Source of the DNA: a virus
Length of the DNA: 64,000 nt
Virus record (IMG/VR): IMGVR_UViG_3300020428_000007
Location: 62,001 to 126,000 of that record
Direction: 5' to 3' (one strand)
Shown here: positions 1 through 64,000 of the stretch, in pieces
How the letters are laid out: each line of letters starts with the position of its first letter
How positions within the stretch are numbered: the first letter of the stretch is position 1
The notes under the pieces: model-generated
What the model saw: the letters and a program-made list of their open reading frames with translations, nothing else
Told to the model about the DNA's origin: nothing
Databases searched by the model: none
Made by a program: the position numbers and the translations under genes

Positions 1-2
1 GT

Positions 3-380
3 GAGGAAGGCGGTAACTTTACTGGCAAGCCTCAGCGAAAGGTTTTAGAAACTACTGGTGTAAAAGCTAGCCCATTCGAAGTTATTTGCTTTGACTTCTT
101 TGCGCGTGAAGTTCATAAACATATATCGGGTATATTTGAATCAGAAGACTTTAACATATCGCATAAAAGCGAGTTTGTTACTGACGAACACGGCCAGAAC
201 GGTATGTATGTTCCAACTATTAATCTAGGTAAAGAGCTAGAAGAGCGTTGTGAAAAGCTTGCTAAAGAAAAGTCACACATTTTCTTTGAATCTATCTTTG
301 CAGGTTTTATGTCTACTGCTCGTGTCGATATGATTAATCAGATCACTAACAATCTGCACGGTGGTAACAATCAATGGTAA
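3..380 (+). CDS. Unknown protein, C-terminal part only (cut by window edge)
   Basis: The frame is open from base 3 to the TAA at 378-380 and gives the last 125 residues of a longer protein. The visible part is mixed charged sequence ending in a Gly/Asn-rich tail (NNLHGGNNQW). I recognise no domain. Its stop overlaps the next ATG by 7 bases, so it belongs to the same operon. It could be a DNA-metabolism protein given the neighbours, but that is only context. Confidence 0.75.
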   Translation, partial: EEGGNFTGKPQRKVLETTGVKASPFEVICFDFFAREVHKHISGIFESEDFNISHKSEFVTDEHGQNGMYVPTINLGKELEERCEKLAKEKSHIFFESIFAGFMSTARVDMINQITNNLHGGNNQW

Positions 381-928
381 GTCCTGTTCGTGTAATGCAC
401 CGAGTTATTTCAAGCATGGTAGACAACGGTAAAGTCTATCGCAATGATAACTTGGTGTTTGGATACTCGAATGGGCTTTACTACAGAATTGTACTTACAG
501 AAGAACCGTTCGGAACTCAGGACTGGATTGTAGAAACTATTGAAACAAGCAGTACAATGAGTTGTTTCAGAGAAGACGATTTAGAGCTGACCCTTACTCC
601 GTTCAATGTTAACTATGATTTTGATTTGGTACAGAAAGTTGCTGAGCCTGAAATTGGAACAGTAGAAGACGTAGACCGCGACTTAATTATAGCACTAATG
701 GAATACGGCTTTAGAGAAAGAATGGTATCTAACAGACTATCTTCTATCTCTGGCATGACGGTCTGCATGGGTGGAGTTGCTAAGTATCTAAGTTACTACT
801 CTACTCTTCTTGATGATGCTGGAATAGAAGTTGAGTTTGAGAGTAGCTTTCTTACTATAGGTAAGAACGGTCTTGTTCTACATTCTGGTATCGTTGATTC
901 AAAAGATAAATTCTTTGTAAGACTATAA
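374..928 (+). CDS. Hypothetical protein, 184 aa
   Basis: This is an unrecognised protein in the + strand operon. The start at 374 overlaps the previous stop codon by 7 bases, which suggests translational coupling; ATG codons a few residues in (MHRV...) are alternatives. The sequence is mixed alpha/beta and acidic, with no signal peptide, membrane segment or metal motif that I can see. It is the last gene before a strong intrinsic terminator at 927-950 and so closes this transcription unit. Confidence 0.75.
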   Translation: MVSPVRVMHRVISSMVDNGKVYRNDNLVFGYSNGLYYRIVLTEEPFGTQDWIVETIETSSTMSCFREDDLELTLTPFNVNYDFDLVQKVAEPEIGTVEDVDRDLIIALMEYGFRERMVSNRLSSISGMTVCMGGVAKYLSYYSTLLDDAGIEVEFESSFLTIGKNGLVLHSGIVDSKDKFFVRL

Positions 929-950
929 GGGGGCTATGCTCCCTTTTTTA
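927..950 (+). terminator. Intrinsic terminator
   Basis: AAGGGGGC-TAT-GCTCCCTT forms an 8-bp stem with one G-T wobble and a 3-base loop, followed by a run of T to 950. The hairpin starts inside the stop codon of the 374-928 gene. It should end upstream + strand transcription before the gene at 993. Confidence 0.85.
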
Positions 951-962
951 ATGTCTGAGTTT

Positions 963-982
963 CACGCTAATTTAAAAGCGTG
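963..982 (+). promoter_or_regulatory. Hairpin directly upstream of a Shine-Dalgarno
   Basis: CACGCT (963-968) and AGCGTG (977-982) can pair around an 8-base A/T loop. The hairpin abuts the GGAGG Shine-Dalgarno (982-986) of the gene starting at 993. It could modulate initiation or protect the 5' end of the mRNA that starts after the terminator at 927-950. No convincing -35/-10 pair was found in the short gap. Confidence 0.4.
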
Positions 983-992
983 GAGGTCATGA

Positions 993-1898
993 ATGGAAAT
1001 AGAACAATTCTTAAAAAACGTTCTTGGATTCGAACCAATTTCTAACGTAGAGAAAGAACCTCATACGTTGCCTTTTTTGCCTAGCGGATTTTTCCAAGAG
1101 TTTGTTAGAGGGAAGTGGAGAATTAGAATCTTAGATACTCATTCGCTTGAAGATAGAGCGAAGATAGGTGTTATTGTTTTGGTAGATATAGGACTAAAAC
1201 AGCACACCTTGTATAAGGGTTATATAAATCAGAACGATGGACTTTCTCAGTTTCGTCGTATGTTACAATCATGTACTGATTTACTTGATAACCCTGATGA
1301 TTATTCTTGTGAACGAATAATTCTATCTCAGGATAATCCTAGCTTACATTCTAGTGCGTGTATTCACATGTACTACATTTGGAAATTTGATGACCTTCTT
1401 GCAAGTTCAATTCCATCCGGCTTTAATGTATTAATACCAGAAAACGTACCCTTTGATGATTGCATAGATTTCGTAAATGGATATCTTTTGAATCTAGGTG
1501 CGTCGCATATTGGAACTAAGACATATAAAGCTTTACCCAATTTCAACAAAAGTTATGCACAACATTTTAGAAGCGTAGGAGTCAACGTATTAGACTTAGA
1601 CGAATCGGGTAGACTGGTACTTAATAAGGACACTATTAAGGACAAGATATACAAACTTAAAAATGTTGAGACTGCATACATAGTAAGATTCGCACTCAAA
1701 GCCATTCTAGAAAAGCGAACGGACTATGCTATAGAATTTCTAAAGGATGTAGGTTTAATCAAGGATATGATTATAAGTCGTACCAAGCACAACACTGTGC
1801 GTATAGCTTTTATGAGTGTTAACTTTGGAGATATTGAGGTAGTAGGATGCTTGGATGAAATTCTCAAAAATATTCAAAGAAAGTTTGGTAAGTTATGA
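993..1898 (+). CDS. Hypothetical protein, 301 aa
   Basis: The ATG at 993 follows a clear GGAGG Shine-Dalgarno. The protein is soluble, with no visible signal peptide or membrane helix and no motif that I recognise. It overlaps the ACP-like gene downstream by ATGA (4 bases), so the two are translationally coupled and may work together. It could be a partner or ligand-handling protein for the ACP-like protein, but nothing in the sequence shows this. Confidence 0.75.
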   Translation: MEIEQFLKNVLGFEPISNVEKEPHTLPFLPSGFFQEFVRGKWRIRILDTHSLEDRAKIGVIVLVDIGLKQHTLYKGYINQNDGLSQFRRMLQSCTDLLDNPDDYSCERIILSQDNPSLHSSACIHMYYIWKFDDLLASSIPSGFNVLIPENVPFDDCIDFVNGYLLNLGASHIGTKTYKALPNFNKSYAQHFRSVGVNVLDLDESGRLVLNKDTIKDKIYKLKNVETAYIVRFALKAILEKRTDYAIEFLKDVGLIKDMIISRTKHNTVRIAFMSVNFGDIEVVGCLDEILKNIQRKFGKL

Positions 1899-2125
1899 AA
1901 ACAAAAGACCGTGTGTTTAACTGCATCAAAAGGCAGATGGGTAAGTCAGATATAAATCTTAGCACTGACTTGAAAAATGACCTCAAAGCAGACGACCTAG
2001 ATTACATAGAACTGACTATGAGATTAGAGTCAGAGTTTGGTATTGCTATAGACGATGAAAAGTTTAGTACTTTGAAAACTGTAAATGATGTATATAGATA
2101 CGTAACGGAACTTGCAGATGCTTAG
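1895..2125 (+). CDS. Acyl-carrier-protein-like protein lacking the phosphopantetheine serine
   Basis: At 76 aa it has the length and four-helix pattern of bacterial ACP. The hallmark helix-II motif is LKADDLDYIELTMRLESEFG, which lines up with the canonical ADSLD-x-x-EL-x-M-x-LEEEF. The downstream I-x-DDE and T-VNDVY segments also fit ACP helix III/IV. The serine that carries 4'-phosphopantetheine in ACPs is aspartate here (DSL to DDL), so the protein cannot be loaded the usual way. ACPs are cytosolic carriers that also bind many host partners. I infer a binding or decoy role rather than acyl transfer. The start overlaps the 993-1898 gene by ATGA. Confidence 0.8.
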   Translation: MKTKDRVFNCIKRQMGKSDINLSTDLKNDLKADDLDYIELTMRLESEFGIAIDDEKFSTLKTVNDVYRYVTELADA

Positions 2126-2231
2126 GCAAATACCAGTAAAGGAGTTAGTGCTATTCGTAGTGCTTTCTCCCATTATCCTATTAGTCTTTCTTTACTGCTA
2201 CGTTCGATTTAAAAATAAAAGTAGGGAATAA
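2118..2231 (+). CDS. Small single-pass membrane protein, 37 aa
   Basis: ATG at 2118 overlaps the ACP-like stop by 8 bases and the frame runs to TAA at 2229-2231, two bases before the next gene. The peptide has a short polar N terminus, a hydrophobic stretch of about 20 residues (LVLFVVLSPIILLVFLYCYV) and a basic tail RFKNKSRE. This is typical of a one-helix inner-membrane protein. The exact fit between neighbours supports it as a real gene. Its function is unknown; it could anchor the ACP-like protein or alter the host membrane. Confidence 0.6.
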   Translation: MLRQIPVKELVLFVVLSPIILLVFLYCYVRFKNKSRE

Positions 2232-2233
2232 AA

Positions 2234-3082
2234 ATGCTTTTGAAGAACTATCCTGAACTGATGGTAAGCATAATGCATCAAGCGTTTAGTTTTGCAGGTT
2301 TAAGCTATGCGCGTAGAAGAAAGACAGGTGCTATCGTGCTTCGTCATTTGGAAGGCAAAGAGTTTACACCAGTAGCGTTTGGCTATAACGGTACTCGACC
2401 TGGAGAATCTAACTTATGTGAAGATGCGAACGGAGATACTCTAGATACTGTCATCCATGCTGAGCGTAACTGCATTAGAAAGATGATGAACCAAGGTGTT
2501 GCCACTCCCGGAAGTATACTGGTAGTAACGTTTGTCCCTTGTCCTGACTGCGTTGAGTTGATTATTGATGCCAAGTTCAAAGAAGTTATTTACTGTCACG
2601 ATAGTAATAATCCGCAAAAAGTAAAAGGTCTTGAAAAGCTGTTTAATAAAGTTAGCGTATCTCGCGTAGATATCAAAGACGTTATTGAGTGGGGCAGCTA
2701 TGTTCAAGATGGATTGAACATGCCCAAGTTTTTAGGTACTGTTGCAGAGTCTGAAAACAAAGCACTAGATAGATTTGTCCGTACTAAGTCTATAGAAGAA
2801 ATTGATAGAATCGTTAAGCACTTCTTTGCTACGGTTCAAAGAGTACACCGTTTAGAGTCTACGGATTTTCATAGAGAACTGTATTTCAATACTCTACACC
2901 GCAATCTTCACGGTACTAGACGAGAGTTTTTCAAGTGGTGCAATCTAGCATACGAAACTATTTCCGAAATACAACTTAAATCAGAAGACCCAATATTAGG
3001 CATAGAAGAGTTCATTGACTTTTATCTACTAGCGCCTTTTATTAAATCTCCAAAGCAAAGTAACAATGAGTATAACCAGTGA
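2234..3082 (+). CDS. dCMP/cytidine deaminase family protein with C-terminal extension
   Basis: The zinc-binding and catalytic motifs of the deoxycytidylate deaminase fold are present: H75-A-E77 and P102-C-P-D-C106. dCMP deaminase makes dUMP, the substrate of the thymidylate synthase encoded just downstream, so both belong to dTTP synthesis in the cytoplasm. The protein is 282 aa against roughly 150-190 for typical phage dCMP deaminases. About 130 C-terminal residues beyond the catalytic core match nothing that I recognise. ATG at 2234 follows an AGGG ribosome site, and the 3' end overlaps the next gene by 17 bases. The substrate could instead be a free or modified nucleotide. Confidence 0.85.
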   Translation: MLLKNYPELMVSIMHQAFSFAGLSYARRRKTGAIVLRHLEGKEFTPVAFGYNGTRPGESNLCEDANGDTLDTVIHAERNCIRKMMNQGVATPGSILVVTFVPCPDCVELIIDAKFKEVIYCHDSNNPQKVKGLEKLFNKVSVSRVDIKDVIEWGSYVQDGLNMPKFLGTVAESENKALDRFVRTKSIEEIDRIVKHFFATVQRVHRLESTDFHRELYFNTLHRNLHGTRREFFKWCNLAYETISEIQLKSEDPILGIEEFIDFYLLAPFIKSPKQSNNEYNQ

Positions 3083-3335
3083 AGCGCGTATTTCTGTCTA
3101 TTTCGTAAATCGTACATTTAGGCAGTATTACGATATTGAAGTAGGTGAGTACTTTATTAGTATTCACGGCAATTATCGAAAAGTAGAAGTGTTGAACTTA
3201 GACGATGCTTCTTTTAGAATCTTATCCTCCACATCGGTTGATGTTACACGCATAGACAAAGAATACGTAGCAAGCGTACATGTCACTGTGGAACTATCGG
3301 ATACCGGTTTAATAACAAAGCGAATAGTTGAATGA
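3066..3335 (+). CDS. Hypothetical protein, 89 aa
   Basis: This small, probably all-beta protein has alternating hydrophobic strands and no motif that I recognise. It starts inside the deaminase gene and overlaps the next gene by ATGA, which is typical of this operon. Its size and strand pattern resemble the about 88-residue N-terminal extension of the thymidylate synthase at 4067, but I cannot show homology by eye. Confidence 0.7.
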   Translation: MSITSEARISVYFVNRTFRQYYDIEVGEYFISIHGNYRKVEVLNLDDASFRILSSTSVDVTRIDKEYVASVHVTVELSDTGLITKRIVE

Positions 3336-3730
3336 TAAAATATGATTTAGAACCTTACTTTATTAACAGTACTTGGAGAGCAATCGTTGATAACGGGCTT
3401 ACTCCTTACATTACACTTGTCGTAGATGAACGTTGCAATGTTCCGCAAGAACACATCAAAGAGAAGAACGGTCTTCCTACGATCACGTTTAACACAAGTC
3501 TTGTTGCTACTCCTAATATTGTGATGAACGATAAAGAAGAGTACATTACGTTTAGCGGTTCATTTAGCGGTCGTCGTATAGATATCCAGTTTACGTATGA
3601 CAACATCGTAGCAATCTACGCTAAAGAACTTAAAGACTTTGGTATAGTAGTGCCGTACACTCCTCCAAAGCAAGTTGAGCAAGAGCAAGAACCAGAACGC
3701 GCTAAGCCTGTGCTGCAAGTGGTGAAGTAA
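3332..3730 (+). CDS. Hypothetical protein, 132 aa
   Basis: ATGA overlap with the previous gene and a one-base TAATG overlap with the next place it firmly in the operon. The first two thirds look folded. The C terminus is a low-complexity Gln/Glu/Pro linker (KQVEQEQEPERAKP). No known motif, signal peptide or membrane helix was seen. Confidence 0.7.
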   Translation: MIKYDLEPYFINSTWRAIVDNGLTPYITLVVDERCNVPQEHIKEKNGLPTITFNTSLVATPNIVMNDKEEYITFSGSFSGRRIDIQFTYDNIVAIYAKELKDFGIVVPYTPPKQVEQEQEPERAKPVLQVVK

Positions 3731-4059
3731 TGAATCCATTATTTCCTACTCCGATAAAAGGGTTTAGTATTTGTACTATAACACAAACAGTTGGTGACTT
3801 GTATATAGGTCAGTGGTTCTACAAAGAGCAAAATAGCAGTAAAGGTTATCTAGCAGAGTACGCTAGCGATAGTTGGTTTAAAGGTAAAGAGTTTGATACA
3901 TCTGCTGTTCCACACGCCCAAGTCTATCCTAACAATTTGCAAGATTTTGAAGTGATAGACACTGAACGAGCTAAGAGCATGACTGTAGAGTCTATTCTCA
4001 AAGAGTATGGTATTGAAAACAAAGGCTTAGAGTTGAGCCTACTTAGAAGAATGAACTGA
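3730..4059 (+). CDS. Hypothetical protein, 109 aa
   Basis: The start overlaps the previous stop (TAATG). The protein is soluble, aromatic-rich in its first half and ends in a charged helix. It sits directly before the thymidylate synthase gene. No domain is recognised. Confidence 0.7.
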   Translation: MNPLFPTPIKGFSICTITQTVGDLYIGQWFYKEQNSSKGYLAEYASDSWFKGKEFDTSAVPHAQVYPNNLQDFEVIDTERAKSMTVESILKEYGIENKGLELSLLRRMN

Positions 4060-4066
4060 GGAATAT

Positions 4067-5452
4067 ATGAAAAGTTTGAAATTTGAATGCTCGGATTTTA
4101 CCAAAGTCTACACTACTAAAGGTCTGTATCCTAAGTTCTCAATCTCTGTATTTCTAATGGATGCAGTTGACCTAGAACCAGGTCAAGTGTTTGAAGATAT
4201 AAGAATCACTAATTCGTCTGGTACTTATGTCCAAGAAGGTTTCTTTAAACTTACTTCTGTTATGCAAGGTCCTAATACTCATATATTAGAGCTTTCCACT
4301 ATGTCCTCGTCTGGTATTCTCAATGATGCAGATTGCCAGTACTTGAATGTTGCGCAAAAGATTTTAGACGAAGGTTATCACTCAGAAAACAGAACCAAAA
4401 CAAACACGTACAAACTGTTTGGTGATGCGCAATTAAAGTTCGACTTACGTGAAGGTTTACCTGTTCTAACTACCAAGAACGTATTAGTAGGTGCATTGAA
4501 GAAAGAACTGTGCTGGTTTAATCGTGGTGAGACTAACATCAAAACACTTGGTACTCCTATTTGGGACGAATGGGCAACTGAGTCTGGTGAGCTAGGTCCT
4601 GTCTATGGTGAGCAGTGGAGAGACTGGCTGGCTTGGCATGAAGTGCATGAATCACAAGTTGAGAAAATCAAGTTCTTAGAAGAGCAAGGTTACACTAAGG
4701 GTTATCAAATTGGTGGATTCCTTTTATTCCACAAGCGCATTGACCAACTCAATCAGCTAATAGAAAACATCAAGAACGATCCAAACAATCGTCGAATGAT
4801 TGTTTCTGCTTGGAATCCTACTGTAGACCCAGACACTAAGCTTACACCGAACAAGAACGCTGAACTTGGTATGCAAGCGCTGCCACCTTGCCATACATTA
4901 TGGCAAGTAGGTTGCACTAAAATAGCTAACGTATATGATCGCGAAAAAGAATGGATTCGCCTTGAAGCTATTAAGAACATGCATGAAATGGGCATCTATT
5001 ATGATGAAGCGTATGTTATAGCTAACAACCAATGGGTACTATTTGTATCGGATACTGCGGTGCGTCTGGATGAACGTAACGATGAAATAATATTAACAGA
5101 AGCATTGGATTCAGTAAACGCACCTGACTACTATCTAGACTTAAAGCTATATCAACGTAGTGCAGATTGGTTCTTGGGCGTACCGTTTAATATAGCTAGC
5201 TATGCTATGCAAGCTGAAATACTTGCCGCTCATACAGGCACTGTAGCTCGTAACTTCTATCATTCGTTTGGTGATTTCCACATTTACGAAAACCATGTTG
5301 ACCAGTTACGAACTCAGATAGAGCAACCGCACAAAGCACTTCCGCGTTGCTACATTGAAAAGCAAAAAGACATTGCGAACTATCTGCCAGAGCATATTCA
5401 TGTACTTGGATATGAAGGCGGTATCAAACTAACAGGGGACGTTGCCGTATGA
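4067..5452 (+). CDS. thyA: Thymidylate synthase (ThyA type), enlarged
   Basis: It converts dUMP to dTMP with methylene-tetrahydrofolate. The ThyA landmarks are clear: NRTKTNTYKLFG, PVLTTKN, the WFNRGETNIKTLG helix, GPVYGEQWR, NNRRMIVSAWNP, the catalytic Cys275 in PPCH, QRSADWFLGVPFNIASYA and the nucleotide-binding FGDFHIYENH. At 461 aa it is much longer than the usual 264-320. About 88 residues precede the ThyA core, and roughly 65 extra residues lie between PPCH and QRS, where E. coli ThyA has a short strand connection. All catalytic motifs are intact, so activity is likely. The gene overlaps the DHH gene by ATGA. Confidence 0.95.
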   Translation: MKSLKFECSDFTKVYTTKGLYPKFSISVFLMDAVDLEPGQVFEDIRITNSSGTYVQEGFFKLTSVMQGPNTHILELSTMSSSGILNDADCQYLNVAQKILDEGYHSENRTKTNTYKLFGDAQLKFDLREGLPVLTTKNVLVGALKKELCWFNRGETNIKTLGTPIWDEWATESGELGPVYGEQWRDWLAWHEVHESQVEKIKFLEEQGYTKGYQIGGFLLFHKRIDQLNQLIENIKNDPNNRRMIVSAWNPTVDPDTKLTPNKNAELGMQALPPCHTLWQVGCTKIANVYDREKEWIRLEAIKNMHEMGIYYDEAYVIANNQWVLFVSDTAVRLDERNDEIILTEALDSVNAPDYYLDLKLYQRSADWFLGVPFNIASYAMQAEILAAHTGTVARNFYHSFGDFHIYENHVDQLRTQIEQPHKALPRCYIEKQKDIANYLPEHIHVLGYEGGIKLTGDVAV

Positions 5453-6522
5453 CAAGTAAAGTATTAACAAACAAAGAAAAAGCATTTCTGAAAGAAATTC
5501 GTAGACGGTCTAAGCCTACAGAAAGCAACATGAAAAACTTTCTAAAGCAAGATGAAGACCCAGAAAAGCTATTAAAAGTAGCTGTTTGGTATCATGGCGG
5601 ATGTAACGATGGACTAGGCTCTGCGGTATCTATTGCAGTCTTCTTAAAAGAAGAGTTGGACTTTGACTTAGACTCAGTTGACTTTGTTCCAGTTGGGTAC
5701 GGTAAGCCTGCACCAGAAGTAGATCATGATTTTGTGTTCATAGTTGACTTTGCGTATTCGCCCGAAGATACAGAAGAGCTTTGTAGCAAAAACAAAGATA
5801 CTTGGTTCTTAACAATTGACCACCATGAAACGGCGTATACTAAGTTTCTAACGTACTATAATAATAGTGCATTCTCTGATAGAAACTGTTTCGTTATTAA
5901 TGCTAATGGAAATTTAGCAGGCGCAGACCTATCTTGGATGATACTTAATCCACATATAGATGTACCTGATTTGATTAAAGATGTTGCAGACAGAGACTTG
6001 TGGAAGTTCGAAAGACCTTCATCAAAGCCGATGCATTTGTTTTTAGTAGGTCTACGCGCTATTAAAGAGTACTGCCCTGTAAAAGTTTACTACAGATTCT
6101 TAACTGGAAAAGATTCAGAGTATGACGAGGCGCTGGTAATAGGTAAAAGCTTATTGCAATTCCAAAAGTCTTTGATTAGAGAAGTAAGCTATCCTGCTAA
6201 AGCTGGAACTATACAGATGGGTGACGAGAAGATGCCTGCTATATTCTGTAACTGTTCCAACTACTCTTTAATTTCAGATACTGGTGATTATATCCTTAAT
6301 CGCCCAGATAAGTTTAAAATAGATACCGACAAACACGTTGCTATTTTATATTTATTCTCTGCTGATTTAAAACAAGTAAAGCTGAGTTTTAGAAGTAAGA
6401 ACAAGCAGGCAAAGGTCTATGCGGAATTCTTTGGAGGAGGTGGTCATCCTAATTCAGGTGGTGCTGCAATACCAAAAGAAGAGTTCGATAGAATTGTTGA
6501 ACTAAAAACTAACGAAGCATAA
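5449..6522 (+). CDS. DHH/DHHA1-family phosphoesterase (NrnA/RecJ-like)
   Basis: The N-terminal DHH domain has HGGCNDGLGS (Asp54), an Asp at 100 in IVDFAYS and the signature D124-H125-H126. The C-terminal DHHA1 domain ends with GGGGH (329-333) followed by PNSGG, the substrate-binding loop of this superfamily. Members hydrolyse short oligonucleotides, cyclic dinucleotides, pAp or single-stranded DNA using Mn2+ bound by the Asp/His residues. The 357-aa length fits the compact NrnA-like branch rather than RecJ. Close coupling to thyA suggests recycling of host nucleic acid to nucleotides. Removal of a defence signalling nucleotide is an alternative. Confidence 0.85.
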   Translation: MTSKVLTNKEKAFLKEIRRRSKPTESNMKNFLKQDEDPEKLLKVAVWYHGGCNDGLGSAVSIAVFLKEELDFDLDSVDFVPVGYGKPAPEVDHDFVFIVDFAYSPEDTEELCSKNKDTWFLTIDHHETAYTKFLTYYNNSAFSDRNCFVINANGNLAGADLSWMILNPHIDVPDLIKDVADRDLWKFERPSSKPMHLFLVGLRAIKEYCPVKVYYRFLTGKDSEYDEALVIGKSLLQFQKSLIREVSYPAKAGTIQMGDEKMPAIFCNCSNYSLISDTGDYILNRPDKFKIDTDKHVAILYLFSADLKQVKLSFRSKNKQAKVYAEFFGGGGHPNSGGAAIPKEEFDRIVELKTNEA

Positions 6523-6531
6523 GGGACTACG

Positions 6532-7176
6532 ATGCAAAACAGCTATATCACTGTAACAAACAAAGTAATAATTCTTAATTATTGTATGCTAAAGTCTACT
6601 CTAAAGGAGAGATTAGGTGCGCTAAGTGTTCGTGTACTGGAAGACCTAGAACCATGTGTTGTGCGTTACTGTGATATAGAGGTTCATTGGAGAGAACATC
6701 AGTTAGACATATTGATCGACTTAAAGATTGAGCCGTTGATTGTAAATTGTATTACTATAAATCACAAAATAATTATTAATACTAAACCCGAAGTAGAGAT
6801 AAATGACAAACGCTTTGAGAATATTCTTTCAGGCGCTGTAGGTCGAATACATAAAAATATACAACTACAAGTAGTTAATGAATCTAGTGGTAACACTAAG
6901 CAGCAACGTCTTCAATTTGTCGAAGGTCAAACTGTAGATGGATGGTATGAAAACTTACAACCTGGAAAAGATTTTGTAACTAAGAGAGGTGCTAAAGGTA
7001 AAGTAGTTATGTTAGACTACTTTGGTTTAGGTCAGTCTTTCCCTCTAGACCCTCTTATCGTGGTAAAGTGGTTATCTAAAAGCGAGATAAAAGATACTGC
7101 TTTTTGGAAAGAAGAATTTACCAATATGACAGGTGTAAGCCTTGAGAATTTCAAAAGTAGCTCAGACATTGCGTAA
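6532..7176 (+). CDS. Hypothetical protein, 214 aa
   Basis: This is an unrecognised soluble protein ten bases after the DHH gene. The first 110 residues look like alternating helices and strands rich in Ile/Asn. The C-terminal half has a Gly-rich turn around GAKGKVVMLDYFG. No catalytic signature was seen. Confidence 0.7.
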   Translation: MQNSYITVTNKVIILNYCMLKSTLKERLGALSVRVLEDLEPCVVRYCDIEVHWREHQLDILIDLKIEPLIVNCITINHKIIINTKPEVEINDKRFENILSGAVGRIHKNIQLQVVNESSGNTKQQRLQFVEGQTVDGWYENLQPGKDFVTKRGAKGKVVMLDYFGLGQSFPLDPLIVVKWLSKSEIKDTAFWKEEFTNMTGVSLENFKSSSDIA

Positions 7177-7192
7177 CACTCTTTCGTGCTTG

Positions 7193-7363
7193 ATGGCATG
7201 GCTGGTGGTATGCATAAACTATTACATTATACTTTTCGTAAGCCCAAGTATAGCGTATTTAACTTTCATTACTCTAAATATTTTATCAATTTTTATTGTA
7301 AGGGCTATTGATAGGTTTATCAAAATTAAAAAGCCTGATGTATGGTACGACTTTATGAATTGA
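7193..7363 (+). CDS. Small two-helix membrane protein
   Basis: It has two hydrophobic segments (about residues 2-19 and 22-37 from this start), followed by a basic stretch RAIDRFIKIKKP and a short polar tail. This suggests a hairpin in the inner membrane with a cytoplasmic C terminus. I chose ATG at 7193; a TTG at 7142 would add 17 residues and overlap the previous gene. Neither has a strong ribosome site. The role is unknown. Confidence 0.6.
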   Translation: MAWLVVCINYYIILFVSPSIAYLTFITLNILSIFIVRAIDRFIKIKKPDVWYDFMN

Positions 7364-7372
7364 GGAAAGACA

Positions 7373-7789
7373 ATGACCGAGACAGAACGTGCAGAACTAC
7401 TATTGAACGGAAAAGTTCTATTAGGACCAAATGCCACTGACGAACAGTTAGATAGATTTGTTGACTATGTGTACACTATAAAGCAAGAAGTGTCATTAGG
7501 TTCTCAAACTAAGATACTAACTAAAGCCCAATCCGAAGGCGTTTACAATAAGCTTATCTTAGAACACAACTCTAAGCTAATACAAGCTGGTAAGAAGAAC
7601 GCATCACCTGCCAAGCCTAAACAAAATCTTTCATTTGAACAGCGCTTACGCGAGATTAATATTCTTATTGAAAAGATTCTTGCCTTGAACATAGAAATAG
7701 ATGTAATGAACTCTATGGGTGCTATTGACGGAAACGAAACAGTAGCAACAACCAACCTCAAACTTGCAACACTTTACGGCGTATCTTGA
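7373..7789 (+). CDS. Hypothetical protein, 138 aa
   Basis: ATG at 7373 follows a GAGGAAAG ribosome site. The protein appears mostly helical with a Lys/Ala/Pro linker near residues 75-85 and a predicted coiled-coil-like helix after it. No known motif. It is the last gene before the 340-base non-coding region at 7790-8129. Confidence 0.7.
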   Translation: MTETERAELLLNGKVLLGPNATDEQLDRFVDYVYTIKQEVSLGSQTKILTKAQSEGVYNKLILEHNSKLIQAGKKNASPAKPKQNLSFEQRLREINILIEKILALNIEIDVMNSMGAIDGNETVATTNLKLATLYGVS

Positions 7790-8129
7790 GGTCTTTTGAT
7801 AATACTAATTTTATATAACTGGAATACAATTCGCGTGTATTCCAGTGTTGCATTTCAGCTTGTGAAGCGATAGCCTAACAATGTATCTATCAAACAGTCT
7901 CGATACAGGCTAAAGGTAAGACTGTTTAGAACTTACTAGAAAGTAACTTTGGAAGAACTTGACGTAATACACTTAGAATAAGCTAAGGCGTTAGGTGTCC
8001 AAATGGAAGTCAGTAAGAAGCGAGGATCGAACATTAGTTTCTATATGGATGGTAGAAAGCTTAACTCGGCAGCCTGTGTTACTCAGGCTTCTAATGTTTT
8101 AACTTGCAAATTTATTAGAAGGACTTATC
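7790..8129 (+). ncRNA. Candidate structured RNA / regulatory non-coding region
   Basis: This is the longest non-coding gap in the window and it is rich in perfect inverted repeats. A 10-bp hairpin with a 7-base loop lies at 7819-7845. TAGCCT (7871-7876) pairs with AGGCTA (7907-7912), and nested inside it GTATC (7883-7887) pairs with GATAC (7902-7906). AAACAGTCT (7892-7900) pairs with AGACTGTTT (7919-7927) and crosses those helices, implying either a pseudoknot or two alternative folds. Further stems are TTACT/AGTAA (7933-7946) and AGCCTG/CAGGCT (8071-8089). No tRNA or known riboswitch is recognisable. It could be a phage ncRNA, a leader that controls the 8130 gene, or an origin-like element. 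Confidence 0.5.
7819..7845 (+). terminator. Perfect 10-bp hairpin, possible weak terminator
   Basis: CTGGAATACA and TGTATTCCAG pair around ATTCGCG, 29 bases after the stop of the 7373-7789 gene. No clean T-run follows (TGTTGCATTTC), so it would be an inefficient intrinsic terminator or an RNA-stabilising stem. Confidence 0.45.
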
Positions 8130-8140
8130 ATGAGCAATGA
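8003..8140 (+). CDS. Possible small ORF, 45 aa
   Basis: The frame from ATG at 8003 runs to TGA at 8138-8140, overlapping the next start (8130) by 11 bases as other genes here do. The peptide is basic and has no motif that I recognise. An AGG about eight bases upstream is a weak ribosome site. It lies in a region with strong RNA structure, so it may simply be open by chance. Confidence 0.25.
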   Translation: MEVSKKRGSNISFYMDGRKLNSAACVTQASNVLTCKFIRRTYHEQ

Positions 8141-8930
8141 CATTTATAACGCTAGAAATTTATTTGAATCCACATCGGAAAGCAATAAAGAATTCAACGA
8201 AATACTTCCTTCTTTTGTAGAGTATCCTTTCAAAAAAGGTTCGAAGAAAGTTGATTACTTAGCGGAAACTATAAATATTATCAATTGTGATAAGATTACT
8301 TTCTATATCACAACTAGCGTAAAGTTCCACAATAGAACCCATAAGCTTTTCAACATAGCTATGCTAGTTGACTACAAAAGTATATTAGAGCCGTTTGCTG
8401 ACAACATTGTTGAGCATCCATCGCAAATGACAGGTTACGGCCTAGTATCTTCTTCCCATGTAATTCATCACATGGACAGCTTTCTTCAATGGTTTAGATC
8501 TGCTAAACGTAATGTTTGGGGTGTTACTACTTTAAGTGGAGTATACTTGAAAGGAAACCCTAGACGCGAAGAACATGCATTGAAAGACCCCAAGTATCCT
8601 CTTCCTCGTTCCCAAGATATACATAGCAAGTATCTAAAGTATATGGAATATCCAGGCGATGAAACTTTTGACTACGAAGAACTTATCTATATAAGATTTC
8701 ACTTAGTCCTATCTATGTTTATTGAATGCTTAAACAGCTCTGACATTCCTATTACGGTTAATTATATGGGAGCGTTAGGTATGTTGAAGCGATATTTATT
8801 AACCCACCAGTTTAATCCATCTACAAAGACTCTACTCGATAAAGTTAAGCCTTCTGTTCTTGGTAACTTCATTACTGACGTATTAGACGAAGCCTCTAGG
8901 CCTTGTTTTATACAAGCAATGAAACTGTAA
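8130..8930 (+). CDS. Hypothetical protein, 266 aa
   Basis: ATG at 8130 follows AGAAGGA. The protein is soluble, with many His and aromatic residues in the middle (SSHVIHHMDSFLQWF) and a helical C-terminal third. No recognised domain. It follows the structured non-coding region, which may control its expression. Confidence 0.7.
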   Translation: MSNDIYNARNLFESTSESNKEFNEILPSFVEYPFKKGSKKVDYLAETINIINCDKITFYITTSVKFHNRTHKLFNIAMLVDYKSILEPFADNIVEHPSQMTGYGLVSSSHVIHHMDSFLQWFRSAKRNVWGVTTLSGVYLKGNPRREEHALKDPKYPLPRSQDIHSKYLKYMEYPGDETFDYEELIYIRFHLVLSMFIECLNSSDIPITVNYMGALGMLKRYLLTHQFNPSTKTLLDKVKPSVLGNFITDVLDEASRPCFIQAMKL

Positions 8931-8967
8931 ACTGTACAAACCATTAAGTAAATCAATTCGGAGCGTC

Positions 8968-9252
8968 ATGAATTGGGAAAAAGCTAACCATCGGAACGGA
9001 TTTGTTTTCTCTGGAGACATATCACCCGAAAACCCCATAGACTTACGTGAAATAGTCGTAGGCAAAAGCAAAGTAGTATTGAAAGCGCCAGACGGTTGTT
9101 GTGGAACAACACTATGCATGAAAGAGTATGTAGTAGAAGGCGTAGGGAAATATAAAGATGCTGGACTGAAACAAATCATTCCAGTGTTTAGGTTAGAAAG
9201 CGGAGTGTTTTGTACTCCAAATCAGATAAGCTATGTACTCAACCCTGAGTAG
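8968..9252 (+). CDS. Hypothetical protein, 94 aa
   Basis: This is the last + strand gene before the convergent terminators. It follows a GGAG ribosome site. It is a small, beta-rich protein with a Cys pair and a third Cys (DGCCGTTLC) around residues 48-55 and a fourth near residue 85. The arrangement does not match a zinc finger that I know. Function unknown. Confidence 0.65.
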   Translation: MNWEKANHRNGFVFSGDISPENPIDLREIVVGKSKVVLKAPDGCCGTTLCMKEYVVEGVGKYKDAGLKQIIPVFRLESGVFCTPNQISYVLNPE

Positions 9253-9265
9253 ATTGTAGACATTA

Positions 9266-9304
9266 AAAAGGCTGGATACTCAATTACGAGTCCAGCCTTT
9301 TTTT
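9266..9304. terminator. Bidirectional intrinsic terminator at convergent junction
   Basis: GGCTGGA and TCCAGCC pair, with an inner CTC/GAG pair and a small bulge. The stem is flanked by AAAAA on the left and T7 on the right, so it can terminate transcripts from both strands. It lies between the + strand gene ending at 9252 and the - strand gene ending at 9378. Confidence 0.85.
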
Positions 9305-9305
9305 A

Positions 9306-9330
9306 TATAAAAAAGAACATCCTTGTTCTT
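9306..9330 (-). terminator. Second terminator for the - strand operon
   Basis: AAGAACA (9313-9319) and TGTTCTT (9324-9330) form a 7-bp stem with a 4-base loop. On the - strand it is followed by a run of T. It is AT-rich and weaker than the neighbouring hairpin but comes first for transcripts leaving the 9378-11432 gene. Confidence 0.6.
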
Positions 9331-9377
9331 ATAAAAAGCGTCTATCCATGTACGCTACGCTTGCCTCCACAGCCGCG

Positions 9378-11432
9378 TTAAATCAAACGTTCAGTTCCAT
9401 CAAGACTGTATACGTACTTCACTGACTCAGCTCCTGTACCTTTCCGTCCACGTACTAAACGTACCAACACTTCACCTTTAGGAATGTCTAAGCCAACAAT
9501 CTCAACTGGCAAATATGCAGAGCCTGTTTTGATTGAGTACATCGGTGCATTTTGTACTAATACTTTGGACTGTATTAGTTCGTTACTTAGCTTGTTAAGT
9601 TGTCGCTCTAGCTTAGTAATCTCAGCACTTGTACGGGCATCCTTTTCCTTAGATGACATATTCTTTAAGCGCTCGATCTCATTATACAAATGGGTGTATT
9701 CAGATGTACCAGAGTTTCTACGCTTTGAGTTTCTCCAATATTCAAGAAGCTTCAATGCGCGTTCTTGTTTATCGGCTGGATACGGTTTAAGTAGTAAAGC
9801 AACTTGCACTGTCAGACCTTTGTTAGCGTCTAGTACAACTTTGCCTTTAATTCCTTTTCCGTATGTATTCTGTAATCGCTCAATGAATAGCTCAGCTTCG
9901 TTCTTGTACTTACGGCTTACTGTAGAGTTTTTAAGAATAAGAACAGGCTTACCTTTACTATTAGCGAACCCTGTCTTAGATACGTTATTACTCTTCTTAA
10001 AGATACCAGTAAATTTACCATCAAGAACTGTTAGCTTTTCAATCTCTTGAAGTACTGCTTTCTCGTTGCCTGGGAATATAGGTTCTTCTGGTTTTACTGT
10101 GCTATCGTCGTAATGAGGAACTTGAATTGTTTCATCGTACATTACAACACCGTCTGGAACGTAACGTTTATCTTGGATAACACCTTTTGCTTTAAGACGC
10201 ATAGCGTGGGGTGTAGAAAGATAAGAAATCTTTTTGTTGCGCACTTTATTCAAGAAGCTTTCTATCTCGCCGCGCTTAAACTTGTATATTGTAGCAGGGC
10301 TGCCAGAGGCATCAGACATAAACTTGTCTAGTGCTTTACGTGCAGTAGTTACGTTAAGGCCTTGAACTATGGCAATTTTGTCACTATGTAATGATTGCTT
10401 ATAGAAACCTAAGAACACATTACCAGTAAGCGCTTCTGCACTAATAGAATGCATACCAGTTAAGTGTAGATTCTTAGTATAAGCAGGGTCTTTAACCTTA
10501 GAGCTAATAGAACCTTCCAAGAAATCTAACGGGTCAATAACAGATGTAGATACCGATTCAGCAAATACTTTAGCGGCTTCCATTGCTTCGTCTTCTGATG
10601 CAATAGTATATTCACCTCTTCCACGCGGTACAAATTCTTCATGATGTAGATCGTCAGAGCTAATCTTGAACTTGAAGCCGTTGTCTGTGTCATCAACTAT
10701 TAGCACTTTAGATTTGTCCCAAAAGTTTTGAACTTTCTCTATAGCAGCTTCTTTGGTATCTGGTAGATAAGCAATATCGCCTTGCTTGACAGTATCGCCC
10801 TCACCAAATCCATGCAACGCACGATGCGACCAACCATACCACTTACCATCTTTTCCTTTACCAATAGTACAGATGTTTGCGTTAGGTTTAGCAGGTTGTG
10901 GATAGATACCACACTCTTCACACAAGAACTTAGCGTCTTCTGGTGAACCAATGTAATGACCATCTGCATTATAAGCAGAGCGAAGAACTACAGGCTCGTT
11001 CAGGTCAGAAATCATTACTGATTCTTCCGCACTGATGTAGTAACCGTGGTCTTTCAGCATTGTAGAGTCACGCGATATTTCACGCTTTAAAAGATTGTAG
11101 TCGTTGGTAAACTGAAACCCGTCGTCTAGCATTTGCTTTATTTCACTACTATATCGAGGTTCAACAGGAGCGTCTTCGTTGTCTTCCCAATTAGAGTAAA
11201 GACGCGTAGGCTCCCATTGCCAGTTCTGCCATTTCTTACCGATTTTTGTACCATCACCTATTGGCGCGATATTTTGCTCTTCATACATTGCGTCTTCACG
11301 TTCAATAGTAGATACCAAAGATACAGACTTAACACCTGTTTGTGAGGCATAATCAAAAGCGTATAGACGGCGATTGATTCCAGCTAGTGATGCAGAAGTT
11401 GCTTCACTTACTATAAGATTTAAAGTATCCAT
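9378..11432 (-). CDS. Large unknown protein with possible capsid-targeting N terminus
   Basis: This 684-aa protein starts MDTLNLIVSEATSASLAG, a looser version of the short N-terminal peptide shared by many - strand proteins here. No enzyme motif is recognised. A Cys pair (CEECGIYP) with a nearby Cys may bind metal. A C-terminal segment around residues 550-620 is strongly charged and helical (KDARTSAEITKLERQLNKL), likely a coiled coil, and is followed by a beta-rich tail. The ATG has a GGAAG ribosome site. It is the last gene of the - strand block. An injected internal head protein is my inference from the N terminus and size. Confidence 0.75.
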   Translation of the reverse strand: MDTLNLIVSEATSASLAGINRRLYAFDYASQTGVKSVSLVSTIEREDAMYEEQNIAPIGDGTKIGKKWQNWQWEPTRLYSNWEDNEDAPVEPRYSSEIKQMLDDGFQFTNDYNLLKREISRDSTMLKDHGYYISAEESVMISDLNEPVVLRSAYNADGHYIGSPEDAKFLCEECGIYPQPAKPNANICTIGKGKDGKWYGWSHRALHGFGEGDTVKQGDIAYLPDTKEAAIEKVQNFWDKSKVLIVDDTDNGFKFKISSDDLHHEEFVPRGRGEYTIASEDEAMEAAKVFAESVSTSVIDPLDFLEGSISSKVKDPAYTKNLHLTGMHSISAEALTGNVFLGFYKQSLHSDKIAIVQGLNVTTARKALDKFMSDASGSPATIYKFKRGEIESFLNKVRNKKISYLSTPHAMRLKAKGVIQDKRYVPDGVVMYDETIQVPHYDDSTVKPEEPIFPGNEKAVLQEIEKLTVLDGKFTGIFKKSNNVSKTGFANSKGKPVLILKNSTVSRKYKNEAELFIERLQNTYGKGIKGKVVLDANKGLTVQVALLLKPYPADKQERALKLLEYWRNSKRRNSGTSEYTHLYNEIERLKNMSSKEKDARTSAEITKLERQLNKLSNELIQSKVLVQNAPMYSIKTGSAYLPVEIVGLDIPKGEVLVRLVRGRKGTGAESVKYVYSLDGTERLI

Positions 11433-11550
11433 ATACTTCCTTTAATCAGTTGATGCAGGTGGAGTGCCTTCATAATCAGGCTAATTTGCCCACTCTACAA
11501 ATTTTAATTCTTCGAGTGTATTGCATTTCATTTTACTTTACCGTAAAAAG

Positions 11551-12048
11551 CTATAGTTTGTTTTTATCTACGTCTAATTTTGAACGTATATCAAATAACC
11601 CTCTTCTACTATGCTGTTCGATATAGGAAATGCTACTGAACTCAAAAACAAATTGTGTATTCTTCAAGTCCTCTTTTGGAACAGGCATGCCTAAGTAATA
11701 GAATTGTTTATCCCAGTCTATATCACAATGTTCGTGTACTCGACCTTTCTTATCTACATTGAATACATGCTGAAACATTTCCCACTTAGAATTATTTCTA
11801 TACACAAAGTATCCAATGTAGACAGGTAGACCTTTCTCTTCATATACTTTAACTGCTGATTCCGCCGGATTGTTACGACTGTATTCTACTGTCTTGATAC
11901 CTCTATCAATAACAGGTAGTTTATACAGTCTTATAGGCAAGTCACGAATATGAAAGTAACGATTAGAAAGTTCTTCTATCGTACTCATACTCAAATGCTT
12001 TGGGCTTCTAGATAGACTTAGACTCGTTAAATCTAATATTGCCTGCAT
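11551..12048 (-). CDS. Hypothetical protein with shared N-terminal signature, 165 aa
   Basis: The open frame extends upstream to 12105, but I place the start at ATG 12046-12048. It has a GGAAG ribosome site, reduces the overlap with dTMP kinase to 41 bases, and gives MQAILDLTSLSLSRS, matching the N-terminal peptide of other proteins in the window. The rest is a single soluble domain with no motif that I recognise. Probably packaged in the head if the signature is a targeting sequence. Confidence 0.7.
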   Translation of the reverse strand: MQAILDLTSLSLSRSPKHLSMSTIEELSNRYFHIRDLPIRLYKLPVIDRGIKTVEYSRNNPAESAVKVYEEKGLPVYIGYFVYRNNSKWEMFQHVFNVDKKGRVHEHCDIDWDKQFYYLGMPVPKEDLKNTQFVFEFSSISYIEQHSRRGLFDIRSKLDVDKNKL

Positions 12049-12706
12049 ATATTTCTTCCAATCTATCTTTAACAAATTCAATAACCTTACCAACCGTTTG
12101 TTCAATAGTAAGCTCAGATGTATCTATTAAAGTTATGTTTTCTGGTTCTGCGAGATTCCACTCTCTGTACTTACTAACTGCTTTTCTATAGCACCCAGAA
12201 AGACGGTCTGCATCGGAATACGCTTTTTCAATTGCATCGTTTTCTAAATCGGCTGTGTCTCTGTCTGAACACTCTAGCTTACGCTGTGCAGAAACTTTAC
12301 CGTTAACATCTAGAACTATATAGATGCGATTAACAGGCTCTTCGAAAGGTCTGTTAAGTATTGTTCGTGTAGCAGCAAACACTCGGTCTGCTTCATTGTC
12401 TTTCATGTACTCACACTGATACGCATAAGTAGACATATCGGAGCGGTCAAAAATATGTAGGTTTGTAGGCGATTCAGCAACGTGTTCTAGTAATACTGAT
12501 CTGCTAAGAAGCATAGCAAACAGATTAGAAGTGTTACTGAGTGAATTGCCTTTAACAATATCACGTACTGCTTCACCAACAAGTGTACCGCCAGGCTCTC
12601 TGTGTCTTTCCACCAGCATTGTTTTACTGAGGAAGTTATATAGAGAACTAACAGCATGAGTTTTGCCTGAATAATCAGGACCGTCTATTGCAATTATTGT
12701 TTTCAT
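12008..12706 (-). CDS. tmk: Thymidylate (dTMP) kinase
   Basis: It phosphorylates dTMP to dTDP. The P-loop is GPDYSGKT (residues 9-16), followed by a REPGG motif as in dTMP kinases and DRS (IFDRSDMSTYAYQ) for substrate and Mg binding. A lid-like arginine region follows. Length 232 aa is usual for the family. I start at ATG 12704-12706; a TTG three codons upstream is also open. Together with dCMP deaminase and ThyA on the + strand it gives this phage its own dTTP supply. Confidence 0.9.
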   Translation of the reverse strand: MKTIIAIDGPDYSGKTHAVSSLYNFLSKTMLVERHREPGGTLVGEAVRDIVKGNSLSNTSNLFAMLLSRSVLLEHVAESPTNLHIFDRSDMSTYAYQCEYMKDNEADRVFAATRTILNRPFEEPVNRIYIVLDVNGKVSAQRKLECSDRDTADLENDAIEKAYSDADRLSGCYRKAVSKYREWNLAEPENITLIDTSELTIEQTVGKVIEFVKDRLEEIYAGNIRFNESKSI

Positions 12707-12730
12707 AAATACCAACTGTGGAGGATTGTT

Positions 12731-13351
12731 TTATTCTAACCAAGCATTCTCAGCACTGATAACACGTTCGGGGCCCAGCTTTTTAGTTTCTGGGTCTTCT
12801 ATTCGAACTTTAACTTTGTTACCGAATGGCTCTACACCTAACAAGACACCTTGGTATTGCTTATTTTTACCAATAAGAATTGTTTTGTTAAATGAAGTTT
12901 GAGCACCCTTGGTCTTTCTTGGATTGAACATAAGAGATTTTAACCCCTCTGCCCTTTTAAGGTGTTCAGCACACCACTTTCTAGAATCTGCTGCATCGGA
13001 ATCTTTAATGCGTTGCAGATCTAAGTTGCAGAAAAAAGCTTGGATAGCAGGCTCTTTGTCTGCAAACATGTAAGCACTTGGTTCAGCTAGTCTAGGGCTG
13101 GAACGACTTACCATGTAACGCCCAATACCCAAACGGCTTAGAGTTGTTACGCTATTAGTAAATCGACTTTTCCAAATGCATCTATACAGTTTAGAATCTT
13201 CTTCATATATCCAATTAAGGATAATGTGACCTATCTGAGTGTTATCAATAGGAATAGCTCCACCTTTTCTCTGGGAGAGCTTCTTATTAAAAGTCTTTAC
13301 GAAAGAGCTTTTCTCAGATAGAGCTATTAGCCCCTCAATATCTAAGCGCAT
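12731..13351 (-). CDS. Hypothetical protein with N-terminal signature-like peptide, 206 aa
   Basis: It starts MRLDIEGLIALSEKS, a variant of the shared peptide. The body is basic, with several Arg/Lys-rich segments (NPRKTKGAQTSFNKTILIGK) suggestive of nucleic-acid binding, and a C-terminal beta segment. No catalytic motif is recognised. A GAGG site precedes the tmk gene that follows it. Confidence 0.7.
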   Translation of the reverse strand: MRLDIEGLIALSEKSSFVKTFNKKLSQRKGGAIPIDNTQIGHIILNWIYEEDSKLYRCIWKSRFTNSVTTLSRLGIGRYMVSRSSPRLAEPSAYMFADKEPAIQAFFCNLDLQRIKDSDAADSRKWCAEHLKRAEGLKSLMFNPRKTKGAQTSFNKTILIGKNKQYQGVLLGVEPFGNKVKVRIEDPETKKLGPERVISAENAWLE

Positions 13352-13400
13352 AGCACGACCTTATTGTTAGTTTTGTACAATACTTTAAATTAGTTAATTG

Positions 13401-13745
13401 CTACCATAGATCATTCAGTGCCCAATAAGCAGCCTGAAACTTATCTTTATATGCTAGCTTACCGTCTTTTGTTTTGATGCCCATGTGGCGCTTACGATAG
13501 TTATCTCTACGCTTTTTATCTTTATGCGTAGTATAGTCTTCGTAGTCCTTATGTCCGTACTTAACTAACTTAAACTGATTTCCTTTCTTAGCAAGTACAC
13601 AACGTTTATGTCTACTATCGGTAGGATTGTCTATTGGTTTGTTCCAGCCTGGAAAAGTCATCCCACGATACTTTAACTTACCGTTTTCTTTTTCTACCTT
13701 TTCTAGAGGTTGGCCTGTGGTTGCTAGACTTACTAGTATCTTCAT
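13401..13745 (-). CDS. Small basic protein of a widespread phage family, 114 aa
   Basis: It begins MKILVSLATTGQ, matching the shared N-terminal peptide. The rest resembles a common phage family of unknown function: a KYGHKDYEDYTTHKDKKRR segment, then RKRHMGIK, and a C-terminal tyrosine/tryptophan motif with alanines (FQAAYWALNDLW). Such proteins are very basic and small. It overlaps the MmcB-like gene by 68 bases. Packaging with the DNA is plausible; no enzymatic activity can be inferred. Confidence 0.75.
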   Translation of the reverse strand: MKILVSLATTGQPLEKVEKENGKLKYRGMTFPGWNKPIDNPTDSRHKRCVLAKKGNQFKLVKYGHKDYEDYTTHKDKKRRDNYRKRHMGIKTKDGKLAYKDKFQAAYWALNDLW

Positions 13746-14484
13746 AGATAGATTCTCTGTTCTGGACTTTCTGAATACGCATCTGTATCTCAGGGTCTTT
13801 AAGTCGGTCTTTGAAACTACTTTTGGGAAACTTCTTTAAGTACTTTTCTTTTTCGTGAGGGTCAAACTCATACAAGAACGTATGTTCAGAAACACTTGCA
13901 TCGAAGTGGTAGGTGTCTTGAAGATATACACTGCCTCTACTAGGCTTTAAGTTAGCAACACATAAACCACCACGCCATGCTAACTTAGTTATCAACCAAC
14001 GTCTGTTCTTACCTGTTACTTTGCGCTTACGTGCTGGAACTCTATTAGTAAGCCAAACTCTAAGTCTCTTCTTACCATTCTCTACCGTAACATCCGGTTC
14101 TTTTTGTTTACCAGTTACAGGGTCTTTAAAGTTGCAGCATAGTGTAAGCAATCCAACTTTATGTTTCTTACATTCGTCTACAATGAACTGACCTTTATCT
14201 GAATCATATAACCATTCTGGAATACAGAAATACATTTTGTTGCAGTAGTCTAGGTATGTGTGCCACTTGGTATCTGTAGCAAAGTCTTCCCAACAGCTTT
14301 TTATTTCTGTTATTATGATTTCACCTTTCATACTGAACGCAACTAAATCGGCGCGACTGCCTTTGTTTTTGCTTATGCCTACTTCTTCGTATAGACTGTA
14401 GTTCTTATCTGCGAAATATCTAACACATGCTTCGGTTGATCTTGCAGTTATTTCTTTTCTTCCAAATGTTTTTTGAACACTCAT
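13678..14484 (-). CDS. MmcB-like PD-(D/E)XK nuclease family protein
   Basis: The N-terminal 110 residues match the MmcB family of putative DNA-repair nucleases: SRADLVAF for the active-site Asp, IIITEIKSCWEDFATDTKW for the E-x-K core, and a DYCNKMYFCIPEW segment after it. These place it in the PD-(D/E)XK superfamily. The C-terminal 150 residues are basic and include an N-K-K-R-rich part that could bind DNA. It may process recombination or packaging intermediates. ATGA overlap with the secreted protein gene upstream. Confidence 0.75.
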   Translation of the reverse strand: MSVQKTFGRKEITARSTEACVRYFADKNYSLYEEVGISKNKGSRADLVAFSMKGEIIITEIKSCWEDFATDTKWHTYLDYCNKMYFCIPEWLYDSDKGQFIVDECKKHKVGLLTLCCNFKDPVTGKQKEPDVTVENGKKRLRVWLTNRVPARKRKVTGKNRRWLITKLAWRGGLCVANLKPSRGSVYLQDTYHFDASVSEHTFLYEFDPHEKEKYLKKFPKSSFKDRLKDPEIQMRIQKVQNRESIYEDTSKSSNHRPTSRKGRKRKR

Positions 14485-14933
14485 TCTGATTTTATAACAT
14501 GGACAATACGAACATCGTTAGTAACTTGACTAAGAGGTAAGTACCCGATTCCGCCTTCGTCTAATGTTATTCCATTAATTAACTGTGAGGGCTTGCTTAC
14601 AAGCACTGGAGGCTGTACGTTGTTAGTATACAAATTCTTAGCCCAAGAACTCTGAATTTCAAACAAAGTCTTATCAGCTAGAAAATTTTTATTAAATTGA
14701 TCGATAAGTACTGGGTCGTTTATCATATAGATAGTGAGGAAGAGGTTAACTTTAGAATAACCTTTCCGTTTACCTAGAAATATCTCTCTTATATTTGAAC
14801 GTGTTATGTCTGAATAGTTAGACTGATTTACAACGACTACTATATCTGAACTTGCATCGTATATAGGTTCTTCTAATGAGTACGAAAAGAAAGGCATCAA
14901 AGAAAAGAAAGATAGCGTTAGCAGCTTTTGCAT
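14481..14933 (-). CDS. Secreted PstS-like phosphate-binding-type protein
   Basis: A Sec signal peptide is evident at residues 1-19 or so (short K-containing n-region, LLTLSFFSLMPFF core). The mature part follows the short PstS-like/PBP pattern common in Vibrio and Shewanella: DIVVVVNQSN, then IREIFLGKRKGYSKVN, an F-x-x-x-FL segment, W-A-K-N, and GGIGYLP near the C terminus. At 150 aa it is a minimal version, shorter than true PstS (over 300). It is presumably exported to the periplasm during infection. It could bind phosphate, alter Pst signalling, or be a host-derived gene repurposed for another periplasmic task. Confidence 0.75.
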   Translation of the reverse strand: MQKLLTLSFFSLMPFFSYSLEEPIYDASSDIVVVVNQSNYSDITRSNIREIFLGKRKGYSKVNLFLTIYMINDPVLIDQFNKNFLADKTLFEIQSSWAKNLYTNNVQPPVLVSKPSQLINGITLDEGGIGYLPLSQVTNDVRIVHVIKSE

Positions 14934-14934
14934 A

Positions 14935-15378
14935 TCAGTCCTCTTGAATAGGTTCTATATATTCACCAGCAAGCTCTAGTTTAAAATTAGCTAAATCCAT
15001 TTCTAGGAATTTTTTCTTTTCTTCACTAGTTGGTTGATACTTGATAGAAATGTGTGGGCTGAACTCAGGATAAGAGTGTCTAAGTTTGTAGACTTTCTTT
15101 AACGCTTCGTGTCTGCGTGAAAGAGCAGGTGCGTCTAGCTTTAAAACCAATGCTTCCCACTTATCGCCAGCTTTACCGAATACGTCTTTACCAGTTACAG
15201 TAGCTTTGAAAGTTCTGTAAGGTGCAGGGGTAAACTTGTGATGTACATCATCTTCAGGAGCGTAAATAATTGTTGCATGTAAATCATCAATCATTCTTGT
15301 GAAGTGTGCGCGGAATAAGTTTCTCAATTGCGCTTCGCTTTCAGGTGTAAGCCTAATACCTATATAAGTTCCAATCAT
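14935..15378 (-). CDS. 2H phosphoesterase, Acb1-like (candidate anti-CBASS)
   Basis: The two HxT/S motifs of the 2H superfamily are H34-A-T36 and H109-I-S111. The start GTYIGIRL, the RH in ALSRRHEALKK and the FSPHISIKY context resemble the T4 57B/Acb1 branch, which cleaves cyclic oligonucleotides made by bacterial CBASS defence. Length (147 aa) agrees with Acb1. LigT/CPDase-type RNA phosphodiesterases are the alternative. It overlaps the upstream gene by ATGA and sits in the accessory part of the - strand block. Family membership is clear; the anti-CBASS role is inference. Confidence 0.8.
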   Translation of the reverse strand: MIGTYIGIRLTPESEAQLRNLFRAHFTRMIDDLHATIIYAPEDDVHHKFTPAPYRTFKATVTGKDVFGKAGDKWEALVLKLDAPALSRRHEALKKVYKLRHSYPEFSPHISIKYQPTSEEKKKFLEMDLANFKLELAGEYIEPIQED

Positions 15379-15743
15379 GATATCTTTCCCAATGTTTTAA
15401 ACTTTGCTATGTGTACTACGTGTCTTCTATCCAACGAACCAAAGCGATACGTAAGAGCAGTAGGGTTAAATCGATCTTCAACGCGTTTGTCTTCGTATGT
15501 ATCAAACAGAATAAATTTCTTTTGTTCGTCTAATACAATCATGTGAGAAGGGTCGTTACTTCCCTTGTGGCTTAGTAATGCAAAATGCAAATCAGGTCTA
15601 CGTCTATTCTTAAAGTAATACATACTTCCAGCGTAGCAGCTTGCCTCTGAATGAGGTATGCGTTCTCTTCCTTGTGCTATGTCTTCTAACCAAGAAATAC
15701 GCTCGTGTAGAGTACGATTAGATAGAGATATTAATAACTTCAT
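15375..15743 (-). CDS. Hypothetical protein with shared N-terminal signature, 122 aa
   Basis: It starts MKLLISLSNRTL, one of the cleaner copies of the shared peptide. The remainder has a Cys (SEASCYAG), a His (SLDRRHVVHI) and an Asp-containing strand. This is reminiscent of small papain-like or NlpC-like folds, but I cannot assign it. It begins only about 14 bases after a strong terminator, so it may depend on read-through or its own promoter. Confidence 0.65.
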   Translation of the reverse strand: MKLLISLSNRTLHERISWLEDIAQGRERIPHSEASCYAGSMYYFKNRRRPDLHFALLSHKGSNDPSHMIVLDEQKKFILFDTYEDKRVEDRFNPTALTYRFGSLDRRHVVHIAKFKTLGKIS

Positions 15744-15756
15744 AAGAGTCTCTAAT

Positions 15757-15781
15757 TGAAAAGAGGGGCATTGCCCCTCTT
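15757..15781 (-). terminator. Strong intrinsic terminator at end of tandem array
   Basis: AAGAGGGGC (15761-15769) and GCCCCTCTT (15773-15781) form a perfect 9-bp GC-rich stem with a 3-base loop. On the - strand it is followed by TTTTCAATT. It ends transcription of the adhesin array after the 15792-16316 gene. Confidence 0.85.
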
Positions 15782-15791
15782 GATAAGTTTA

Positions 15792-16316
15792 TTAAGTAAA
15801 CGCTACGTCTAAATCGGTAGTAGAGTATTCGCGAGAATCAACAAAACCGCCAAGTAGTTTCATATCAGCGTCTGACTCTTCATCGCCTACAGTACCTAAA
15901 TACGATACGTTGGATATTTCTGCTAGAGTAGGTAAGTCTGATTCTGTAACAACATTAGAACCTATATTTCTGTCTAATACCAAGAAAGCAAACCAAGTAG
16001 GCGTGCCTTCATTTATTTGTCTGAACAGTTCTAAACTTTCGCTTAGAGGCCACTGAACAAAGTTATAGTTCGGGAATCGAGGCTGCATACTAGAGCCATA
16101 CACATTGAAGTTTAAAAGCGTATCTCCACGAGTAGAAGCCCAACTGAGAAGATTATTAACGATTACTTCTTGGTTGTCATCCATTCCTTTTATAGCTTCT
16201 AGCTCTTCACGCGTAGGCTGCGTACCACCTGCAAAGACAAAAAGCATTTTAGAGCAAGGGGCACTAAAGGCAGAATAGTTAGATAGTCTAACAAATGAAT
16301 CTGAAACGTTTATCAT
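15792..16316 (-). CDS. Tandem-array protein 16, short type, 174 aa
   Basis: Short member of the array. It has the N-terminal phage-specific module with MLFVFAGGTQPTREELEAI (the F-x-G-x-x-P-T signature) and a C-terminal strand pair with YLGTVGDEESDADM, equivalent to GTVGAVDSGSDM in sister genes. There is no discoidin insertion. Likely a virion surface or baseplate-associated protein. One-base overlap with the upstream member (stop/start). Last gene of the array. Confidence 0.7.
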   Translation of the reverse strand: MINVSDSFVRLSNYSAFSAPCSKMLFVFAGGTQPTREELEAIKGMDDNQEVIVNNLLSWASTRGDTLLNFNVYGSSMQPRFPNYNFVQWPLSESLELFRQINEGTPTWFAFLVLDRNIGSNVVTESDLPTLAEISNVSYLGTVGDEESDADMKLLGGFVDSREYSTTDLDVAFT

Positions 16317-17242
16317 TATACGTCCTCCACTTCGTCTGCAACAATTTCGCAGTGAACTAATCGAGCCGCTTGAGCAGGCTGGTGGTTTGTTTTAGCTAGA
16401 ACCATTTCGGATGGTGATAGAGCGGAACCTACATTCATCCAAATGAAAGGAAAAGTTGTACCAAGTACATTTACCGAAGTATGACTAACTAAGTCAAATA
16501 GGATAAGACCCCAAGTAACGTCATTCTTTGGAGTATTTACAAAGTCTGTTTTGTTAGAGAAGAAGTAAATACTTTCTATCCCCACTGTAGATATAGGTGC
16601 TACGTCAAACTGAACACGAACACGACTGCTATTAATAGGCTCTGCAAACTCTATTCTATCTTTCACATTATTCGAGTCTACCACTAAAGCAGTAGCCCAA
16701 TCGCCGTTACCTTCATTTAGTGCTTCATCAAAGTACTTTACACTAAAATGACCGTAATTGTAGGTAGCTGGAAAACGATAGTCAATACCATCAATTTGTG
16801 AATTTGATTCAAATTCAAATTCAATGTAGTCCCCTTCTTTTATGTACGTGTTACTGTACCAACGGTTAGACGGTAGGTGGTTAAATACATTAAGAAAATC
16901 GAAACGCTTGGCTTGTTCTATCTCTATATTTGTATCGACACTCAAAGGAACTAAATTGTTTATTTGTCCGCTACGAGAAATATCACTCCCATGACCCTTA
17001 AAGTGTATTCCAGTGTCTCCTGGTACACCTCTAAAGATAATAGAACTAGTATCGTCATTGTAAAGGAACTCAGACTCTATGACCGCACTGCACTCGTTAT
17101 ACATAGATATAGGGTCTGTAGGGTCGAAAGTAAACAAATTTTTGTTAGCTGGAATATCTGAGCTAAACAAGAATATTTTACATTGCTTTTTAGAAAGATT
17201 CTTTAAGGTCTTTCCTAGGCTTTTTGATTGCTCTATAATCAT
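16316..17242 (-). CDS. Tandem-array protein 15, discoidin-like type, 308 aa
   Basis: Three-part layout. An N-terminal module (FLFSSDIPANKNLFTFDPTD) comes first. A beta-sandwich of about 130 residues resembling F5/8 type C (discoidin/galactose-binding) domains follows, with YFDEALNEGNGDW and FAEPINSSRVRVQF. The C-terminal module has VTWGLILFD and FIWMNVGSA. The middle domain suggests glycan binding at the cell surface. A paralogue of its neighbours; which one is closest cannot be told by eye. Confidence 0.7.
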   Translation of the reverse strand: MIIEQSKSLGKTLKNLSKKQCKIFLFSSDIPANKNLFTFDPTDPISMYNECSAVIESEFLYNDDTSSIIFRGVPGDTGIHFKGHGSDISRSGQINNLVPLSVDTNIEIEQAKRFDFLNVFNHLPSNRWYSNTYIKEGDYIEFEFESNSQIDGIDYRFPATYNYGHFSVKYFDEALNEGNGDWATALVVDSNNVKDRIEFAEPINSSRVRVQFDVAPISTVGIESIYFFSNKTDFVNTPKNDVTWGLILFDLVSHTSVNVLGTTFPFIWMNVGSALSPSEMVLAKTNHQPAQAARLVHCEIVADEVEDV

Positions 17243-17252
17243 TACATCAACC

Positions 17253-17813
17253 TTAATTAAGTTTGAATTTAATAGAAGACAGCTTGATAACTTTATCTAA
17301 AGTAACCTCAGTGTCAGAAATTTGAACCTCGCCGCCGTTTTCAACAGTATCAACGCGAGACATATTAATATAAAAAATAGCGTCAGTAGCGTCCACCAAA
17401 GGGTTTTCTAAATTAAAGTAATAAGATCTTACTACCATTGTAAGCAAGAAGCCTGCTTGACCTTCGGCTAATATACCAAACTTCGTTTCTGGACTTAATG
17501 AAGAATCAAATTCTATCAAGTCTTCATTAATTAGCGTCCACATTGAAGAATCTGCGTGAGTGAAACCTGCCGTACCCAAAAGAGTGTGTCCTAAATCATC
17601 TGAGATATAAGACAAAACATCCTTAATATTTACGTTACCTATATCACCAGTCGTTTGATTAAAGCGACCAGCTTCTACAGCTTGTTGGAATTCATCAGCC
17701 GTAGGAGGCGTACCTGTGAAAAGTGCAAAAACCATTTGACCTTCGTTAGTAACTTCGTATTCAATACCAACATAGTTGTTTGCCACAATAGACATTGATT
17801 TATTAATAAACAT
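17253..17813 (-). CDS. Tandem-array protein 14, short type, 186 aa
   Basis: Short form with MVFALFTGTPPTADEFQQAV near residue 28, then a helical/beta middle and a C-terminal strand module ending in LDKVIKLSSIKFKL. No discoidin insertion. TAATG overlap with the upstream array gene shows translational coupling. Function inferred only from membership of the array. Confidence 0.7.
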   Translation of the reverse strand: MFINKSMSIVANNYVGIEYEVTNEGQMVFALFTGTPPTADEFQQAVEAGRFNQTTGDIGNVNIKDVLSYISDDLGHTLLGTAGFTHADSSMWTLINEDLIEFDSSLSPETKFGILAEGQAGFLLTMVVRSYYFNLENPLVDATDAIFYINMSRVDTVENGGEVQISDTEVTLDKVIKLSSIKFKLN

Positions 17814-18841
17814 TAAAAGCTCTCCTTGGCTACAAACTTAAATTCAAGATTGAGCAAACTGTTAACACGCCCGGGTATAGGGTCTTCGTTAGAGAATATA
17901 GCTTCTCTTGGATCAAGAGGCCCACCAGCAGCGCTGACAATGTAAGGCATTTCAGGACTTACTTCAATAAATGTCTGATTTACAGATAGTATACATGGAA
18001 CTAGCAGCATCCAGCCGATAGTTGTTTGCGTATCTACTACAGTAGGTGTAGCACCGTAAAAAGAGATTTGTGCAATACGAGTATTCAAGCTAGGAGAAGG
18101 TTCATTGAACTTAAAGCGAATTTTTCTAGTAGTCACTTCATCGAACCGAATCGTACTAAGACTAGATAGAGTTAAATCAACGGTATGGAAAGTTACCCAA
18201 TCGCCGTTACCTTCATTCAAAGTATTATCCCAGCGCTGAATTTCTGTAGTCCCTACAAAAGCGTTGCTTTCTCGACTACTATCGAACTCGATTAGATCGA
18301 CAGGAACTTCTTTTTCAAAATCACACTCTAGATACAAGCCCGTAGTGCCTTCAGGAATCTCAGTATAAAAAGCAGCGTTGGTATTAAAATCGTTCAGACC
18401 TGGAGTGAAGATAAAAGGAAAAGGAACTGTCGTTTCGTTTTCTGAAACTATCGAGTTTTTATCATAGTCTAATAGATTAGTATTAGCAGTCTTAGGGATG
18501 TGTCTTGTCTTCTTCTTAGCATAGTCATAGTATCCTAACTTAGGAATACCAATAGGAACACCACGCTGCGACCATGCCACCTTGTCTTTTCTAGGACGAG
18601 AAGCTGTAACAAAGTTGGCTTGAACCATATTATTGTAGATAGCTTGCCAATTTAGAGTTCTGAAATCCTTAACAGGATAATCTAATATCTCATTAGAGTT
18701 AACAAACAAATCAAATGGTATTTCAGAGGGATTGGTAGGGGCAGTCCCTTCAAAAGCAAACGCGTAGTAATAAGGCCCTAGCTTGTCTACTATGTTGTGG
18801 GATCTAGTGTTACCAGAATAATCTAACATGCGTTTCCTCAC
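17813..18841 (-). CDS. Tandem-array protein 13, discoidin-like type, 342 aa
   Basis: The N-terminal module has YAFAFEGTAPTNPSEIPFDL. The middle beta-sandwich carries the recurrent WDNTLNEGNGDWVTFHTVDL and a TRKIRFKF strand typical of discoidin-like folds. The C-terminal module begins TTIGWMLLVP. An ARP/RK-rich segment around residues 80-110 corresponds to the part that describes a long loop in sister proteins. Probably a glycan-binding virion protein. Confidence 0.7.
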   Translation of the reverse strand: MRKRMLDYSGNTRSHNIVDKLGPYYYAFAFEGTAPTNPSEIPFDLFVNSNEILDYPVKDFRTLNWQAIYNNMVQANFVTASRPRKDKVAWSQRGVPIGIPKLGYYDYAKKKTRHIPKTANTNLLDYDKNSIVSENETTVPFPFIFTPGLNDFNTNAAFYTEIPEGTTGLYLECDFEKEVPVDLIEFDSSRESNAFVGTTEIQRWDNTLNEGNGDWVTFHTVDLTLSSLSTIRFDEVTTRKIRFKFNEPSPSLNTRIAQISFYGATPTVVDTQTTIGWMLLVPCILSVNQTFIEVSPEMPYIVSAAGGPLDPREAIFSNEDPIPGRVNSLLNLEFKFVAKESF

Positions 18842-19584
18842 ATACTAAAACGGGGGTTATTAGAAGGTTCACCAGACGGAATGAATTTTAAACCGACAGG
18901 TGATACGAATTTAAAGCTTGTTGGTTGAACTTCATTTTCTACAATGTTCATAAAACTAACAGGCTTGGTTTCTGTACTGACACCAGCAACGTCAATAGTA
19001 GAATTTCTTGAAGCTACTACTGACTCAACATCTATATCGAAAGAGACTTGACCCTCAAAATAGGTTGCGGTAGTCCAAATAGACTCGCCGTTCAAGAACT
19101 TTACGTCTAACGATGCAGGAGTCTTTAAAGTTCGAGTATCTAAGATTCGTGGAACAAATTCAGAAGGACCTAGTGCCTTGTCTATCTGTTCATTTATCTG
19201 CGAAAAGAACACAGTAGAGTACGTTACTTCTAAAGCTGGTTCAGCTTGCATCTGTTTTGACTCTGAACCTACTAGATAGGTCATATAGTTAGAAGTTGTT
19301 ACTGTACTTATTGTAGCATCTGCTACAAACTCACCTAGTATTGTAGCATCAAGAGAGTAAAGCATTGCAACCTTCTTAAACTCTTGATCTTCTAAGAAGT
19401 AAGTACTTTGAGTAGCTCCACTGGATAGGATACTTTCGGTGTTGAAGTTGCTTTGTGTTATCGAGTAAACTGATACAGGGCCTGGAGTCTTAAAGAAGTG
19501 AGAACCAGATAGATTCTCACCATCGAATACATAAGTACCGGGCTCAAACTGATCAGCTACATACGGAATGACTTGTAGTAGCAT
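18838..19584 (-). CDS. Array-embedded beta protein, 248 aa
   Basis: It overlaps the next array gene by ATGA. Unlike its neighbours it lacks the F-x-G-x-x-P-x-S/T-x signature and discoidin motif. The sequence is Ser/Thr/Val-rich and probably all beta, which suits a fibre or decoration protein. Its closing strands (VQPTSFKFVSPVGLKFIP) resemble the C-terminal strands of the long array proteins, so it may be a diverged member. Confidence 0.65.
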   Translation of the reverse strand: MLLQVIPYVADQFEPGTYVFDGENLSGSHFFKTPGPVSVYSITQSNFNTESILSSGATQSTYFLEDQEFKKVAMLYSLDATILGEFVADATISTVTTSNYMTYLVGSESKQMQAEPALEVTYSTVFFSQINEQIDKALGPSEFVPRILDTRTLKTPASLDVKFLNGESIWTTATYFEGQVSFDIDVESVVASRNSTIDVAGVSTETKPVSFMNIVENEVQPTSFKFVSPVGLKFIPSGEPSNNPRFSM

Positions 19585-19593
19585 ATCTTTCCC

Positions 19594-20175
19594 TTATTCA
19601 GCAGGAGGTGTCTCTGGCTCGGCAGCAGGTGGAACAGGTTGTACATCAAATTGAATTACAACATCATTCATTTTATGTCTGCGTGAAGTGCTGATTAGTG
19701 TATTTGCAATTTCCATATCAGACCCAGAGTCTACTGCACCTACTGTACCTACAACGTTCCAATAAGATACACTGTTAGTAGGGTTATTGTCTGGGTGTTG
19801 ATACATCCAAAACCAAGTTGCCGTTTTATCGTCAGTAAGTCCGAAAGCAGTTTCATCACGTTGCGAAAACAAAAACTCTATTTGAGATTGCGTTACCAGT
19901 CGGCGCTGATTCATGTTATTGAACATGATATTCAAAAGCTCTGTATATCCAGCATTTGCGATAGCGTCTTTCATTTGACCTGCATACAACCAACCATCAG
20001 CATGGTAATTAGTTGTATCAGCAAGTGCTTGCATTTCTGCTTGCGTAGGAGGAGTACCGTCAAACAATATAACAGATATACTATCGTTAGCGTTGCCGTA
20101 ACACTCCCAATAGAGTTTAAGCAACATAGCCCTAAAGTCGTCATTAATTTCAATGTTCTGCATGTTTTTCTCCAA
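19594..20175 (-). CDS. Tandem-array protein 11, short type, 193 aa
   Basis: Short form: VILFDGTPPTQAEMQALAD, then NYHADGWLYAG (shared with the 25378-25920 gene as YHAHGWPYF), TATWFWMYQ and VVGTVGAVDSGSDME. It ends in a Pro/Glu-rich tail (VPPAAEPETPPAE). ATG at 20173-20175; a second Met follows five residues in. Closest visible relative is the 25378-25920 protein. Confidence 0.7.
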   Translation of the reverse strand: MEKNMQNIEINDDFRAMLLKLYWECYGNANDSISVILFDGTPPTQAEMQALADTTNYHADGWLYAGQMKDAIANAGYTELLNIMFNNMNQRRLVTQSQIEFLFSQRDETAFGLTDDKTATWFWMYQHPDNNPTNSVSYWNVVGTVGAVDSGSDMEIANTLISTSRRHKMNDVVIQFDVQPVPPAAEPETPPAE

Positions 20176-20192
20176 ACTCGTTCATCTTTAAA

Positions 20193-21260
20193 TTAAAAAG
20201 TGTTGTCTATATCGATAAAGCCTCTTTGCAGTCGAGGTATATCTAAATTAGTCGCCTGTAGTGTATCAAACTCCAAGGGTGCGCCAGAGTTGTCTCCACT
20301 CTTACCTACGTTCAATAGCATAGCAGGATATCCTGGGTCTGGTTCAGCAAATGAACTAGCATATATCTTCTCATAGTAGCCAGAGTAAGTATCACGCTCA
20401 GGTAACATAAGAGCCCATGTAACAGTTCTTGAATCTTTACCCCAATCTGGTTCGTTTCCATAGAACTGAATTTGGTTCATAGCGAAAGTGCCGCCAGGTC
20501 CGTTACCAATTACCTTGAATCTGGTAGATGTTATATCTGGAAATTCAAAATACATTTGAGTGCTATATACAGTATCATAAAGATTATACTGGTCTACTGC
20601 TGTATACCAACCACCGTTACCGTCATTTAGTGTTTCGTCCCAAGCCTGTATAGTCCATAAGTTTGGTACGTTACCTGCGTTAGTCCAAGTCTTTAGAACC
20701 ATTTGATTGATAGTTACAGGTTGGTCGTAAATAAACATGTGACCTGACGGACTAGAGTCATCAATAACTGAGCCGCCGTAGTTATTGATACTTTTTATTC
20801 GGTGTTCGTCATAGCGGCGAATCAATAAATCGTATCGATAAAGCCAGTGTGACTTACGTAGTGTATTTTCATCATCGTCATGAGAAGCTGGGTCTAGTAG
20901 TTGAGGTTCAAGTTCATCAGTCCAGTACTTTAGTGGAACACTACGTCTAGGTACTAGATGCCACTTGCGCCACTTAGGACTAAAGCCGTGGATATACGTT
21001 CCGAACTCCATATCACCAGTAAGTGCCCAGTAATGTTTTGAATTTTCCGAAACTCTTTCTACATCAATCTGCTGGCTTGCAACAGTATGCTTTTGCATTT
21101 CAAAAGGGTCTTTAATATCAAAAGGAAGATCGTTAATAGACTCAGGTGGCGTACCATCAAACAAGTGAAGCATAGCTGAACCTGTTTTCGGTGCATTAGT
21201 AGAAAACGCATAATAGAAAGCACTGATAGAAAAGCTTTCTTTAGAAGAAAATAAAAACAT
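20193..21260 (-). CDS. Tandem-array protein 10, discoidin-like type, 355 aa
   Basis: The N-terminal module is SAMLHLFDGTPPESINDLPF, with a polar loop segment of about 90 residues after it. The discoidin-like sandwich contains WDETLNDGNGGWYTAVDQYN and STRFKVIGNGPGGTF. The C-terminal module has VTWALMLPERD and MLLNVGKSGDN. All three parts are shared with the next two genes. Likely a receptor- or glycan-binding surface protein. Confidence 0.7.
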   Translation of the reverse strand: MFLFSSKESFSISAFYYAFSTNAPKTGSAMLHLFDGTPPESINDLPFDIKDPFEMQKHTVASQQIDVERVSENSKHYWALTGDMEFGTYIHGFSPKWRKWHLVPRRSVPLKYWTDELEPQLLDPASHDDDENTLRKSHWLYRYDLLIRRYDEHRIKSINNYGGSVIDDSSPSGHMFIYDQPVTINQMVLKTWTNAGNVPNLWTIQAWDETLNDGNGGWYTAVDQYNLYDTVYSTQMYFEFPDITSTRFKVIGNGPGGTFAMNQIQFYGNEPDWGKDSRTVTWALMLPERDTYSGYYEKIYASSFAEPDPGYPAMLLNVGKSGDNSGAPLEFDTLQATNLDIPRLQRGFIDIDNTF

Positions 21261-21261
21261 G

Positions 21262-22392
21262 TTAACCCTCCGAGAACTTTATGTTAAAGCTATTACATCT
21301 AACAATAGACCCACCATCTAGGTCTCTAGCTTTGTTTAGAATCAACATGTGGTTAGAGTCTGTTATGTCTCCTACGCTACACATCAAAATAGGAAGTCTA
21401 CCTACTTGGGTCTCGCTGGAAGTATACACTCTTGGGAAATCATCAGTGCGATTTTCGTATGCATGTGGATAGACAAGAGCCCAAGTAATATCGTGAGTAT
21501 CTTGTGCGTCATCAGGTTCAACGCTAGACAACAAAGATATATGCTTGATATGCCAACTATATCTACCTGTATTTACCCCACTAACTTTAAACTTACGTGC
21601 AGTTACTTGTGGAATGTCCACAATTATATCTGACTCTACGTTAAAAGAAACTACAGATTCATCGTTGCGCCAGTGTTCTACCCACACAGAATTGGTTTCG
21701 TCCCAAACTTCAACAACTACAACACCGCTGGTATAAGGGGTTGAGCCGTGCGAATACACTTCTAACTTATCTACTGTTACATCTTTACCGAAATCCATAT
21801 ATAGGCCAGTATCGTCGGAGAATGCGTATCGCCCACCAAAGTTTAATCCGTAATTAGCCCAAGTATCACCTTGGATGCCTGGAGTTCCTATATAACGCTC
21901 GTTGTAATAAGAATATGAACCGAAATAAGTTATCCAGCGGTGATGTTGAACTTCATTTAACGACAACTCATTTTCAGATCCAGGTTTAAGCGAGTATCTA
22001 TCAGATGCATCCGCTCTATCAGGATTTGCTTCTAGATAATCAGTATGCAGTTCATACCTGCCTTGTGTCTTGGCATAAAGTCTCCAACATTTACGACGAA
22101 GATCCCAATGTGAAGATTTTACAGGAACTACGTTTAAGCTATGAAAAGATTCATGCGTATCGGCATTAGGTAATTCTCGAACTTTACCAGATATCATAAC
22201 TTGTGCAATACTGTTTCTATCAGTATCGTAAACGTTTTGAATATCCCAAGGAATTTCTTCTAGCGACTGAGGAACAGGACCAGAAAAAAGATAAACGTAG
22301 CTACGATCCCTACCTCCGGCGGTAGAATCATACGAAGTAAAGAACCTTGAAAAGGAATACGCGAAGCTACTTTTTGAACTAAAGGTAAACAT
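21262..22392 (-). CDS. Tandem-array protein 9, discoidin-like type, 376 aa
   Basis: It starts MFTFSSKSSFAYSF, similar to MFLFSSKESFSISAF of the neighbour at 20193, which shows recent duplication. YLFSGPVPQSLEEIPWDIQN is the N-terminal signature. The discoidin part has MDFGKDVTVDKLEVYSHG, VEVWDETNSVW and ARKFKVSGVNTGRYSW. The C-terminal part has ITWALVYPHAYEN and ILMCSVGDITDS. This is one of the clearest full-length examples of the architecture. Confidence 0.75.
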   Translation of the reverse strand: MFTFSSKSSFAYSFSRFFTSYDSTAGGRDRSYVYLFSGPVPQSLEEIPWDIQNVYDTDRNSIAQVMISGKVRELPNADTHESFHSLNVVPVKSSHWDLRRKCWRLYAKTQGRYELHTDYLEANPDRADASDRYSLKPGSENELSLNEVQHHRWITYFGSYSYYNERYIGTPGIQGDTWANYGLNFGGRYAFSDDTGLYMDFGKDVTVDKLEVYSHGSTPYTSGVVVVEVWDETNSVWVEHWRNDESVVSFNVESDIIVDIPQVTARKFKVSGVNTGRYSWHIKHISLLSSVEPDDAQDTHDITWALVYPHAYENRTDDFPRVYTSSETQVGRLPILMCSVGDITDSNHMLILNKARDLDGGSIVRCNSFNIKFSEG

Positions 22393-22394
22393 AA

Positions 22395-23468
22395 TTACTC
22401 CAAAAACAGTTTCAAAGAAGTAGGTTCAATCTTTTGTTTTGCACCTATGTCCGTAGCTTTTTCTACAAACAGTGTTCCAAAAGAATCATTATCCCCTACA
22501 GTCATTGCCAGCAAAGGACAATTACTTTGTGTGCTATAGTCTGCATGTATGTTATACATATCAAAATCAGTACCACTATATCTATTATAGACACCGTTCC
22601 AGTAAGGCAGCATTATACACCAACGAACTGTTTTGGTAGTATCAATATTGACAGGCTCTGCATTGGTATAAAACGTTAGATACTTTAATATCCAACCGTA
22701 ATAACCTGTGTCTCCCGGTACAAGTCGAATCGTCTTAGCAACTACAGGATTAGCGAGAGCAACAAATGATTTATCATTGCCGCCTGGATACGACACACGT
22801 TCCGCTCTGTCCCACTCTTGGGTATCTTCATTAAACACATCTAAGTCAAAGTATGAGTTATCGTAACGAGAGCCTGAATGAGTTTGATGGATACCTACGT
22901 GTGAAATAGTCTGCTCCGTTTCAAACTCTACAACAAATGGGTCGTTGTATGCATATCGATTAGGAGATACATAGAACTGACTTGCACTATTGCCTTCTGC
23001 AAAATCATCGGGGTCTAAACTCATAGCCAAGAAAGTAGGTACTATAGTTCTAAATCCAGAGAATTGATCTTCTGTGGTTAGCGTACCTGCTCTTTCTTTT
23101 TGCCAGTTTTCCTCGTTCACTACTAAACGTGGGAAAATGCGCCAAACACTATTCGCTTCGTCTAGATAAGGAATGTTGATAAGGCTAGCCTGGTCAACTG
23201 AACCATCACCTCTTACCAGATAAGGGTCTAGTTCGAAAGCACCACTGTCAGAGTGGTACGTTATGTTTGAGTGCGTGTGTGCGCAACTATTTCTGACTAT
23301 ATCAAAAATGTTCTTGGTATCAAAAGGCGCTTGTGCTAAAGAGCTAGGTGGTTCACTGTCAAAGTAGAAAATCATACCTCGACCACCACCGCTTTGCGCT
23401 TCTGCTTTTCCTAAGAATATTTCCGACATAGAGTGCATCTGTGCATGTTGATGTTTAAATAAATACAC
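22395..23468 (-). CDS. Tandem-array protein 8, discoidin-like type, 357 aa
   Basis: MIFYFDSEPPSSLAQAPFDT is the N-terminal signature. The discoidin-like middle has VEFETEQTISHVGIHQTHSG, DVFNEDTQEWDRAERV and AKTIRLVPGDTGYYGW. The C-terminal module has VRWCIMLPYWNG and LLAMTVGDND. Its GDTGYYGW turn matches TGRYSW and SGYYDM in sisters, suggesting a conserved aromatic ligand-contact loop. Confidence 0.7.
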   Translation of the reverse strand: MYLFKHQHAQMHSMSEIFLGKAEAQSGGGRGMIFYFDSEPPSSLAQAPFDTKNIFDIVRNSCAHTHSNITYHSDSGAFELDPYLVRGDGSVDQASLINIPYLDEANSVWRIFPRLVVNEENWQKERAGTLTTEDQFSGFRTIVPTFLAMSLDPDDFAEGNSASQFYVSPNRYAYNDPFVVEFETEQTISHVGIHQTHSGSRYDNSYFDLDVFNEDTQEWDRAERVSYPGGNDKSFVALANPVVAKTIRLVPGDTGYYGWILKYLTFYTNAEPVNIDTTKTVRWCIMLPYWNGVYNRYSGTDFDMYNIHADYSTQSNCPLLAMTVGDNDSFGTLFVEKATDIGAKQKIEPTSLKLFLE

Positions 23469-23479
23469 AAGTTACCTCT

Positions 23480-24841
23480 TTATTCTTTAACTATAAATAA
23501 ACCATCGCTAGTATAAACCTGGGCTAAGTTACCTGACCTACGATAATCAAAGTAATAAAATCGATAGTAGTCCCTAGGTCCTGCCATCATTAAACTAGTT
23601 CCTTCGTCTGCGGAGTAACTACCGTACCCCGTATAGCCGTAAGCATCATGTAATGTCCTACCAAAGTCACGATACCATAAGTCTAGTTTTTCTCTACTAA
23701 ATGTACCAGTAGGTCCGTTACCTGCATAGTCTGCTTCTTCCTCTGCAAACCAAGACAGTAAAGCTTGAACCTCATCTTGAGTAGCCAGACGGTGGTTTGC
23801 AAATTCAGGTCTGTCGGTATCTAAAAACTCTTGAATACTCATTTCTCTAGTATGGTAAAGCTTCAACCAAGTTAAGCCTACATACGTAGAGTACTGAGCG
23901 TCTGAGAATAGAGTTTCTTTTGGATACAAAGGAGTTTGGACAATGTAGTCAGGCTCAATGCCTTTACGTACAAGCATAACACCAGTATCAGATCTAGAAT
24001 ACGTTATGTCTTGGTCGTATCTCCAATCAAAGACACTTCCATTAGACCAGTAACCCCCTCCACCTAATTTCTCACTTTGCTCTGAGTTAGGTTGATCTCT
24101 GGAAAACTCATACCACCAGCCGTATGCAGGTCCACCTAAATATTCTCTTAAAGCGTTATCAATTTCAGTAGGATAACTACGAGATATAGCAGGAGATCCA
24201 CAGATAGAGTCAAACAGAGTAGCAGAAGGGTCAACAGATCTAATTATGTTATTTATAAACGTAATAGCTTCGTAGTTGTTAGCTACTCTCCAACCTGAGA
24301 ACATTGGGTCATCTTCAACTTCTTGTATACTCTTGCCGTTAGTTTCGCTAAGTTTCAACCACTCTAGACCAGTATAGTGATCGGCTGTTATTAAAGCGTC
24401 ACCTCCTCCTATCATGTCTCTGTGTGTAATGCCTTCATCAAGTTCTACGTTAGTCGAGGGCTCTTCAATAGTTAAAAGATATTGATGATCAGTTAACGTA
24501 TAAGGACTATCTACCTCGAACAAAGCAAATAAAACATCAAGTCCGCTGCTTTTAAAATTTAGACTGCAAGAATCTAAGTCAACTGTAGCAGGAATACTTA
24601 AAGTGAAAACAGGTTCAGCATACAAGTAATATTTAGAACTGTCTGTTAAGTCACTAGGTATAGAACCTGATATAGTTTTAGGTTTAAATATTTGAGATAC
24701 ATCAGACTCTTTTACCAATATGTTATCGAATGTACCTTTTTCAGTAGTTACTTTTATGTCTATTTTGGCAGGATACGGGTATATCCTGCCTGGGTCTCCA
24801 AACGCACTATAAATAGTGTCTACGGAAAGTAGCTTACTCAT
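23480..24841 (-). CDS. Array-embedded protein with duplicated lectin-like module, 453 aa
   Basis: It differs from its neighbours. Two repeats begin YTGLEWLKLSETNGKSIQEV and YVGLTWLKLYHTREMSIQEF and continue to GWRVANNYEA and NHRLATQDEV. This W-L-x-L ... R-x-A-T-x-x-E module is familiar from secreted marine gammaproteobacterial proteins and resembles Lcl/C-type-lectin-like domains. The region after each repeat is aromatic-rich. It was probably acquired from a host surface or secreted protein and used here as an adhesin. Residues 1-135 are beta-rich and unassigned. Confidence 0.7.
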   Translation of the reverse strand: MSKLLSVDTIYSAFGDPGRIYPYPAKIDIKVTTEKGTFDNILVKESDVSQIFKPKTISGSIPSDLTDSSKYYLYAEPVFTLSIPATVDLDSCSLNFKSSGLDVLFALFEVDSPYTLTDHQYLLTIEEPSTNVELDEGITHRDMIGGGDALITADHYTGLEWLKLSETNGKSIQEVEDDPMFSGWRVANNYEAITFINNIIRSVDPSATLFDSICGSPAISRSYPTEIDNALREYLGGPAYGWWYEFSRDQPNSEQSEKLGGGGYWSNGSVFDWRYDQDITYSRSDTGVMLVRKGIEPDYIVQTPLYPKETLFSDAQYSTYVGLTWLKLYHTREMSIQEFLDTDRPEFANHRLATQDEVQALLSWFAEEEADYAGNGPTGTFSREKLDLWYRDFGRTLHDAYGYTGYGSYSADEGTSLMMAGPRDYYRFYYFDYRRSGNLAQVYTSDGLFIVKE

Positions 24842-25378
24842 TTACATCACCAATAAATCACCTACGTCAATACTTAGACTGGATGGGAAAATTAAGTCTT
24901 GGTCTGTAAGATTTAATTTAACTAGCTGCATATCTCCGCCTTCACCCATAAGACTTACTGCACCTGTGAATGCATAGTGCTGATTATCAAGAGAAGCCGA
25001 CATTGACCGTATAGCAAACCAACTAGCAGTACCAGAATTAAACTGATTTTGTGCGTGTGCGTCTTTGGTGTAATCAGCTCGGTCTCGTTGATTAAACTTA
25101 AAAGATACCACGTTATCTTCGATAGAGATATTTTTAGAAAAATCGTTTAAGACAAAACGGCGAATTATATCCATACTTCTATTAGAAGTGAAGGCATCCC
25201 ACTTAGAAGGGTCAATCCATCCAGTTCCATCTGGTAGGTAAATGTTTGAAAGTTCTAATTCAGATTTAGTAGGAAGAGTACCAGCATAAATATCTAGTAT
25301 CATTGAGTGACCTAAGTCCTGACCAAATCTATTTTGCAAAGAGAAATTTAATATATCACTAGTTGCAAGAATAGTCAT
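24842..25378 (-). CDS. Tandem-array protein 6, short type, 178 aa
   Basis: Short form with MILDIYAGTLPTKSELELSN, then TASWFAIRS and FTGAVSLMGEGGDMQL. The closing strands are FPSSLSIDVGDL. One base separates it from the lectin-like gene. Its start overlaps the stop of the 25378-25920 gene by one base (TAATG). Confidence 0.7.
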   Translation of the reverse strand: MTILATSDILNFSLQNRFGQDLGHSMILDIYAGTLPTKSELELSNIYLPDGTGWIDPSKWDAFTSNRSMDIIRRFVLNDFSKNISIEDNVVSFKFNQRDRADYTKDAHAQNQFNSGTASWFAIRSMSASLDNQHYAFTGAVSLMGEGGDMQLVKLNLTDQDLIFPSSLSIDVGDLLVM

Positions 25379-25920
25379 TACGCAATCCTACCATTGATAG
25401 AGAAGTTTAAAGTAATATCACTGAGCTTGAAAGGTACAGAAGGGTCAAGCTCAACATTAGACAGTTCCATATCTGCACCAGAGCCTACAGCACCAATACT
25501 TCCAGCAACGGCCCAATAACTAGTGGTGTTCTGAAACATTGCTGATGCAGCACCGTATTGGATAAAGAACCAACCTGCTGTACCGGCTACATCCGGGTTG
25601 AAACGCTCACTACGTTTAGAAAAATACATACGAACTTTCTCAGGCTCTAGATGCTCTTGATACAAGAAGTTGATATAAGAACCAGTTAAAAGAACTGTAT
25701 TTCCAGAACCGAGTGCTTCCATGTTGGTACGAAAGGATGCATTGAAATAAGGCCAACCGTGCGCATGGTATCTATCTACACAGCCAAGTAAGTCTTCTTT
25801 ACTTGACAGAGAGCCTTGCATAATAGCAAAAGTTATTTCATCGTTTCTATTAGTACTATCTGCTACCATTGTTTTCAACAAAGAAGCTTTGAATGAGTTA
25901 TTAGGTATAATTTTAGGCAT
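25378..25920 (-). CDS. Tandem-array protein 5, short type, 180 aa
   Basis: Short form. ITFAIMQGSLSSKEDLLGCV replaces the usual G-T-P-P with G-S-L-S. It is followed by YHAHGWPYF, TAGWFFIQYG and VAGSIGAVGSGADMEL, and ends LSDITLNFSING. It shares these blocks with the 19594-20175 protein. Without the discoidin insertion it shows the minimal two-module scaffold of the family. Confidence 0.7.
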   Translation of the reverse strand: MPKIIPNNSFKASLLKTMVADSTNRNDEITFAIMQGSLSSKEDLLGCVDRYHAHGWPYFNASFRTNMEALGSGNTVLLTGSYINFLYQEHLEPEKVRMYFSKRSERFNPDVAGTAGWFFIQYGAASAMFQNTTSYWAVAGSIGAVGSGADMELSNVELDPSVPFKLSDITLNFSINGRIA

Positions 25921-25930
25921 TGCTGTTACC

Positions 25931-27166
25931 TCAAGCGTCTGTAAAGTCTAAAATGAAATTGGCAAGTTCAGGCACTTGACCCGGTTTAATGTTACGTGCT
26001 TTGGTTAGAGTTACCGCAGCATCTTTGTTCGGTCCGTCTACATCTACGAGAAGTAAAGGAATTGGAAGTTTGCTTACTTCTGGACTTTCAACAAGATTTT
26101 GGTCAGTGAACCAAGCTTCTTTTACGTCATCAGAGGCATAGTAATCACGATATATAAAGTCATCAAAAGAGAAAGCTCTATCGTGATAAGGAAGAATAAG
26201 ACCCCAAGTTATATCAGTATCAACAGGCATTGTAGGGGGAGGAGTAGAACTTAACAGTCTTACGTATCCAAAGTTCATATCGTAATAACCCGAATCGTTA
26301 AAAGTAAGTCTAAACGCTTTACCCGTTACAATAGTTTCAAGCTCAATGTACTGAGCTTTACTGTCAACACCGTTTTCTTCAAGGTCAACACGTTGAGTAC
26401 TAGTCCAATCTCCATTTCCATCATTTAAGGTCTCGTCCCAAACTTCAACGTCTACATAAGAACTTGAGTATCTGTTATCTGAGAAATCGCCTCTGTAGTA
26501 TTCTAAGGCGTCTACTTCAATAGCTTCATCAAATTCTAGTATTAAAGGATAATCTTGGGCACCGCGTGGACTGTATCTGCTATAGTAACTGTAATCTCTA
26601 CCGTTAGTAGCGTTACTGTCCTGCGGCTGATCTGAGCGATTACGGTCGCGGAAACGATTTAGATTCCAGTAATAACGCATACCTAGCATTATATAGTTGT
26701 ACCTGAACTCGGTATGAATCATAGAGCTATGATTATAATCTACACGTTGAGCAGGCGAAGAAGAAGTGGTTAAGTTTTTAGATCTAATGTTGTCTAAAGT
26801 ACCTGACTTCCAATCCTTCCATGCTTCTTCACGCAACATTACGCGTGGATAAAAAGACCACTTGTTGTAGTTCAAATCCAAGTAAGGTTGCTTGGGCGTA
26901 AGATACGTTCTAGTATGACCAGCCATAAACGAATCAGACGTAGGTTCTGTTTCTAGTTTATTCATAGTCATTGAGATACCAACTTCTGCTTGCGCATACA
27001 TTTCTAACAAATCACTTTGGTCGAAAGGCAAAGAGTCTAAGTCAGTAGGAACAGGGCCTTTAAAACCAAGAAAGAATAAATCACATGCGTATAATCCTCT
27101 ATTGTCATTAAGACCTGAATAGCAAAAGCTGTGTGCAAAAGTAATTGAAGGTTTAAGTGTATACAT
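25931..27166 (-). CDS. Tandem-array protein 4, discoidin-like type, 411 aa
   Basis: FFLGFKGPVPTDLDSLPFDQ is the N-terminal signature. A long loop region rich in Arg/Asn/Asp/Tyr (around residues 165-205) follows. The discoidin-like domain has LEFDEAIEVDALEYYRG, VEVWDETLNDGNGDW and GKAFRLTFNDSGYYDM. The C-terminal module has ITWGLILPYHDR and LLLVDVDGPNKD. This is the longest simple three-module member. Confidence 0.75.
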   Translation of the reverse strand: MYTLKPSITFAHSFCYSGLNDNRGLYACDLFFLGFKGPVPTDLDSLPFDQSDLLEMYAQAEVGISMTMNKLETEPTSDSFMAGHTRTYLTPKQPYLDLNYNKWSFYPRVMLREEAWKDWKSGTLDNIRSKNLTTSSSPAQRVDYNHSSMIHTEFRYNYIMLGMRYYWNLNRFRDRNRSDQPQDSNATNGRDYSYYSRYSPRGAQDYPLILEFDEAIEVDALEYYRGDFSDNRYSSSYVDVEVWDETLNDGNGDWTSTQRVDLEENGVDSKAQYIELETIVTGKAFRLTFNDSGYYDMNFGYVRLLSSTPPPTMPVDTDITWGLILPYHDRAFSFDDFIYRDYYASDDVKEAWFTDQNLVESPEVSKLPIPLLLVDVDGPNKDAAVTLTKARNIKPGQVPELANFILDFTDA

Positions 27167-28293
27167 TATTCACTTCCCAAAAGCTTCAAGTTAAAATCTA
27201 AAATCTGAACCTCACTTAGTGCTTCCAGACCTCGGCTCTTGTTTAAGGTAACTGCACAACCATCACCAGATTCTCCTACGTCTAAGAATAGAAAAGGATA
27301 GCCTTCACGATTCCATAGAGTAGATTCTGTTTCAAAAGAGCCGTATCTAATATTGGGAGAGTCATAGATGTTGGTGGCGTTTGTATAAGAAAGAGCAGCC
27401 CATGTAATATCTACAGGTCCAGTACCGTAAGTAGGTTCTGTACTTGAACATAGGTGGATAAAGAGCAAATACGGGTGATACCCGCCTGTGTCGGACATGC
27501 GTAACTTGAATTTCTTTGCAGTGTAAGACTGAGAAAAAGAAACCAACTGCGCCTGTGATGTACCTTTAGTTACAGATAGTCTTTCCATATCTACCCAAAC
27601 TTCATCTACTTCGTTCCAATATTGGAAGTCGTAGTGCTCACTTGCGTAAGCGGTCCCTGTAGAACCTAAAGCCAAGAACATACTATCTACAGTAACAGCC
27701 TGGTCATACGTAAATACCATTGGGAATCTATAAGGGTATCTAGATAACTTGGTGTTAAAGTTATCAGTCTTGTACCAGCGTTGTCTAGGAGAGTAACGCA
27801 ATACATCAAGATTGTACGCATCCCGCATTTCATTCATTTCCCAAACTAGGCTTCGAGAAAGACCGTCAGTGCCTTCGCCTTGTAGGTCTCCAGGCTCTAC
27901 GTTCTCTAACCACTTAGCTGTGCCTTCATGAGTTCTAGAAAGCGTTAGCAAAGAGTGTGAAAGAATCCACTTTTGCATTGCAGGTACAAACTTGTGACGT
28001 TTAACCGTTATCCAGTTTTCCACATTACTGTAATTGAATTGAGAAACACCGGGTTTATCTAAAATAGGATCGCCGTTAAGCTGACTCATTGCTATGCTGT
28101 TTCGAGAGAACTCAGCAAAGTTAGTCTGCATTTCTATTGGAACGTCTTGTACTGAGTTTGGCACATCACCTGTAAAGAAGTACAGTACAGTGTTGTGATT
28201 GTAGTTCGATACGTAGTTTGCAAAGTTATTGGTAAAACTATGACCTAAAGCCATTTGTGAAATTAAGCTATACATGTTAGTCCTTAAATACAA
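27166..28293 (-). CDS. Tandem-array protein 3, discoidin-like type, 375 aa
   Basis: VLYFFTGDVPNSVQDVPIEM is the N-terminal signature. The discoidin part has FTYDQAVTVDSMFLALGST, FQYWNEVDEVWVDMERL and AKKFKLRMSDTGGYHP. The C-terminal part has ITWAALSYTN and FLFLDVGESGDG. It overlaps the upstream gene by 17 bases and the downstream one by one base. Likely glycan-binding. Confidence 0.7.
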   Translation of the reverse strand: MYLRTNMYSLISQMALGHSFTNNFANYVSNYNHNTVLYFFTGDVPNSVQDVPIEMQTNFAEFSRNSIAMSQLNGDPILDKPGVSQFNYSNVENWITVKRHKFVPAMQKWILSHSLLTLSRTHEGTAKWLENVEPGDLQGEGTDGLSRSLVWEMNEMRDAYNLDVLRYSPRQRWYKTDNFNTKLSRYPYRFPMVFTYDQAVTVDSMFLALGSTGTAYASEHYDFQYWNEVDEVWVDMERLSVTKGTSQAQLVSFSQSYTAKKFKLRMSDTGGYHPYLLFIHLCSSTEPTYGTGPVDITWAALSYTNATNIYDSPNIRYGSFETESTLWNREGYPFLFLDVGESGDGCAVTLNKSRGLEALSEVQILDFNLKLLGSE

Positions 28294-29641
28294 GATTGAA
28301 CTTTACTAACCCAGGCGTTTGTCCTGTAATTAGGCTCAGATTGTCTACTTCGATACTATCAGTTTCTGTAGTACCTACATCACACAATATATAAGGAGTG
28401 AAGCCTCTAGAAGCTGTTAGAATTCTATCTTGTTGAGTTTCGAAATCCTCTGTAGGAATAATCATTGCCCACTGTATAGTCTCTAAAGACTCTGACGTAT
28501 AGATAGGTTCAGCTTTAGAATAAGCAGACATGTGATTAATCGACCAATGTGGATCTCCACTGTATATGACAGTCTGTTTCATTAGGCCATCAATGCATAC
28601 AATTCTAACAAAGCTTTCTACCATTACTGGATCTATCTCTTTGCTAATGAAGCCTTCACCAGAAATAGAGTAAGTGTTACCTATATCCCAAGTGTTACTT
28701 TCTGTATTCCATACGTCTACTCTAAAAGTTTCGCATGATGTGCTGTAAAGAGAGTTACCGCTCCAATGGGCTTGCTTTTGTCGAGAGTCAATTAAACGCT
28801 GGCGTAAAGATATAGCGCTCAGTATGATAGGCACTTCTGTTTCTGGAATATCATGTTTCTTGAAAGAAGTAAAATCTTCAATAGTACCTGCATCGACCCA
28901 ATATCCATTGTTATAAATATCGTCGTTTTTAAGTACATATATAGAAACGATTTCAGTACCACCAGCAACTAAATCAACTGCGTAATCTAATACAGAAACT
29001 ACATTGCCTAATTCGTCGGCACTAGCAGTCTCTTGCTCAAAAGAATACGTTGACTGGTACGTACCTGAATCCAATGTGCTTAAATGGTGTTCGAATACAG
29101 TATCTAATAAAGACTGTTCTGACATTGTAGGTACGTAGTAATAAAGACGAGAGTTAAACAGTTGCTTAGTTCCAGAGAAGTCTAGTACTACACTGCTGTC
29201 TTCTCTACCTACACGTAAGAAGGCAGAATCTGCGATAGAGTTTTTGAATCCGTAGTCATATTCCACCTGTGCCCAAGTAGATATTGCACTTGTAAAAACA
29301 GGCATATCGTTATTTAGAATCTCGGTAGTGTAGAAGTTCTTGTACGGAACTTTTGAAAAGTTTTCTTGTGTAAGTCCTTCACCTGTTTCTGGTATTGACT
29401 CTATCGTATTAGATAGAGATACACTGACAGTGGACTCGCCGGGCAAGCTCTGTGTTTGAAAATCGTTTAATCCAATAGCCCAACTATGAACATGTTGAGA
29501 AATATCAACAATATCCAAAGGATTAAAAGGTAGTGATTGTAAGTCAGAAGGCATTTGTGACGCAAAGAAAAATACTTGATACTTCAAGCCTGCTTCGCTC
29601 ATACCTTCTGACATAATGTTTGAAATATTAATACCTTGCAT
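28277..29641 (-). CDS. Tandem-array protein 2, long discoidin-like type, 454 aa
   Basis: It starts MQGINISNIM, almost the same as MQGINLNKLA of the next upstream gene, so these two are sister copies at the 5' end of the array. FFFASQMPSDLQSLPFNPLD is the signature. A longer middle region of about 250 residues contains possibly two beta-sandwich units (VLDFSGTKQLFNSRLYYY and FRVDVWNTESNTWDIG). The C-terminal part has IQWAMIIPTEDF and YILCDVGTTETDS. Confidence 0.7.
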   Translation of the reverse strand: MQGINISNIMSEGMSEAGLKYQVFFFASQMPSDLQSLPFNPLDIVDISQHVHSWAIGLNDFQTQSLPGESTVSVSLSNTIESIPETGEGLTQENFSKVPYKNFYTTEILNNDMPVFTSAISTWAQVEYDYGFKNSIADSAFLRVGREDSSVVLDFSGTKQLFNSRLYYYVPTMSEQSLLDTVFEHHLSTLDSGTYQSTYSFEQETASADELGNVVSVLDYAVDLVAGGTEIVSIYVLKNDDIYNNGYWVDAGTIEDFTSFKKHDIPETEVPIILSAISLRQRLIDSRQKQAHWSGNSLYSTSCETFRVDVWNTESNTWDIGNTYSISGEGFISKEIDPVMVESFVRIVCIDGLMKQTVIYSGDPHWSINHMSAYSKAEPIYTSESLETIQWAMIIPTEDFETQQDRILTASRGFTPYILCDVGTTETDSIEVDNLSLITGQTPGLVKFNLVFKD

Positions 29642-29649
29642 GTTATTTC

Positions 29650-30636
29650 CTAAGTATTAAAACGTATAGATGTTCCTATAACTTCTGGATACTGATTTTC
29701 GTCAGGTTGCACATCTAAAGCAGAAATGTCCGCGACAATTATAGGTTTATCAATAAGTGTCGAAGCTAAGCTTTCTAAAGCGCTGTCTAATCTAGGGACT
29801 ATCAAAAGCCAATCAGCACTTGGAAAGCTATCAACAGGTTCGTCTGTTAGCGCTGTAAGATACTTAACGTTCCATTGAGGGTTTCCAAAAGTAGCGTGAC
29901 CTGGGTGGTTTCCCCAACTGCCTCCTCTGCTAACTATCTTAATAGCGCGAGTCTGTATTGGTGTATCTAAAGTTATTACATTTCCATTAGTGCCTAGATT
30001 TTCATATCTCTGCACTAGAACGAAACCTCCAGCACCTTCATTTTCATCATCAGACCAGTAATAAAAATCAACAGACGTAGCGTAAGCATACGCTCTATAT
30101 CTAGCACCACCATATCGGTATTCTATAGAATTCTGATCAAAAGAAAACCCTGTTACGTTACGAACTTTATCGAATACTGCAAATAAAGGTACGCCTGATC
30201 TACCTATACTAAATCCATTAAATCCATTGTTGGCTGTATTTTCTCTATAGAATAAAGAGTTGACCGAAATTTCAGTGCGAAAGCGTTCTGGATAAGAATC
30301 AAAGCTTATCTGATCCTCGTCAAAAGTTTTCCACCCTATATAGAAAGGACTGATTTCGTTATGCCCTTCTACAACACTAGGTCGAATTCCTATAGGTCTC
30401 ATTCTCCACTGAGTTTTTGGACTAGACAAAAAATCAATAAATCCTAATGGCTTAGAATCTATGCTACCGTATAGATTATAGTAAACGGAATTTTCTATAA
30501 GAGATATGTAGTTCAAGTCGAATGGTATAGCATCTAAGCTTTGCGGCATACTACCTTGAAAAAAGAAAGCATCGAACCAATCGTAGTCGATAGAAAATCC
30601 AAATGCCGCTAATTTGTTTAAGTTAATTCCTTGCAT
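29650..30636 (-). CDS. Tandem-array protein 1, discoidin-like type, 328 aa
   Basis: First transcribed gene of the array. It starts MQGINLNKLAAFGF. AFFFQGSMPQSLDAIPFDLN is the N-terminal signature. The discoidin-like part has FAVFDKVRNVTGFSFDQN, VDFYYWSDDENEGAGGF (the degenerate form of the recurrent E-G-N-G-D-W block) and TRAIKIVSRGGSWG. The C-terminal module is SADWLLIVPRLDS and IIVADISALDV. It follows the short fibre-domain gene at 30694 by about 58 bases. Confidence 0.7.
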   Translation of the reverse strand: MQGINLNKLAAFGFSIDYDWFDAFFFQGSMPQSLDAIPFDLNYISLIENSVYYNLYGSIDSKPLGFIDFLSSPKTQWRMRPIGIRPSVVEGHNEISPFYIGWKTFDEDQISFDSYPERFRTEISVNSLFYRENTANNGFNGFSIGRSGVPLFAVFDKVRNVTGFSFDQNSIEYRYGGARYRAYAYATSVDFYYWSDDENEGAGGFVLVQRYENLGTNGNVITLDTPIQTRAIKIVSRGGSWGNHPGHATFGNPQWNVKYLTALTDEPVDSFPSADWLLIVPRLDSALESLASTLIDKPIIVADISALDVQPDENQYPEVIGTSIRFNT

Positions 30637-30693
30637 AATCCTCGCCTAAAAACGCGGAAAGGGAGGGACCGTAGTCTTACTCCCTTAACAGGT

Positions 30694-31110
30694 TTATTCT
30701 CTGATTACTGCAAATACTGCTTTACCATCGATAGGTGTAGTGTTGAAAGTAATCTCTACAGTGTTTTCGTCAACTGTAGTAATATCGTCAGGAACGATAA
30801 CTTTGCCCGCACTATCAAATACCGTTACCAAGTACGCTACGCTATTCATGTTGTGAACAATATTCCACGTAGTAGCAGCTTCGCTTTGAGCATGAACATA
30901 GTTATCGGTGTTACCTGCAACATCGTCTAGTAGCACTGCTTGAAGTGTACCAGAAATGTTCATTAGTATTTCACCTTCTTTAAGCTCAATACCAGTAAGC
31001 TGACGAGGACCTGCACCTTGTCGAACAATAACAGAGTTAGCTGGAACATCACTAGGCAAGTACGGTCGCAAAGGAAGTTCTGTCTGAATGAAATCAGTAA
31101 AAGCACTCAT
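30694..31110 (-). CDS. Fibre/decoration protein with common phage C-terminal domain, 138 aa
   Basis: The N-terminal part (LPSDVPANSVIVRQGAGPRQL) looks like a trimerisation or attachment segment. The C-terminal 70 residues (YVHAQSEAATTWNIVHNMNS, then FDSAGKVIVPDDITTVDENT and an F-N-T-T-P-I-D-G-K-A strand) match a domain widespread in phage tail and head fibre proteins. It probably tips or decorates a fibre. TAATG overlap with the Ig-like protein upstream suggests a fixed stoichiometric pair. Confidence 0.75.
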   Translation of the reverse strand: MSAFTDFIQTELPLRPYLPSDVPANSVIVRQGAGPRQLTGIELKEGEILMNISGTLQAVLLDDVAGNTDNYVHAQSEAATTWNIVHNMNSVAYLVTVFDSAGKVIVPDDITTVDENTVEITFNTTPIDGKAVFAVIRE

Positions 31111-32765
31111 TAATCAGTCTCCTCTACTTCTAGTACAAATGTACCTGATGTGTTAGAACCAGCAAACGCGCTATCTGAAATCCAGATGTGATCGCCATTT
31201 GCATCAAAGTCGCCGTCGCTATTTACAACCGTAAAGCCTTTCTGAACTTCACGCTTATCTGGATAGTACGTAAGAACGTCTGCGCCTTTGTATGAAACAA
31301 TTAGGTTATTAACGTCATAAACGTTAGTACCAATAGCAACATACTGAGCTAATGCAGGCACTGTAATATCACGTTGTACCATACCAGCAACAAGATACGA
31401 ATCACCAGAAGTAATTGTACTACCTTGTACGTCGGCTAGGTTAGTAATAGTAAGTCCAGAGAAAGTGTGGTCGCCACGAGCAACAGTGTCATCGACTGTT
31501 AGCGTAGTACGCCAGCGTGTATCGTTAACTTTAGTCCAGTTACCAGAAAGAACACCACCAGAAGCCGATAGAGAATCAGGTGCGTTAAGTAACTTCTGAT
31601 CAGCACGAACTTCAACAGTGTAGTCTTCACCTTCTTGGCTTGAACGTAAACTGTTACCACCGTTAACAATAACGATTTGTGCATCAGGTACATCATCTGC
31701 TACGCTAACTTTCCAGTTAGTAGTAGCCGTTGAACCGTTAGCTTCACGAACTGCATAGATTTCTACGTTGTTCGTATCGACTTGATAACCAATAGTGTCA
31801 CCGCTACGAGTAACAGTTTTAGTAGCACCGTAAGTGTTTGCATCTGCTACACTTAAACCTGCATTCGGGCGATACTCTACAGTGTCGGCATTGCTGATAG
31901 TCATAGACACATCAACGCTTTCACTTCCTTTAACTGCTTGCTGTCCAGCAGGGTAACTGTAACCAATAGCAGCAAACGTAGGCTTAACTTGCGAAACAAT
32001 CATTGTGTCTGTAGAAGTGAATACATCACCCTCAGTACCTAGCAAGTTAGTAGCAACTGCACGAATCGCTAAATCACCAGAGCGGTTAGATACAGTGAAC
32101 GTACCAGTAATCGCTTTGAATCCAGCACCAGCACTATCAGCAGCACCTAGAGTTAGATTCTTTTCTTGACTGCTTACACCGTAGTTAAGCAGACGTACTT
32201 CTTCTGCATCGTTTCCAACAACACCAGATAGAGTAACAGTGTCGCCTTGTTTAACTTCTGTCTGAGAGCCTGGATAAGCACCTAGATTTAGCTGCGTGAT
32301 TTCAGGACCGCCAATAAGAACGTTCAGTGTACATGAAAACTCTGCACCAGTTGAACTAACAACAGTGATAGTTTGGTCAGTAACTTCTGGGTCTAAAGTC
32401 AGTTCTACGAAACCATAATAAAGACGAGGGTTATTTGGGTCTGCACTAATGTTTTCAATTAAAGCAGCTTGACCATTTACAGTAGCTTCAATAGAAGAAG
32501 CAGCCATATCAGGCTCAGCCATGAATTGAACACGTACAGTTTCAGTGTTAGTAACAGCATGATCGAGATAGAAGTCAGCAGGGATAGTATTTGGAACGTA
32601 CTCTTTCAAACCAACAATGCCTTCACCTACAGGCTCTATGTCGATAATAAAAATACCACCTGCTGTTCTCAAATCCACGTACTGTTTAGGCACAGCGTGT
32701 AATGCATCTACTGGATCACCAGAGAGCGAAGCATGCCCAACAACCTTGGGGGAATGGAGTTTCAT
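31110..32765 (-). CDS. Tail fibre-like protein with Ig-like repeats, 551 aa
   Basis: A short N-terminal segment resembles tail-fibre attachment sequences (MKLHSPKVVGHASLSGDPVD, then AVPKQYVD, typical of T4-type fibre N termini). It is followed by several beta-sandwich units rich in Val/Thr/Gly/Asp, probably four to five Ig-like domains between residues 70 and 480. The C-terminal unit ends GTFVLEVEETD. Likely a virion fibre or a baseplate-to-fibre connector. I start at ATG 32763-32765 with GAGGT upstream; a TTG one codon earlier is open too. Confidence 0.75.
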   Translation of the reverse strand: MKLHSPKVVGHASLSGDPVDALHAVPKQYVDLRTAGGIFIIDIEPVGEGIVGLKEYVPNTIPADFYLDHAVTNTETVRVQFMAEPDMAASSIEATVNGQAALIENISADPNNPRLYYGFVELTLDPEVTDQTITVVSSTGAEFSCTLNVLIGGPEITQLNLGAYPGSQTEVKQGDTVTLSGVVGNDAEEVRLLNYGVSSQEKNLTLGAADSAGAGFKAITGTFTVSNRSGDLAIRAVATNLLGTEGDVFTSTDTMIVSQVKPTFAAIGYSYPAGQQAVKGSESVDVSMTISNADTVEYRPNAGLSVADANTYGATKTVTRSGDTIGYQVDTNNVEIYAVREANGSTATTNWKVSVADDVPDAQIVIVNGGNSLRSSQEGEDYTVEVRADQKLLNAPDSLSASGGVLSGNWTKVNDTRWRTTLTVDDTVARGDHTFSGLTITNLADVQGSTITSGDSYLVAGMVQRDITVPALAQYVAIGTNVYDVNNLIVSYKGADVLTYYPDKREVQKGFTVVNSDGDFDANGDHIWISDSAFAGSNTSGTFVLEVEETD

Positions 32766-32867
32766 CAATATACCTCATAGTATGAGAATAATTTAACCAG
32801 TTAAATAGGAGTTATTCTAATTAACACCTAACATTAAATTAGTATGTTTGTATATTGACTTATAGAT

Positions 32868-32902
32868 ACAAAAAAGCTCACTAAGAAAGTCAAAGTGAGC
32901 TA
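32868..32902 (-). terminator. Intrinsic terminator
   Basis: AGCTCACT (32875-32882) and AGTGAGCT (32894-32901) form an 8-bp stem. On the - strand it is followed by T6. It lies six bases after the stop of the 32908-33225 gene and ends the baseplate transcription unit. The fibre unit starting at 32765 therefore probably has its own promoter in the AT-rich gap 32766-32867, although no clear consensus was seen. Confidence 0.8.
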
Positions 32903-32907
32903 GTCTG

Positions 32908-33225
32908 TTACAGTATGAAGTGAGGAACGCGTTTCTTTTTGGCTAACCGTAGTTCTAGGCTTCTGGCAGGTACTATAGCATAGTCGTGATCGCCTATAGC
33001 TATTTCATCTACTACTTCAAAGTTCATAGAATGAATGTTACTAAACTGCTTAAAGATATCAAACAATTCACAACCGTGTTCAAACACAAACTTTATTCTA
33101 GGCGTTTGGCAATCAGACCTTTTACATGCAGAGTTTCTTAGCTCTACAAACATATTCTCTAAGTATTCTGACCGTGAACGCCGTATTGATTCACTAGAGA
33201 ACGCGCAAATAGTTACAAAGCTCAT
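32908..33225 (-). CDS. Hypothetical protein, 105 aa
   Basis: This small basic protein has Cys residues in a spaced pair (ACKRSDCQTP) and another Cys near residue 55 (EHGCELF). No family is recognised. It follows the 33227-33535 gene by a single base and precedes a terminator, so it closes the baseplate operon. It could be a baseplate assembly factor. Confidence 0.65.
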   Translation of the reverse strand: MSFVTICAFSSESIRRSRSEYLENMFVELRNSACKRSDCQTPRIKFVFEHGCELFDIFKQFSNIHSMNFEVVDEIAIGDHDYAIVPARSLELRLAKKKRVPHFIL

Positions 33226-33226
33226 T

Positions 33227-33535
33227 CTATTTCCTCAACATTGGGTTTTCTGGTAGAGCAATACCGTAATAGCCTAGCTTTCTTTCGAGTAAAGAAATAT
33301 AGAGAAGTAAGTCTGTTTCAGGGTGAGCAGACAATGCTTTTACAGTAGCTTTGCATTGATTGAGTTCTACTAGAGCAGTAATCAATTGGTTGTTACTAGA
33401 TAGCGCGGCTTGTTGTAGTTCTTCTACAGACATAGTTCCGCTTTGTATTGAATCACCACGGTCTTCTAGGTTCTGTATTGTTTCAGAAGTTTCCGAAGAT
33501 GACACTTTGGGTTGTTTTGACATATAGCTACTCAT
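33227..33535 (-). CDS. Hypothetical protein, 102 aa
   Basis: Ser/Thr/Glu-rich N terminus (residues 1-35, probably disordered), then a helical segment with heptad-like leucines (LVELNQCKATVKAL and LLLYISLLERKLGYYG). No known domain. Located in the baseplate operon. Confidence 0.65.
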   Translation of the reverse strand: MSSYMSKQPKVSSSETSETIQNLEDRGDSIQSGTMSVEELQQAALSSNNQLITALVELNQCKATVKALSAHPETDLLLYISLLERKLGYYGIALPENPMLRK

Positions 33536-33572
33536 AATGTATGTTTTTGTTGTCTACCATCTATTTACAGTA

Positions 33573-34400
33573 TTAGTTTAGATTAATGATACTGCCTTTA
33601 GCATTCAAGTTACCACTAGCTTTTAAATCCATAGTAGCAGAAGTACGGTCTTCTATCTTACCAGTAACTTTACGCGAGTAGCGACCTTTAATCTTTTCTT
33701 CAACATTGCCCTCTACTTCCATAGTGTAGTTACCAGTTACTTTTGTATGGTAGTTACCAGACTCACCGCCTAGTAAACCTTGGAAAGCTACTTTCTTTTG
33801 TGGATTAGCAGACAAAGAACCAAGTACAAAGTCTGGTGCATTCAACAGATAGCCGGGCACATCACCTTTGTTTCCTGTCACTATTTGTTGCAAGTTGCCA
33901 ACGATTGTTTGATTCACATCACCAAGTATAGTTAAGTTAACATCGCCTGGGTTATGTAGAAACACTTCATTGGTTTTCAAATCAATAACGAATGTAGAAC
34001 CATTTGGAAGCACTGTACCCTGTCTATTAGGATAGTTCTTTTCAAACTCTGGAAGTAAGTTCTGAGTATCAATAGGAACAGGACCGTAGCTTGGATTATT
34101 AGCATCGCCTTTATTTCTAAAGTATACAGCTACTTTGTTTCCACGTTTGGGAACTCCACGAAAAGAACCAGTGCGTTGTTCAACATCACCACCTCTTAGG
34201 CCGTTTGGATGAAAGTTAGTTTCGGGAATAGCCCAAGGAAGTTTGTCATCTGGAATACTATCTTGGAACACATCAAGACGAACTCTAACACGACCTAGAT
34301 ATTCTGGATCGTTATCATCAATTACCACACCAATATACGGCTTGTTTGGGTCTAATCCTTTTCTGTGGATTATCTTACTTAAATCTACTGTAGGTTGCAT
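33573..34400 (-). CDS. Baseplate central spike protein (gp5/gpV-type)
   Basis: Residues 15-110 form the OB-fold typical of central spikes: YIGVVIDDNDPEYLGRVRV, then a G-NKVAVYFRNKGDANNP block. The rest is a trimeric beta-helix with short repeats (TILGDVNQTIVGNLQQIV, later TKVTGNYTMEVEGNVEEKI). It pierces the outer membrane when the tail contracts. No lysozyme domain is present, unlike T4 gp5. I start at ATG 34398-34400 after GGAG; an in-frame TTG lies four codons upstream. Confidence 0.85.
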   Translation of the reverse strand: MQPTVDLSKIIHRKGLDPNKPYIGVVIDDNDPEYLGRVRVRLDVFQDSIPDDKLPWAIPETNFHPNGLRGGDVEQRTGSFRGVPKRGNKVAVYFRNKGDANNPSYGPVPIDTQNLLPEFEKNYPNRQGTVLPNGSTFVIDLKTNEVFLHNPGDVNLTILGDVNQTIVGNLQQIVTGNKGDVPGYLLNAPDFVLGSLSANPQKKVAFQGLLGGESGNYHTKVTGNYTMEVEGNVEEKIKGRYSRKVTGKIEDRTSATMDLKASGNLNAKGSIINLN

Positions 34401-34421
34401 TATATGCTCCAACTCATTTGC

Positions 34422-34458
34422 AACAAAAAAAGGGCTACACGTTAATGCAGCCCTTTGT
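34422..34458 (-). terminator. Intrinsic terminator between membrane protein and spike genes
   Basis: AAAGGGCT (34429-34436) and AGCCCTTT (34449-34456) form an 8-bp stem, followed on the - strand by T7. It lies only about 20 bases upstream of the spike ATG, leaving little room for a promoter after it. It may act as a partial terminator that lowers spike expression. Confidence 0.8.
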
Positions 34459-34468
34459 ATTTACACTT

Positions 34469-34765
34469 TTATTGTACTGTGACAGCACCGACAATCAATG
34501 CAGTTACCAATACTATTAAAGATATGACTACCATCGTGACCCAGTTATTAGCCCACGAATGCCAGTACCCATCTAAGCTGACAGGTCTGTTTTGTGGGTA
34601 CGGTTGGTAAGGTATACCAGCAACAATAGCTAAAACTGCTAAGAATGATAAAGCAGATAGGAATGATTGTATTTCAAAACCAAAGCCTACAAAAACTCCA
34701 ATAAACATAATCAGCAAAGTACGAATAAGTACATCAACTATTGTTAGTCCAAAGTATAGTGCCAT
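34469..34765 (-). CDS. Small membrane protein with three predicted helices, 98 aa
   Basis: Hydrophobic segments at about residues 5-28, 33-52 and 73-96, with a short polar loop (YQPYPQNRPVSLDGYWHS) between the second and third. Size and topology would fit a class I holin, but it sits among baseplate genes with no endolysin in view. A tail- or membrane-associated role is also possible. No sequence family is recognised. Confidence 0.6.
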   Translation of the reverse strand: MALYFGLTIVDVLIRTLLIMFIGVFVGFGFEIQSFLSALSFLAVLAIVAGIPYQPYPQNRPVSLDGYWHSWANNWVTMVVISLIVLVTALIVGAVTVQ

Positions 34766-34774
34766 GTTATCTCC

Positions 34775-36808
34775 TTATGTACCTGTTCCTACAGTAGTTG
34801 TAGTAGAGCCAGGTCCGTTCAACGTAGCGTTAGCAGAAGCGCCCTCACCATTTGCACACAACAAGTCATTAACTAGAGACTCTAATTGTTGAAGTCTTCT
34901 AGCTAAATCATTTTGAGGTATAAACAACTTAGCAAGAGCTAGTCTATCAAGACAGTTTGTAGGAGGCATTGCTAAGTCCGACATTCTATCTTGAATTCTT
35001 TCGTTGAGTTGTCTACAAGTAGATTGTACTCTTGGGTTATTCAGGTACTGATCTGGTATATTACCTTTACTAGCGAGTTCGTTCACATCAGCTTGGAACT
35101 CTTTAGATAATTGGTCGATACGATTGATACGGTTTGCTACCATTCCAATTATATCACCTAGATTAGGACCGAATAAATCAAGTGCAGCCAACTCACTCGG
35201 AATGAGTTCGTTACAAAGTTCTTCCATCTTCTGTATAGCAGATTGAAATTCTCTACCAACAGCAGTAAGGTAGTCTTTGGCTTCCCCGTACTTATCTACA
35301 ATTCTCTGATCTGCAAATGCTCGACCTTCTTCCTCAAAGTCATTGAGCAACTTATCTATTTTCTTTTTCTGATTTTCTACAAACTTGTTAAAGCTATCAG
35401 TTGGATTAGCTTGGGACTCAGCAGGTTCTTCGTACTCGCCTAGTTCTTTAGCTAACTGTATTTGCTCTGACTCGTTTGCTGTATCAGTTTTTACTTTTGG
35501 ATTAACAGTGTTTTCCAACGTAGTCTCGTTATGAGGGTCAGTTGGGTCTACCGCTGTATCTACTTTGTTTGTTTGCTTTGGAGATACACTGCTCGTATTC
35601 TTAGACTCACTTAAAGGAGTTGAACCTGAATCAGTCACATAGCTTCGATAGAGTGTGTATATCTCGCTGTAATGATTAGAGCGAATGGCAATGATTTTAT
35701 TACCGATAATGTACTTACCAGAAAACGATTCGTTTAACGACGGTTCGCCTTGATTAGCTTCTGGGTTTACATGCTCGTAATCACACACTTGCAACAAATC
35801 TAAGTTGTTGAAGTTATCACATATACCTCTAACTGTTTCAGTGAACAGCGACAAGTGACGCATATTCAAGTACTGAGCTTTGTAGTAATGCTCATGCATG
35901 TTAGAGGCTGAAAGAGGTGCAGTACCACTATCGAAGTAGTAACCAGATGTAAGACTTGTTAAGTCGATAGAGTTTTTCAAGTCCTCGTTTAAAGGCAATC
36001 CATCACCAAACACTTCTGGTTCTGACTTTTCAAACTTCAACAAGTCACCGCTTAAACTATGCTGTACATGCGTATGCCCATAGTTAGTTAGCTTGTTAAA
36101 GAATCCGCTAGTTGTATCAATACTGCTTTCACGTAAAGCGATTCGGTTTTCTTTACCAGATACATTGGATACGTTAAACATACCAACTTCGGGTTCGCGT
36201 TTAAGCTCTTGGAATAAATCATTTAGAAAGTAAGTGCTATTCCAATCTAAGCAACCTTTCATGCAGGTGGATTTACCAGAGTAAGAATGTTCCAGTATTT
36301 CTTTGATAAACTGAATCTGACTCTTACCTATGTTTCTCCAACACATAAAGTCACTAAGAGATAATCCACCCTCAGGCTGTTTAACCTCAATATTGTACTT
36401 CTTCAATATGTCTGTAATAGCAGTAGCGCTAGTGCCGTCATAAAACTCGCGTTGCGCTTCAAGTATGTATTCAGGTATATCAGGAACTAATGTAGCTCTT
36501 CGTAATAGACCTGCACTAATAGTCTCGCTCTTCACTTTACCAAGCACACGGGTTTTTATTTCCATGCTGTCACCAGTTCTATCTACTCCTTGAGATAGAA
36601 CGATATCAACTTTAGTTCCGTCTACTAAGGCATAGTCACCAGTATTGAATATTGCATGAACGTCATTTAGTTCTAGAACAGCTACAGGTATTTCATAGCC
36701 AATTCCAGAGTACATTGTTAGAGATTTAAAAACATTCGACGAAGGAGGAATCTCTTGATCGTTTATTTTTATCTCTAAGAAAACACCGTTCTTTAATTCA
36801 ATAGCCAT
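34775..36808 (-). CDS. Baseplate hub protein (gp27/gpD-like) with long C-terminal region
   Basis: The N-terminal 380 residues follow the hub pattern: an IEIKINDQEI-type first strand, an IPEYILEAQ helix before a TAITDILKKYNI segment, FIKEILEHSYSG, and later IIGNKIIAIRSNHYSEIY. Such proteins form the ring between tail tube and spike. Residues about 400-677 are an added Thr/Asn/Glu-rich linker followed by predicted coiled coils, longer than T4 gp27 (391 aa). It precedes the spike gene, its usual partner. Confidence 0.75.
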   Translation of the reverse strand: MAIELKNGVFLEIKINDQEIPPSSNVFKSLTMYSGIGYEIPVAVLELNDVHAIFNTGDYALVDGTKVDIVLSQGVDRTGDSMEIKTRVLGKVKSETISAGLLRRATLVPDIPEYILEAQREFYDGTSATAITDILKKYNIEVKQPEGGLSLSDFMCWRNIGKSQIQFIKEILEHSYSGKSTCMKGCLDWNSTYFLNDLFQELKREPEVGMFNVSNVSGKENRIALRESSIDTTSGFFNKLTNYGHTHVQHSLSGDLLKFEKSEPEVFGDGLPLNEDLKNSIDLTSLTSGYYFDSGTAPLSASNMHEHYYKAQYLNMRHLSLFTETVRGICDNFNNLDLLQVCDYEHVNPEANQGEPSLNESFSGKYIIGNKIIAIRSNHYSEIYTLYRSYVTDSGSTPLSESKNTSSVSPKQTNKVDTAVDPTDPHNETTLENTVNPKVKTDTANESEQIQLAKELGEYEEPAESQANPTDSFNKFVENQKKKIDKLLNDFEEEGRAFADQRIVDKYGEAKDYLTAVGREFQSAIQKMEELCNELIPSELAALDLFGPNLGDIIGMVANRINRIDQLSKEFQADVNELASKGNIPDQYLNNPRVQSTCRQLNERIQDRMSDLAMPPTNCLDRLALAKLFIPQNDLARRLQQLESLVNDLLCANGEGASANATLNGPGSTTTTVGTGT

Positions 36809-37122
36809 TAGATAGATACCGTTCTGTTTCTGTTCAAGCTTTTAGAAAATGCTAGCACTTGGCTACTGTCAGGAATACGCAAAGTATCACCTGCTCGAAT
36901 ACTCATGCCGTTAGATATCCCATTGAATGCCAAAATCAAACCAAACAGTTCAACATCGTCATAGTAATCGAATGCGATTAGCTGAGGATTACTTTCTTCA
37001 CTATTTGTAACAGTGTGATTAGTGTACTGAGTTATTCGATCTAAGTTTTCGTATAGCTTATTTTTTAAAGGGTCTATACCTAGTTTATCAATGTGTACGA
37101 ATCGCGTTAAGTCTAATGCCAT
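36808..37122 (-). CDS. LysM-domain baseplate wedge protein (gp53-like)
   Basis: The C-terminal half has a LysM-like pattern: FDYYDDVELFGLILAFNGIS then MSIRAGDTLRIPD. The N-terminal half has helices suited to baseplate packing. T4 gp53 and its relatives link wedges and also carry LysM folds. ATG at 37120-37122 overlaps the upstream stop (TAATG); a longer open reading from 37134 is less likely. Confidence 0.75.
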   Translation of the reverse strand: MALDLTRFVHIDKLGIDPLKNKLYENLDRITQYTNHTVTNSEESNPQLIAFDYYDDVELFGLILAFNGISNGMSIRAGDTLRIPDSSQVLAFSKSLNRNRTVSI

Positions 37123-37865
37123 TACACACCCCATCTGTCAGTACTAAACCAAGTTTCAATATCTTCTCTCGACACTGGATAGTAAGACTCAATCTGTACG
37201 TTCATTTCTACGCTCATAGGCAAACCTGAACCATGTTCAAACATACCATCGAATGCAGCAGAAACGTTTTTGATAACACAAGGAGTCATTTGAAAGAAGT
37301 TACCTATAGTACAGGTAAATATTTTACCAGTAATAAGAGAACTCGCATCACTAGACTGTCCTTCTTTAGTATTCTTTCTATACTGTGAAATAGCTTCTGC
37401 AACTGGACTAGGACCTGGAATAAGCATACGTCCAAGCTTATCAGTTTCGGGAGTAACGAGTCTAAGCATAGCAGCCAAAGGAGTAAGTACATCTTCCTTT
37501 GAGCTTTTCCAGTTAACTAAATCGAATGGAATAGAAAGCGATAGATAGCTAGGACCTGACCATGTTTGGGGCGATAAGTATTTAAACTTCTGATTACCAC
37601 CAAGAACACGACGAGTAACGCTATCTACTGCTTGTGAAATACCAGCAGCCGCAGGTAATGCTTCTGCAAGACCGTCGATCGGGTCCCAGTTATTAGCTAA
37701 GTCGATATTAAAGTCTTGTGGAACTTTGCCTTCGAATACGTCTTTACCGTCACTGCTAACGATAGTACTTTTGTACATACCATCTACATCAACTAGTGCG
37801 TTATCATCACCAGTCAATGCAGGTCCGCTTGAAGGTCTTCTAGATTCTGGTAATAGATAATTCAT
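37122..37865 (-). CDS. Putative baseplate/tail-tube junction protein, 247 aa
   Basis: It lies between the tape measure gene and the LysM wedge gene, the usual place for tube-cap proteins (gp48/gp54 in T4). The C-terminal half, GKIFTCTIGNFFQMTPCVI then an ESYYPVSREDI end, looks like a tail-tube-type beta-barrel. Residues 1-75 are Asp/Gly-rich and may be extended. Assignment rests on position and fold pattern. Confidence 0.6.
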   Translation of the reverse strand: MNYLLPESRRPSSGPALTGDDNALVDVDGMYKSTIVSSDGKDVFEGKVPQDFNIDLANNWDPIDGLAEALPAAAGISQAVDSVTRRVLGGNQKFKYLSPQTWSGPSYLSLSIPFDLVNWKSSKEDVLTPLAAMLRLVTPETDKLGRMLIPGPSPVAEAISQYRKNTKEGQSSDASSLITGKIFTCTIGNFFQMTPCVIKNVSAAFDGMFEHGSGLPMSVEMNVQIESYYPVSREDIETWFSTDRWGV

Positions 37866-40591
37866 TACAAATACCCTAATGAAATAAGATTAAATGTACC
37901 ATCGTCAACAAGTATAGGAACATTGTTCAATGACGGAACATCACGATAAGGACCAGAGCCTTGCATAGTTGGAGACTTAGCTTTACGTGCAGTAGCTTGA
38001 ACTGACTTAGGCTTAGACTTCTCTTCTACTTTGGGCTGTTCAACCGTTACATTAACGTCTGGAAGTCTAGTCTGCGTATTCTCCATATTGCCAACATCTT
38101 TTTCAGGCAACACACTGCTAACCATTGGACTACTGCTTTTGATATCAGGCTCAATAGAATCTTGGTACGTGTTTTCAAAACCCTCAATGATATCGTTCTG
38201 CATATCAATCTGCTTGAAAGAAGTAACAGGCTGACCGGTAGACAAATCATATTCTCTACCACTTGGCTCAGGAGAAAAGCCGTATTTCTTTCTAACTACT
38301 TTCTCTGCATCAGTCAATGATATAGACCCGCCAGAGTTTTTATGCATAGCGATTATTTCATCTTCTACAGCATAGTAATCGGAAATATAAATACGGTTAC
38401 GTCTTTCTTCTTGCTCTTTCTTCAAAGCATCAATGTTCTTAGAACGTTGGGCAAAGTGGGCATCTTCTAAAGTTCGAACAGCAGTAGAAACTTCCTCAAC
38501 TGCATTACCAGAACTTTCGATAGTAGGTAAAGATTCCGTAGTTATGCTATCTACTTTTCTAGATACAACTTGACCGTTTCGTATTTTGGCACTACCATCA
38601 ACAATGTTTCCAGCATCGTCCATAAGGTCAGCTTGCTTTGCAGCATCGTTAATAGACTTTTCTATTTCAGCGAATTCTCTATCTTGGAATGAAGTGTCAG
38701 GAGAAGTAGGCTTAACATCGGAGGGTGCGTCACTTGAAAACCAATCAGAAACTAAACCTTCAACAGCTTCTTCGCCGTAAACAGCACCAAGCAATCCACC
38801 AGCAATACCACCAATAGCAGTACCAAACCCGGGTATAACACTTCCAAGAGAAGCACCAAGAGCAGCACCCGCAGCGCCGCCAGCTAAAGAACCACCAGCA
38901 CCAGCATATTGAATGTTCTTCTCTTCGTCTGTTAGCGTATCGTCAGTAGCAGTACCGTAAATGTCAGCACCAGCGTATAACAAACTCAGACCGGGAATTC
39001 TACCAAGACCTTTTCTGACTTTAGCCCACTTGCTTTCTTTAGGAAAGTCAGCATCTACAGGTAAAGCAGGCGTATTGATTGCAGGTGGTTTATTAGTTGG
39101 AACTACACGATCTCTAACTTGTGTGAATCTATCCGTAGCAAACTGACGAGCGTTTGGATTGAGCGCTAACGCACCCGCAGCAGCGGCAGTACCATAAGCA
39201 GCATAGTTAGATTCATCAGTCTCAGGCATAGCTAATTCTATATCGGGAGACTCTGAAACATTCTCTAACGTTGGCTGTTCGTCTTCGTCATCAGATAAGA
39301 ACGGAAGTAAAGATAAGCCAGTTAGAAGCATACCTACTTTACCACCCATAGCACCACGTAACTTACTAAAGATTCCTTTCTTAGCTGGACTGTCTGGACT
39401 TGCTGGACTAGGCTTCTGCGTTGGAGCTTCATCACCTATAGGTCTAGCGTTTTGTCTTCCTTGTAGATACTTACGCGTACCAATTGTTCCAGCAACACCT
39501 GCTGCACCCAACGCTACTAATCCAGTACCAGAATCCATTACGCTTTGAACTGCTTGTGCGTTTTCTTCGCCGAGTATGTTCTCTACGATACCACCAGTAG
39601 CTTCACGCAACATCTTAAAGCCCGGTACTAGGTCTAACATAGATGTGAATATTTCTCTGATAAATGTTCCTACTTCTCGAATCATGTTACCAAACATGCC
39701 CGGCAAGCTATCAAACATATCACCAATCTTGTCATACATTATCGAACCGAGATTGTCCCAGTTATCTGTAATGTAGCTAAATCCATCTGATACCATTTGA
39801 ATTAAATCGATACCAAAGAATTGTCTTAGTACATCACTAACTAACAAGAAGCCTGCACCAACTACTGTAACGATACGTAAAGCTTTACCTAGTATTCCAA
39901 GTATACCACGCGCTTTACCACCCTCACCAAATCCACCAAGAAGACCGCCAAGTCCACCCATACCAAACGGCATTTGAAAGAATGGATTACGTTGTTTTTC
40001 TTCTTGTGGAATATCTTTAGTATCAGGATTATTTACGTTTTCGCCAGCCGCTTTCTGATCTAAATCGAAGTCCCGTTCTTTGGTATACTCCAAGCTTTCT
40101 CTTTCTGTATCTCTAACATCCGTAAGTAGCTTAGAGCTTTCCATCATTACGTCTAGTTGACGTTTAGATTGGGACTCTACGGTATCTGTTAATCCATCAA
40201 GCTTGGTTTCAGTAACAGACGCAAGCTTCTCAACCGTTTCTTGTAACTCTGCATTATTCTCTACATAGTCAACAATCTCACGGGACTCTACCGAATCGTC
40301 GTAGTCTATAGACATTGATTTAGGTTCATCAACGAATGTACGTAGAACTTCTGCAATCTTTTCAGGGAAGCCCGATAAGTCGGTTCGTGCATTGCTATCA
40401 TGTATACTGATAGACTCAGGGCTCATAACATTAACAAAGTCTGGATAGACTGTATAACCCTCTCCCTCTGCTGAACCATTGTGTTCCAGACCTGGAGGCA
40501 TGATGACAGGGCCGCGTTGTCTTTTCTTTGGTGCTGATCTACTCGCTAGCTTATCAGCAAAATCAGTAAGGAGTTCGTGTCTATCTGCCAT
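37865..40591 (-). CDS. Tape measure protein, 908 aa
   Basis: It is long and located between the gp26-like assembly genes and the baseplate. There are predicted coiled coils in residues 80-190. A Gly-rich hydrophobic region with several membrane-like segments spans about 210-370 (GMGGLGGLLGGFGEGG and a VVGAGFLLVSDVL helix), with further Gly/Ala hydrophobic stretches around 410-440 and 560-620. These are hallmarks of myovirus tape measures, which set tail length and may enter the membrane on injection. No muramidase or peptidase domain is visible. Confidence 0.85.
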   Translation of the reverse strand: MADRHELLTDFADKLASRSAPKKRQRGPVIMPPGLEHNGSAEGEGYTVYPDFVNVMSPESISIHDSNARTDLSGFPEKIAEVLRTFVDEPKSMSIDYDDSVESREIVDYVENNAELQETVEKLASVTETKLDGLTDTVESQSKRQLDVMMESSKLLTDVRDTERESLEYTKERDFDLDQKAAGENVNNPDTKDIPQEEKQRNPFFQMPFGMGGLGGLLGGFGEGGKARGILGILGKALRIVTVVGAGFLLVSDVLRQFFGIDLIQMVSDGFSYITDNWDNLGSIMYDKIGDMFDSLPGMFGNMIREVGTFIREIFTSMLDLVPGFKMLREATGGIVENILGEENAQAVQSVMDSGTGLVALGAAGVAGTIGTRKYLQGRQNARPIGDEAPTQKPSPASPDSPAKKGIFSKLRGAMGGKVGMLLTGLSLLPFLSDDEDEQPTLENVSESPDIELAMPETDESNYAAYGTAAAAGALALNPNARQFATDRFTQVRDRVVPTNKPPAINTPALPVDADFPKESKWAKVRKGLGRIPGLSLLYAGADIYGTATDDTLTDEEKNIQYAGAGGSLAGGAAGAALGASLGSVIPGFGTAIGGIAGGLLGAVYGEEAVEGLVSDWFSSDAPSDVKPTSPDTSFQDREFAEIEKSINDAAKQADLMDDAGNIVDGSAKIRNGQVVSRKVDSITTESLPTIESSGNAVEEVSTAVRTLEDAHFAQRSKNIDALKKEQEERRNRIYISDYYAVEDEIIAMHKNSGGSISLTDAEKVVRKKYGFSPEPSGREYDLSTGQPVTSFKQIDMQNDIIEGFENTYQDSIEPDIKSSSPMVSSVLPEKDVGNMENTQTRLPDVNVTVEQPKVEEKSKPKSVQATARKAKSPTMQGSGPYRDVPSLNNVPILVDDGTFNLISLGYL

Positions 40592-41537
40592 TTTTATTAA
40601 CCAGTGAATTGCCCAGAGCGCCTCTTTGTGCTTGACGTTTCTTTTCAGCTTCTTCTTGCTTCTGCTTATCTTTGACTAATCGACTATGCCAATAGAACAG
40701 CTTCATGCTAGGAGTGTCTTCATCGAGTACAGCGCCGGGAAAGTTACCAAACAAATTGTACTGCAAGTCCATAACTTTGTCGCCGGGAAGACTAGGTAGA
40801 ATACTAAACAAGTCCGGGTCTTTAACGATATCGTACTCATGATCGCATGTTCCACATTTAAGCTTGTAGTTTATGCGAGTACCATAAGGCAATGCTTTGA
40901 ACTTATCAATGTTGGCACACGTTTCAAATATGTCGCCGTCCATTAATTCAAAGATTTCTAATGCATCATTTAAAGGACTGTCTATCCACATCAAGTAAGG
41001 AACAAGATGTTCTAAACTCTCGTCTTCTAATAATTCTTCGGCATCTAATAGGTCTTGAACAATAGGGAATTTGTAGCCTTTGGGAAGTTTGAAGTTTGTG
41101 GGAATGACTTCAACAGAAGAACGTACCATATAGACTATCTCGGTATTCAAACGTGAACACGTTGACCGTTCATAGCCCATACGGTGTAGTGAAGCAGAAT
41201 TAAGTGTGTCGAGTTTTCCAGACTTGTCTATTCGTTTAGGGAAACCCTCTACGTGAACAACTGGATTGACACACCGCCATTCTACGGTGATAGAATTGTC
41301 AGGAAAGCTTTTCTGCTTCAACCAGAATAACAGATATTTAAAGTCAATGACTCTTAGTGTTTTAACATCAACGCTTATGTGCGTTTGAATCAAATCAACT
41401 AGAGTATGTATACTGCGGTGTCTGACGGCATTATCCAGAACACCTAAATCTCCAATCGTAAGAGGTCTAAGCTTGATAGACTTGAAAGGATAAACAGAAT
41501 AGTCGGAAATAATGCCACCAACGTCTAACCAACTCAT
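40581..41537 (-). CDS. Tail/baseplate hub assembly protein (gp26-like), paralogue 2
   Basis: It shares a layout with the 41534-42298 protein: IKLRPLTIGDLGVLDNAVRH matches EIRKFSISELGMLSMAVSK there, followed by VDLIQTHISVDVKTLRVIDF against EAVRSVINIPLKYLTIGDF. A C-terminal CGTCDHEYDI resembles the Cys pair in the paralogue. T4-type gp26/gp51 baseplate hub chaperones have this start. Position before the tape measure also suits a tail assembly chaperone. Overlaps the tape measure gene by 11 bases and the paralogue by ATGA. Confidence 0.65.
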   Translation of the reverse strand: MSWLDVGGIISDYSVYPFKSIKLRPLTIGDLGVLDNAVRHRSIHTLVDLIQTHISVDVKTLRVIDFKYLLFWLKQKSFPDNSITVEWRCVNPVVHVEGFPKRIDKSGKLDTLNSASLHRMGYERSTCSRLNTEIVYMVRSSVEVIPTNFKLPKGYKFPIVQDLLDAEELLEDESLEHLVPYLMWIDSPLNDALEIFELMDGDIFETCANIDKFKALPYGTRINYKLKCGTCDHEYDIVKDPDLFSILPSLPGDKVMDLQYNLFGNFPGAVLDEDTPSMKLFYWHSRLVKDKQKQEEAEKKRQAQRGALGNSLVNKNGR

Positions 41538-42298
41538 GCAGTTCTAAAGAAGCTTTTAGCGGATAACTGAATGCGCTGTCTAACTTTAGTCTTACATTTA
41601 GTACACTCGCCTACTATTGTATCACTAGGTCCGTGGGCTAGTTGTTCATTGAGTACAGCAGCTTTGTCGAATAGAACAATGTCCTGACTTCCTTGCTCTT
41701 TCAACCATTCAAGCTTTTGCATTAACGTGTTGCCCGGCTTAATCCATTGTAGCGCTGGAAGTAACTGGGTCATTGTACCGTCTTTACTCAGTCTATCGTA
41801 TTCTGCAAGTAGACTAGCATTAGGCAGTGTGAATTCTTCTTCCAAGTCTTCTAGTTTGAAGCCCTCTGGAAGCCTAGCAATATCGAATGCTTCAAAAGGA
41901 AACACTTGATAGTTAGAAGTGTTACAAACGTGAGGAACTAACTTACCATCACGATTGTTTGGGTCTTCTGCGGCGCTACGTGCTTGTGGAGCAGTTAAGA
42001 ACTCGCCGTTTAAAGTGTAATGATAGCCGTCACAAGTCCAGTTGAGCGATATAGGACTACTGAACGAAGTACGCAACGCAAGCAGTATATAATAAAAATC
42101 CCCAATAGTAAGGTACTTTAGGGGTATATTGATTACGCTACGCACTGCTTCAATTAAATGGTTCGCGTTATCTTTACTGACTGCCATTGATAGCATACCT
42201 AGTTCAGATATCGAAAACTTTCTAATCTCTAATGTTGGATATTTAGCTGGGTCAATAAGTAACCCACGCGATGGGAGGTCTTTAAGATTAACGTTCAT
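41534..42298 (-). CDS. Tail/baseplate hub assembly protein (gp26-like), paralogue 1
   Basis: The N terminus MNVNLKDLPSRGLLIDP with a following KYPTLEIRKFSISELG matches the LPS-x-G-x-x-Y ... I-x-I-R-x-F start of T4-type hub assembly proteins. The C-terminal CTKCKTKVRQRI is a Cys-pair half of a zinc ribbon, also seen in the 40581-41537 paralogue. Probably helps assemble tape measure and hub; not expected in the virion in bulk. Confidence 0.65.
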   Translation of the reverse strand: MNVNLKDLPSRGLLIDPAKYPTLEIRKFSISELGMLSMAVSKDNANHLIEAVRSVINIPLKYLTIGDFYYILLALRTSFSSPISLNWTCDGYHYTLNGEFLTAPQARSAAEDPNNRDGKLVPHVCNTSNYQVFPFEAFDIARLPEGFKLEDLEEEFTLPNASLLAEYDRLSKDGTMTQLLPALQWIKPGNTLMQKLEWLKEQGSQDIVLFDKAAVLNEQLAHGPSDTIVGECTKCKTKVRQRIQLSAKSFFRTA

Positions 42299-42304
42299 AT
42301 TTTC

Positions 42305-42832
42305 CTACAGTCGTGTTGGTATAAAAGAATCACACGCCATATTTACATTTAATCGAACCCTATCTCCACCTGTATAGTTAAGACTAAGATTCTGTATTCC
42401 CATAGGCCAAACGTTTCTGATAAGCGCTTGGTAAATAGGTATGTTTTTGTTATTGAGTAAATAGACTTTTAGATCTTTCTTGAAGAATGTAGCTGGATAG
42501 AAACCACCTGAATAAGGGTTTTGAACTATACTTTGCCAACCAAGAAAATAATCTAGTGTTCTAGCTTTTTGGTCTTCGTAAACTGTAATATCGAATGCTT
42601 GAATTTGGCTAGCGCCTGGAAACATGATATTGGTAGCAGCTATTGTAAACTGCTTTTCAGAAATCTGAGGAAAAGGTAAGCTAACCTCTTCACAATACGA
42701 TATAGGTAATGTTTCTTTTCCCTCTATTGTTGGAAACGAATCGATTATCCATTTGTATTCTAGAAGAGGTCCGCGATCACCCTCTGTGCCCCTCATGACT
42801 TCATCTAATGTAATCTGTCTTACACTTGCCAT
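42305..42832 (-). CDS. Tail-tube-fold protein, 175 aa (second tube-like gene)
   Basis: The pattern of the 43947 tail tube is repeated: a first-strand block (ISYCEEVSLPFPQISEKQFT), then DITVYEDQKARTLDYFLGW, a KVYLLNNKNIPIYQALI strand and RNVWPMGIQNLSLNY before the last strand. This suggests the tail-tube fold, and with its place near hub genes a tube initiator or distal ring. Length is close to the tube protein (171 aa). Confidence 0.65.
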   Translation of the reverse strand: MASVRQITLDEVMRGTEGDRGPLLEYKWIIDSFPTIEGKETLPISYCEEVSLPFPQISEKQFTIAATNIMFPGASQIQAFDITVYEDQKARTLDYFLGWQSIVQNPYSGGFYPATFFKKDLKVYLLNNKNIPIYQALIRNVWPMGIQNLSLNYTGGDRVRLNVNMACDSFIPTRL

Positions 42833-42845
42833 AAGAGCCTCAAAG

Positions 42846-43529
42846 TTAAATGTCTACAACTACTATCAGATGCTTAACTTCGCCGTCCATTCGAACTGTA
42901 CCAAGTTCTACATCAATGCCCGGTATCTGTTTTTCAATCTCACGTTCAAGCTCAGTAGCCCAAGAACCAAACTGACCTACTCGAAGACCGTGTTTACGTC
43001 TGTAAGAACGTAGCGTTGAAATTGCATCATAGAAATAATAAACTTCGCCCGGCAACATTTCACGCGCACGAATAAACTCAATCTTCTTCATACCATTGAT
43101 ACGAACATTTTTGAGTTTACGTGTTAGGTCCGTGTCTTCGCGTGGATGATTAAGCATTGTAACAGATACAGGAGTAGCACCAGCACCACGACTAGGATTA
43201 AGAGAGTTATCTTTATCTAGTCCAGCAGGAGCGCCCCGTAAGCTGTCTTTAATAGACTTACCATCTACTTTACCACGATGCGATTTAGACCGTTTTAGAA
43301 TGTTCATTGCTTCACGTTCAGTAAGCTTGAACTTTGTATCGAGCGAGAATTCTTCTATCAGATAGTAATTGCCTCGTGGGGCAGGCATCAATCCATAAAC
43401 ATCACCACTAGCTAGTTCTAAATCATATTTTGGATTGTGGTCTAGAAACTTAGCAGGGCGTTTACCCATGAACTTATACCAAGCGCACTTTTTAACGTCA
43501 ATTGGTTTAGCTGATAGACTAATAAGCAT
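42846..43529 (-). CDS. Protein with shared N-terminal signature and IDGRS-type domain, 227 aa
   Basis: I place the start at ATG 43527-43529. It has an AAGAAG ribosome site, follows the previous stop directly, and begins MLISLSAKP, the cleanest copy of the shared peptide. Residues 15-90 resemble the N-terminal domain of the metalloprotease at 57130-58083: CAWYKFMGK, DVYGLMPAPRGNYYLI and SHRGKVDGKSIKD match SWFRHLGSP, AVYCIAPNKGSLVIT and YMGKIDGRSVKP there. The C-terminal half is basic and beta-rich. Possibly a packaged head protein, despite lying among tail genes. Confidence 0.7.
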   Translation of the reverse strand: MLISLSAKPIDVKKCAWYKFMGKRPAKFLDHNPKYDLELASGDVYGLMPAPRGNYYLIEEFSLDTKFKLTEREAMNILKRSKSHRGKVDGKSIKDSLRGAPAGLDKDNSLNPSRGAGATPVSVTMLNHPREDTDLTRKLKNVRINGMKKIEFIRAREMLPGEVYYFYDAISTLRSYRRKHGLRVGQFGSWATELEREIEKQIPGIDVELGTVRMDGEVKHLIVVVDI

Positions 43530-43530
43530 A

Positions 43531-43902
43531 TTAATTTCTTCTTGTCTTAGGCTTTGGAATCTTTTGAAGCATTGCTTTCTTGCGCTTGTAGTCCATATAT
43601 AGTTTACGAACTTCAATACGTGCTTCTGACTTTTCTTGCGAAGATGCGCGGTTTCTGCCGACACCACGAATGATATCTAAGCGGCGGATAATCTGTGAAC
43701 GCAGGTTACGAACTTCACGCGTCATCTTACTGTGACGATCTTGCTTCTGCATACGTTTACGACGAGGGCCTCTACGTCTTGGAGCGCGAAACACGGCACG
43801 ACGACGGTCAGTAATATTAACTCCTAAGTCAGAGTAATCTACTGAATCAGACTCAACCTCATTTGCTGGAACTAAATCACCAGCTAACATTACTAGCTTC
43901 AT
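43531..43902 (-). CDS. Arg/Lys-rich basic protein, 123 aa
   Basis: It is extremely basic from residue 32 on (RRRAVFRAPRRRGPRRKRM, later RKLYMDYKRKKAML and KPKTRRN). The first 30 residues are acidic and begin MKLVMLAGDLVPANE, a possible weak form of the shared signature. Such a charge pattern suits binding DNA or the acidic scaffold. It could be a small DNA-associated head protein whose acidic leader is removed on maturation. Confidence 0.7.
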   Translation of the reverse strand: MKLVMLAGDLVPANEVESDSVDYSDLGVNITDRRRAVFRAPRRRGPRRKRMQKQDRHSKMTREVRNLRSQIIRRLDIIRGVGRNRASSQEKSEARIEVRKLYMDYKRKKAMLQKIPKPKTRRN

Positions 43903-43946
43903 TTTTGTTCTCCAATAGGTGACGCCGTCCTTGGCATCAATTCAGT

Positions 43947-44462
43947 TTACGCTACTTTATTGTAGTCGTCGAATGAAAACTCTGCATCGTACTGTAATGC
44001 GTTAGAGCCGGTGCCTTCAAAAGCAAGCTCTGGTGCAGTCTTAGGCCATACGCCTTTGATGCGATACTCAGCAGCAGTTGAACCGTCCTGCTTGAAGATA
44101 CGTAGAGTAGCATTAACTGCGTACTCGTCTTTAAATCCACCAAGCTGTGTTTTGTGATCACGACAGAAGTTAACCCACTCTTCAAGAACTGTATAAACAG
44201 AAAGTTCAGAGTTCTCAACAAAGCCAACGTTCATGCTTCCAGTAACCGTGTTCTGACCTGCGTGGCGAACAGTGTGACCGAATACTTGAACAAGAACTTC
44301 TGCAATAGTAAGTCCCGGCTTGTTAACAGAGCGGCATTGCATACGGAAAGCTTCTGTAGCATCAGTGATTTCAGAAGGCAATGAGTCGAATACAAGTTCG
44401 TAGTTATCTGACAATAACGGATCGCCAATGCTAATCGCGTTATCTAGTGTAGGCTTTGGCAT
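43947..44462 (-). CDS. Tail tube protein
   Basis: It lies directly downstream of the sheath gene, as in most myoviruses. It has the tube pattern: NYELVFDSLPSEI, FRMQCRSVNKPGLTIAEV, the beta-hairpin GHTVRHAGQNTV, WVNFCRD, and at the end EYRIKGVWPKTAPELAF and ALQYDAEFSFDDY. It forms the inner hexameric tube. I use ATG 44460-44462 (171 aa); the frame is open to 44498 but the extra residues overlap the sheath gene. Confidence 0.9.
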   Translation of the reverse strand: MPKPTLDNAISIGDPLLSDNYELVFDSLPSEITDATEAFRMQCRSVNKPGLTIAEVLVQVFGHTVRHAGQNTVTGSMNVGFVENSELSVYTVLEEWVNFCRDHKTQLGGFKDEYAVNATLRIFKQDGSTAAEYRIKGVWPKTAPELAFEGTGSNALQYDAEFSFDDYNKVA

Positions 44463-44475
44463 AACAAAAATCCTA

Positions 44476-46095
44476 TTAAGTGTTAGAGATAAATTCAACA
44501 GCAGCTTGTAGTTGACCTGTCTTAGGCACTACAGCATTTAAGTGAATACGCTTAGTGTATCTAGTAGGATCTAAGTACACATCGATAATCACATCCCCGT
44601 TTGCAATCGTATCGTTAGTGTTGTTACGACGATCACAAATAACTTCGTACCAGTATACACCACGACCGCGACGAACAGGTTCAAGTAACGCTTCAAGTGT
44701 TCCACGTTGCTTATCGAATAGAAGTTCATCGATAGGTTGGAATACAGCGTAGTTGTTATTGATTTTAACCGCAGCTTGAAGCATAGCAAGCATACGAACA
44801 ATACCAACATCTTGTAACGCACTCTTAACCGTGTACAGGGTATCAGCACCCCACACTAAAGTTCCTTGACCAGAAATACTACGAATAATATTAATCTGGT
44901 TTTCAACTAGTGCGTTACGATGACCTTGTTTGTAGTCTTGTGCAAGTCCAAGAATACCATTAAGATATCCATTCTGAATACCAGCAGGAGCAAACCAAGG
45001 CGCTTCGTTTTCGTCAGTACGAGCATAGACAGCAGCAACATGACCGCTTGGTGGAATCTGAACATCAACACCATTTTCAGTATCACGAACAATTAAGTCA
45101 GGTCCGTAAAGAGCCGAAGTATAATCGTTAATATTAAGAACGTTACGGCGGTAATCAATAGCTGCCTGTGTTTCTTGAACTGCGCTAGGTAAATCTAGGA
45201 CAGCTATACAGTCTTGACGTACACCAGCAATAGTGTTCATCTTGATTTGAATTGCAGGGTCTGAGTAACCAGCGTTAATCAAAATGTTTACGTCAATCTC
45301 TTCTGGGTCAATGAACTTGTCCCATGCTTGGATGATATCACCAGTAGTAATAGCATCACCGTTAGTTCCACCTACTAACTGACCGTTAAGCTCGTTGTTA
45401 ACGTCATCACGAATACCACCACCAATAGCATTGATTAGTTGTGGCTTGTTAGTGTTAGCAAATTCTGCGTGTTGTTTATTGAAGCGAATGCGAATACGGC
45501 TTGAACGCGCATTGACAATATCTTCAATAAACATTTGCTTTCCACCAGCATCAGTCTTACGGAAACAAGTACCGACATACTCTTCCGATGCAACCGTGTT
45601 AGTACCCTCATACACTCTGAGATAAAAACTATCGCCTGATAAATCAGCAGTGTTAGGAAAGAACTCAATCCAAAGATTGTTATTCCATTCGCCTTCATCA
45701 CGACCGTACACTAACATAATATCTTGTGCTGTTAATGTAACATCTGTGGGTTTATCGAATCCAGCAGACGGGTGACGAGTAGCAGAGTAATTGTTATCTG
45801 TGAAAACAACTACACCACCATACTTAGCGTTACGTGCTACGCGCAAGAAGTACAAACGGTTAGCTTCTGAAAGAAAACCTTCTGCACAATAATGAGCGAC
45901 ACCGAAACGCGGGTCTTTCTTTCCGAATACGTTACGGAAATCTTCATTGTCAGTTACTAGTGTTGGTACACCAATAGGACCTTTCTTAGACGCACCGACC
46001 AGAGCACCAATAGAAGTAGCTTCGGCAGTAATACGTTGAGAACGGTCATTGATTTGGGTGTACACACCTGCTGACGTACTATTAGTAGCAAGCAT
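44476..46095 (-). CDS. Tail sheath protein
   Basis: 539 aa. The N terminus (SAGVYTQINDRSQRI, then TSIGALVGASKKGPIGVPT) is the classic sheath start. FLRVARNAKYGG and a GWGADTLYT-like region (GTLVWGADTLYTVKS) near residue 400 follow. The C-terminal VNVKIYLDPTRYTK-type strand is present as IIDVYLDPTRYTKRI, followed by a VVPKTGQLQAAVEF end. It contracts to drive the tube through the envelope. Confidence 0.95.
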   Translation of the reverse strand: MLATNSTSAGVYTQINDRSQRITAEATSIGALVGASKKGPIGVPTLVTDNEDFRNVFGKKDPRFGVAHYCAEGFLSEANRLYFLRVARNAKYGGVVVFTDNNYSATRHPSAGFDKPTDVTLTAQDIMLVYGRDEGEWNNNLWIEFFPNTADLSGDSFYLRVYEGTNTVASEEYVGTCFRKTDAGGKQMFIEDIVNARSSRIRIRFNKQHAEFANTNKPQLINAIGGGIRDDVNNELNGQLVGGTNGDAITTGDIIQAWDKFIDPEEIDVNILINAGYSDPAIQIKMNTIAGVRQDCIAVLDLPSAVQETQAAIDYRRNVLNINDYTSALYGPDLIVRDTENGVDVQIPPSGHVAAVYARTDENEAPWFAPAGIQNGYLNGILGLAQDYKQGHRNALVENQINIIRSISGQGTLVWGADTLYTVKSALQDVGIVRMLAMLQAAVKINNNYAVFQPIDELLFDKQRGTLEALLEPVRRGRGVYWYEVICDRRNNTNDTIANGDVIIDVYLDPTRYTKRIHLNAVVPKTGQLQAAVEFISNT

Positions 46096-46141
46096 TTATT
46101 TACTCCTATTTAACTCTAAGTCAATAGTGTTAAATTACAAA

Positions 46142-46546
46142 TCAAGCGTAGGAAATCTTGATGGTTTGTTCTATGTCAGTACGAATAGTCAATCGACCGT
46201 TGTACGAACCCGGAAAGCAGAACATTCGTTTCACATTAAACGTGATAGAATTCATCAAAGAGGAATCGCCGAAGTCTACTTTAAATGCGTGTGGAGCTTC
46301 AATTAAACAGAAGTGCTTTTGTTCGTACTCTGGTATTAAATGAAACTGCGTGGGAGTTACCAAGACAGACTGCGATATAAAGGCATCGCTATGTGGAACT
46401 AATGCACTAGTACTTTGATTAGCTAGAACAGCCCGTGAATAGTGGGTTGCTTTAGTTACAGCAAAGTCAAACACAAACGTAGAACCAACGCCCTTAGTCT
46501 TAGTCAGTCGAGAGTTAATCTTCATCGGTATGTTGGTCGTCATCAT
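46142..46546 (-). CDS. Hypothetical neck/tail protein, 134 aa
   Basis: It lies between the tail completion candidate and the sheath gene. It is beta-rich and ends with strands LTIRTDIEQTIKISYA. GGAG four bases upstream supports ATG at 46546 (or 46543); a third Met at 46525 is possible. No family is recognised. Position suggests a neck or tail-terminator component. Confidence 0.6.
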   Translation of the reverse strand: MMTTNIPMKINSRLTKTKGVGSTFVFDFAVTKATHYSRAVLANQSTSALVPHSDAFISQSVLVTPTQFHLIPEYEQKHFCLIEAPHAFKVDFGDSSLMNSITFNVKRMFCFPGSYNGRLTIRTDIEQTIKISYA

Positions 46547-47186
46547 CCAACTCCATTCTGTAGGTTATCTCACCTTCGTTGTTAAGTTTAGCAACATCTT
46601 TGTGAGTACCTATCTTACCATCTACACGAAAAGGAAGTTCTACACTAAATGTGCCTGGACTGTTTTCATCTTCAAGGACAGCTTCTGGAAAAGTAGCAGA
46701 CAGACTTTCAGTATAGATTCTTGTAACGAAAGGAATCCCTTTCCCTATAGGTAAATTAACTTTTACGTTAAGAGATTCAGTACCTACCATAATTAGATAG
46801 CGTTCAATCAACGACAAAGCATCTTGAATATTGTTAGTCGAATACTTCAACTGACAATCCAATGTAGCTTTAAAGAAGTAACCCATAGAGTAGGACGTAT
46901 TAGAAGTTCCACCAGCATAAGCAGAACCGTGTCTACGCAATAACTTTACGTTACCATACTCTTTAGTCATTTCAATCGATGAAACTTTCCAATACTGATA
47001 AGGGTACTTTGTGCCGTCGATATTTCTATCGTTACGAACAGCGCCTTTATAGTCGTCATCAGTTACTAAAGGAAATACATCAAATTTAAAACGATTTGTG
47101 AATGCCGTCTTTACCGCCTGCATAGTTGCATACAGTGGGGCATTTGTTTGCTTAGCTGAGCCAAGTAAATCATTGTATCTAGACAT
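46515..47186 (-). CDS. Putative neck/tail completion protein, 223 aa
   Basis: It sits between capsid and sheath genes, where neck and tail-completion proteins (gp13-15 in T4) occur. It has a helical N terminus, a central YPYQYWKVSSIEMTKEYG strand pair and an acidic C-terminal tail ending ELDDDDQHTDED. I place the start at ATG 47184-47186; upstream in-frame codons run into a terminator hairpin. Role from position only. Confidence 0.6.
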   Translation of the reverse strand: MSRYNDLLGSAKQTNAPLYATMQAVKTAFTNRFKFDVFPLVTDDDYKGAVRNDRNIDGTKYPYQYWKVSSIEMTKEYGNVKLLRRHGSAYAGGTSNTSYSMGYFFKATLDCQLKYSTNNIQDALSLIERYLIMVGTESLNVKVNLPIGKGIPFVTRIYTESLSATFPEAVLEDENSPGTFSVELPFRVDGKIGTHKDVAKLNNEGEITYRMELDDDDQHTDED

Positions 47187-47200
47187 TAGCGACCTTGAAA

Positions 47201-47252
47201 CAAAAAAGCCCCATGCAAAAGCCAGAAGTTCCGACAATTGACACAGGGCTTT
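47201..47252 (-). terminator. Terminator-like hairpin after capsid block
   Basis: AAAGCCC (47205-47211) and GGGCTTT (47246-47252) pair across a 34-base loop that may fold further. On the - strand T6 follows. It lies directly after the 47256-47648 gene and 15 bases before the next ATG. It probably lets only part of the abundant capsid transcript continue into neck and tail genes. Confidence 0.65.
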
Positions 47253-47255
47253 ATT

Positions 47256-47648
47256 TTATTTTCGTGTTTTGAAACTAACACGTAATGGAGACTTGATAGC
47301 CGAAGAAGCCGTAACTTCTATTTCTTCATCTTCATCAAATGATTGAGAGCGATAATCATCAAAACTTTCTACATCATCACGCATACTTTTACGACGGTTA
47401 GCAACGTTCATAGAAGAGAGTGCCTCTTCAATAGAGTTGCTAATGGAATCAAGAGTAGTATCAGTGTTAGCCAAGCTTTCAGCAAGAACAGGTCCTGTAT
47501 AACTGCCTTCCACTAATGAGTCAATAAACGCATTAGAGTCGCTCGATGCCATTGCTAACGTAAATAGCTTTGCAAAATTGGAGAAGTCTTTTTGATTGAA
47601 CGCAATACAAGATAAAGCAACCAAGTCTTTCGCACTATTATCTTTCAT
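47256..47648 (-). CDS. Small head protein, possible prohead core component, 130 aa
   Basis: It directly follows the capsid gene. The N-terminal half is helical and Ala/Ser-rich. The middle carries RRKSMRDDVESFDDYR and an acidic stretch FDEDEEIEV, then TASSAIKSP near the end. Similar TASS/VASS peptides are frequent in the scaffold. It could be a core or cement protein processed by the prohead protease. No family is recognised. Confidence 0.6.
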   Translation of the reverse strand: MKDNSAKDLVALSCIAFNQKDFSNFAKLFTLAMASSDSNAFIDSLVEGSYTGPVLAESLANTDTTLDSISNSIEEALSSMNVANRRKSMRDDVESFDDYRSQSFDEDEEIEVTASSAIKSPLRVSFKTRK

Positions 47649-47708
47649 GCCCTATCTCCGTAGAAAAGGTGGTGGAAGCGTTAACTACCACCGAGTTAAA
47701 CTAAAAGC

Positions 47709-48791
47709 TTATACTCGTTGACCTTTTGCTACAGAGCGAACGTTTGCAAGAACGAACGAGAACGTTTCAGCAATTAACCAACCTTTGTCAGTTGCGCCTT
47801 GGTTCGCACCATCAGTAGGAGTAGAACGTACACCGCGAGTAGTGTAAACGCCGTGGTTTTCAGGAGAAGATACAACGTAGATTTCGCCTTTATCAAGAAC
47901 GCGTTGGTTCTGAGCGCGGAAACCGTCAGTCATAAGTTCTAGTCCAACTAGTGTACCGATTTTACCGTTAACAACTAGGTCGAACTTGCTTACTGGATCA
48001 AGGAATGAGCTGAACTCAGGGTTACCGATAATGTCTTTCCAGAAGTCATTAGAGATAATCGCTTTGTTAGCAGACAAGTTCCAGTCAGTAACCTGTTCTT
48101 GCATTGACGCAAGCATCTTAGGTGTAAGTTCACCAGAGATATAAGTAAGATCGTTTGCACGACCTACAGTGCGGTCAGCAGCGCGTTTCCAGATACGGTC
48201 TTCGCCAGTCATGATAGCTTCCATTGCTTGATCGCGGATATCGCGAAGCAGGTCGCCAGATGATTGGTCAAGTTCCATTTGAGATACGCGAACGTTTGAC
48301 TTAACTTCGTATTCAGATGGACGGAACTGACGATCACGAATCAGTTGATAACCCATTTGAGTTGGTGAAGTTGAGATAACCGCTTGCACTTCGTGGCGTG
48401 GCATATAAACGTTAGGGAATTCACCTTGACGTAGAGTTTTACCAACCGCTAAGTTACGCATAAAGCCAGCGCGTGAAGCTTGCTCAGAAATTTCGTCAGC
48501 TACAGCAGCACCTAGTGCAGCCCAGTCTTCAAGAGACGCGTTAGCTTGTGCAACTAGCTCCGCTTCTTGACGAGAGATTTCTTCTGATGGAACATGTTCT
48601 TGCTTGATTTCGCCAGAAGCCGACATGCTCATGATCGTACTAATAGCTTCTAGTAGCTCGCCTTTATCGTGCGCGTTAATTTCGCCGTTAGAAGAAAGAG
48701 CAGATAAGCCGGAACCCGGCAGTTTCAAAGCTTCGATAGGATCGCCGTTCGCCAGTACATGACGGAAGTTACGTGCGTTAGATTTGTTCAT
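47709..48791 (-). CDS. Major capsid protein
   Basis: It lies between the decoration/scaffold genes and the neck genes. 360 aa is typical for an HK97-fold capsid protein with an N-terminal delta region. Residues 1-75 are polar and helical. After them come GEFPNVYMPRHEV, then a long spine helix region (DQSSGDLLRDIRDQAMEAIM) and late strands GTLVGLELMTDGFRAQNQ, VLDKGEIYVVSSPENHGVY and FVLANVRSVAKGQ typical of the P-domain. The LSALSSNGEI and SMSASGEI stretches in the leader resemble the shared S-x-S-A peptide and are candidate protease sites. Confidence 0.85.
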   Translation of the reverse strand: MNKSNARNFRHVLANGDPIEALKLPGSGLSALSSNGEINAHDKGELLEAISTIMSMSASGEIKQEHVPSEEISRQEAELVAQANASLEDWAALGAAVADEISEQASRAGFMRNLAVGKTLRQGEFPNVYMPRHEVQAVISTSPTQMGYQLIRDRQFRPSEYEVKSNVRVSQMELDQSSGDLLRDIRDQAMEAIMTGEDRIWKRAADRTVGRANDLTYISGELTPKMLASMQEQVTDWNLSANKAIISNDFWKDIIGNPEFSSFLDPVSKFDLVVNGKIGTLVGLELMTDGFRAQNQRVLDKGEIYVVSSPENHGVYTTRGVRSTPTDGANQGATDKGWLIAETFSFVLANVRSVAKGQRV

Positions 48792-48832
48792 GGTTTAATT
48801 ACTCCAGATTCGTTTCACAATTACTGCAAAGA

Positions 48833-49540
48833 TTAAATAACTGATTCCAGTACTAGGAAAGCAGAAGAACTGGTTGGTGCTTCTGACACAACCCAGTTGG
48901 TTAATACGGTTCCGTCACCGCCAACAGTAAGATTACCATCAGCGCCAAGGCTTGGATGTACTGCGCTAGCCCAATCAACAGTTACGTCGAAGTTTGAGAT
49001 AGTAAGCTTAGTTGCAGTAATAACGCGACCAACGATACCCATTTCAGCAGAAGGGTTACCACCGATAGGACCTTCACCATGAATAAGACGAGATTCAGCA
49101 ACAGTAGGCTCGTAAGTAGATTGTACTTTAACTGCTTTGCCTTTGTCAGCATCGTTGAAGTAAAGAGTATCACCGTCAACAGCAACTTCACCGGCATTAG
49201 CAGGAGCAGAAGAACCAACAGACACTTTAGAAGAGTCAACAGCAGTACCGTCTAGGAAGATAGCGAAGTTGCTTTGATCAAGTTTTTGACCAGCAACAAA
49301 TTTACCTTGGTCAGACACTGTGCCTTCAGTGATGAAAGGAAGCATACCAGGTGGCATTGCGCGGCTGATTGAGAAACCAGCGAAAACTTCTGAGTCATCA
49401 GCACCAGTAGAAAGACCAAGCTTAGTCTTACCGTCGTGCTTTTTGAATACAAGAGCCATACCTTCATCAGTGATAGGCTCGCCTGGAACGTAGTCACCTT
49501 CGGAAGTTTTTACGAACAAAGTATTTGCGTAATTAATCAT
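48833..49540 (-). CDS. Putative capsid decoration/cement protein, 235 aa
   Basis: It lies directly upstream of the capsid gene. It is all-beta with Gly/Asp/Thr-rich turns and no charged helices. Blocks include DSEVFAGFSISRAMPPGMLP, KLDQSNFAIFLDGTAVD and a GPIGGNPSAEMGIVGRVI segment. This composition and position fit a decoration protein that stabilises the shell. No signal peptide. Confidence 0.7.
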   Translation of the reverse strand: MINYANTLFVKTSEGDYVPGEPITDEGMALVFKKHDGKTKLGLSTGADDSEVFAGFSISRAMPPGMLPFITEGTVSDQGKFVAGQKLDQSNFAIFLDGTAVDSSKVSVGSSAPANAGEVAVDGDTLYFNDADKGKAVKVQSTYEPTVAESRLIHGEGPIGGNPSAEMGIVGRVITATKLTISNFDVTVDWASAVHPSLGADGNLTVGGDGTVLTNWVVSEAPTSSSAFLVLESVI

Positions 49541-49571
49541 TTGGAAATTCTCCGATTACAGATTTGATATC

Positions 49572-51542
49572 TTAGCGTGGCAGATTTTTCAGCAGGCCAG
49601 CCGCGCGATTTTTGAAATCACCTGAAGCTACGCTAGACTGTGAAGTCATTGCACTAGATTCAGATTGTGGTTTACTCGCTACAGTGCGTGGCTGCAAGCG
49701 ATTTTCGAAAGTGCTTGAAGTAGAAGCAGTGCCGTCTTTACGTGCGTAAGAAGCAGAAGCTACCATACGAGAAATTTCGTTTTGGGTTTCCGCAGGCTTC
49801 TTAACAAGTTCAACAGCTTGTTCTACTAGCATACTATTAAGGGTATCAGCGTTAGCTTCAAACACGTTGTCAACTAATTGACGAGCGTTTTCAACACCAG
49901 ATGCCTTAAGAGTGTTTGCTAAGCTATCAATGATTGGGTTTGATTTACCATTGAATACACCACGGTTAATACCCATCATAGCTGTAGCCAGAGCAGCAGT
50001 GAAACGTTCAACTACAGTAGCGTCACGTTCTTCCTGTGCAGAAGCATAAGCTTCAACTTTAGCTTGGGCGTCTGCGGCAACTGAACGTTCAACTACGGTT
50101 TGCATAGTATGTTCGTCAAATGCGATAGACTCAAAGCCAAATTCACGTAGACCTTCCGATACACCGTTAGAAGCGATAGACTTCATAACAGCAGAAGCGA
50201 AGCTTTGTGAGCGGAAGATTTCTTTAACCGTGCCTTCAACGTTAGACTCTGATGCAACAGCAATAGGCGTAGCGCTATGCATTGCAATCCAGCGGTTTTC
50301 GCCAGCAACAGTTGCAGCATTAACTAGAGCAATCTTGTCTGCTTCCAGACCGTTTTCGCTTGCGTATGCTACCGCTTCCATAACGTCTAAAGAAACCGTT
50401 ACTTCGGCAACAGATGAATCAGATTCAACATCTTCTTCTTCTTCATCTTCAAGACCGTCTACGTCATCCGAATCTTCTTCATCTTCGTCATCTTCGTAAA
50501 TGTCTTCTTCGTCGTCGCCTTCGTCTTCTTCATCGTCTTCAAGGTCGTCGTCTTCAAGGTCGTCGTCTTCAACGTCATCGTCGTCAGAGCTTGATACGAT
50601 AGTAAGGTCGTCTAGGTCGTCGTCTTCATCGTCAAAGAGGTCGTCGTCTTCTAGATCGGCTTCGATTTCGTCTAACTCAGAATCTTCATCATCGAAGATA
50701 TCATCGTCTTCCATCATTCCGGCGTCCATTTCAAGTACAGACTGTTCCAGTTCTTGAATATCTTCTGGGTCAACAACCGCAGACGAGCAAGACGGACAAA
50801 CTGTAATGTCTTCACTTGAAGCAATAATGTGCATACCGCATTCTTCCGAATCAACACACTGGAAGTAGTGAGCTTCGTTGCCGTATTTGCTAGACAATGA
50901 TTTAAGTACTGAGCTATCAGATTCAATGTCTTGTGCAGTTACGTCTTCGCCGTAGAACGGGCTGAACTTCACGTTATCGCTACTGTTAGAAATAAATGAT
51001 ACATTAGTACCATCAACGTATGATAAAGCAGGTTCGTGACCTTGAGCAATCGCGATAAAGTCTTGCTGCGCTTCTTCCATAGAAGAGGCTACAACGACAA
51101 TACCTTGGCTGCCGCTAAGCTCACTGTAGTCGCTTGATTCAGATTCGAACTCTTCTTCAACGTCTGCTTCAAAATCAACATGAGCGTTACAAGAAGGGCA
51201 GTTAGAAACTGATTCGCAAGAGTCCGCAATGATATGAGTAGAGCATTCACTACACATAGCGTATTCTACAACTACCTTATCGTCGGGGTCAGCACTGGAA
51301 GTTACTTCGAGATCAGTATCCACTACATTCATGGTTTCACCACCGTCGCGAAGTGGATTCAAGAAAGTATTTCCTGAGCCTGCGACAGTAGCTAGTGCGA
51401 AAGAGTTATCACTAGAAGCGAGTACTTCTAAGCTTTCTCCAAGCGCAACCTTGGCGTAGTTACGGATAGCTTCATCCCGAGAACTAGCAGTAACAACAAT
51501 ACCAGCGAAAGAAGGTTGCTGGGTTTTCTGTTTTACTGTCAT
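49572..51542 (-). CDS. Large acidic scaffold/core protein with two zinc-ribbon repeats, 656 aa
   Basis: Two N-terminal repeats of about 115 residues each start FAGIVVTASSRDEA and SQGIVVVASSMEEA and end in zinc ribbons: CSECSTHIIADSCESVSNC-P-S-C, and CGMHIIASSEDITVCPSC. Residues about 280-400 are an extremely acidic Asp/Glu/Ser tract. The remaining 260 residues are Ala-rich helices ending AAGLLKNLPR. Upstream of decoration and capsid genes, it most likely acts as scaffold or prohead core, with the helical tail touching the capsid protein. Repeated V-x-A-S-S peptides may be protease sites. Confidence 0.7.
   Translation of the reverse strand: MTVKQKTQQPSFAGIVVTASSRDEAIRNYAKVALGESLEVLASSDNSFALATVAGSGNTFLNPLRDGGETMNVVDTDLEVTSSADPDDKVVVEYAMCSECSTHIIADSCESVSNCPSCNAHVDFEADVEEEFESESSDYSELSGSQGIVVVASSMEEAQQDFIAIAQGHEPALSYVDGTNVSFISNSSDNVKFSPFYGEDVTAQDIESDSSVLKSLSSKYGNEAHYFQCVDSEECGMHIIASSEDITVCPSCSSAVVDPEDIQELEQSVLEMDAGMMEDDDIFDDEDSELDEIEADLEDDDLFDDEDDDLDDLTIVSSSDDDDVEDDDLEDDDLEDDEEDEGDDEEDIYEDDEDEEDSDDVDGLEDEEEEDVESDSSVAEVTVSLDVMEAVAYASENGLEADKIALVNAATVAGENRWIAMHSATPIAVASESNVEGTVKEIFRSQSFASAVMKSIASNGVSEGLREFGFESIAFDEHTMQTVVERSVAADAQAKVEAYASAQEERDATVVERFTAALATAMMGINRGVFNGKSNPIIDSLANTLKASGVENARQLVDNVFEANADTLNSMLVEQAVELVKKPAETQNEISRMVASASYARKDGTASTSSTFENRLQPRTVASKPQSESSAMTSQSSVASGDFKNRAAGLLKNLPR
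50440..50720. repeat. Trinucleotide-rich low-complexity tract
   Basis: On the + strand this reads as imperfect GTC/TTC/ATC triplet repeats, with recurring AGGTCGTCGTCTTCA units around 50537-50580. It encodes the Asp/Glu tract of the scaffold on the - strand. Such repeats can expand or contract by slippage, so length may vary between related phages. Confidence 0.8.
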
Positions 51543-51737
51543 TTCAAATTCTCCTAGGAGTCGTTAATGATACAAAGATGCAATCTTACGCATAAGAGCG
51601 AAATACAACTGCTCTTTGCATAGTATAAAATTAAGTGAAAACAAGAATTATAGGTGAGGTTTTGAGGTGTTATTTTCAGATATTTTTCAATGAATTTTGG
51701 AGATATTTTTAGAGGAAAATAGAGGAATTTTAGAAAT
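51543..51737 (-). promoter_or_regulatory. AT-rich leader upstream of the capsid operon
   Basis: This gap follows a terminator (51738-51767) and precedes the scaffold gene, so a promoter for the capsid operon should lie here. On the - strand a TATAAT (51652-51647) and a TATACT (51627-51622) are present, but neither has a good -35 at standard spacing. A phage-modified or middle/late promoter may be used. The scaffold ATG follows CTAGGAGAATT with a clear AGGAG site. Confidence 0.35.
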
Positions 51738-51767
51738 AAAAAAGCCCCGAATTAACGAGGCTTTTTC
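51738..51767 (-). terminator. Intrinsic terminator after the frameshift gene
   Basis: AAAAAGCC and GGCTTTTT arms pair around a 12-14-base loop; on the - strand the second arm continues into TTTATTTC. It lies 17 bases after the stop codon at 51784 and ends the internal-protein operon. The A/T flanks on the other strand would also work as a terminator, but no + strand gene needs it. Confidence 0.85.
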
Positions 51768-51783
51768 CGTACTAAGAACAAAA

Positions 51784-52416
51784 TTAATCGTGAAAGAAAA
51801 TAGCAGCTTTAGAACCATTTCTATCGAATACGTTTATATGGATACGTCCCGCATTTGGTAAAACGCCTTCATACGTAGTACCCGCTACACCGTCCATACG
51901 TTTAGACTTTAGATTCGATCCTATCTTAGTTAAGAGTTTTGAAACTGCATTTTTAGTTACGTTAGTACTATAACCTTTATTGCCTTGAACATCATGTCTT
52001 TTTAAAGGAGATCCTTTAATCTTATGTTCTTTCAAAAAACTATTAGCTCTTTTGTCAGAGGACTCAGATGAAGAGCTACCTCCGCTACTGTTTTCTTCAA
52101 TATCAGAAAGTGCATCTTGTACCGTAGATTTATCTTTGAATATAAGATTCATGAACTTTTTAAGAGAATCTTTATCTCCATACGTGTTCATTCTTTCTTC
52201 GTTGAAATCTGGATCGCGACCTGCGAACTCTAACTTAACACCTGCTTGATTTGCCATATCTAACAAATCTTCGGCAGTAGTTCCGTAGTCATCTTCCATG
52301 TGTGTAAGTTTGCCGTTTTTGACCGTAGCGTCTATCAAAGTTTCGTACTTATGAGAAGCATTCTTTATGTCTGCTTTTGTCGCATAAGCTCCGCTCGATT
52401 TTTTCGGCTTACTTAC
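51784..52416 (-). CDS. Probable -1 frameshift extension of the 52413-53867 gene (210 codons)
   Basis: The frame is open from the slippery site at 52416-52422 to TAA at 51784-51786. It has no ATG until well inside (residue 14 from a TTG at 52338, which lacks a ribosome site). This suggests it is made as a C-terminal extension of the upstream protein, giving about 694 aa in total. Its first part, NGKLTHMEDDYGTTAEDLL then KDSLKKFMNLIF, resembles the end of the zero-frame protein (GGKLDTRDADTKELLNG and EDLKKFFKDVL), so the extension adds a second copy of that module. A Ser-rich linker (SSGGSSSSESS) and a basic beta domain ending NGSKAAIFFHD follow. Independent initiation at TTG is the alternative. 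Confidence 0.7.
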   Translation of the reverse strand, partial: VSKPKKSSGAYATKADIKNASHKYETLIDATVKNGKLTHMEDDYGTTAEDLLDMANQAGVKLEFAGRDPDFNEERMNTYGDKDSLKKFMNLIFKDKSTVQDALSDIEENSSGGSSSSESSDKRANSFLKEHKIKGSPLKRHDVQGNKGYSTNVTKNAVSKLLTKIGSNLKSKRMDGVAGTTYEGVLPNAGRIHINVFDRNGSKAAIFFHD

Positions 52417-52440
52417 TTTTTTGCTGTTGTAGCCTTTTTT
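52384..52440 (-). promoter_or_regulatory. Programmed -1 frameshift signal: two A AAA AAG heptamers, stop, stem
   Basis: On the - strand the zero frame ends CTA AAA AAG GCT ACA ACA GCA AAA AAG TAA. Two in-frame A AAA AAG heptamers (52440-52434 and 52422-52416) precede the stop. An AAGG about ten bases upstream of the second heptamer could pair with 16S rRNA as in dnaX. GTAAGC (52412-52407) pairs with GCTTAT (52389-52384), including one G-T pair, three bases after the heptamer. The -1 frame is open from either heptamer. These are the three elements of the dnaX-type frameshift signal. Confidence 0.75.
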
Positions 52441-53867
52441 AGAGTAGAAGTATCTAAGTCATCAGAAAGTACATCTTTAAAGAACTTTTTAAGGTCTTCT
52501 GGCTCACCATGTAACTGCACATCAGCAGCACCAGCACCAGGTCCAGATTCTTCAATAACTTCTAAACCTATATTGTGCTTCTTCATACCGTTTAGCAGTT
52601 CTTTAGTATCTGCATCACGAGTGTCTAACTTGCCACCGTCTTTAAATCCAAGAGACAAGTCCATACCTATTTTACTAGGTCCTCTTTTATTTAGCACTTG
52701 TGCTTGGGTTAGAGGCTTTTTTGCAGTAGTTTCCTTTTTAGCTGGTGCAGCTTTGGTCGCTGGTGCAGGTACGTCTTCAGGCTTCTTGTACTTAAAGCCT
52801 AAGTCTTTGATTTTATCCATTAGAGCTTTTTGCTCTTTCAAGATTTTATCTTTAGCCGCAGGAGTCTTAGCAGATGCCAAACGCGCTGTACGAGTAGCTA
52901 ACTGTTTGAACAACGGATTAGCTTTCTTCATTACTTCTGGATCTTTCAGAAGCTTTGCATTACCGCCGCGTGGTGCTTTAGCTGGGGCTTTAGCAGGTTT
53001 CTTACCACCGGCCTTATCGCCTTTCTCACGAGCAACAGCATCTTTGATTGCGTTTTCCATTTTCTCAACGTACTCAGGACGCAACTTACGATTCATCGCT
53101 TTAGCTTTCATCTTGAAGAACTTGAATTCTTCTTTTAGATCTTCACTGCCACGTTTATGTGCGTTAGCGCCTGGGCGACGGAAGTTACTTGGAGTCTTTG
53201 GTACACCCGGAGAGTTAGGACCTAACTTCTTACCAGCAGGTGCTTTAGCTGGGGTCTTACCAGTTTGCTTTGGATCTTTGTTTGCATTCTTATCGCCGCC
53301 AGTGATTACACTAAAGATACGACGAGCAGACATACGCGGACCGAGATACTGACGAGTAAGACGACCACCATTTGCAGGCTGCTTAAATACATGCCAACCT
53401 GGGGCAATCATGTTTGGTGCGCGTTTCTTACGACCCATTTGAACACCAGCACCTTGACCGCCAGTACCTTTCTTAGGTTGTGCAGAAAGCATTTCAAGAG
53501 TACCCATATCGATAACGGTATCTTCCATTGCTTCTGCTTCGATAGAAAGATCCATTTCGTCTTCATGATAATCTTCTGTACCGTAGAACGGAGTTGAAGA
53601 AATAGATTCCATATCACGCAATGCAAAAATCTTTTGCTTCATTGAAGGCATGTACTTAACTTCTTTTGCAACGCGAAGTAGTACAATAGTTTCTTTCTTG
53701 GTTTTAAGAACGTAACGCCCAGGCTGCTTGTGTACAATACGCGGAGCAGGACGAATTTGCTTTAAAGCATCTTGTAAAGTCTTTGGAACTTCAACAGCCT
53801 TTTTGGCAGGTTTTTTACCACCAGCACGAGGTGCGCTTAGAGATTCAAACGTAATATTAATAGACAT
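52413..53867 (-). CDS. Histone-H1-like basic protein with shared N-terminal signature, 484 aa
   Basis: It starts MSINITFESLSAPRAGGKKP, a clear copy of the shared peptide. Two blocks of Lys/Ala/Pro repeats (GKTPAKAPAGKK and GKKPAKAPAKAPRGG) resemble histone H1/HU-tail sequences and should bind DNA. An acidic segment (DYHEDEMDLSIEAEAMEDT) near residue 100 may shield it before cleavage; SAQPKKGTGG follows. The C-terminal module GGKLDTRDADTKELL to EDLKKFFKDVL is repeated in the -1 extension. I infer an abundant internal head protein that condenses DNA or is injected. It is translated to its stop at 52413 or shifted to -1. Confidence 0.75.
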   Translation of the reverse strand: MSINITFESLSAPRAGGKKPAKKAVEVPKTLQDALKQIRPAPRIVHKQPGRYVLKTKKETIVLLRVAKEVKYMPSMKQKIFALRDMESISSTPFYGTEDYHEDEMDLSIEAEAMEDTVIDMGTLEMLSAQPKKGTGGQGAGVQMGRKKRAPNMIAPGWHVFKQPANGGRLTRQYLGPRMSARRIFSVITGGDKNANKDPKQTGKTPAKAPAGKKLGPNSPGVPKTPSNFRRPGANAHKRGSEDLKEEFKFFKMKAKAMNRKLRPEYVEKMENAIKDAVAREKGDKAGGKKPAKAPAKAPRGGNAKLLKDPEVMKKANPLFKQLATRTARLASAKTPAAKDKILKEQKALMDKIKDLGFKYKKPEDVPAPATKAAPAKKETTAKKPLTQAQVLNKRGPSKIGMDLSLGFKDGGKLDTRDADTKELLNGMKKHNIGLEVIEESGPGAGAADVQLHGEPEDLKKFFKDVLSDDLDTSTLKKATTAKK

Positions 53868-53931
53868 AAGTGATTCCTTGTTGTTTCACTCTTTAAAATT
53901 AGAACTATCTGTTTTCTAAACTAGGTTAAAA

Positions 53932-54462
53932 TTAACCAAATCGCGTTCCAACAAATTTACCATTCCTATAAAGAGGTTTAGAAGCTTTTGGATCAAGCAT
54001 ACCAAGCTGAAATTCTTTGGTAGCATATTCACCACCACCAGGAGCGTGGTAATCTAAAAGGAATTTAAGAACGTTATCCTTTGAGCCGTGTACAGAAATC
54101 ACCGAATCGCCACCAGGACCATAACCTGAATCCCAATTCTCAAAGCGGAAACTTACTTTGAATTTGTTAAATATGTCTAACTGCTCTTCAAGTTCAATCA
54201 ATGCGCTATCGTAAGCTTCTTGGTCATCAGCAGAATCAGGCAAAGTTATAGGTCTAGCTACTTTAAACTGTGAGCCCGTAAGATTTTCTATTGCAGATAA
54301 CACATCGCCTATTGGCTGCACAACTAAGATAGTAGAATGGGCTTCACCTCCAGCAGTACCTGTATTACCAATTAGCTTTTGTGCTTGTGCAAGTTTACGT
54401 GCAACTCTCTTATAAGTGGAAGATCTTGCGCTAATGCTAGACAAGTTGATTGTTATATTCAT
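53932..54462 (-). CDS. Protein with shared N-terminal signature, 176 aa
   Basis: It starts MNITINLSSISARSSTYKRV, an exemplary signature. A basic helix follows the signature. The C-terminal half has KVSFRFENWDSGYGPGGDS then VISVHGSKDNVLKFLLDYH, resembling the module at the end of the 52413 protein and in its frameshift extension. Probably another packaged internal protein. No enzyme motif. Confidence 0.7.
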   Translation of the reverse strand: MNITINLSSISARSSTYKRVARKLAQAQKLIGNTGTAGGEAHSTILVVQPIGDVLSAIENLTGSQFKVARPITLPDSADDQEAYDSALIELEEQLDIFNKFKVSFRFENWDSGYGPGGDSVISVHGSKDNVLKFLLDYHAPGGGEYATKEFQLGMLDPKASKPLYRNGKFVGTRFG

Positions 54463-54470
54463 AAAGTTTC

Positions 54471-54947
54471 CTATATAGTTTCGTACAGACGTTTGAGACC
54501 GTTCATCTTGCCGGGATAGCCTTTGCGCTGTAGCAAGTTAAAGAAGTCTACCGGTTTCATTTCATGTAACGGGTTACTATCTCTAGCAGTACCACGCGGG
54601 TGGATGTAGTCTTTAACAAAATCATCAAATTCGATTTCGTATTCTACACTGTCTTCAACAAACTCTAGGAACTGTGCCCAAAGTTTATCTTCATCAGGCG
54701 TGTTCAAGTCTACAAGTTCGTATCTATCTACGTCACGCGCCGGTAGCTCTTTAGGATAAGCTAGTATGCCGTGTCTGTAGTTACGTGAATCACGAATACC
54801 AGCAAAGCGTTTATCTTTTGCAGCATTCTCTGCATCAATAAATTCTACTGGCTGTGGATTAGTAGGTTGAGCGCCGATTGAATATGGACGGAATTTCAAT
54901 CCATAGTAAAACTTCTGCGGCGCGCTTAATGAGATAAAGATTTCCAT
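54471..54947 (-). CDS. Protein with shared N-terminal signature, 158 aa
   Basis: It starts MEIFISLSAPQKFYYGLKFR. The body is soluble and mixed, with an acidic central helix (EFVEDSVEYEIEFDDFVKDY) and a basic end. One base overlaps the topoisomerase gene (TAATG), so the two are coupled. Function unknown; likely packaged if the signature is a targeting peptide. Confidence 0.7.
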   Translation of the reverse strand: MEIFISLSAPQKFYYGLKFRPYSIGAQPTNPQPVEFIDAENAAKDKRFAGIRDSRNYRHGILAYPKELPARDVDRYELVDLNTPDEDKLWAQFLEFVEDSVEYEIEFDDFVKDYIHPRGTARDSNPLHEMKPVDFFNLLQRKGYPGKMNGLKRLYETI

Positions 54948-56668
54948 TATACGTCTTTGCCTTCTTCTGCAAGCTTAACCATCTTCTCAATAGTTACAGG
55001 CATACGGGTTTCCAGTTTGCTGTAGTAGTCTTTCAAGATAAGAGGGTCAATGTAGTTAGCAATAGCTGTAGCTACTGTAAGTTTACCATTAGCAAAGTGA
55101 CCAAGGTCTTTAGCTACTTTAAGAAGTGCTTTCTTCAACCATTCGTTAACCTGCTTAGCATCAGGCTTACGCTGTCTTTCGTAAAGAGGGCACTTATCAA
55201 TAATGCTCTTTGCTAAACGTGTTCCACGTAAAGTACGGAATTTGTGAACTGTTACTTTTGGAGGCATACCTATTTCACGTAGATATTTGTTAACTACGTT
55301 TGCAGATATTGGACGACCGTTAAAAGTAATTAGTCTGTCTTTACGTACTTTAGGTTTGCGTTTTCCTTTTTCCAAAATGTTATCTTTGGCTAAAGTATCT
55401 AACATTTCAATCAAAAGGCGTTGATTGGGATTAGAAGTAACAAGTCTATGTCTTTGCTCTTGGCTCTTCTTGCCTGGATACTTCAACTCACGATTGCTAC
55501 CCTTCTTGTAGTAGTGTCCCACTTGAAGAGTAGTAATACCGTATGTAGGTTTACCATCAGTAGAGTTACTAGCACCACCTATTCGTCCGTAAGTCTGGTA
55601 TACTAACTCGCACACACCAGCAATAACACCAGTACGAGTAGTAATGCCTTCAGATTTGAAAGTGTCTAACCAACGCTTACGAATACCATTTGCTTTCTTA
55701 TCGAATACAGCAACAGCCGCAAACTTCTCTGCAACACCAGCAGCTTTGTGTTCAACAGTGTATATGTTTGACCAGCCTTGAGCCATAGGTGCTTTAGTCT
55801 GACAAACGTATCCATCGTCTTTCTTTGGATTGTAATTCGGATTCATCTGTACTTCACCGACAGGCGTACCATTTAGCATCTTGCCTTGTACAGTGTAGTA
55901 CTTCATCTTATCGTCAATGTATCCAACGAAGCCTTCTGGAATTGGGTGTCTGCGAATACCAGCAGCTTTGATTTCGTCTATAACAGTGCGTACACCAAGA
56001 TAAGGTTTACCGCTTTGTCTAACGAGATTCATTACAAAGTTTTTGGGAATTGCATTAAGCTCACGCTTTAGACGATTGTATTCTTTTAGCTTTGCAGTGT
56101 CTTTGTATTTCTTACGGGTGTCAGCATCAATGTCGATATCCAAACCACCCATAGAAGATGTAAGACGTTTAAGCTTTGTTTCTAATTCGTCTTGATCACC
56201 TAACTCAACCGAGAAGTGTCGAGCAATAGATGTATCGTTTAAATCAGACACAAGCACTGTAAGCTTGTCTAAGGCATTTTTTCTAGTAGTCTCGTCTTTA
56301 CTGTTTACCACAGTATTGAACTTACGAATGACTTCTAGTTGCGCCCTTGAAACCGCATGTTCATTTGCGATAGATTCTTTCATTGCTTGGCGAATAGAGT
56401 ATGAAAGATTAGTAGCGAGTTGCAACATATTCTCGCTGTCCCATATTAGGTACCCATCTTTCAAGTACTCCACCAACTCTTCAAATGATTCTTCATCTAT
56501 ATCAAAGGCGTGAACGAATTTGATTGCGTTGCTATACCAATCATCTAGATTAGCATAAACGTCAAGGGGCATCTTAAACCCCTTTTGTTCTGAGAATGCT
56601 ACCATTGCTAAGATTTTTACAAAGCTATTAGCAACAGCAGGATTTACTCTGGAAAGTGATATTAACAT
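54947..56668 (-). CDS. Type IB DNA topoisomerase with shared N-terminal signature
   Basis: The C-terminal 240 residues carry the TopIB catalytic set: Arg362 in GRIGGASNS, YGITTLQVGH, Lys400 in YPGKK, Arg478 in HKFRTLRGT, His524 in DLGHFAN and Tyr539 in ANYIDP. TopIB enzymes nick one strand through a 3'-phosphotyrosine and relax supercoils without ATP. The N terminus MLISLSRVNP is the shared peptide. About 210 further N-terminal residues are unrelated helices. It may be carried in the head and injected to relax the genome as it enters. It is 573 aa, larger than poxvirus TopIB (314). Confidence 0.85.
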   Translation of the reverse strand: MLISLSRVNPAVANSFVKILAMVAFSEQKGFKMPLDVYANLDDWYSNAIKFVHAFDIDEESFEELVEYLKDGYLIWDSENMLQLATNLSYSIRQAMKESIANEHAVSRAQLEVIRKFNTVVNSKDETTRKNALDKLTVLVSDLNDTSIARHFSVELGDQDELETKLKRLTSSMGGLDIDIDADTRKKYKDTAKLKEYNRLKRELNAIPKNFVMNLVRQSGKPYLGVRTVIDEIKAAGIRRHPIPEGFVGYIDDKMKYYTVQGKMLNGTPVGEVQMNPNYNPKKDDGYVCQTKAPMAQGWSNIYTVEHKAAGVAEKFAAVAVFDKKANGIRKRWLDTFKSEGITTRTGVIAGVCELVYQTYGRIGGASNSTDGKPTYGITTLQVGHYYKKGSNRELKYPGKKSQEQRHRLVTSNPNQRLLIEMLDTLAKDNILEKGKRKPKVRKDRLITFNGRPISANVVNKYLREIGMPPKVTVHKFRTLRGTRLAKSIIDKCPLYERQRKPDAKQVNEWLKKALLKVAKDLGHFANGKLTVATAIANYIDPLILKDYYSKLETRMPVTIEKMVKLAEEGKDV

Positions 56669-56676
56669 AGTTAACC

Positions 56677-57114
56677 TTATACGCCGATGTTAGCAGCGTC
56701 TATCCAACTTATAGCTTGCTCTTTGGACTCGAAAATTCTAAAATCAATATCAGAATTATCAAAGATTCGAGTCAACTGCGCTCTTGGAAGAGCTTTTAAT
56801 GAAGGGCGAAACACAACTGCGACTTTACAAACGTTTCCGGTCAATGTACTAATCCAGTGGTGGAATCGCAAGAACTCTTGAAACTTACTTTCTGCCTCTG
56901 GAGTTGAAACTGTCTGGTCACTTACGTCTATCAAGTACTTCCAATATAATGAACGGTCACAGGAAAGGATGCGATTGATTGCTTCTATAACACCAGACGC
57001 ATTATCAATAGAAAAAGGACCGATAAGAATAACATTAATTGTCAGATCGTCTTGTACCACAGCGTAGGTGCCTTTAGGACAGCTTATTGCTTTCTTGTCC
57101 ATCTGATCTGCCAT
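56677..57114 (-). CDS. STAS/SpoIIAA-like domain protein, 145 aa
   Basis: The alpha/beta order, with strands VILIGPFSID and WKYLIDVSDQTV, a KFQEFLRFHH helix and CKVAVVFRP then DIDFRIFESKEQAISWI, fits the SpoIIAA-like/STAS-like fold (single domain, about 120-145 aa). Such proteins bind small molecules or partners. It lacks the shared N-terminal peptide although its neighbours have it. Fold assignment is from pattern only. Confidence 0.6.
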   Translation of the reverse strand: MADQMDKKAISCPKGTYAVVQDDLTINVILIGPFSIDNASGVIEAINRILSCDRSLYWKYLIDVSDQTVSTPEAESKFQEFLRFHHWISTLTGNVCKVAVVFRPSLKALPRAQLTRIFDNSDIDFRIFESKEQAISWIDAANIGV

Positions 57115-57129
57115 AAGCGCCTCATATAA

Positions 57130-58083
57130 TTAAACTGAGTCATAACTTCCTGTATAGTTTCCGTCTTTTAGATAACGATTAACAAAATATTTCTCAGCTA
57201 TCTCCCATCCGATAGGAGTACTAAATCCACGAGCGCTTCTACCATGTACCATCGCTTCACAGAGAATAGCAAAGGCTTCGTCCCACCACGGATATGAATA
57301 ACCCGGATGATTGAATTGGTCTTTGTGTAACTTCTTAGCCGCAATCTGACGTTTGAACATAATAAGGTCACTGTTTCTAACTACGTTCTTTAACGCATAG
57401 TGAGCTAGTTCGTGAGTAAGTACTTGGGCAAGAAGTTCGACTGTAATTGAACCAAACAAACGTTGAAGCTGAGGTGGATCAATTACTATATAGATATCTT
57501 TGTTAGCTTTAGTTCGGTCTGTTTGAGTAACAATACTTGTACCAAAGTTAGGACCGACAGCTATCTTAATAGGAAACTTGAAAGGGATGCGCGTTCCCAA
57601 ATAACCTAACGACTTCTCAACCATATCGTACATGGAATCAGAAGGTGGCATTACTGAACTACGTAAAGACGGAAACATTTTAGGTTTATCCAGTCTAACG
57701 AAGTTCACAGGTTGAGACCCTGGAATTTTTCCATGAGCTTTGTCTGGGTCTTCTCTTTTTATCTTAACGACAGCAGGCTTTAAATCAGGTACAGAATCCA
57801 ATTCAGAGAAAGAATCTTTGAACGTAGACTTACCGGGCTTAACACTTCTACCGTCAATCTTACCCATATAAGGCTTGCTGTTTTCAACCATCATTTCAGC
57901 ATCTTTCTCAGAGATAGGAACGAATGTATTCATATCTTGAGTTATTACTAGGCTGCCTTTATTTGGTGCAATGCAATACACTGCACGAGTTGGAATCGTA
58001 ACTTTAGAATTAGGTCCGTCAAATTCCATCGGCGAACCTAAATGTCTAAACCACGAACCGACAGATAGTACGTCAATCTTCAT
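57130..58083 (-). CDS. Zinc metalloprotease with signature-like N terminus, 317 aa
   Basis: H224-E-L-A-H228 in QVLTHELAHYAL is the HExxH zinc site, with a likely third ligand in WWDEAFAILCEAM (Glu269 or Glu276), as in gluzincins. The N terminus MKIDVLSVGSW is a variant of the shared peptide. Residues 10-85 are shared with the 42846-43529 protein (GKIDGRSVKPG block). It may be packaged and act on host or virion proteins after injection, or process head proteins. A cytoplasmic peptidase of unknown target is the cautious view. Confidence 0.75.
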   Translation of the reverse strand: MKIDVLSVGSWFRHLGSPMEFDGPNSKVTIPTRAVYCIAPNKGSLVITQDMNTFVPISEKDAEMMVENSKPYMGKIDGRSVKPGKSTFKDSFSELDSVPDLKPAVVKIKREDPDKAHGKIPGSQPVNFVRLDKPKMFPSLRSSVMPPSDSMYDMVEKSLGYLGTRIPFKFPIKIAVGPNFGTSIVTQTDRTKANKDIYIVIDPPQLQRLFGSITVELLAQVLTHELAHYALKNVVRNSDLIMFKRQIAAKKLHKDQFNHPGYSYPWWDEAFAILCEAMVHGRSARGFSTPIGWEIAEKYFVNRYLKDGNYTGSYDSV

Positions 58084-58095
58084 GGTATTTCCTAT

Positions 58096-58641
58096 TTACA
58101 CTCTATCAACGTAAGCACCGTTACCTGTAGCAGAACTATAATCTCGTGCTTCGCGTTCAGCTTCTTGTTTAGTTCCAGGTTGTCTCATAAGCTTAGTGCC
58201 GTTATGGTTGTAAGCCATGTAACTAGAATCTCTATTATTAGAAATTCTTGCCACCCGCTCTCTTCTAATAGAACGAAGAGTTTCAATATCTTTTGGCGGT
58301 TGCTTTTTACCAGAAGAATTAGTCTGGTAACCTTTCAGAGGTTTGATAAGTTTCAGTGCAGCAATGATAGTAGGAAACTGTTTAGCAACTGACAGCTTTT
58401 TAACAGCGCTTTTTACGTTAATGCTGGCTTTAGCATTGGTAAACTTTTCTACGCGCTCAGGATCAGCAGATTTTAAGAATCCTAAGAGCGCATCGAGACC
58501 TGCAGTATCGACTATCTTTTCTTTGCTGTACATTTCAAGAGTGGGCAATACTTTCTTTGCGTTCTTGCCGAAAAGTATTTCAGCGTTTGCCATTTGTTTT
58601 TTAGTAGCAGATTCGCTACGAATGTTTAAGTTAATTTTCAT
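58096..58641 (-). CDS. Basic protein with shared N-terminal signature, 181 aa
   Basis: It starts MKINLNIRSESATKKQMANA. It is helical and basic through residue 110, followed by a Lys/Pro/Gly linker (NSSGKKQPPKD) and an Arg-rich segment (RSIRRERVARIS). It resembles DNA-associated internal proteins in composition. No motif. It precedes the metalloprotease by 12 bases. Confidence 0.7.
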   Translation of the reverse strand: MKINLNIRSESATKKQMANAEILFGKNAKKVLPTLEMYSKEKIVDTAGLDALLGFLKSADPERVEKFTNAKASINVKSAVKKLSVAKQFPTIIAALKLIKPLKGYQTNSSGKKQPPKDIETLRSIRRERVARISNNRDSSYMAYNHNGTKLMRQPGTKQEAEREARDYSSATGNGAYVDRV

Positions 58642-58709
58642 GGTATTTCCTGTTACTCATATACAAGCTTGCCTAACCCAAAAGCAAGTCTCGCTAGAGA
58701 GTTTAAATC

Positions 58710-59150
58710 TTAGGCAAATTTCTTTAGCTTAGCATTGATTGCTTTCAAATCTCTTTTTGCATCACCGCTAGGTTTGATTTCAATAGTCTCGTCCCCACCT
58801 CGCATTATGTTGTAAGCTACGATAGAGATTAAGTATCCATCAGAGCGAGGAAGAGAATAGTTGGCATCGCGTACATCAGACTTTTCAGGATAGCTAGAAA
58901 TAGTTACAGAGTAATTGCCTACCGTTTTAGCCAAGTAGTTAGCTTCTTCAAAATCCCAACCATCCTTTAATAGAGATTGAGTAAGTTCAGGTAATTTACT
59001 CACTGGAAGAGAATTCCCGGTCGGTCTGTTAGGACTGTACGCTCTGTCGTAAGTGTAAGTACCATTATACATCGTACCTCGTGCGTCTTCTGAGTAGCCT
59101 TTAGAGGTTGCAGACATTGATTGTAAATCGATAGTAAGTTGCATAGTCAT
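58710..59150 (-). CDS. Protein with shared N-terminal signature, 146 aa
   Basis: It starts MTMQLTIDLQSMSATSKGYS; initiation at Met3 is possible and would match the signature equally well. The body is beta-rich with Tyr and Asn, and the C terminus ETIEIKPSGDAKRDLKAINA recalls the K-D-x-L-K-K-F module of neighbours. Function unknown. Confidence 0.7.
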   Translation of the reverse strand: MTMQLTIDLQSMSATSKGYSEDARGTMYNGTYTYDRAYSPNRPTGNSLPVSKLPELTQSLLKDGWDFEEANYLAKTVGNYSVTISSYPEKSDVRDANYSLPRSDGYLISIVAYNIMRGGDETIEIKPSGDAKRDLKAINAKLKKFA

Positions 59151-59262
59151 TTCCTGTTTAAATCAAGTAGAAGTTGTAAGCGTACTATATCATAAACACT
59201 ATACAACTTCTTTTGTGTTTTGTCCTGCTATATTAAAATTATATATAATATAGGTATTTGGG

Positions 59263-60063
59263 CTATCTCATAATACTCATTACTTGGTCTGGATTATGAT
59301 GATTGGCAACGTAAGCTGGATCTTCTACCGCGCTATTCTCAAACCCTGTAATGTTGTGTAAGTAACGATAGACCAGACGATTGTTTTCTAAGTATGTAGG
59401 TTTATTAACTACAGTGTGAGAACAAACACGGCGTAAGTTTTCTTTATATACCGTATGACCGCAGAACGCACAAGTATAAGCTTGATACCACATACCAATG
59501 CTGTAAGTATTCAAGTCGTGGGTAAGAATACGATTAGCAAGCACAGGGTCTTTAGTTCTATCAAATGCAAGCAACTGAATGATACGCGCATGATTGCCTA
59601 TAAAGTTAGGCATAGACTTCATGTACACATCTAAGATAACACCTTTAGCTTTGGTAATATCTTTGTTGTCGTGTTCTTGGTGAGTAGGTTTACCTTTCCA
59701 AGTTTTATAAGCTAACATTCCCAAGTCTGGACGGAAACGCAATGCTTCGGCAGTAGATAGACAGTCACCATTTGTGTTTGGTATATCTGTAATAACCGCA
59801 GGAACAGGCACCATTACGTAGTCACGCAAGTTAGGACTGATTTGATAATGCTCAGCAGCCATAGGTAGCCAAGCGTTTGCATCGATATCAATATTATCAG
59901 AAGCACCAGTAATACTAGGCTTTAGTGTCACGCGATTAGACTTACCAACATCTTTTAGTTCAGTAGGTTGTGCGGCAATATTTCTTTGAGAGATATCAAA
60001 CGAAGAACTCATAAAGCTATTTTCTTCATTTGGTATCATTACGTTTTCTAAATCAATCTTCAT
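59263..60063 (-). CDS. Prohead maturation protease with zinc-ribbon-like insertion
   Basis: The family pattern of phage prohead proteases is present: an N-T-N-G-D-C segment, LAYKTWKGKPTHQEHDN with candidate catalytic His131 (or His128), AKGVILDV, and THDLNTYSIG with the catalytic Ser188. A Cys/His cluster follows (YTCAFCGHTVYKENL and RRVCSHT), a feature also seen in some T4-type and jumbo phage proteases. It would remove scaffold and leader peptides in the prohead and is the likely processor of the shared N-terminal peptides. Its own N terminus MKIDLENVMIPNEENS may be self-cleaved. 266 aa. Confidence 0.8.
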   Translation of the reverse strand: MKIDLENVMIPNEENSFMSSSFDISQRNIAAQPTELKDVGKSNRVTLKPSITGASDNIDIDANAWLPMAAEHYQISPNLRDYVMVPVPAVITDIPNTNGDCLSTAEALRFRPDLGMLAYKTWKGKPTHQEHDNKDITKAKGVILDVYMKSMPNFIGNHARIIQLLAFDRTKDPVLANRILTHDLNTYSIGMWYQAYTCAFCGHTVYKENLRRVCSHTVVNKPTYLENNRLVYRYLHNITGFENSAVEDPAYVANHHNPDQVMSIMR

Positions 60064-60066
60064 GAC

Positions 60067-60708
60067 CTACCTCGTAAAACATATATCGTTAGAGTGAATC
60101 GAATAGATTCCTTTGCTTACTCTGTGACTTCTTACATCACCTACATCAGCATCGGAGCAGTATCTACAATACGCTTTCACAATATGCTCGTTAGGTTTTT
60201 TAATACGCTTTGCTTCGAATACGCTTTGGTAAACAAGGCGTGAGTTGTTTCTACCGTTGTCATCTGCAATGTAGTAGCCGACAACTTCTTCAAATTCTGG
60301 AAGTTGAAGAACAAGCTTTTCCAGTCTAGCAATGAAAGAGCGAATAGGCTGAATGCCGTCCATAGAGAATCTACTTAAAGCAGTGTTAACTTTCTTAATA
60401 GACTCAGTAATGTTATACAGACCTTTTTCGTCTAACTCACTAGGAAAGCGGATAAGTCCTTTGTACAAGAAGTTTAATTCCGCTGCAAGAGTTCTAAATG
60501 TTTCTTGGTCAACAATATCCATACGGCGTTTGGTATGCGTACCGTCATTGAACTTTTGTTGGGTTTGCTTATCAACAATCTTTATTAAAGATGCTGTTTT
60601 ACGAATAGCCCAAGGAAGAATAAAACTATTAGCTAGCTTTCTATATGGGTATTCTCGGTCATTAGTTACGTTTAGCTTTATATTGTCAAAGCTTGGTAAG
60701 TTACTCAT
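60067..60708 (-). CDS. Hypothetical protein with Cys/His C-terminal motif, 213 aa
   Basis: It lies between the protease and the 472-aa protein and is coupled to it by ATGA. It is helical in residues 20-140. The end carries KAYCRYCSDADVGDVRSHRV then HSNDIC, a possible CxxC-x-H-x-C zinc site. It could be a head assembly or scaffold partner; no family is recognised. Confidence 0.65.
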   Translation of the reverse strand: MSNLPSFDNIKLNVTNDREYPYRKLANSFILPWAIRKTASLIKIVDKQTQQKFNDGTHTKRRMDIVDQETFRTLAAELNFLYKGLIRFPSELDEKGLYNITESIKKVNTALSRFSMDGIQPIRSFIARLEKLVLQLPEFEEVVGYYIADDNGRNNSRLVYQSVFEAKRIKKPNEHIVKAYCRYCSDADVGDVRSHRVSKGIYSIHSNDICFTR

Positions 60709-62123
60709 AGGTAATCCTTATTCAAGTTATGCTTTATCCAGAGTTTGCATTCATCATACGTCTGACGTATTGGATTGAATAAAACAACTCGATTAGATTT
60801 TACGATTGTGTAAGGCTTGGTGTCTTGTCTACCAGTATGAAAAGAAGATTCTGAAAACCCTTCATAGAGCTTAGCTTTCCAACTACGACGACTCTTACCG
60901 TTACCGTCAATTTCAGGGTCAGACTCGATACAGCCAATAATACGATTATCGAACATAACGTCAAATCGTGTACGTTCTTTAGAGTCTAGACGTTTTTGCT
61001 TAGGACATACTCGAAAAGAAATACGAGGAGTAACGGCTGAATCAGATTCTAGTCCGTCTATTGTGTCAAGCTCTAAAGGAACTTGTTCTTCCTCAGGCTC
61101 TTCTTCCATTTCTTTCTCTAGCTCTTCCTCAGTAGGCAAAAAGCCCTCTTCAATCATTTCTTGAATGGCTTGAATTTTGGCAATCTTTACTGATAGTACC
61201 TCTAAGTCCAAGTCTTTAAACCAATCAGAAAACAAATTAATGAAAGTTTCTAAAGTGTCCTTAACTTCAGGCGGCTCATAGTCTTCGTCTTCGTCTTCTG
61301 GCTCTTCTTCCTCAGAAACCTCGTCAGCCATTTCGTCTATATCATCTTCATTCGATAGAGATACAAACCTTTTGGATGCAAGGGAATCTAGAAATAATTC
61401 AAGCTCTGTTTTGTAGTCGTTAACGCTGGTGGATTTGCGGGCAGCACTTACACTACTTAAACCGTTACCATCCATGTAGCGTTTAATTTCTTTATAGTTG
61501 GTAGGACCCAAGAAAGCACCAAGTACAGTATCGACTAAACGATTGCTGGTCTTAGACAATCCTTTTTGACCTACAATGTTTTCAGTAATAGACTTTAGAA
61601 CTTGCGTAGCTAACTTAGCGCCTTCCATTTCTTCTTTAGGTGCACCTTTAGCTTTGAACTTACCTTGCGCGAAAGTCTTGGTAAATGATAGGAAGTTTTT
61701 ATTTCCTTGGGGCGAGAACTTGTTAGCTACTACGTCTTTGATACGCGGTATGTTACGTCTAAACTTGGAATAGTTTTCTTGTATATCTTGTTTGACTGAA
61801 TACTTGTTTTGAAAAACGCGCTCGTCAATAGCTCTGTCCGTAATAGCCTGTTTAGCTCTGGCTCGTCTACTTAACTTAACGGGTTCTTTTACTTCTGGCT
61901 TTGATGGTAGCGCAGGTTTTGCTTGCTTTCTTTCTGCCTTAGGAAGCTGAATTTCTTTACGCTTAGCTTTAGAAGAATTATCCAGTGATAGAGTTCCAGC
62001 CCTAACACCTTGTGCATACTTGCTCTTTGGATGCGCTTCAATATAAGCTTTGCGAGTAGCTGGCGAAGCTTTCTTCCACCAGCCTGCTTCTTCGGCAGAT
62101 AAACTAGTTATGCCGTAATCCAT
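60705..62123 (-). CDS. Large acidic/basic head-associated protein, 472 aa
   Basis: It starts MDYGITSLSAEEAGWWKKAS; the SLSA part recalls the shared peptide. WWKKASPATRKAYIEAHPKS is a small motif found in many phage proteins of uncertain role. A long basic Lys/Arg/Pro segment (residues 50-150) is followed by an acidic tract (EVSEEEEPEDEDEDYEPPE around 285) and another Glu-rich stretch near 340. Opposite charges suggest it bridges DNA and scaffold in the prohead. Possible core protein or injected protein. Confidence 0.65.
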   Translation of the reverse strand: MDYGITSLSAEEAGWWKKASPATRKAYIEAHPKSKYAQGVRAGTLSLDNSSKAKRKEIQLPKAERKQAKPALPSKPEVKEPVKLSRRARAKQAITDRAIDERVFQNKYSVKQDIQENYSKFRRNIPRIKDVVANKFSPQGNKNFLSFTKTFAQGKFKAKGAPKEEMEGAKLATQVLKSITENIVGQKGLSKTSNRLVDTVLGAFLGPTNYKEIKRYMDGNGLSSVSAARKSTSVNDYKTELELFLDSLASKRFVSLSNEDDIDEMADEVSEEEEPEDEDEDYEPPEVKDTLETFINLFSDWFKDLDLEVLSVKIAKIQAIQEMIEEGFLPTEEELEKEMEEEPEEEQVPLELDTIDGLESDSAVTPRISFRVCPKQKRLDSKERTRFDVMFDNRIIGCIESDPEIDGNGKSRRSWKAKLYEGFSESSFHTGRQDTKPYTIVKSNRVVLFNPIRQTYDECKLWIKHNLNKDYL

Positions 62124-62125
62124 AA

Positions 62126-62587
62126 TTAACTCAACATTGAAATAACGTTTCGTAAAATTTCAGCTTCGGGTATCTTGTACTTTTCAGATACTTGAGCTAA
62201 AGACTGAGTAAGCTTTTCTTTCACTTCATTAGAGGCAAGAGAAAGGTCTTTCTTTCGTTCACGATCTAAAGCTTTGTTCGTATTTTTGATAAACGTAGGT
62301 GCTAGTGAGTTTAACACTCTTTCTATATCACCGATTTCAAGTTTACCAATATTGTACTCTTCGCGAAAAGCTACTATGTCTCGGTTGTTGCCTTTGATCA
62401 TATTCTTAGTAAAAGTAATAATCTCTTCTGGCTTTAGCTTGGAAGTAGCTGTAATTTCAGATATCTCACCTAGAGCCTTCTTTGCGGCATGAATGTTTCC
62501 ATCAATAGCACTTTTTGCAAATTTTATTACATTTTTGATTAGCACACTAGAGCTTGCTAAAGAGGTTAAAGGTACACTTACTTTCAT
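62126..62587 (-). CDS. Protein with shared N-terminal signature, 153 aa
   Basis: I start at ATG 62585-62587. It overlaps the glycosyltransferase stop by ATGA, the common coupling in this genome, and gives MKVSVPLTSLASSS, matching the shared peptide. A longer reading from 62617 would overlap by 34 bases. The body is helical and Lys-rich. Function unknown. Confidence 0.7.
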   Translation of the reverse strand: MKVSVPLTSLASSSVLIKNVIKFAKSAIDGNIHAAKKALGEISEITATSKLKPEEIITFTKNMIKGNNRDIVAFREEYNIGKLEIGDIERVLNSLAPTFIKNTNKALDRERKKDLSLASNEVKEKLTQSLAQVSEKYKIPEAEILRNVISMLS

Positions 62588-63708
62588 TTCGTTTGTCTCT
62601 GCATAGAAGCTAGCCAATGTATGTTCTCAGATATACGAACAAGGTCTTCTTGTGGAACATACTGTTTAAATTCCATAATAAGATGTGCGTAAGATCTGGC
62701 AGCACCTTCGTAGTCACCTAGTTCACTACGAGCCTTACCGTTCAAGTCATACGCTTGCCATAGCAATTCGTTGTTCTTGTTATAAATTACATTCTTAGAC
62801 TTGTTGAGGGCTGCTCCCATCATTCTATCAGTCCAGAATAGAATACCTATTGCATCATCTTTGTAGTAATGAGAATAGGCTAAGTACAACATTACTTCTA
62901 TGTGATTTATATCTAAGGCAAGTGCTTTATAAAGAGTAGATTCATTATCTATACCTAACTGCCTTTCTGCAAAAGACCGTAGTATGTAAGAATCAATCAT
63001 TTGTGCAGTATCTACCATTTCAGTAAATCTAGACATATCGTGTAGAACCGCATAACACTCTGCAAAATCATCTTTATAGAAAAGTTCGCGGGCATAATAG
63101 TGAGCACATCTTAAATCAGTACCGTTCTTAAAGTACTGGTCACGCAATAGTTCTATATAGTTGCGCGGCTTCTTTGGGTCTGGATGATGTGTAAACTCAA
63201 TAGAAGTAAGAGCATATTCTGATTTATCTTTTTCTAACAGTAACTCGTGGCAGGCATATTTCCAATAGAACCCTCTAGCCGAGTGTATCTTTGACTGAGT
63301 GTAAGTTACAGTATCAGAGAACTTCATTGTAGTTTTCAAACAATGAAACTTGCGGTCAATAGGTATATCGTAATCGATAATAGTAGAAGCAAGAGTTTCA
63401 TACCACTTATCAGATATACGTTCATCTAAGTCTGCCCACATTAGTAGGTCATATATGCCGAGACTACGCTGCGCTATCTCCATTGCCATGTTACGTGCAA
63501 TGCTAAAATTAAAAGGGCGAATATCTGCTTGATGAACTTCGATTGCAGGAAATTCATCTTTTAATGACTCTGCAAGTTGTACAGAATTATCGGTGCTGCC
63601 TGTATCAAGCAAAACAATTCTATGTGCGTATGGTACGAACTGCTCCACAAACGGTCTTAAGTTAGCAGCCTCGTTTTTCATTATCGCATATATAGAAATC
63701 TTAAACAT
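62584..63708 (-). CDS. GT2-family glycosyltransferase with TPR-like C-terminal half
   Basis: The N terminus has the GT-A fold of family 2: ISIYAIMKNEAANLRPFVEQ, VLLDTGSTDNS, then LMWADLDERIS with the DxD-like D-L-D metal site. Residues 190-374 are helical pairs (CAHYYARELFYKDDFAECYA, ARSELGDYEGAARSYAHLI) typical of TPR-like repeats. It transfers a sugar to an unknown acceptor: a virion protein, phage DNA base or host glycan. The gene overlaps the upstream one by 8 bases within the head operon, so virion glycosylation is plausible. Confidence 0.8.
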   Translation of the reverse strand: MFKISIYAIMKNEAANLRPFVEQFVPYAHRIVLLDTGSTDNSVQLAESLKDEFPAIEVHQADIRPFNFSIARNMAMEIAQRSLGIYDLLMWADLDERISDKWYETLASTIIDYDIPIDRKFHCLKTTMKFSDTVTYTQSKIHSARGFYWKYACHELLLEKDKSEYALTSIEFTHHPDPKKPRNYIELLRDQYFKNGTDLRCAHYYARELFYKDDFAECYAVLHDMSRFTEMVDTAQMIDSYILRSFAERQLGIDNESTLYKALALDINHIEVMLYLAYSHYYKDDAIGILFWTDRMMGAALNKSKNVIYNKNNELLWQAYDLNGKARSELGDYEGAARSYAHLIMEFKQYVPQEDLVRISENIHWLASMQRQTK

Positions 63709-64000
63709 TATTTATCTCTCTTATATTTCCGCTTTCCCACCACTTATCGCCGTAGTCAGCCGTTATTTCAAAAGTGTATTCATCGTACTTACTATAATCA
63801 AGACCTATATTCACATCATAGTAATACGGTACACCATTACGATAGCCACCAAACTGTCTGCGTGTCCTGTGATGGAAATAATTCTTCTGTACAAGAACTA
63901 AAGTATATGGACGTTTAGTAGGTCTGTACGGTACATCTGAGTCTCCATCAAAACCCATTAAGTCAGCATCAGACTCTATATCAAAGTCATAATACTTATT
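63701..64000 (-). CDS. Unknown protein, C-terminal part only (cut by window edge)
   Basis: The frame is open from the window edge (64000) to the stop at 63701-63703. A Met at 63956-63958 is internal because 14 more codons upstream are open, including acidic residues (YYDFDIESDAD). The visible 99 residues are Tyr/Arg/Asp-rich with a YRPTKRPYTLVLVQKNYFHH segment. No domain is recognised. Confidence 0.6.
   Translation of the reverse strand, partial: NKYYDFDIESDADLMGFDGDSDVPYRPTKRPYTLVLVQKNYFHHRTRRQFGGYRNGVPYYYDVNIGLDYSKYDEYTFEITADYGDKWWESGNIREINNV

Follow-up and report, generated by a model that had tools for sequence, protein, structure and literature searches.

A candidate dnaX-like programmed -1 frameshift in a gene adjoining the head genes of a jumbo phage

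Does a phage gene that ends on two slippery heptamers yield one protein, or also a longer one read partly in another frame? The window analyzed here (64,000 nucleotides) is part of a 199,927-base IMG/VR virus record of a jumbo phage and carries a gene whose 3' end reads CTA AAA AAG GCT ACA ACA GCA AAA AAG TAA, while its -1 frame stays open far beyond the stop. A preliminary description of the window had proposed a programmed -1 frameshift resembling that of dnaX. The features at the junction are the following.

52413..53867, minus strand: zero-frame gene, 484 aa (ATG at 53867, AAGGAA ribosome site, TAA stop at 52415-52413)
52434..52440, minus strand: slip site 1, CT A AAA AAG GCT, in zero phase
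52416..52422, minus strand: slip site 2, GC A AAA AAG TAA, in zero phase, with the TAA directly 3'
52433..52436, minus strand: Shine-Dalgarno-like AAGG, 10 nt upstream of slip site 2
51784..52458, minus strand: -1 open region, 224 codons with the overlap, 210 beyond slip site 2
52384..52415, minus strand: putative weak stem-loop, ~-7 kcal/mol, no better than shuffles

The two in-frame A AAA AAG heptamers are present as described (52440-52434 and 52422-52416, the second immediately before the stop at 52415-52413), and both fall within the overlap of the two frames (52458-52413). The -1 frame is indeed open through both and for 210 further codons, from 52458 to the TAA at 51784, and a slip at either heptamer would give a long product of 694 aa (~76 kDa). 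High codon scores are found in the zero frame until ~52430 and in the -1 frame thereafter. The extension was also said to have no ATG or ribosome site of its own near its beginning, which is borne out: the first candidates are TTG 52338 (the first ATG, GTG or TTG in the -1 frame, 75 bases 3' of the zero-frame stop) and ATG 52299, with Shine-Dalgarno duplexes of -1.0 and -1.7 kcal/mol, respectively; those of eight genes in the window range from -4.0 to -7.3 kcal/mol. From the second heptamer to TTG 52338 there are 24 codons, and their coding score is +6.1 bits, a value attained by 0.7% of open stretches that are out of frame; the mean for true coding stretches is 7.9. These observations bear on the alternative of two separate genes, where the extension would have its own start or be translated by reinitiation after the TAA. 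Although a start at TTG 52338 would keep the module and the C-terminal domain of the extension, it lies 75 nt 3' of the stop and lacks a Shine-Dalgarno sequence, the 24 codons 5' of it carry coding signal, and the N- and C-terminal regions are fused in phage NCTB, so that we regard two genes as very improbable.

The NCTB gene at the equivalent place (BN7874_223) has 591 codons in a single frame, without the heptamers. Its N-terminal region is 42-48% identical to that of the frameshift gene and its end matches the last 92 residues of the extension at 64% identity, with differing middle parts. Between the extension and the NCTB C-terminus, dN is 0.27 and dS 1.15 (dN/dS ~0.23, 88 codons). Given that NCTB fuses the N- and C-terminal regions in one frame, the sequence comparison indicates that the C-terminal domain of the extension is a domain that belongs on the zero-frame protein. 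The regions of the two products, and the terminator behind them, are these.

53290..53790, minus strand: conserved N-terminal region (~residues 27-191), common to NCTB BN7874_223 and the L004 relative
52434..52577, minus strand: C-terminal module of the zero-frame product; residues 430-473 match phrog_5922, of unknown function
52090..52350, minus strand: related-looking module in the extension, of weak similarity
51787..52056, minus strand: C-terminal domain of the extension, ~90 aa, 64% identical to the NCTB BN7874_223 C-terminus
51743..51775, minus strand: terminator (GC-rich hairpin and T-run), directly 3' of the extension stop

That the extension carries a second copy of the module ending the zero-frame product, as was first thought, is no more than suggestive (24% identity; P = 0.03 in shuffles); the extension module is somewhat closer to a neighbouring 176-aa protein (P = 0.0025) than to the zero-frame module (P = 0.03). 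No further copy of phrog_5922 was found in the genome, and none in seven related records. A profile search of solved structures gave no significant match, an Rfam search no match above the gathering score, and an AlphaFold model of the extension (pLDDT 40) was unusable.

The 3' end of the gene differs strongly among relatives. In the L004 relative the protein is 456 aa long and its C-terminus differs, and L005 (L005:1-150, corresponding to window position 51764) is 96% identical from the terminator onward with a different C-terminal coding sequence directly before it. Near-identical terminators lie 3' of the gene in NCTB, L004 and L005. Because L004 and L005 carry other C-termini, the C-terminus of the gene has, as far as these alignments tell, evidently been exchanged between relatives at a conserved terminator. 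In L004 (L004:7324-7390) the frame is open for 19 codons beyond the TAA of the 456-aa homologue (SAGNNTAMQKAVLIGRYFG) and then meets a second stop. Among the viral contigs scanned at the protein level and by alignment, the junction was spanned only by contig L001 (IMGVR_UViG_3300020361_000183, IMG/VR sample 3300020361), which is identical over 8,555 bases covering the junction, whereas other relatives have different C-termini. No diverged relative keeping the junction was found among the viral contigs scanned, nor was the same junction found in scans of genome contigs or a plasmid search.

Such a fast-changing gene end invites the main rival to frameshifting, namely that a one-base indel became fixed in the A-run and split a formerly single gene, leaving the 484-aa form as what remains and the extension lost or reached by chance leakage only. 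The continuous frame of the NCTB counterpart would agree with this, as would the two A6 runs at the junction (the likeliest place for an indel), the fact that A7 minus one A gives exactly the observed frame relation, and the other C-termini that L004 and L005 have 5' of the same terminator. On the other hand, the extension is stop-free for 224 codons with full coding signal, the second contig L001 is identical at the junction, and no comparable frame break was found elsewhere in the 200-kb genome. Moreover, the break coincides with one of the motifs known to be most slip-prone in E. coli; this motif stands there two times in the correct phase and is avoided elsewhere in the phage. Taken together, we consider a fixed indel unlikely. 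A sequencing or assembly error in the A-run, which a homopolymer in a metagenomic assembly might suggest, is hardly credible given the 8,555 identical bases of L001 from sample 3300020361, junction included, and the lack of another unexplained frame break in 200 kb.

The scan for frame breaks covered the whole record (200 kb) and returned three places, the frameshift gene being one of them; no other unexplained break was found. The break at 173863 is an overlapping gene of ordinary type with its own ATG. At the place of the one at 12862, NCTB and the L004 relative each have two distinct genes that overlap; here the start appears to be an ATT. The large terminase gene (G000:C1:12831-16541, plus strand, outside the window) is interrupted by an intein-like segment; its apparent ATT start overlaps the TAG of the preceding gene (ATTAG); at this point the sequence is TAATG in NCTB and AATGA in the L004 relative.

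How unusual the heptamers are was evaluated on 208 non-overlapping genes (63,387 codons) from the pooled record. In-phase A_AAA_AAG occurs four times genome-wide, of which three are in the frameshift gene. Outside this gene one is observed against 17.1 expected when synonymous codons are shuffled within genes (300 trials, minimum 4). Other A6 heptamers are scarce as well (A_AAA_AAC 5 against 17.4, A_AAA_AAT 4 against 14.4), and since these too are below expectation, part of the avoidance of A_AAA_AAG is a general avoidance of A6 or homopolymers and not all of it is avoidance of slippage. When codons are shuffled on the gene's own usage, two heptamers fall within the last 10 codons with P = 0.01. 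In E. coli, A_AAA_AAG ranks with the most efficient motifs for -1 slippage and is underrepresented (PMC4066793). Its proneness to shift there is due to the weak pairing of AAG with the only tRNA-Lys (PMC5009743). The 199,927-base phage record contains no tRNA genes.

The A6 runs might also act at the level of transcription, with RNA polymerase slipping on them to give mixed mRNAs, of which those with one extra A would yield the long form by ordinary translation. Six As are short for slippage by bacterial RNA polymerase, which counts against this possibility, and the phase of the heptamers, the spacing of the AAGG and the adjacent stop fit ribosomal slippage. Two A6 runs are nonetheless present and Thermus dnaX does use transcriptional slippage (PMC5009743); overall, polymerase slippage appears quite improbable here.

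The AAGG reported about 10 bases 5' of the second heptamer is placed at a spacing of exactly 10 nt. It is formed by the end of the first heptamer and consequently overlaps slip site 1, with a duplex of -3.2 kcal/mol. The arrangement AAGG-N10-AAAAAAG is found twice in the 64-kb window against 0.07 expected, both times inside the frameshift gene. Four other, unrelated phage contigs that share a 24-base word with the junction (AAAAAGG..AC.AC.GCAAAAAAG) provide a useful negative control. In these the word lies in KKATTAKK stretches of lysine-rich linkers or tails, and the -1 frame is closed after 4 codons. Because unrelated phages carry the word without a continuing -1 frame, the AAGG and the heptamer may partly be by-products of the lysine-rich peptide KKATTAKK (KKA codons). 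The stem proposed 3' of the second heptamer can be drawn (GUAAGC 52412-52407 with GCUUAU 52389-52384), but folds of 30-60 nt reach z of only ~-0.3 to -1.9 against shuffles, the 40-nt downstream fold (~-7 kcal/mol) having z ~-1. Longer folds of 110-120 nt give z ~-2.4 to -2.5, values equalled by other stretches along the gene.

Programmed -1 frameshifting of the dnaX type, in a 'reversed' layout where one gene gives two proteins with different C-termini, is thus probably what the junction encodes. Of the preliminary description, this central proposal is the best-supported reading (through the heptamers, the coding extension and the NCTB fusion), whereas a convincing stem and an unambiguous tandem copy of the module find no support. 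Most ribosomes would read to the TAA at 52413 and make the 484-aa basic protein, presumably the major form. A fraction, held up by pairing of the AAGG with 16S rRNA together with a stop codon in the A site, would slip on A AAA AAG by -1, chiefly at site 2 and possibly at site 1. These would then continue to 51784 and produce the 694-aa form, presumably minor, which gains an extra module plus the C-terminal domain. That ribosomes actually slip here, at some frequency, and that both forms are needed is what we infer from this arrangement.

A further cassette, absent from the preliminary description, lies upstream in the same gene.

52716..52736, minus strand: upstream cassette AAGG-N10-A AAA AAG, likewise in zero phase; distance to site 2 exactly 300 nt

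Its Shine-Dalgarno-like element (-5.6 kcal/mol) is stronger than the AAGG at site 2, and a -1 slip is predicted to reach a stop after 11 codons (KKASNPSTSAK), giving a product of 393 aa. It is conceivable, though we think it rather doubtful, that two dnaX-like cassettes 100 codons apart let one mRNA specify three nested proteins of 393, 484 and 694 aa. If so, frameshifting would act on the exchangeable C-terminal module as a switch with graded output. In relatives this module is swapped for other sequences 5' of the conserved terminator.

What the protein does is suggested by its surroundings. The 484-aa product is basic (computed pI ~10), has lysine-rich linkers and a mass of ~53 kDa. Its gene, next to that of the major head protein, lies between a topoisomerase-I-like gene and a phrog_20988 gene, the latter coming just ahead of the major head protein gene; this gene order recurs in NCTB, L004 and PaBG. 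The major head protein (48791..47709) is 77% identical to its NCTB counterpart and ~50% identical to those of Lu11, HRDY3 and Erwinia/Dickeya jumbo phages. In PaBG the gene at the equivalent position encodes gp83, which was detected in purified particles (PMC7412058, Table 1); its calculated mass of 35.1 kDa matches the published value (PMC7412058). Sequence comparison showed no significant similarity between gp83 and the frameshift-gene protein. It is thus gene position (the place of the gene and the presence of its positional equivalent gp83 in purified particles) from which a virion-associated or ejected head protein can reasonably be inferred.

At least eight genes around the head cluster, including the frameshift gene, share a short N-terminal pattern (in the forms MLISLSR, MEIFISLSA, MNITINLSSISA, MSINITFESLSA, MKINLNIRSESA, MQLTIDLQSMSA, MDYGITSLSAEE and MLISLSAK), which is also seen in the NCTB and L004 neighbours.

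54947..56668, minus strand: gene with the N-terminal pattern
54471..54947, minus strand: gene with the pattern
53932..54462, minus strand: gene with the pattern
52413..53867, minus strand: the frameshift gene
58096..58641, minus strand: gene with the pattern
58710..59150, minus strand: gene with the pattern
60705..62123, minus strand: gene with the pattern
42846..43529, minus strand: gene with the pattern

This pattern may be a head-targeting leader or one that is processed by a protease.

If true, the frameshift would add a frameshift-extended, probably virion-associated protein to the PaBG/NCTB-like jumbo phages, for which a limited full-text literature search returned no such case. The recoding site would sit exactly at the point of C-terminal exchange between relatives, and the ~210 codons of the extension would otherwise be missed or annotated as an orphan.

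Several known systems resemble parts of this arrangement. In lambda G/GT, as in the phage gene, the first frame has a -1 heptamer close to its end and the second frame has no start, although the phage gene is not a chaperone gene and is not located beside the tape-measure gene. Elements of the IS3 family such as IS911 use the same A_AAA_AAG heptamer and likewise obtain a longer product by frameshifting, whereas the phage gene has no transposase, and strong structured stimulators are a feature of IS911. Known minor structural or virion proteins with C-terminal extensions are similar in product type to the proposed 694-aa form; they involve other genes, slip sites and stimulators and are not homologous to the phage gene, which, unlike the known case, is not the major capsid protein gene. 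The closest parallels are found in dnaX. The phage gene is unrelated to it, adjoins head genes, has tandem heptamers and carries a weak AAGG instead of AGGGAG without a convincing stem. Yet E. coli dnaX also combines A AAA AAG with a Shine-Dalgarno-like element ~10 nt upstream, and in a few bacteria, for example Chlorobium phaeobacteroides, dnaX is 'reversed' (PMC5009743): as in the phage gene, the zero-frame stop directly follows the shift site and it is the frameshift that leads to the longer protein.
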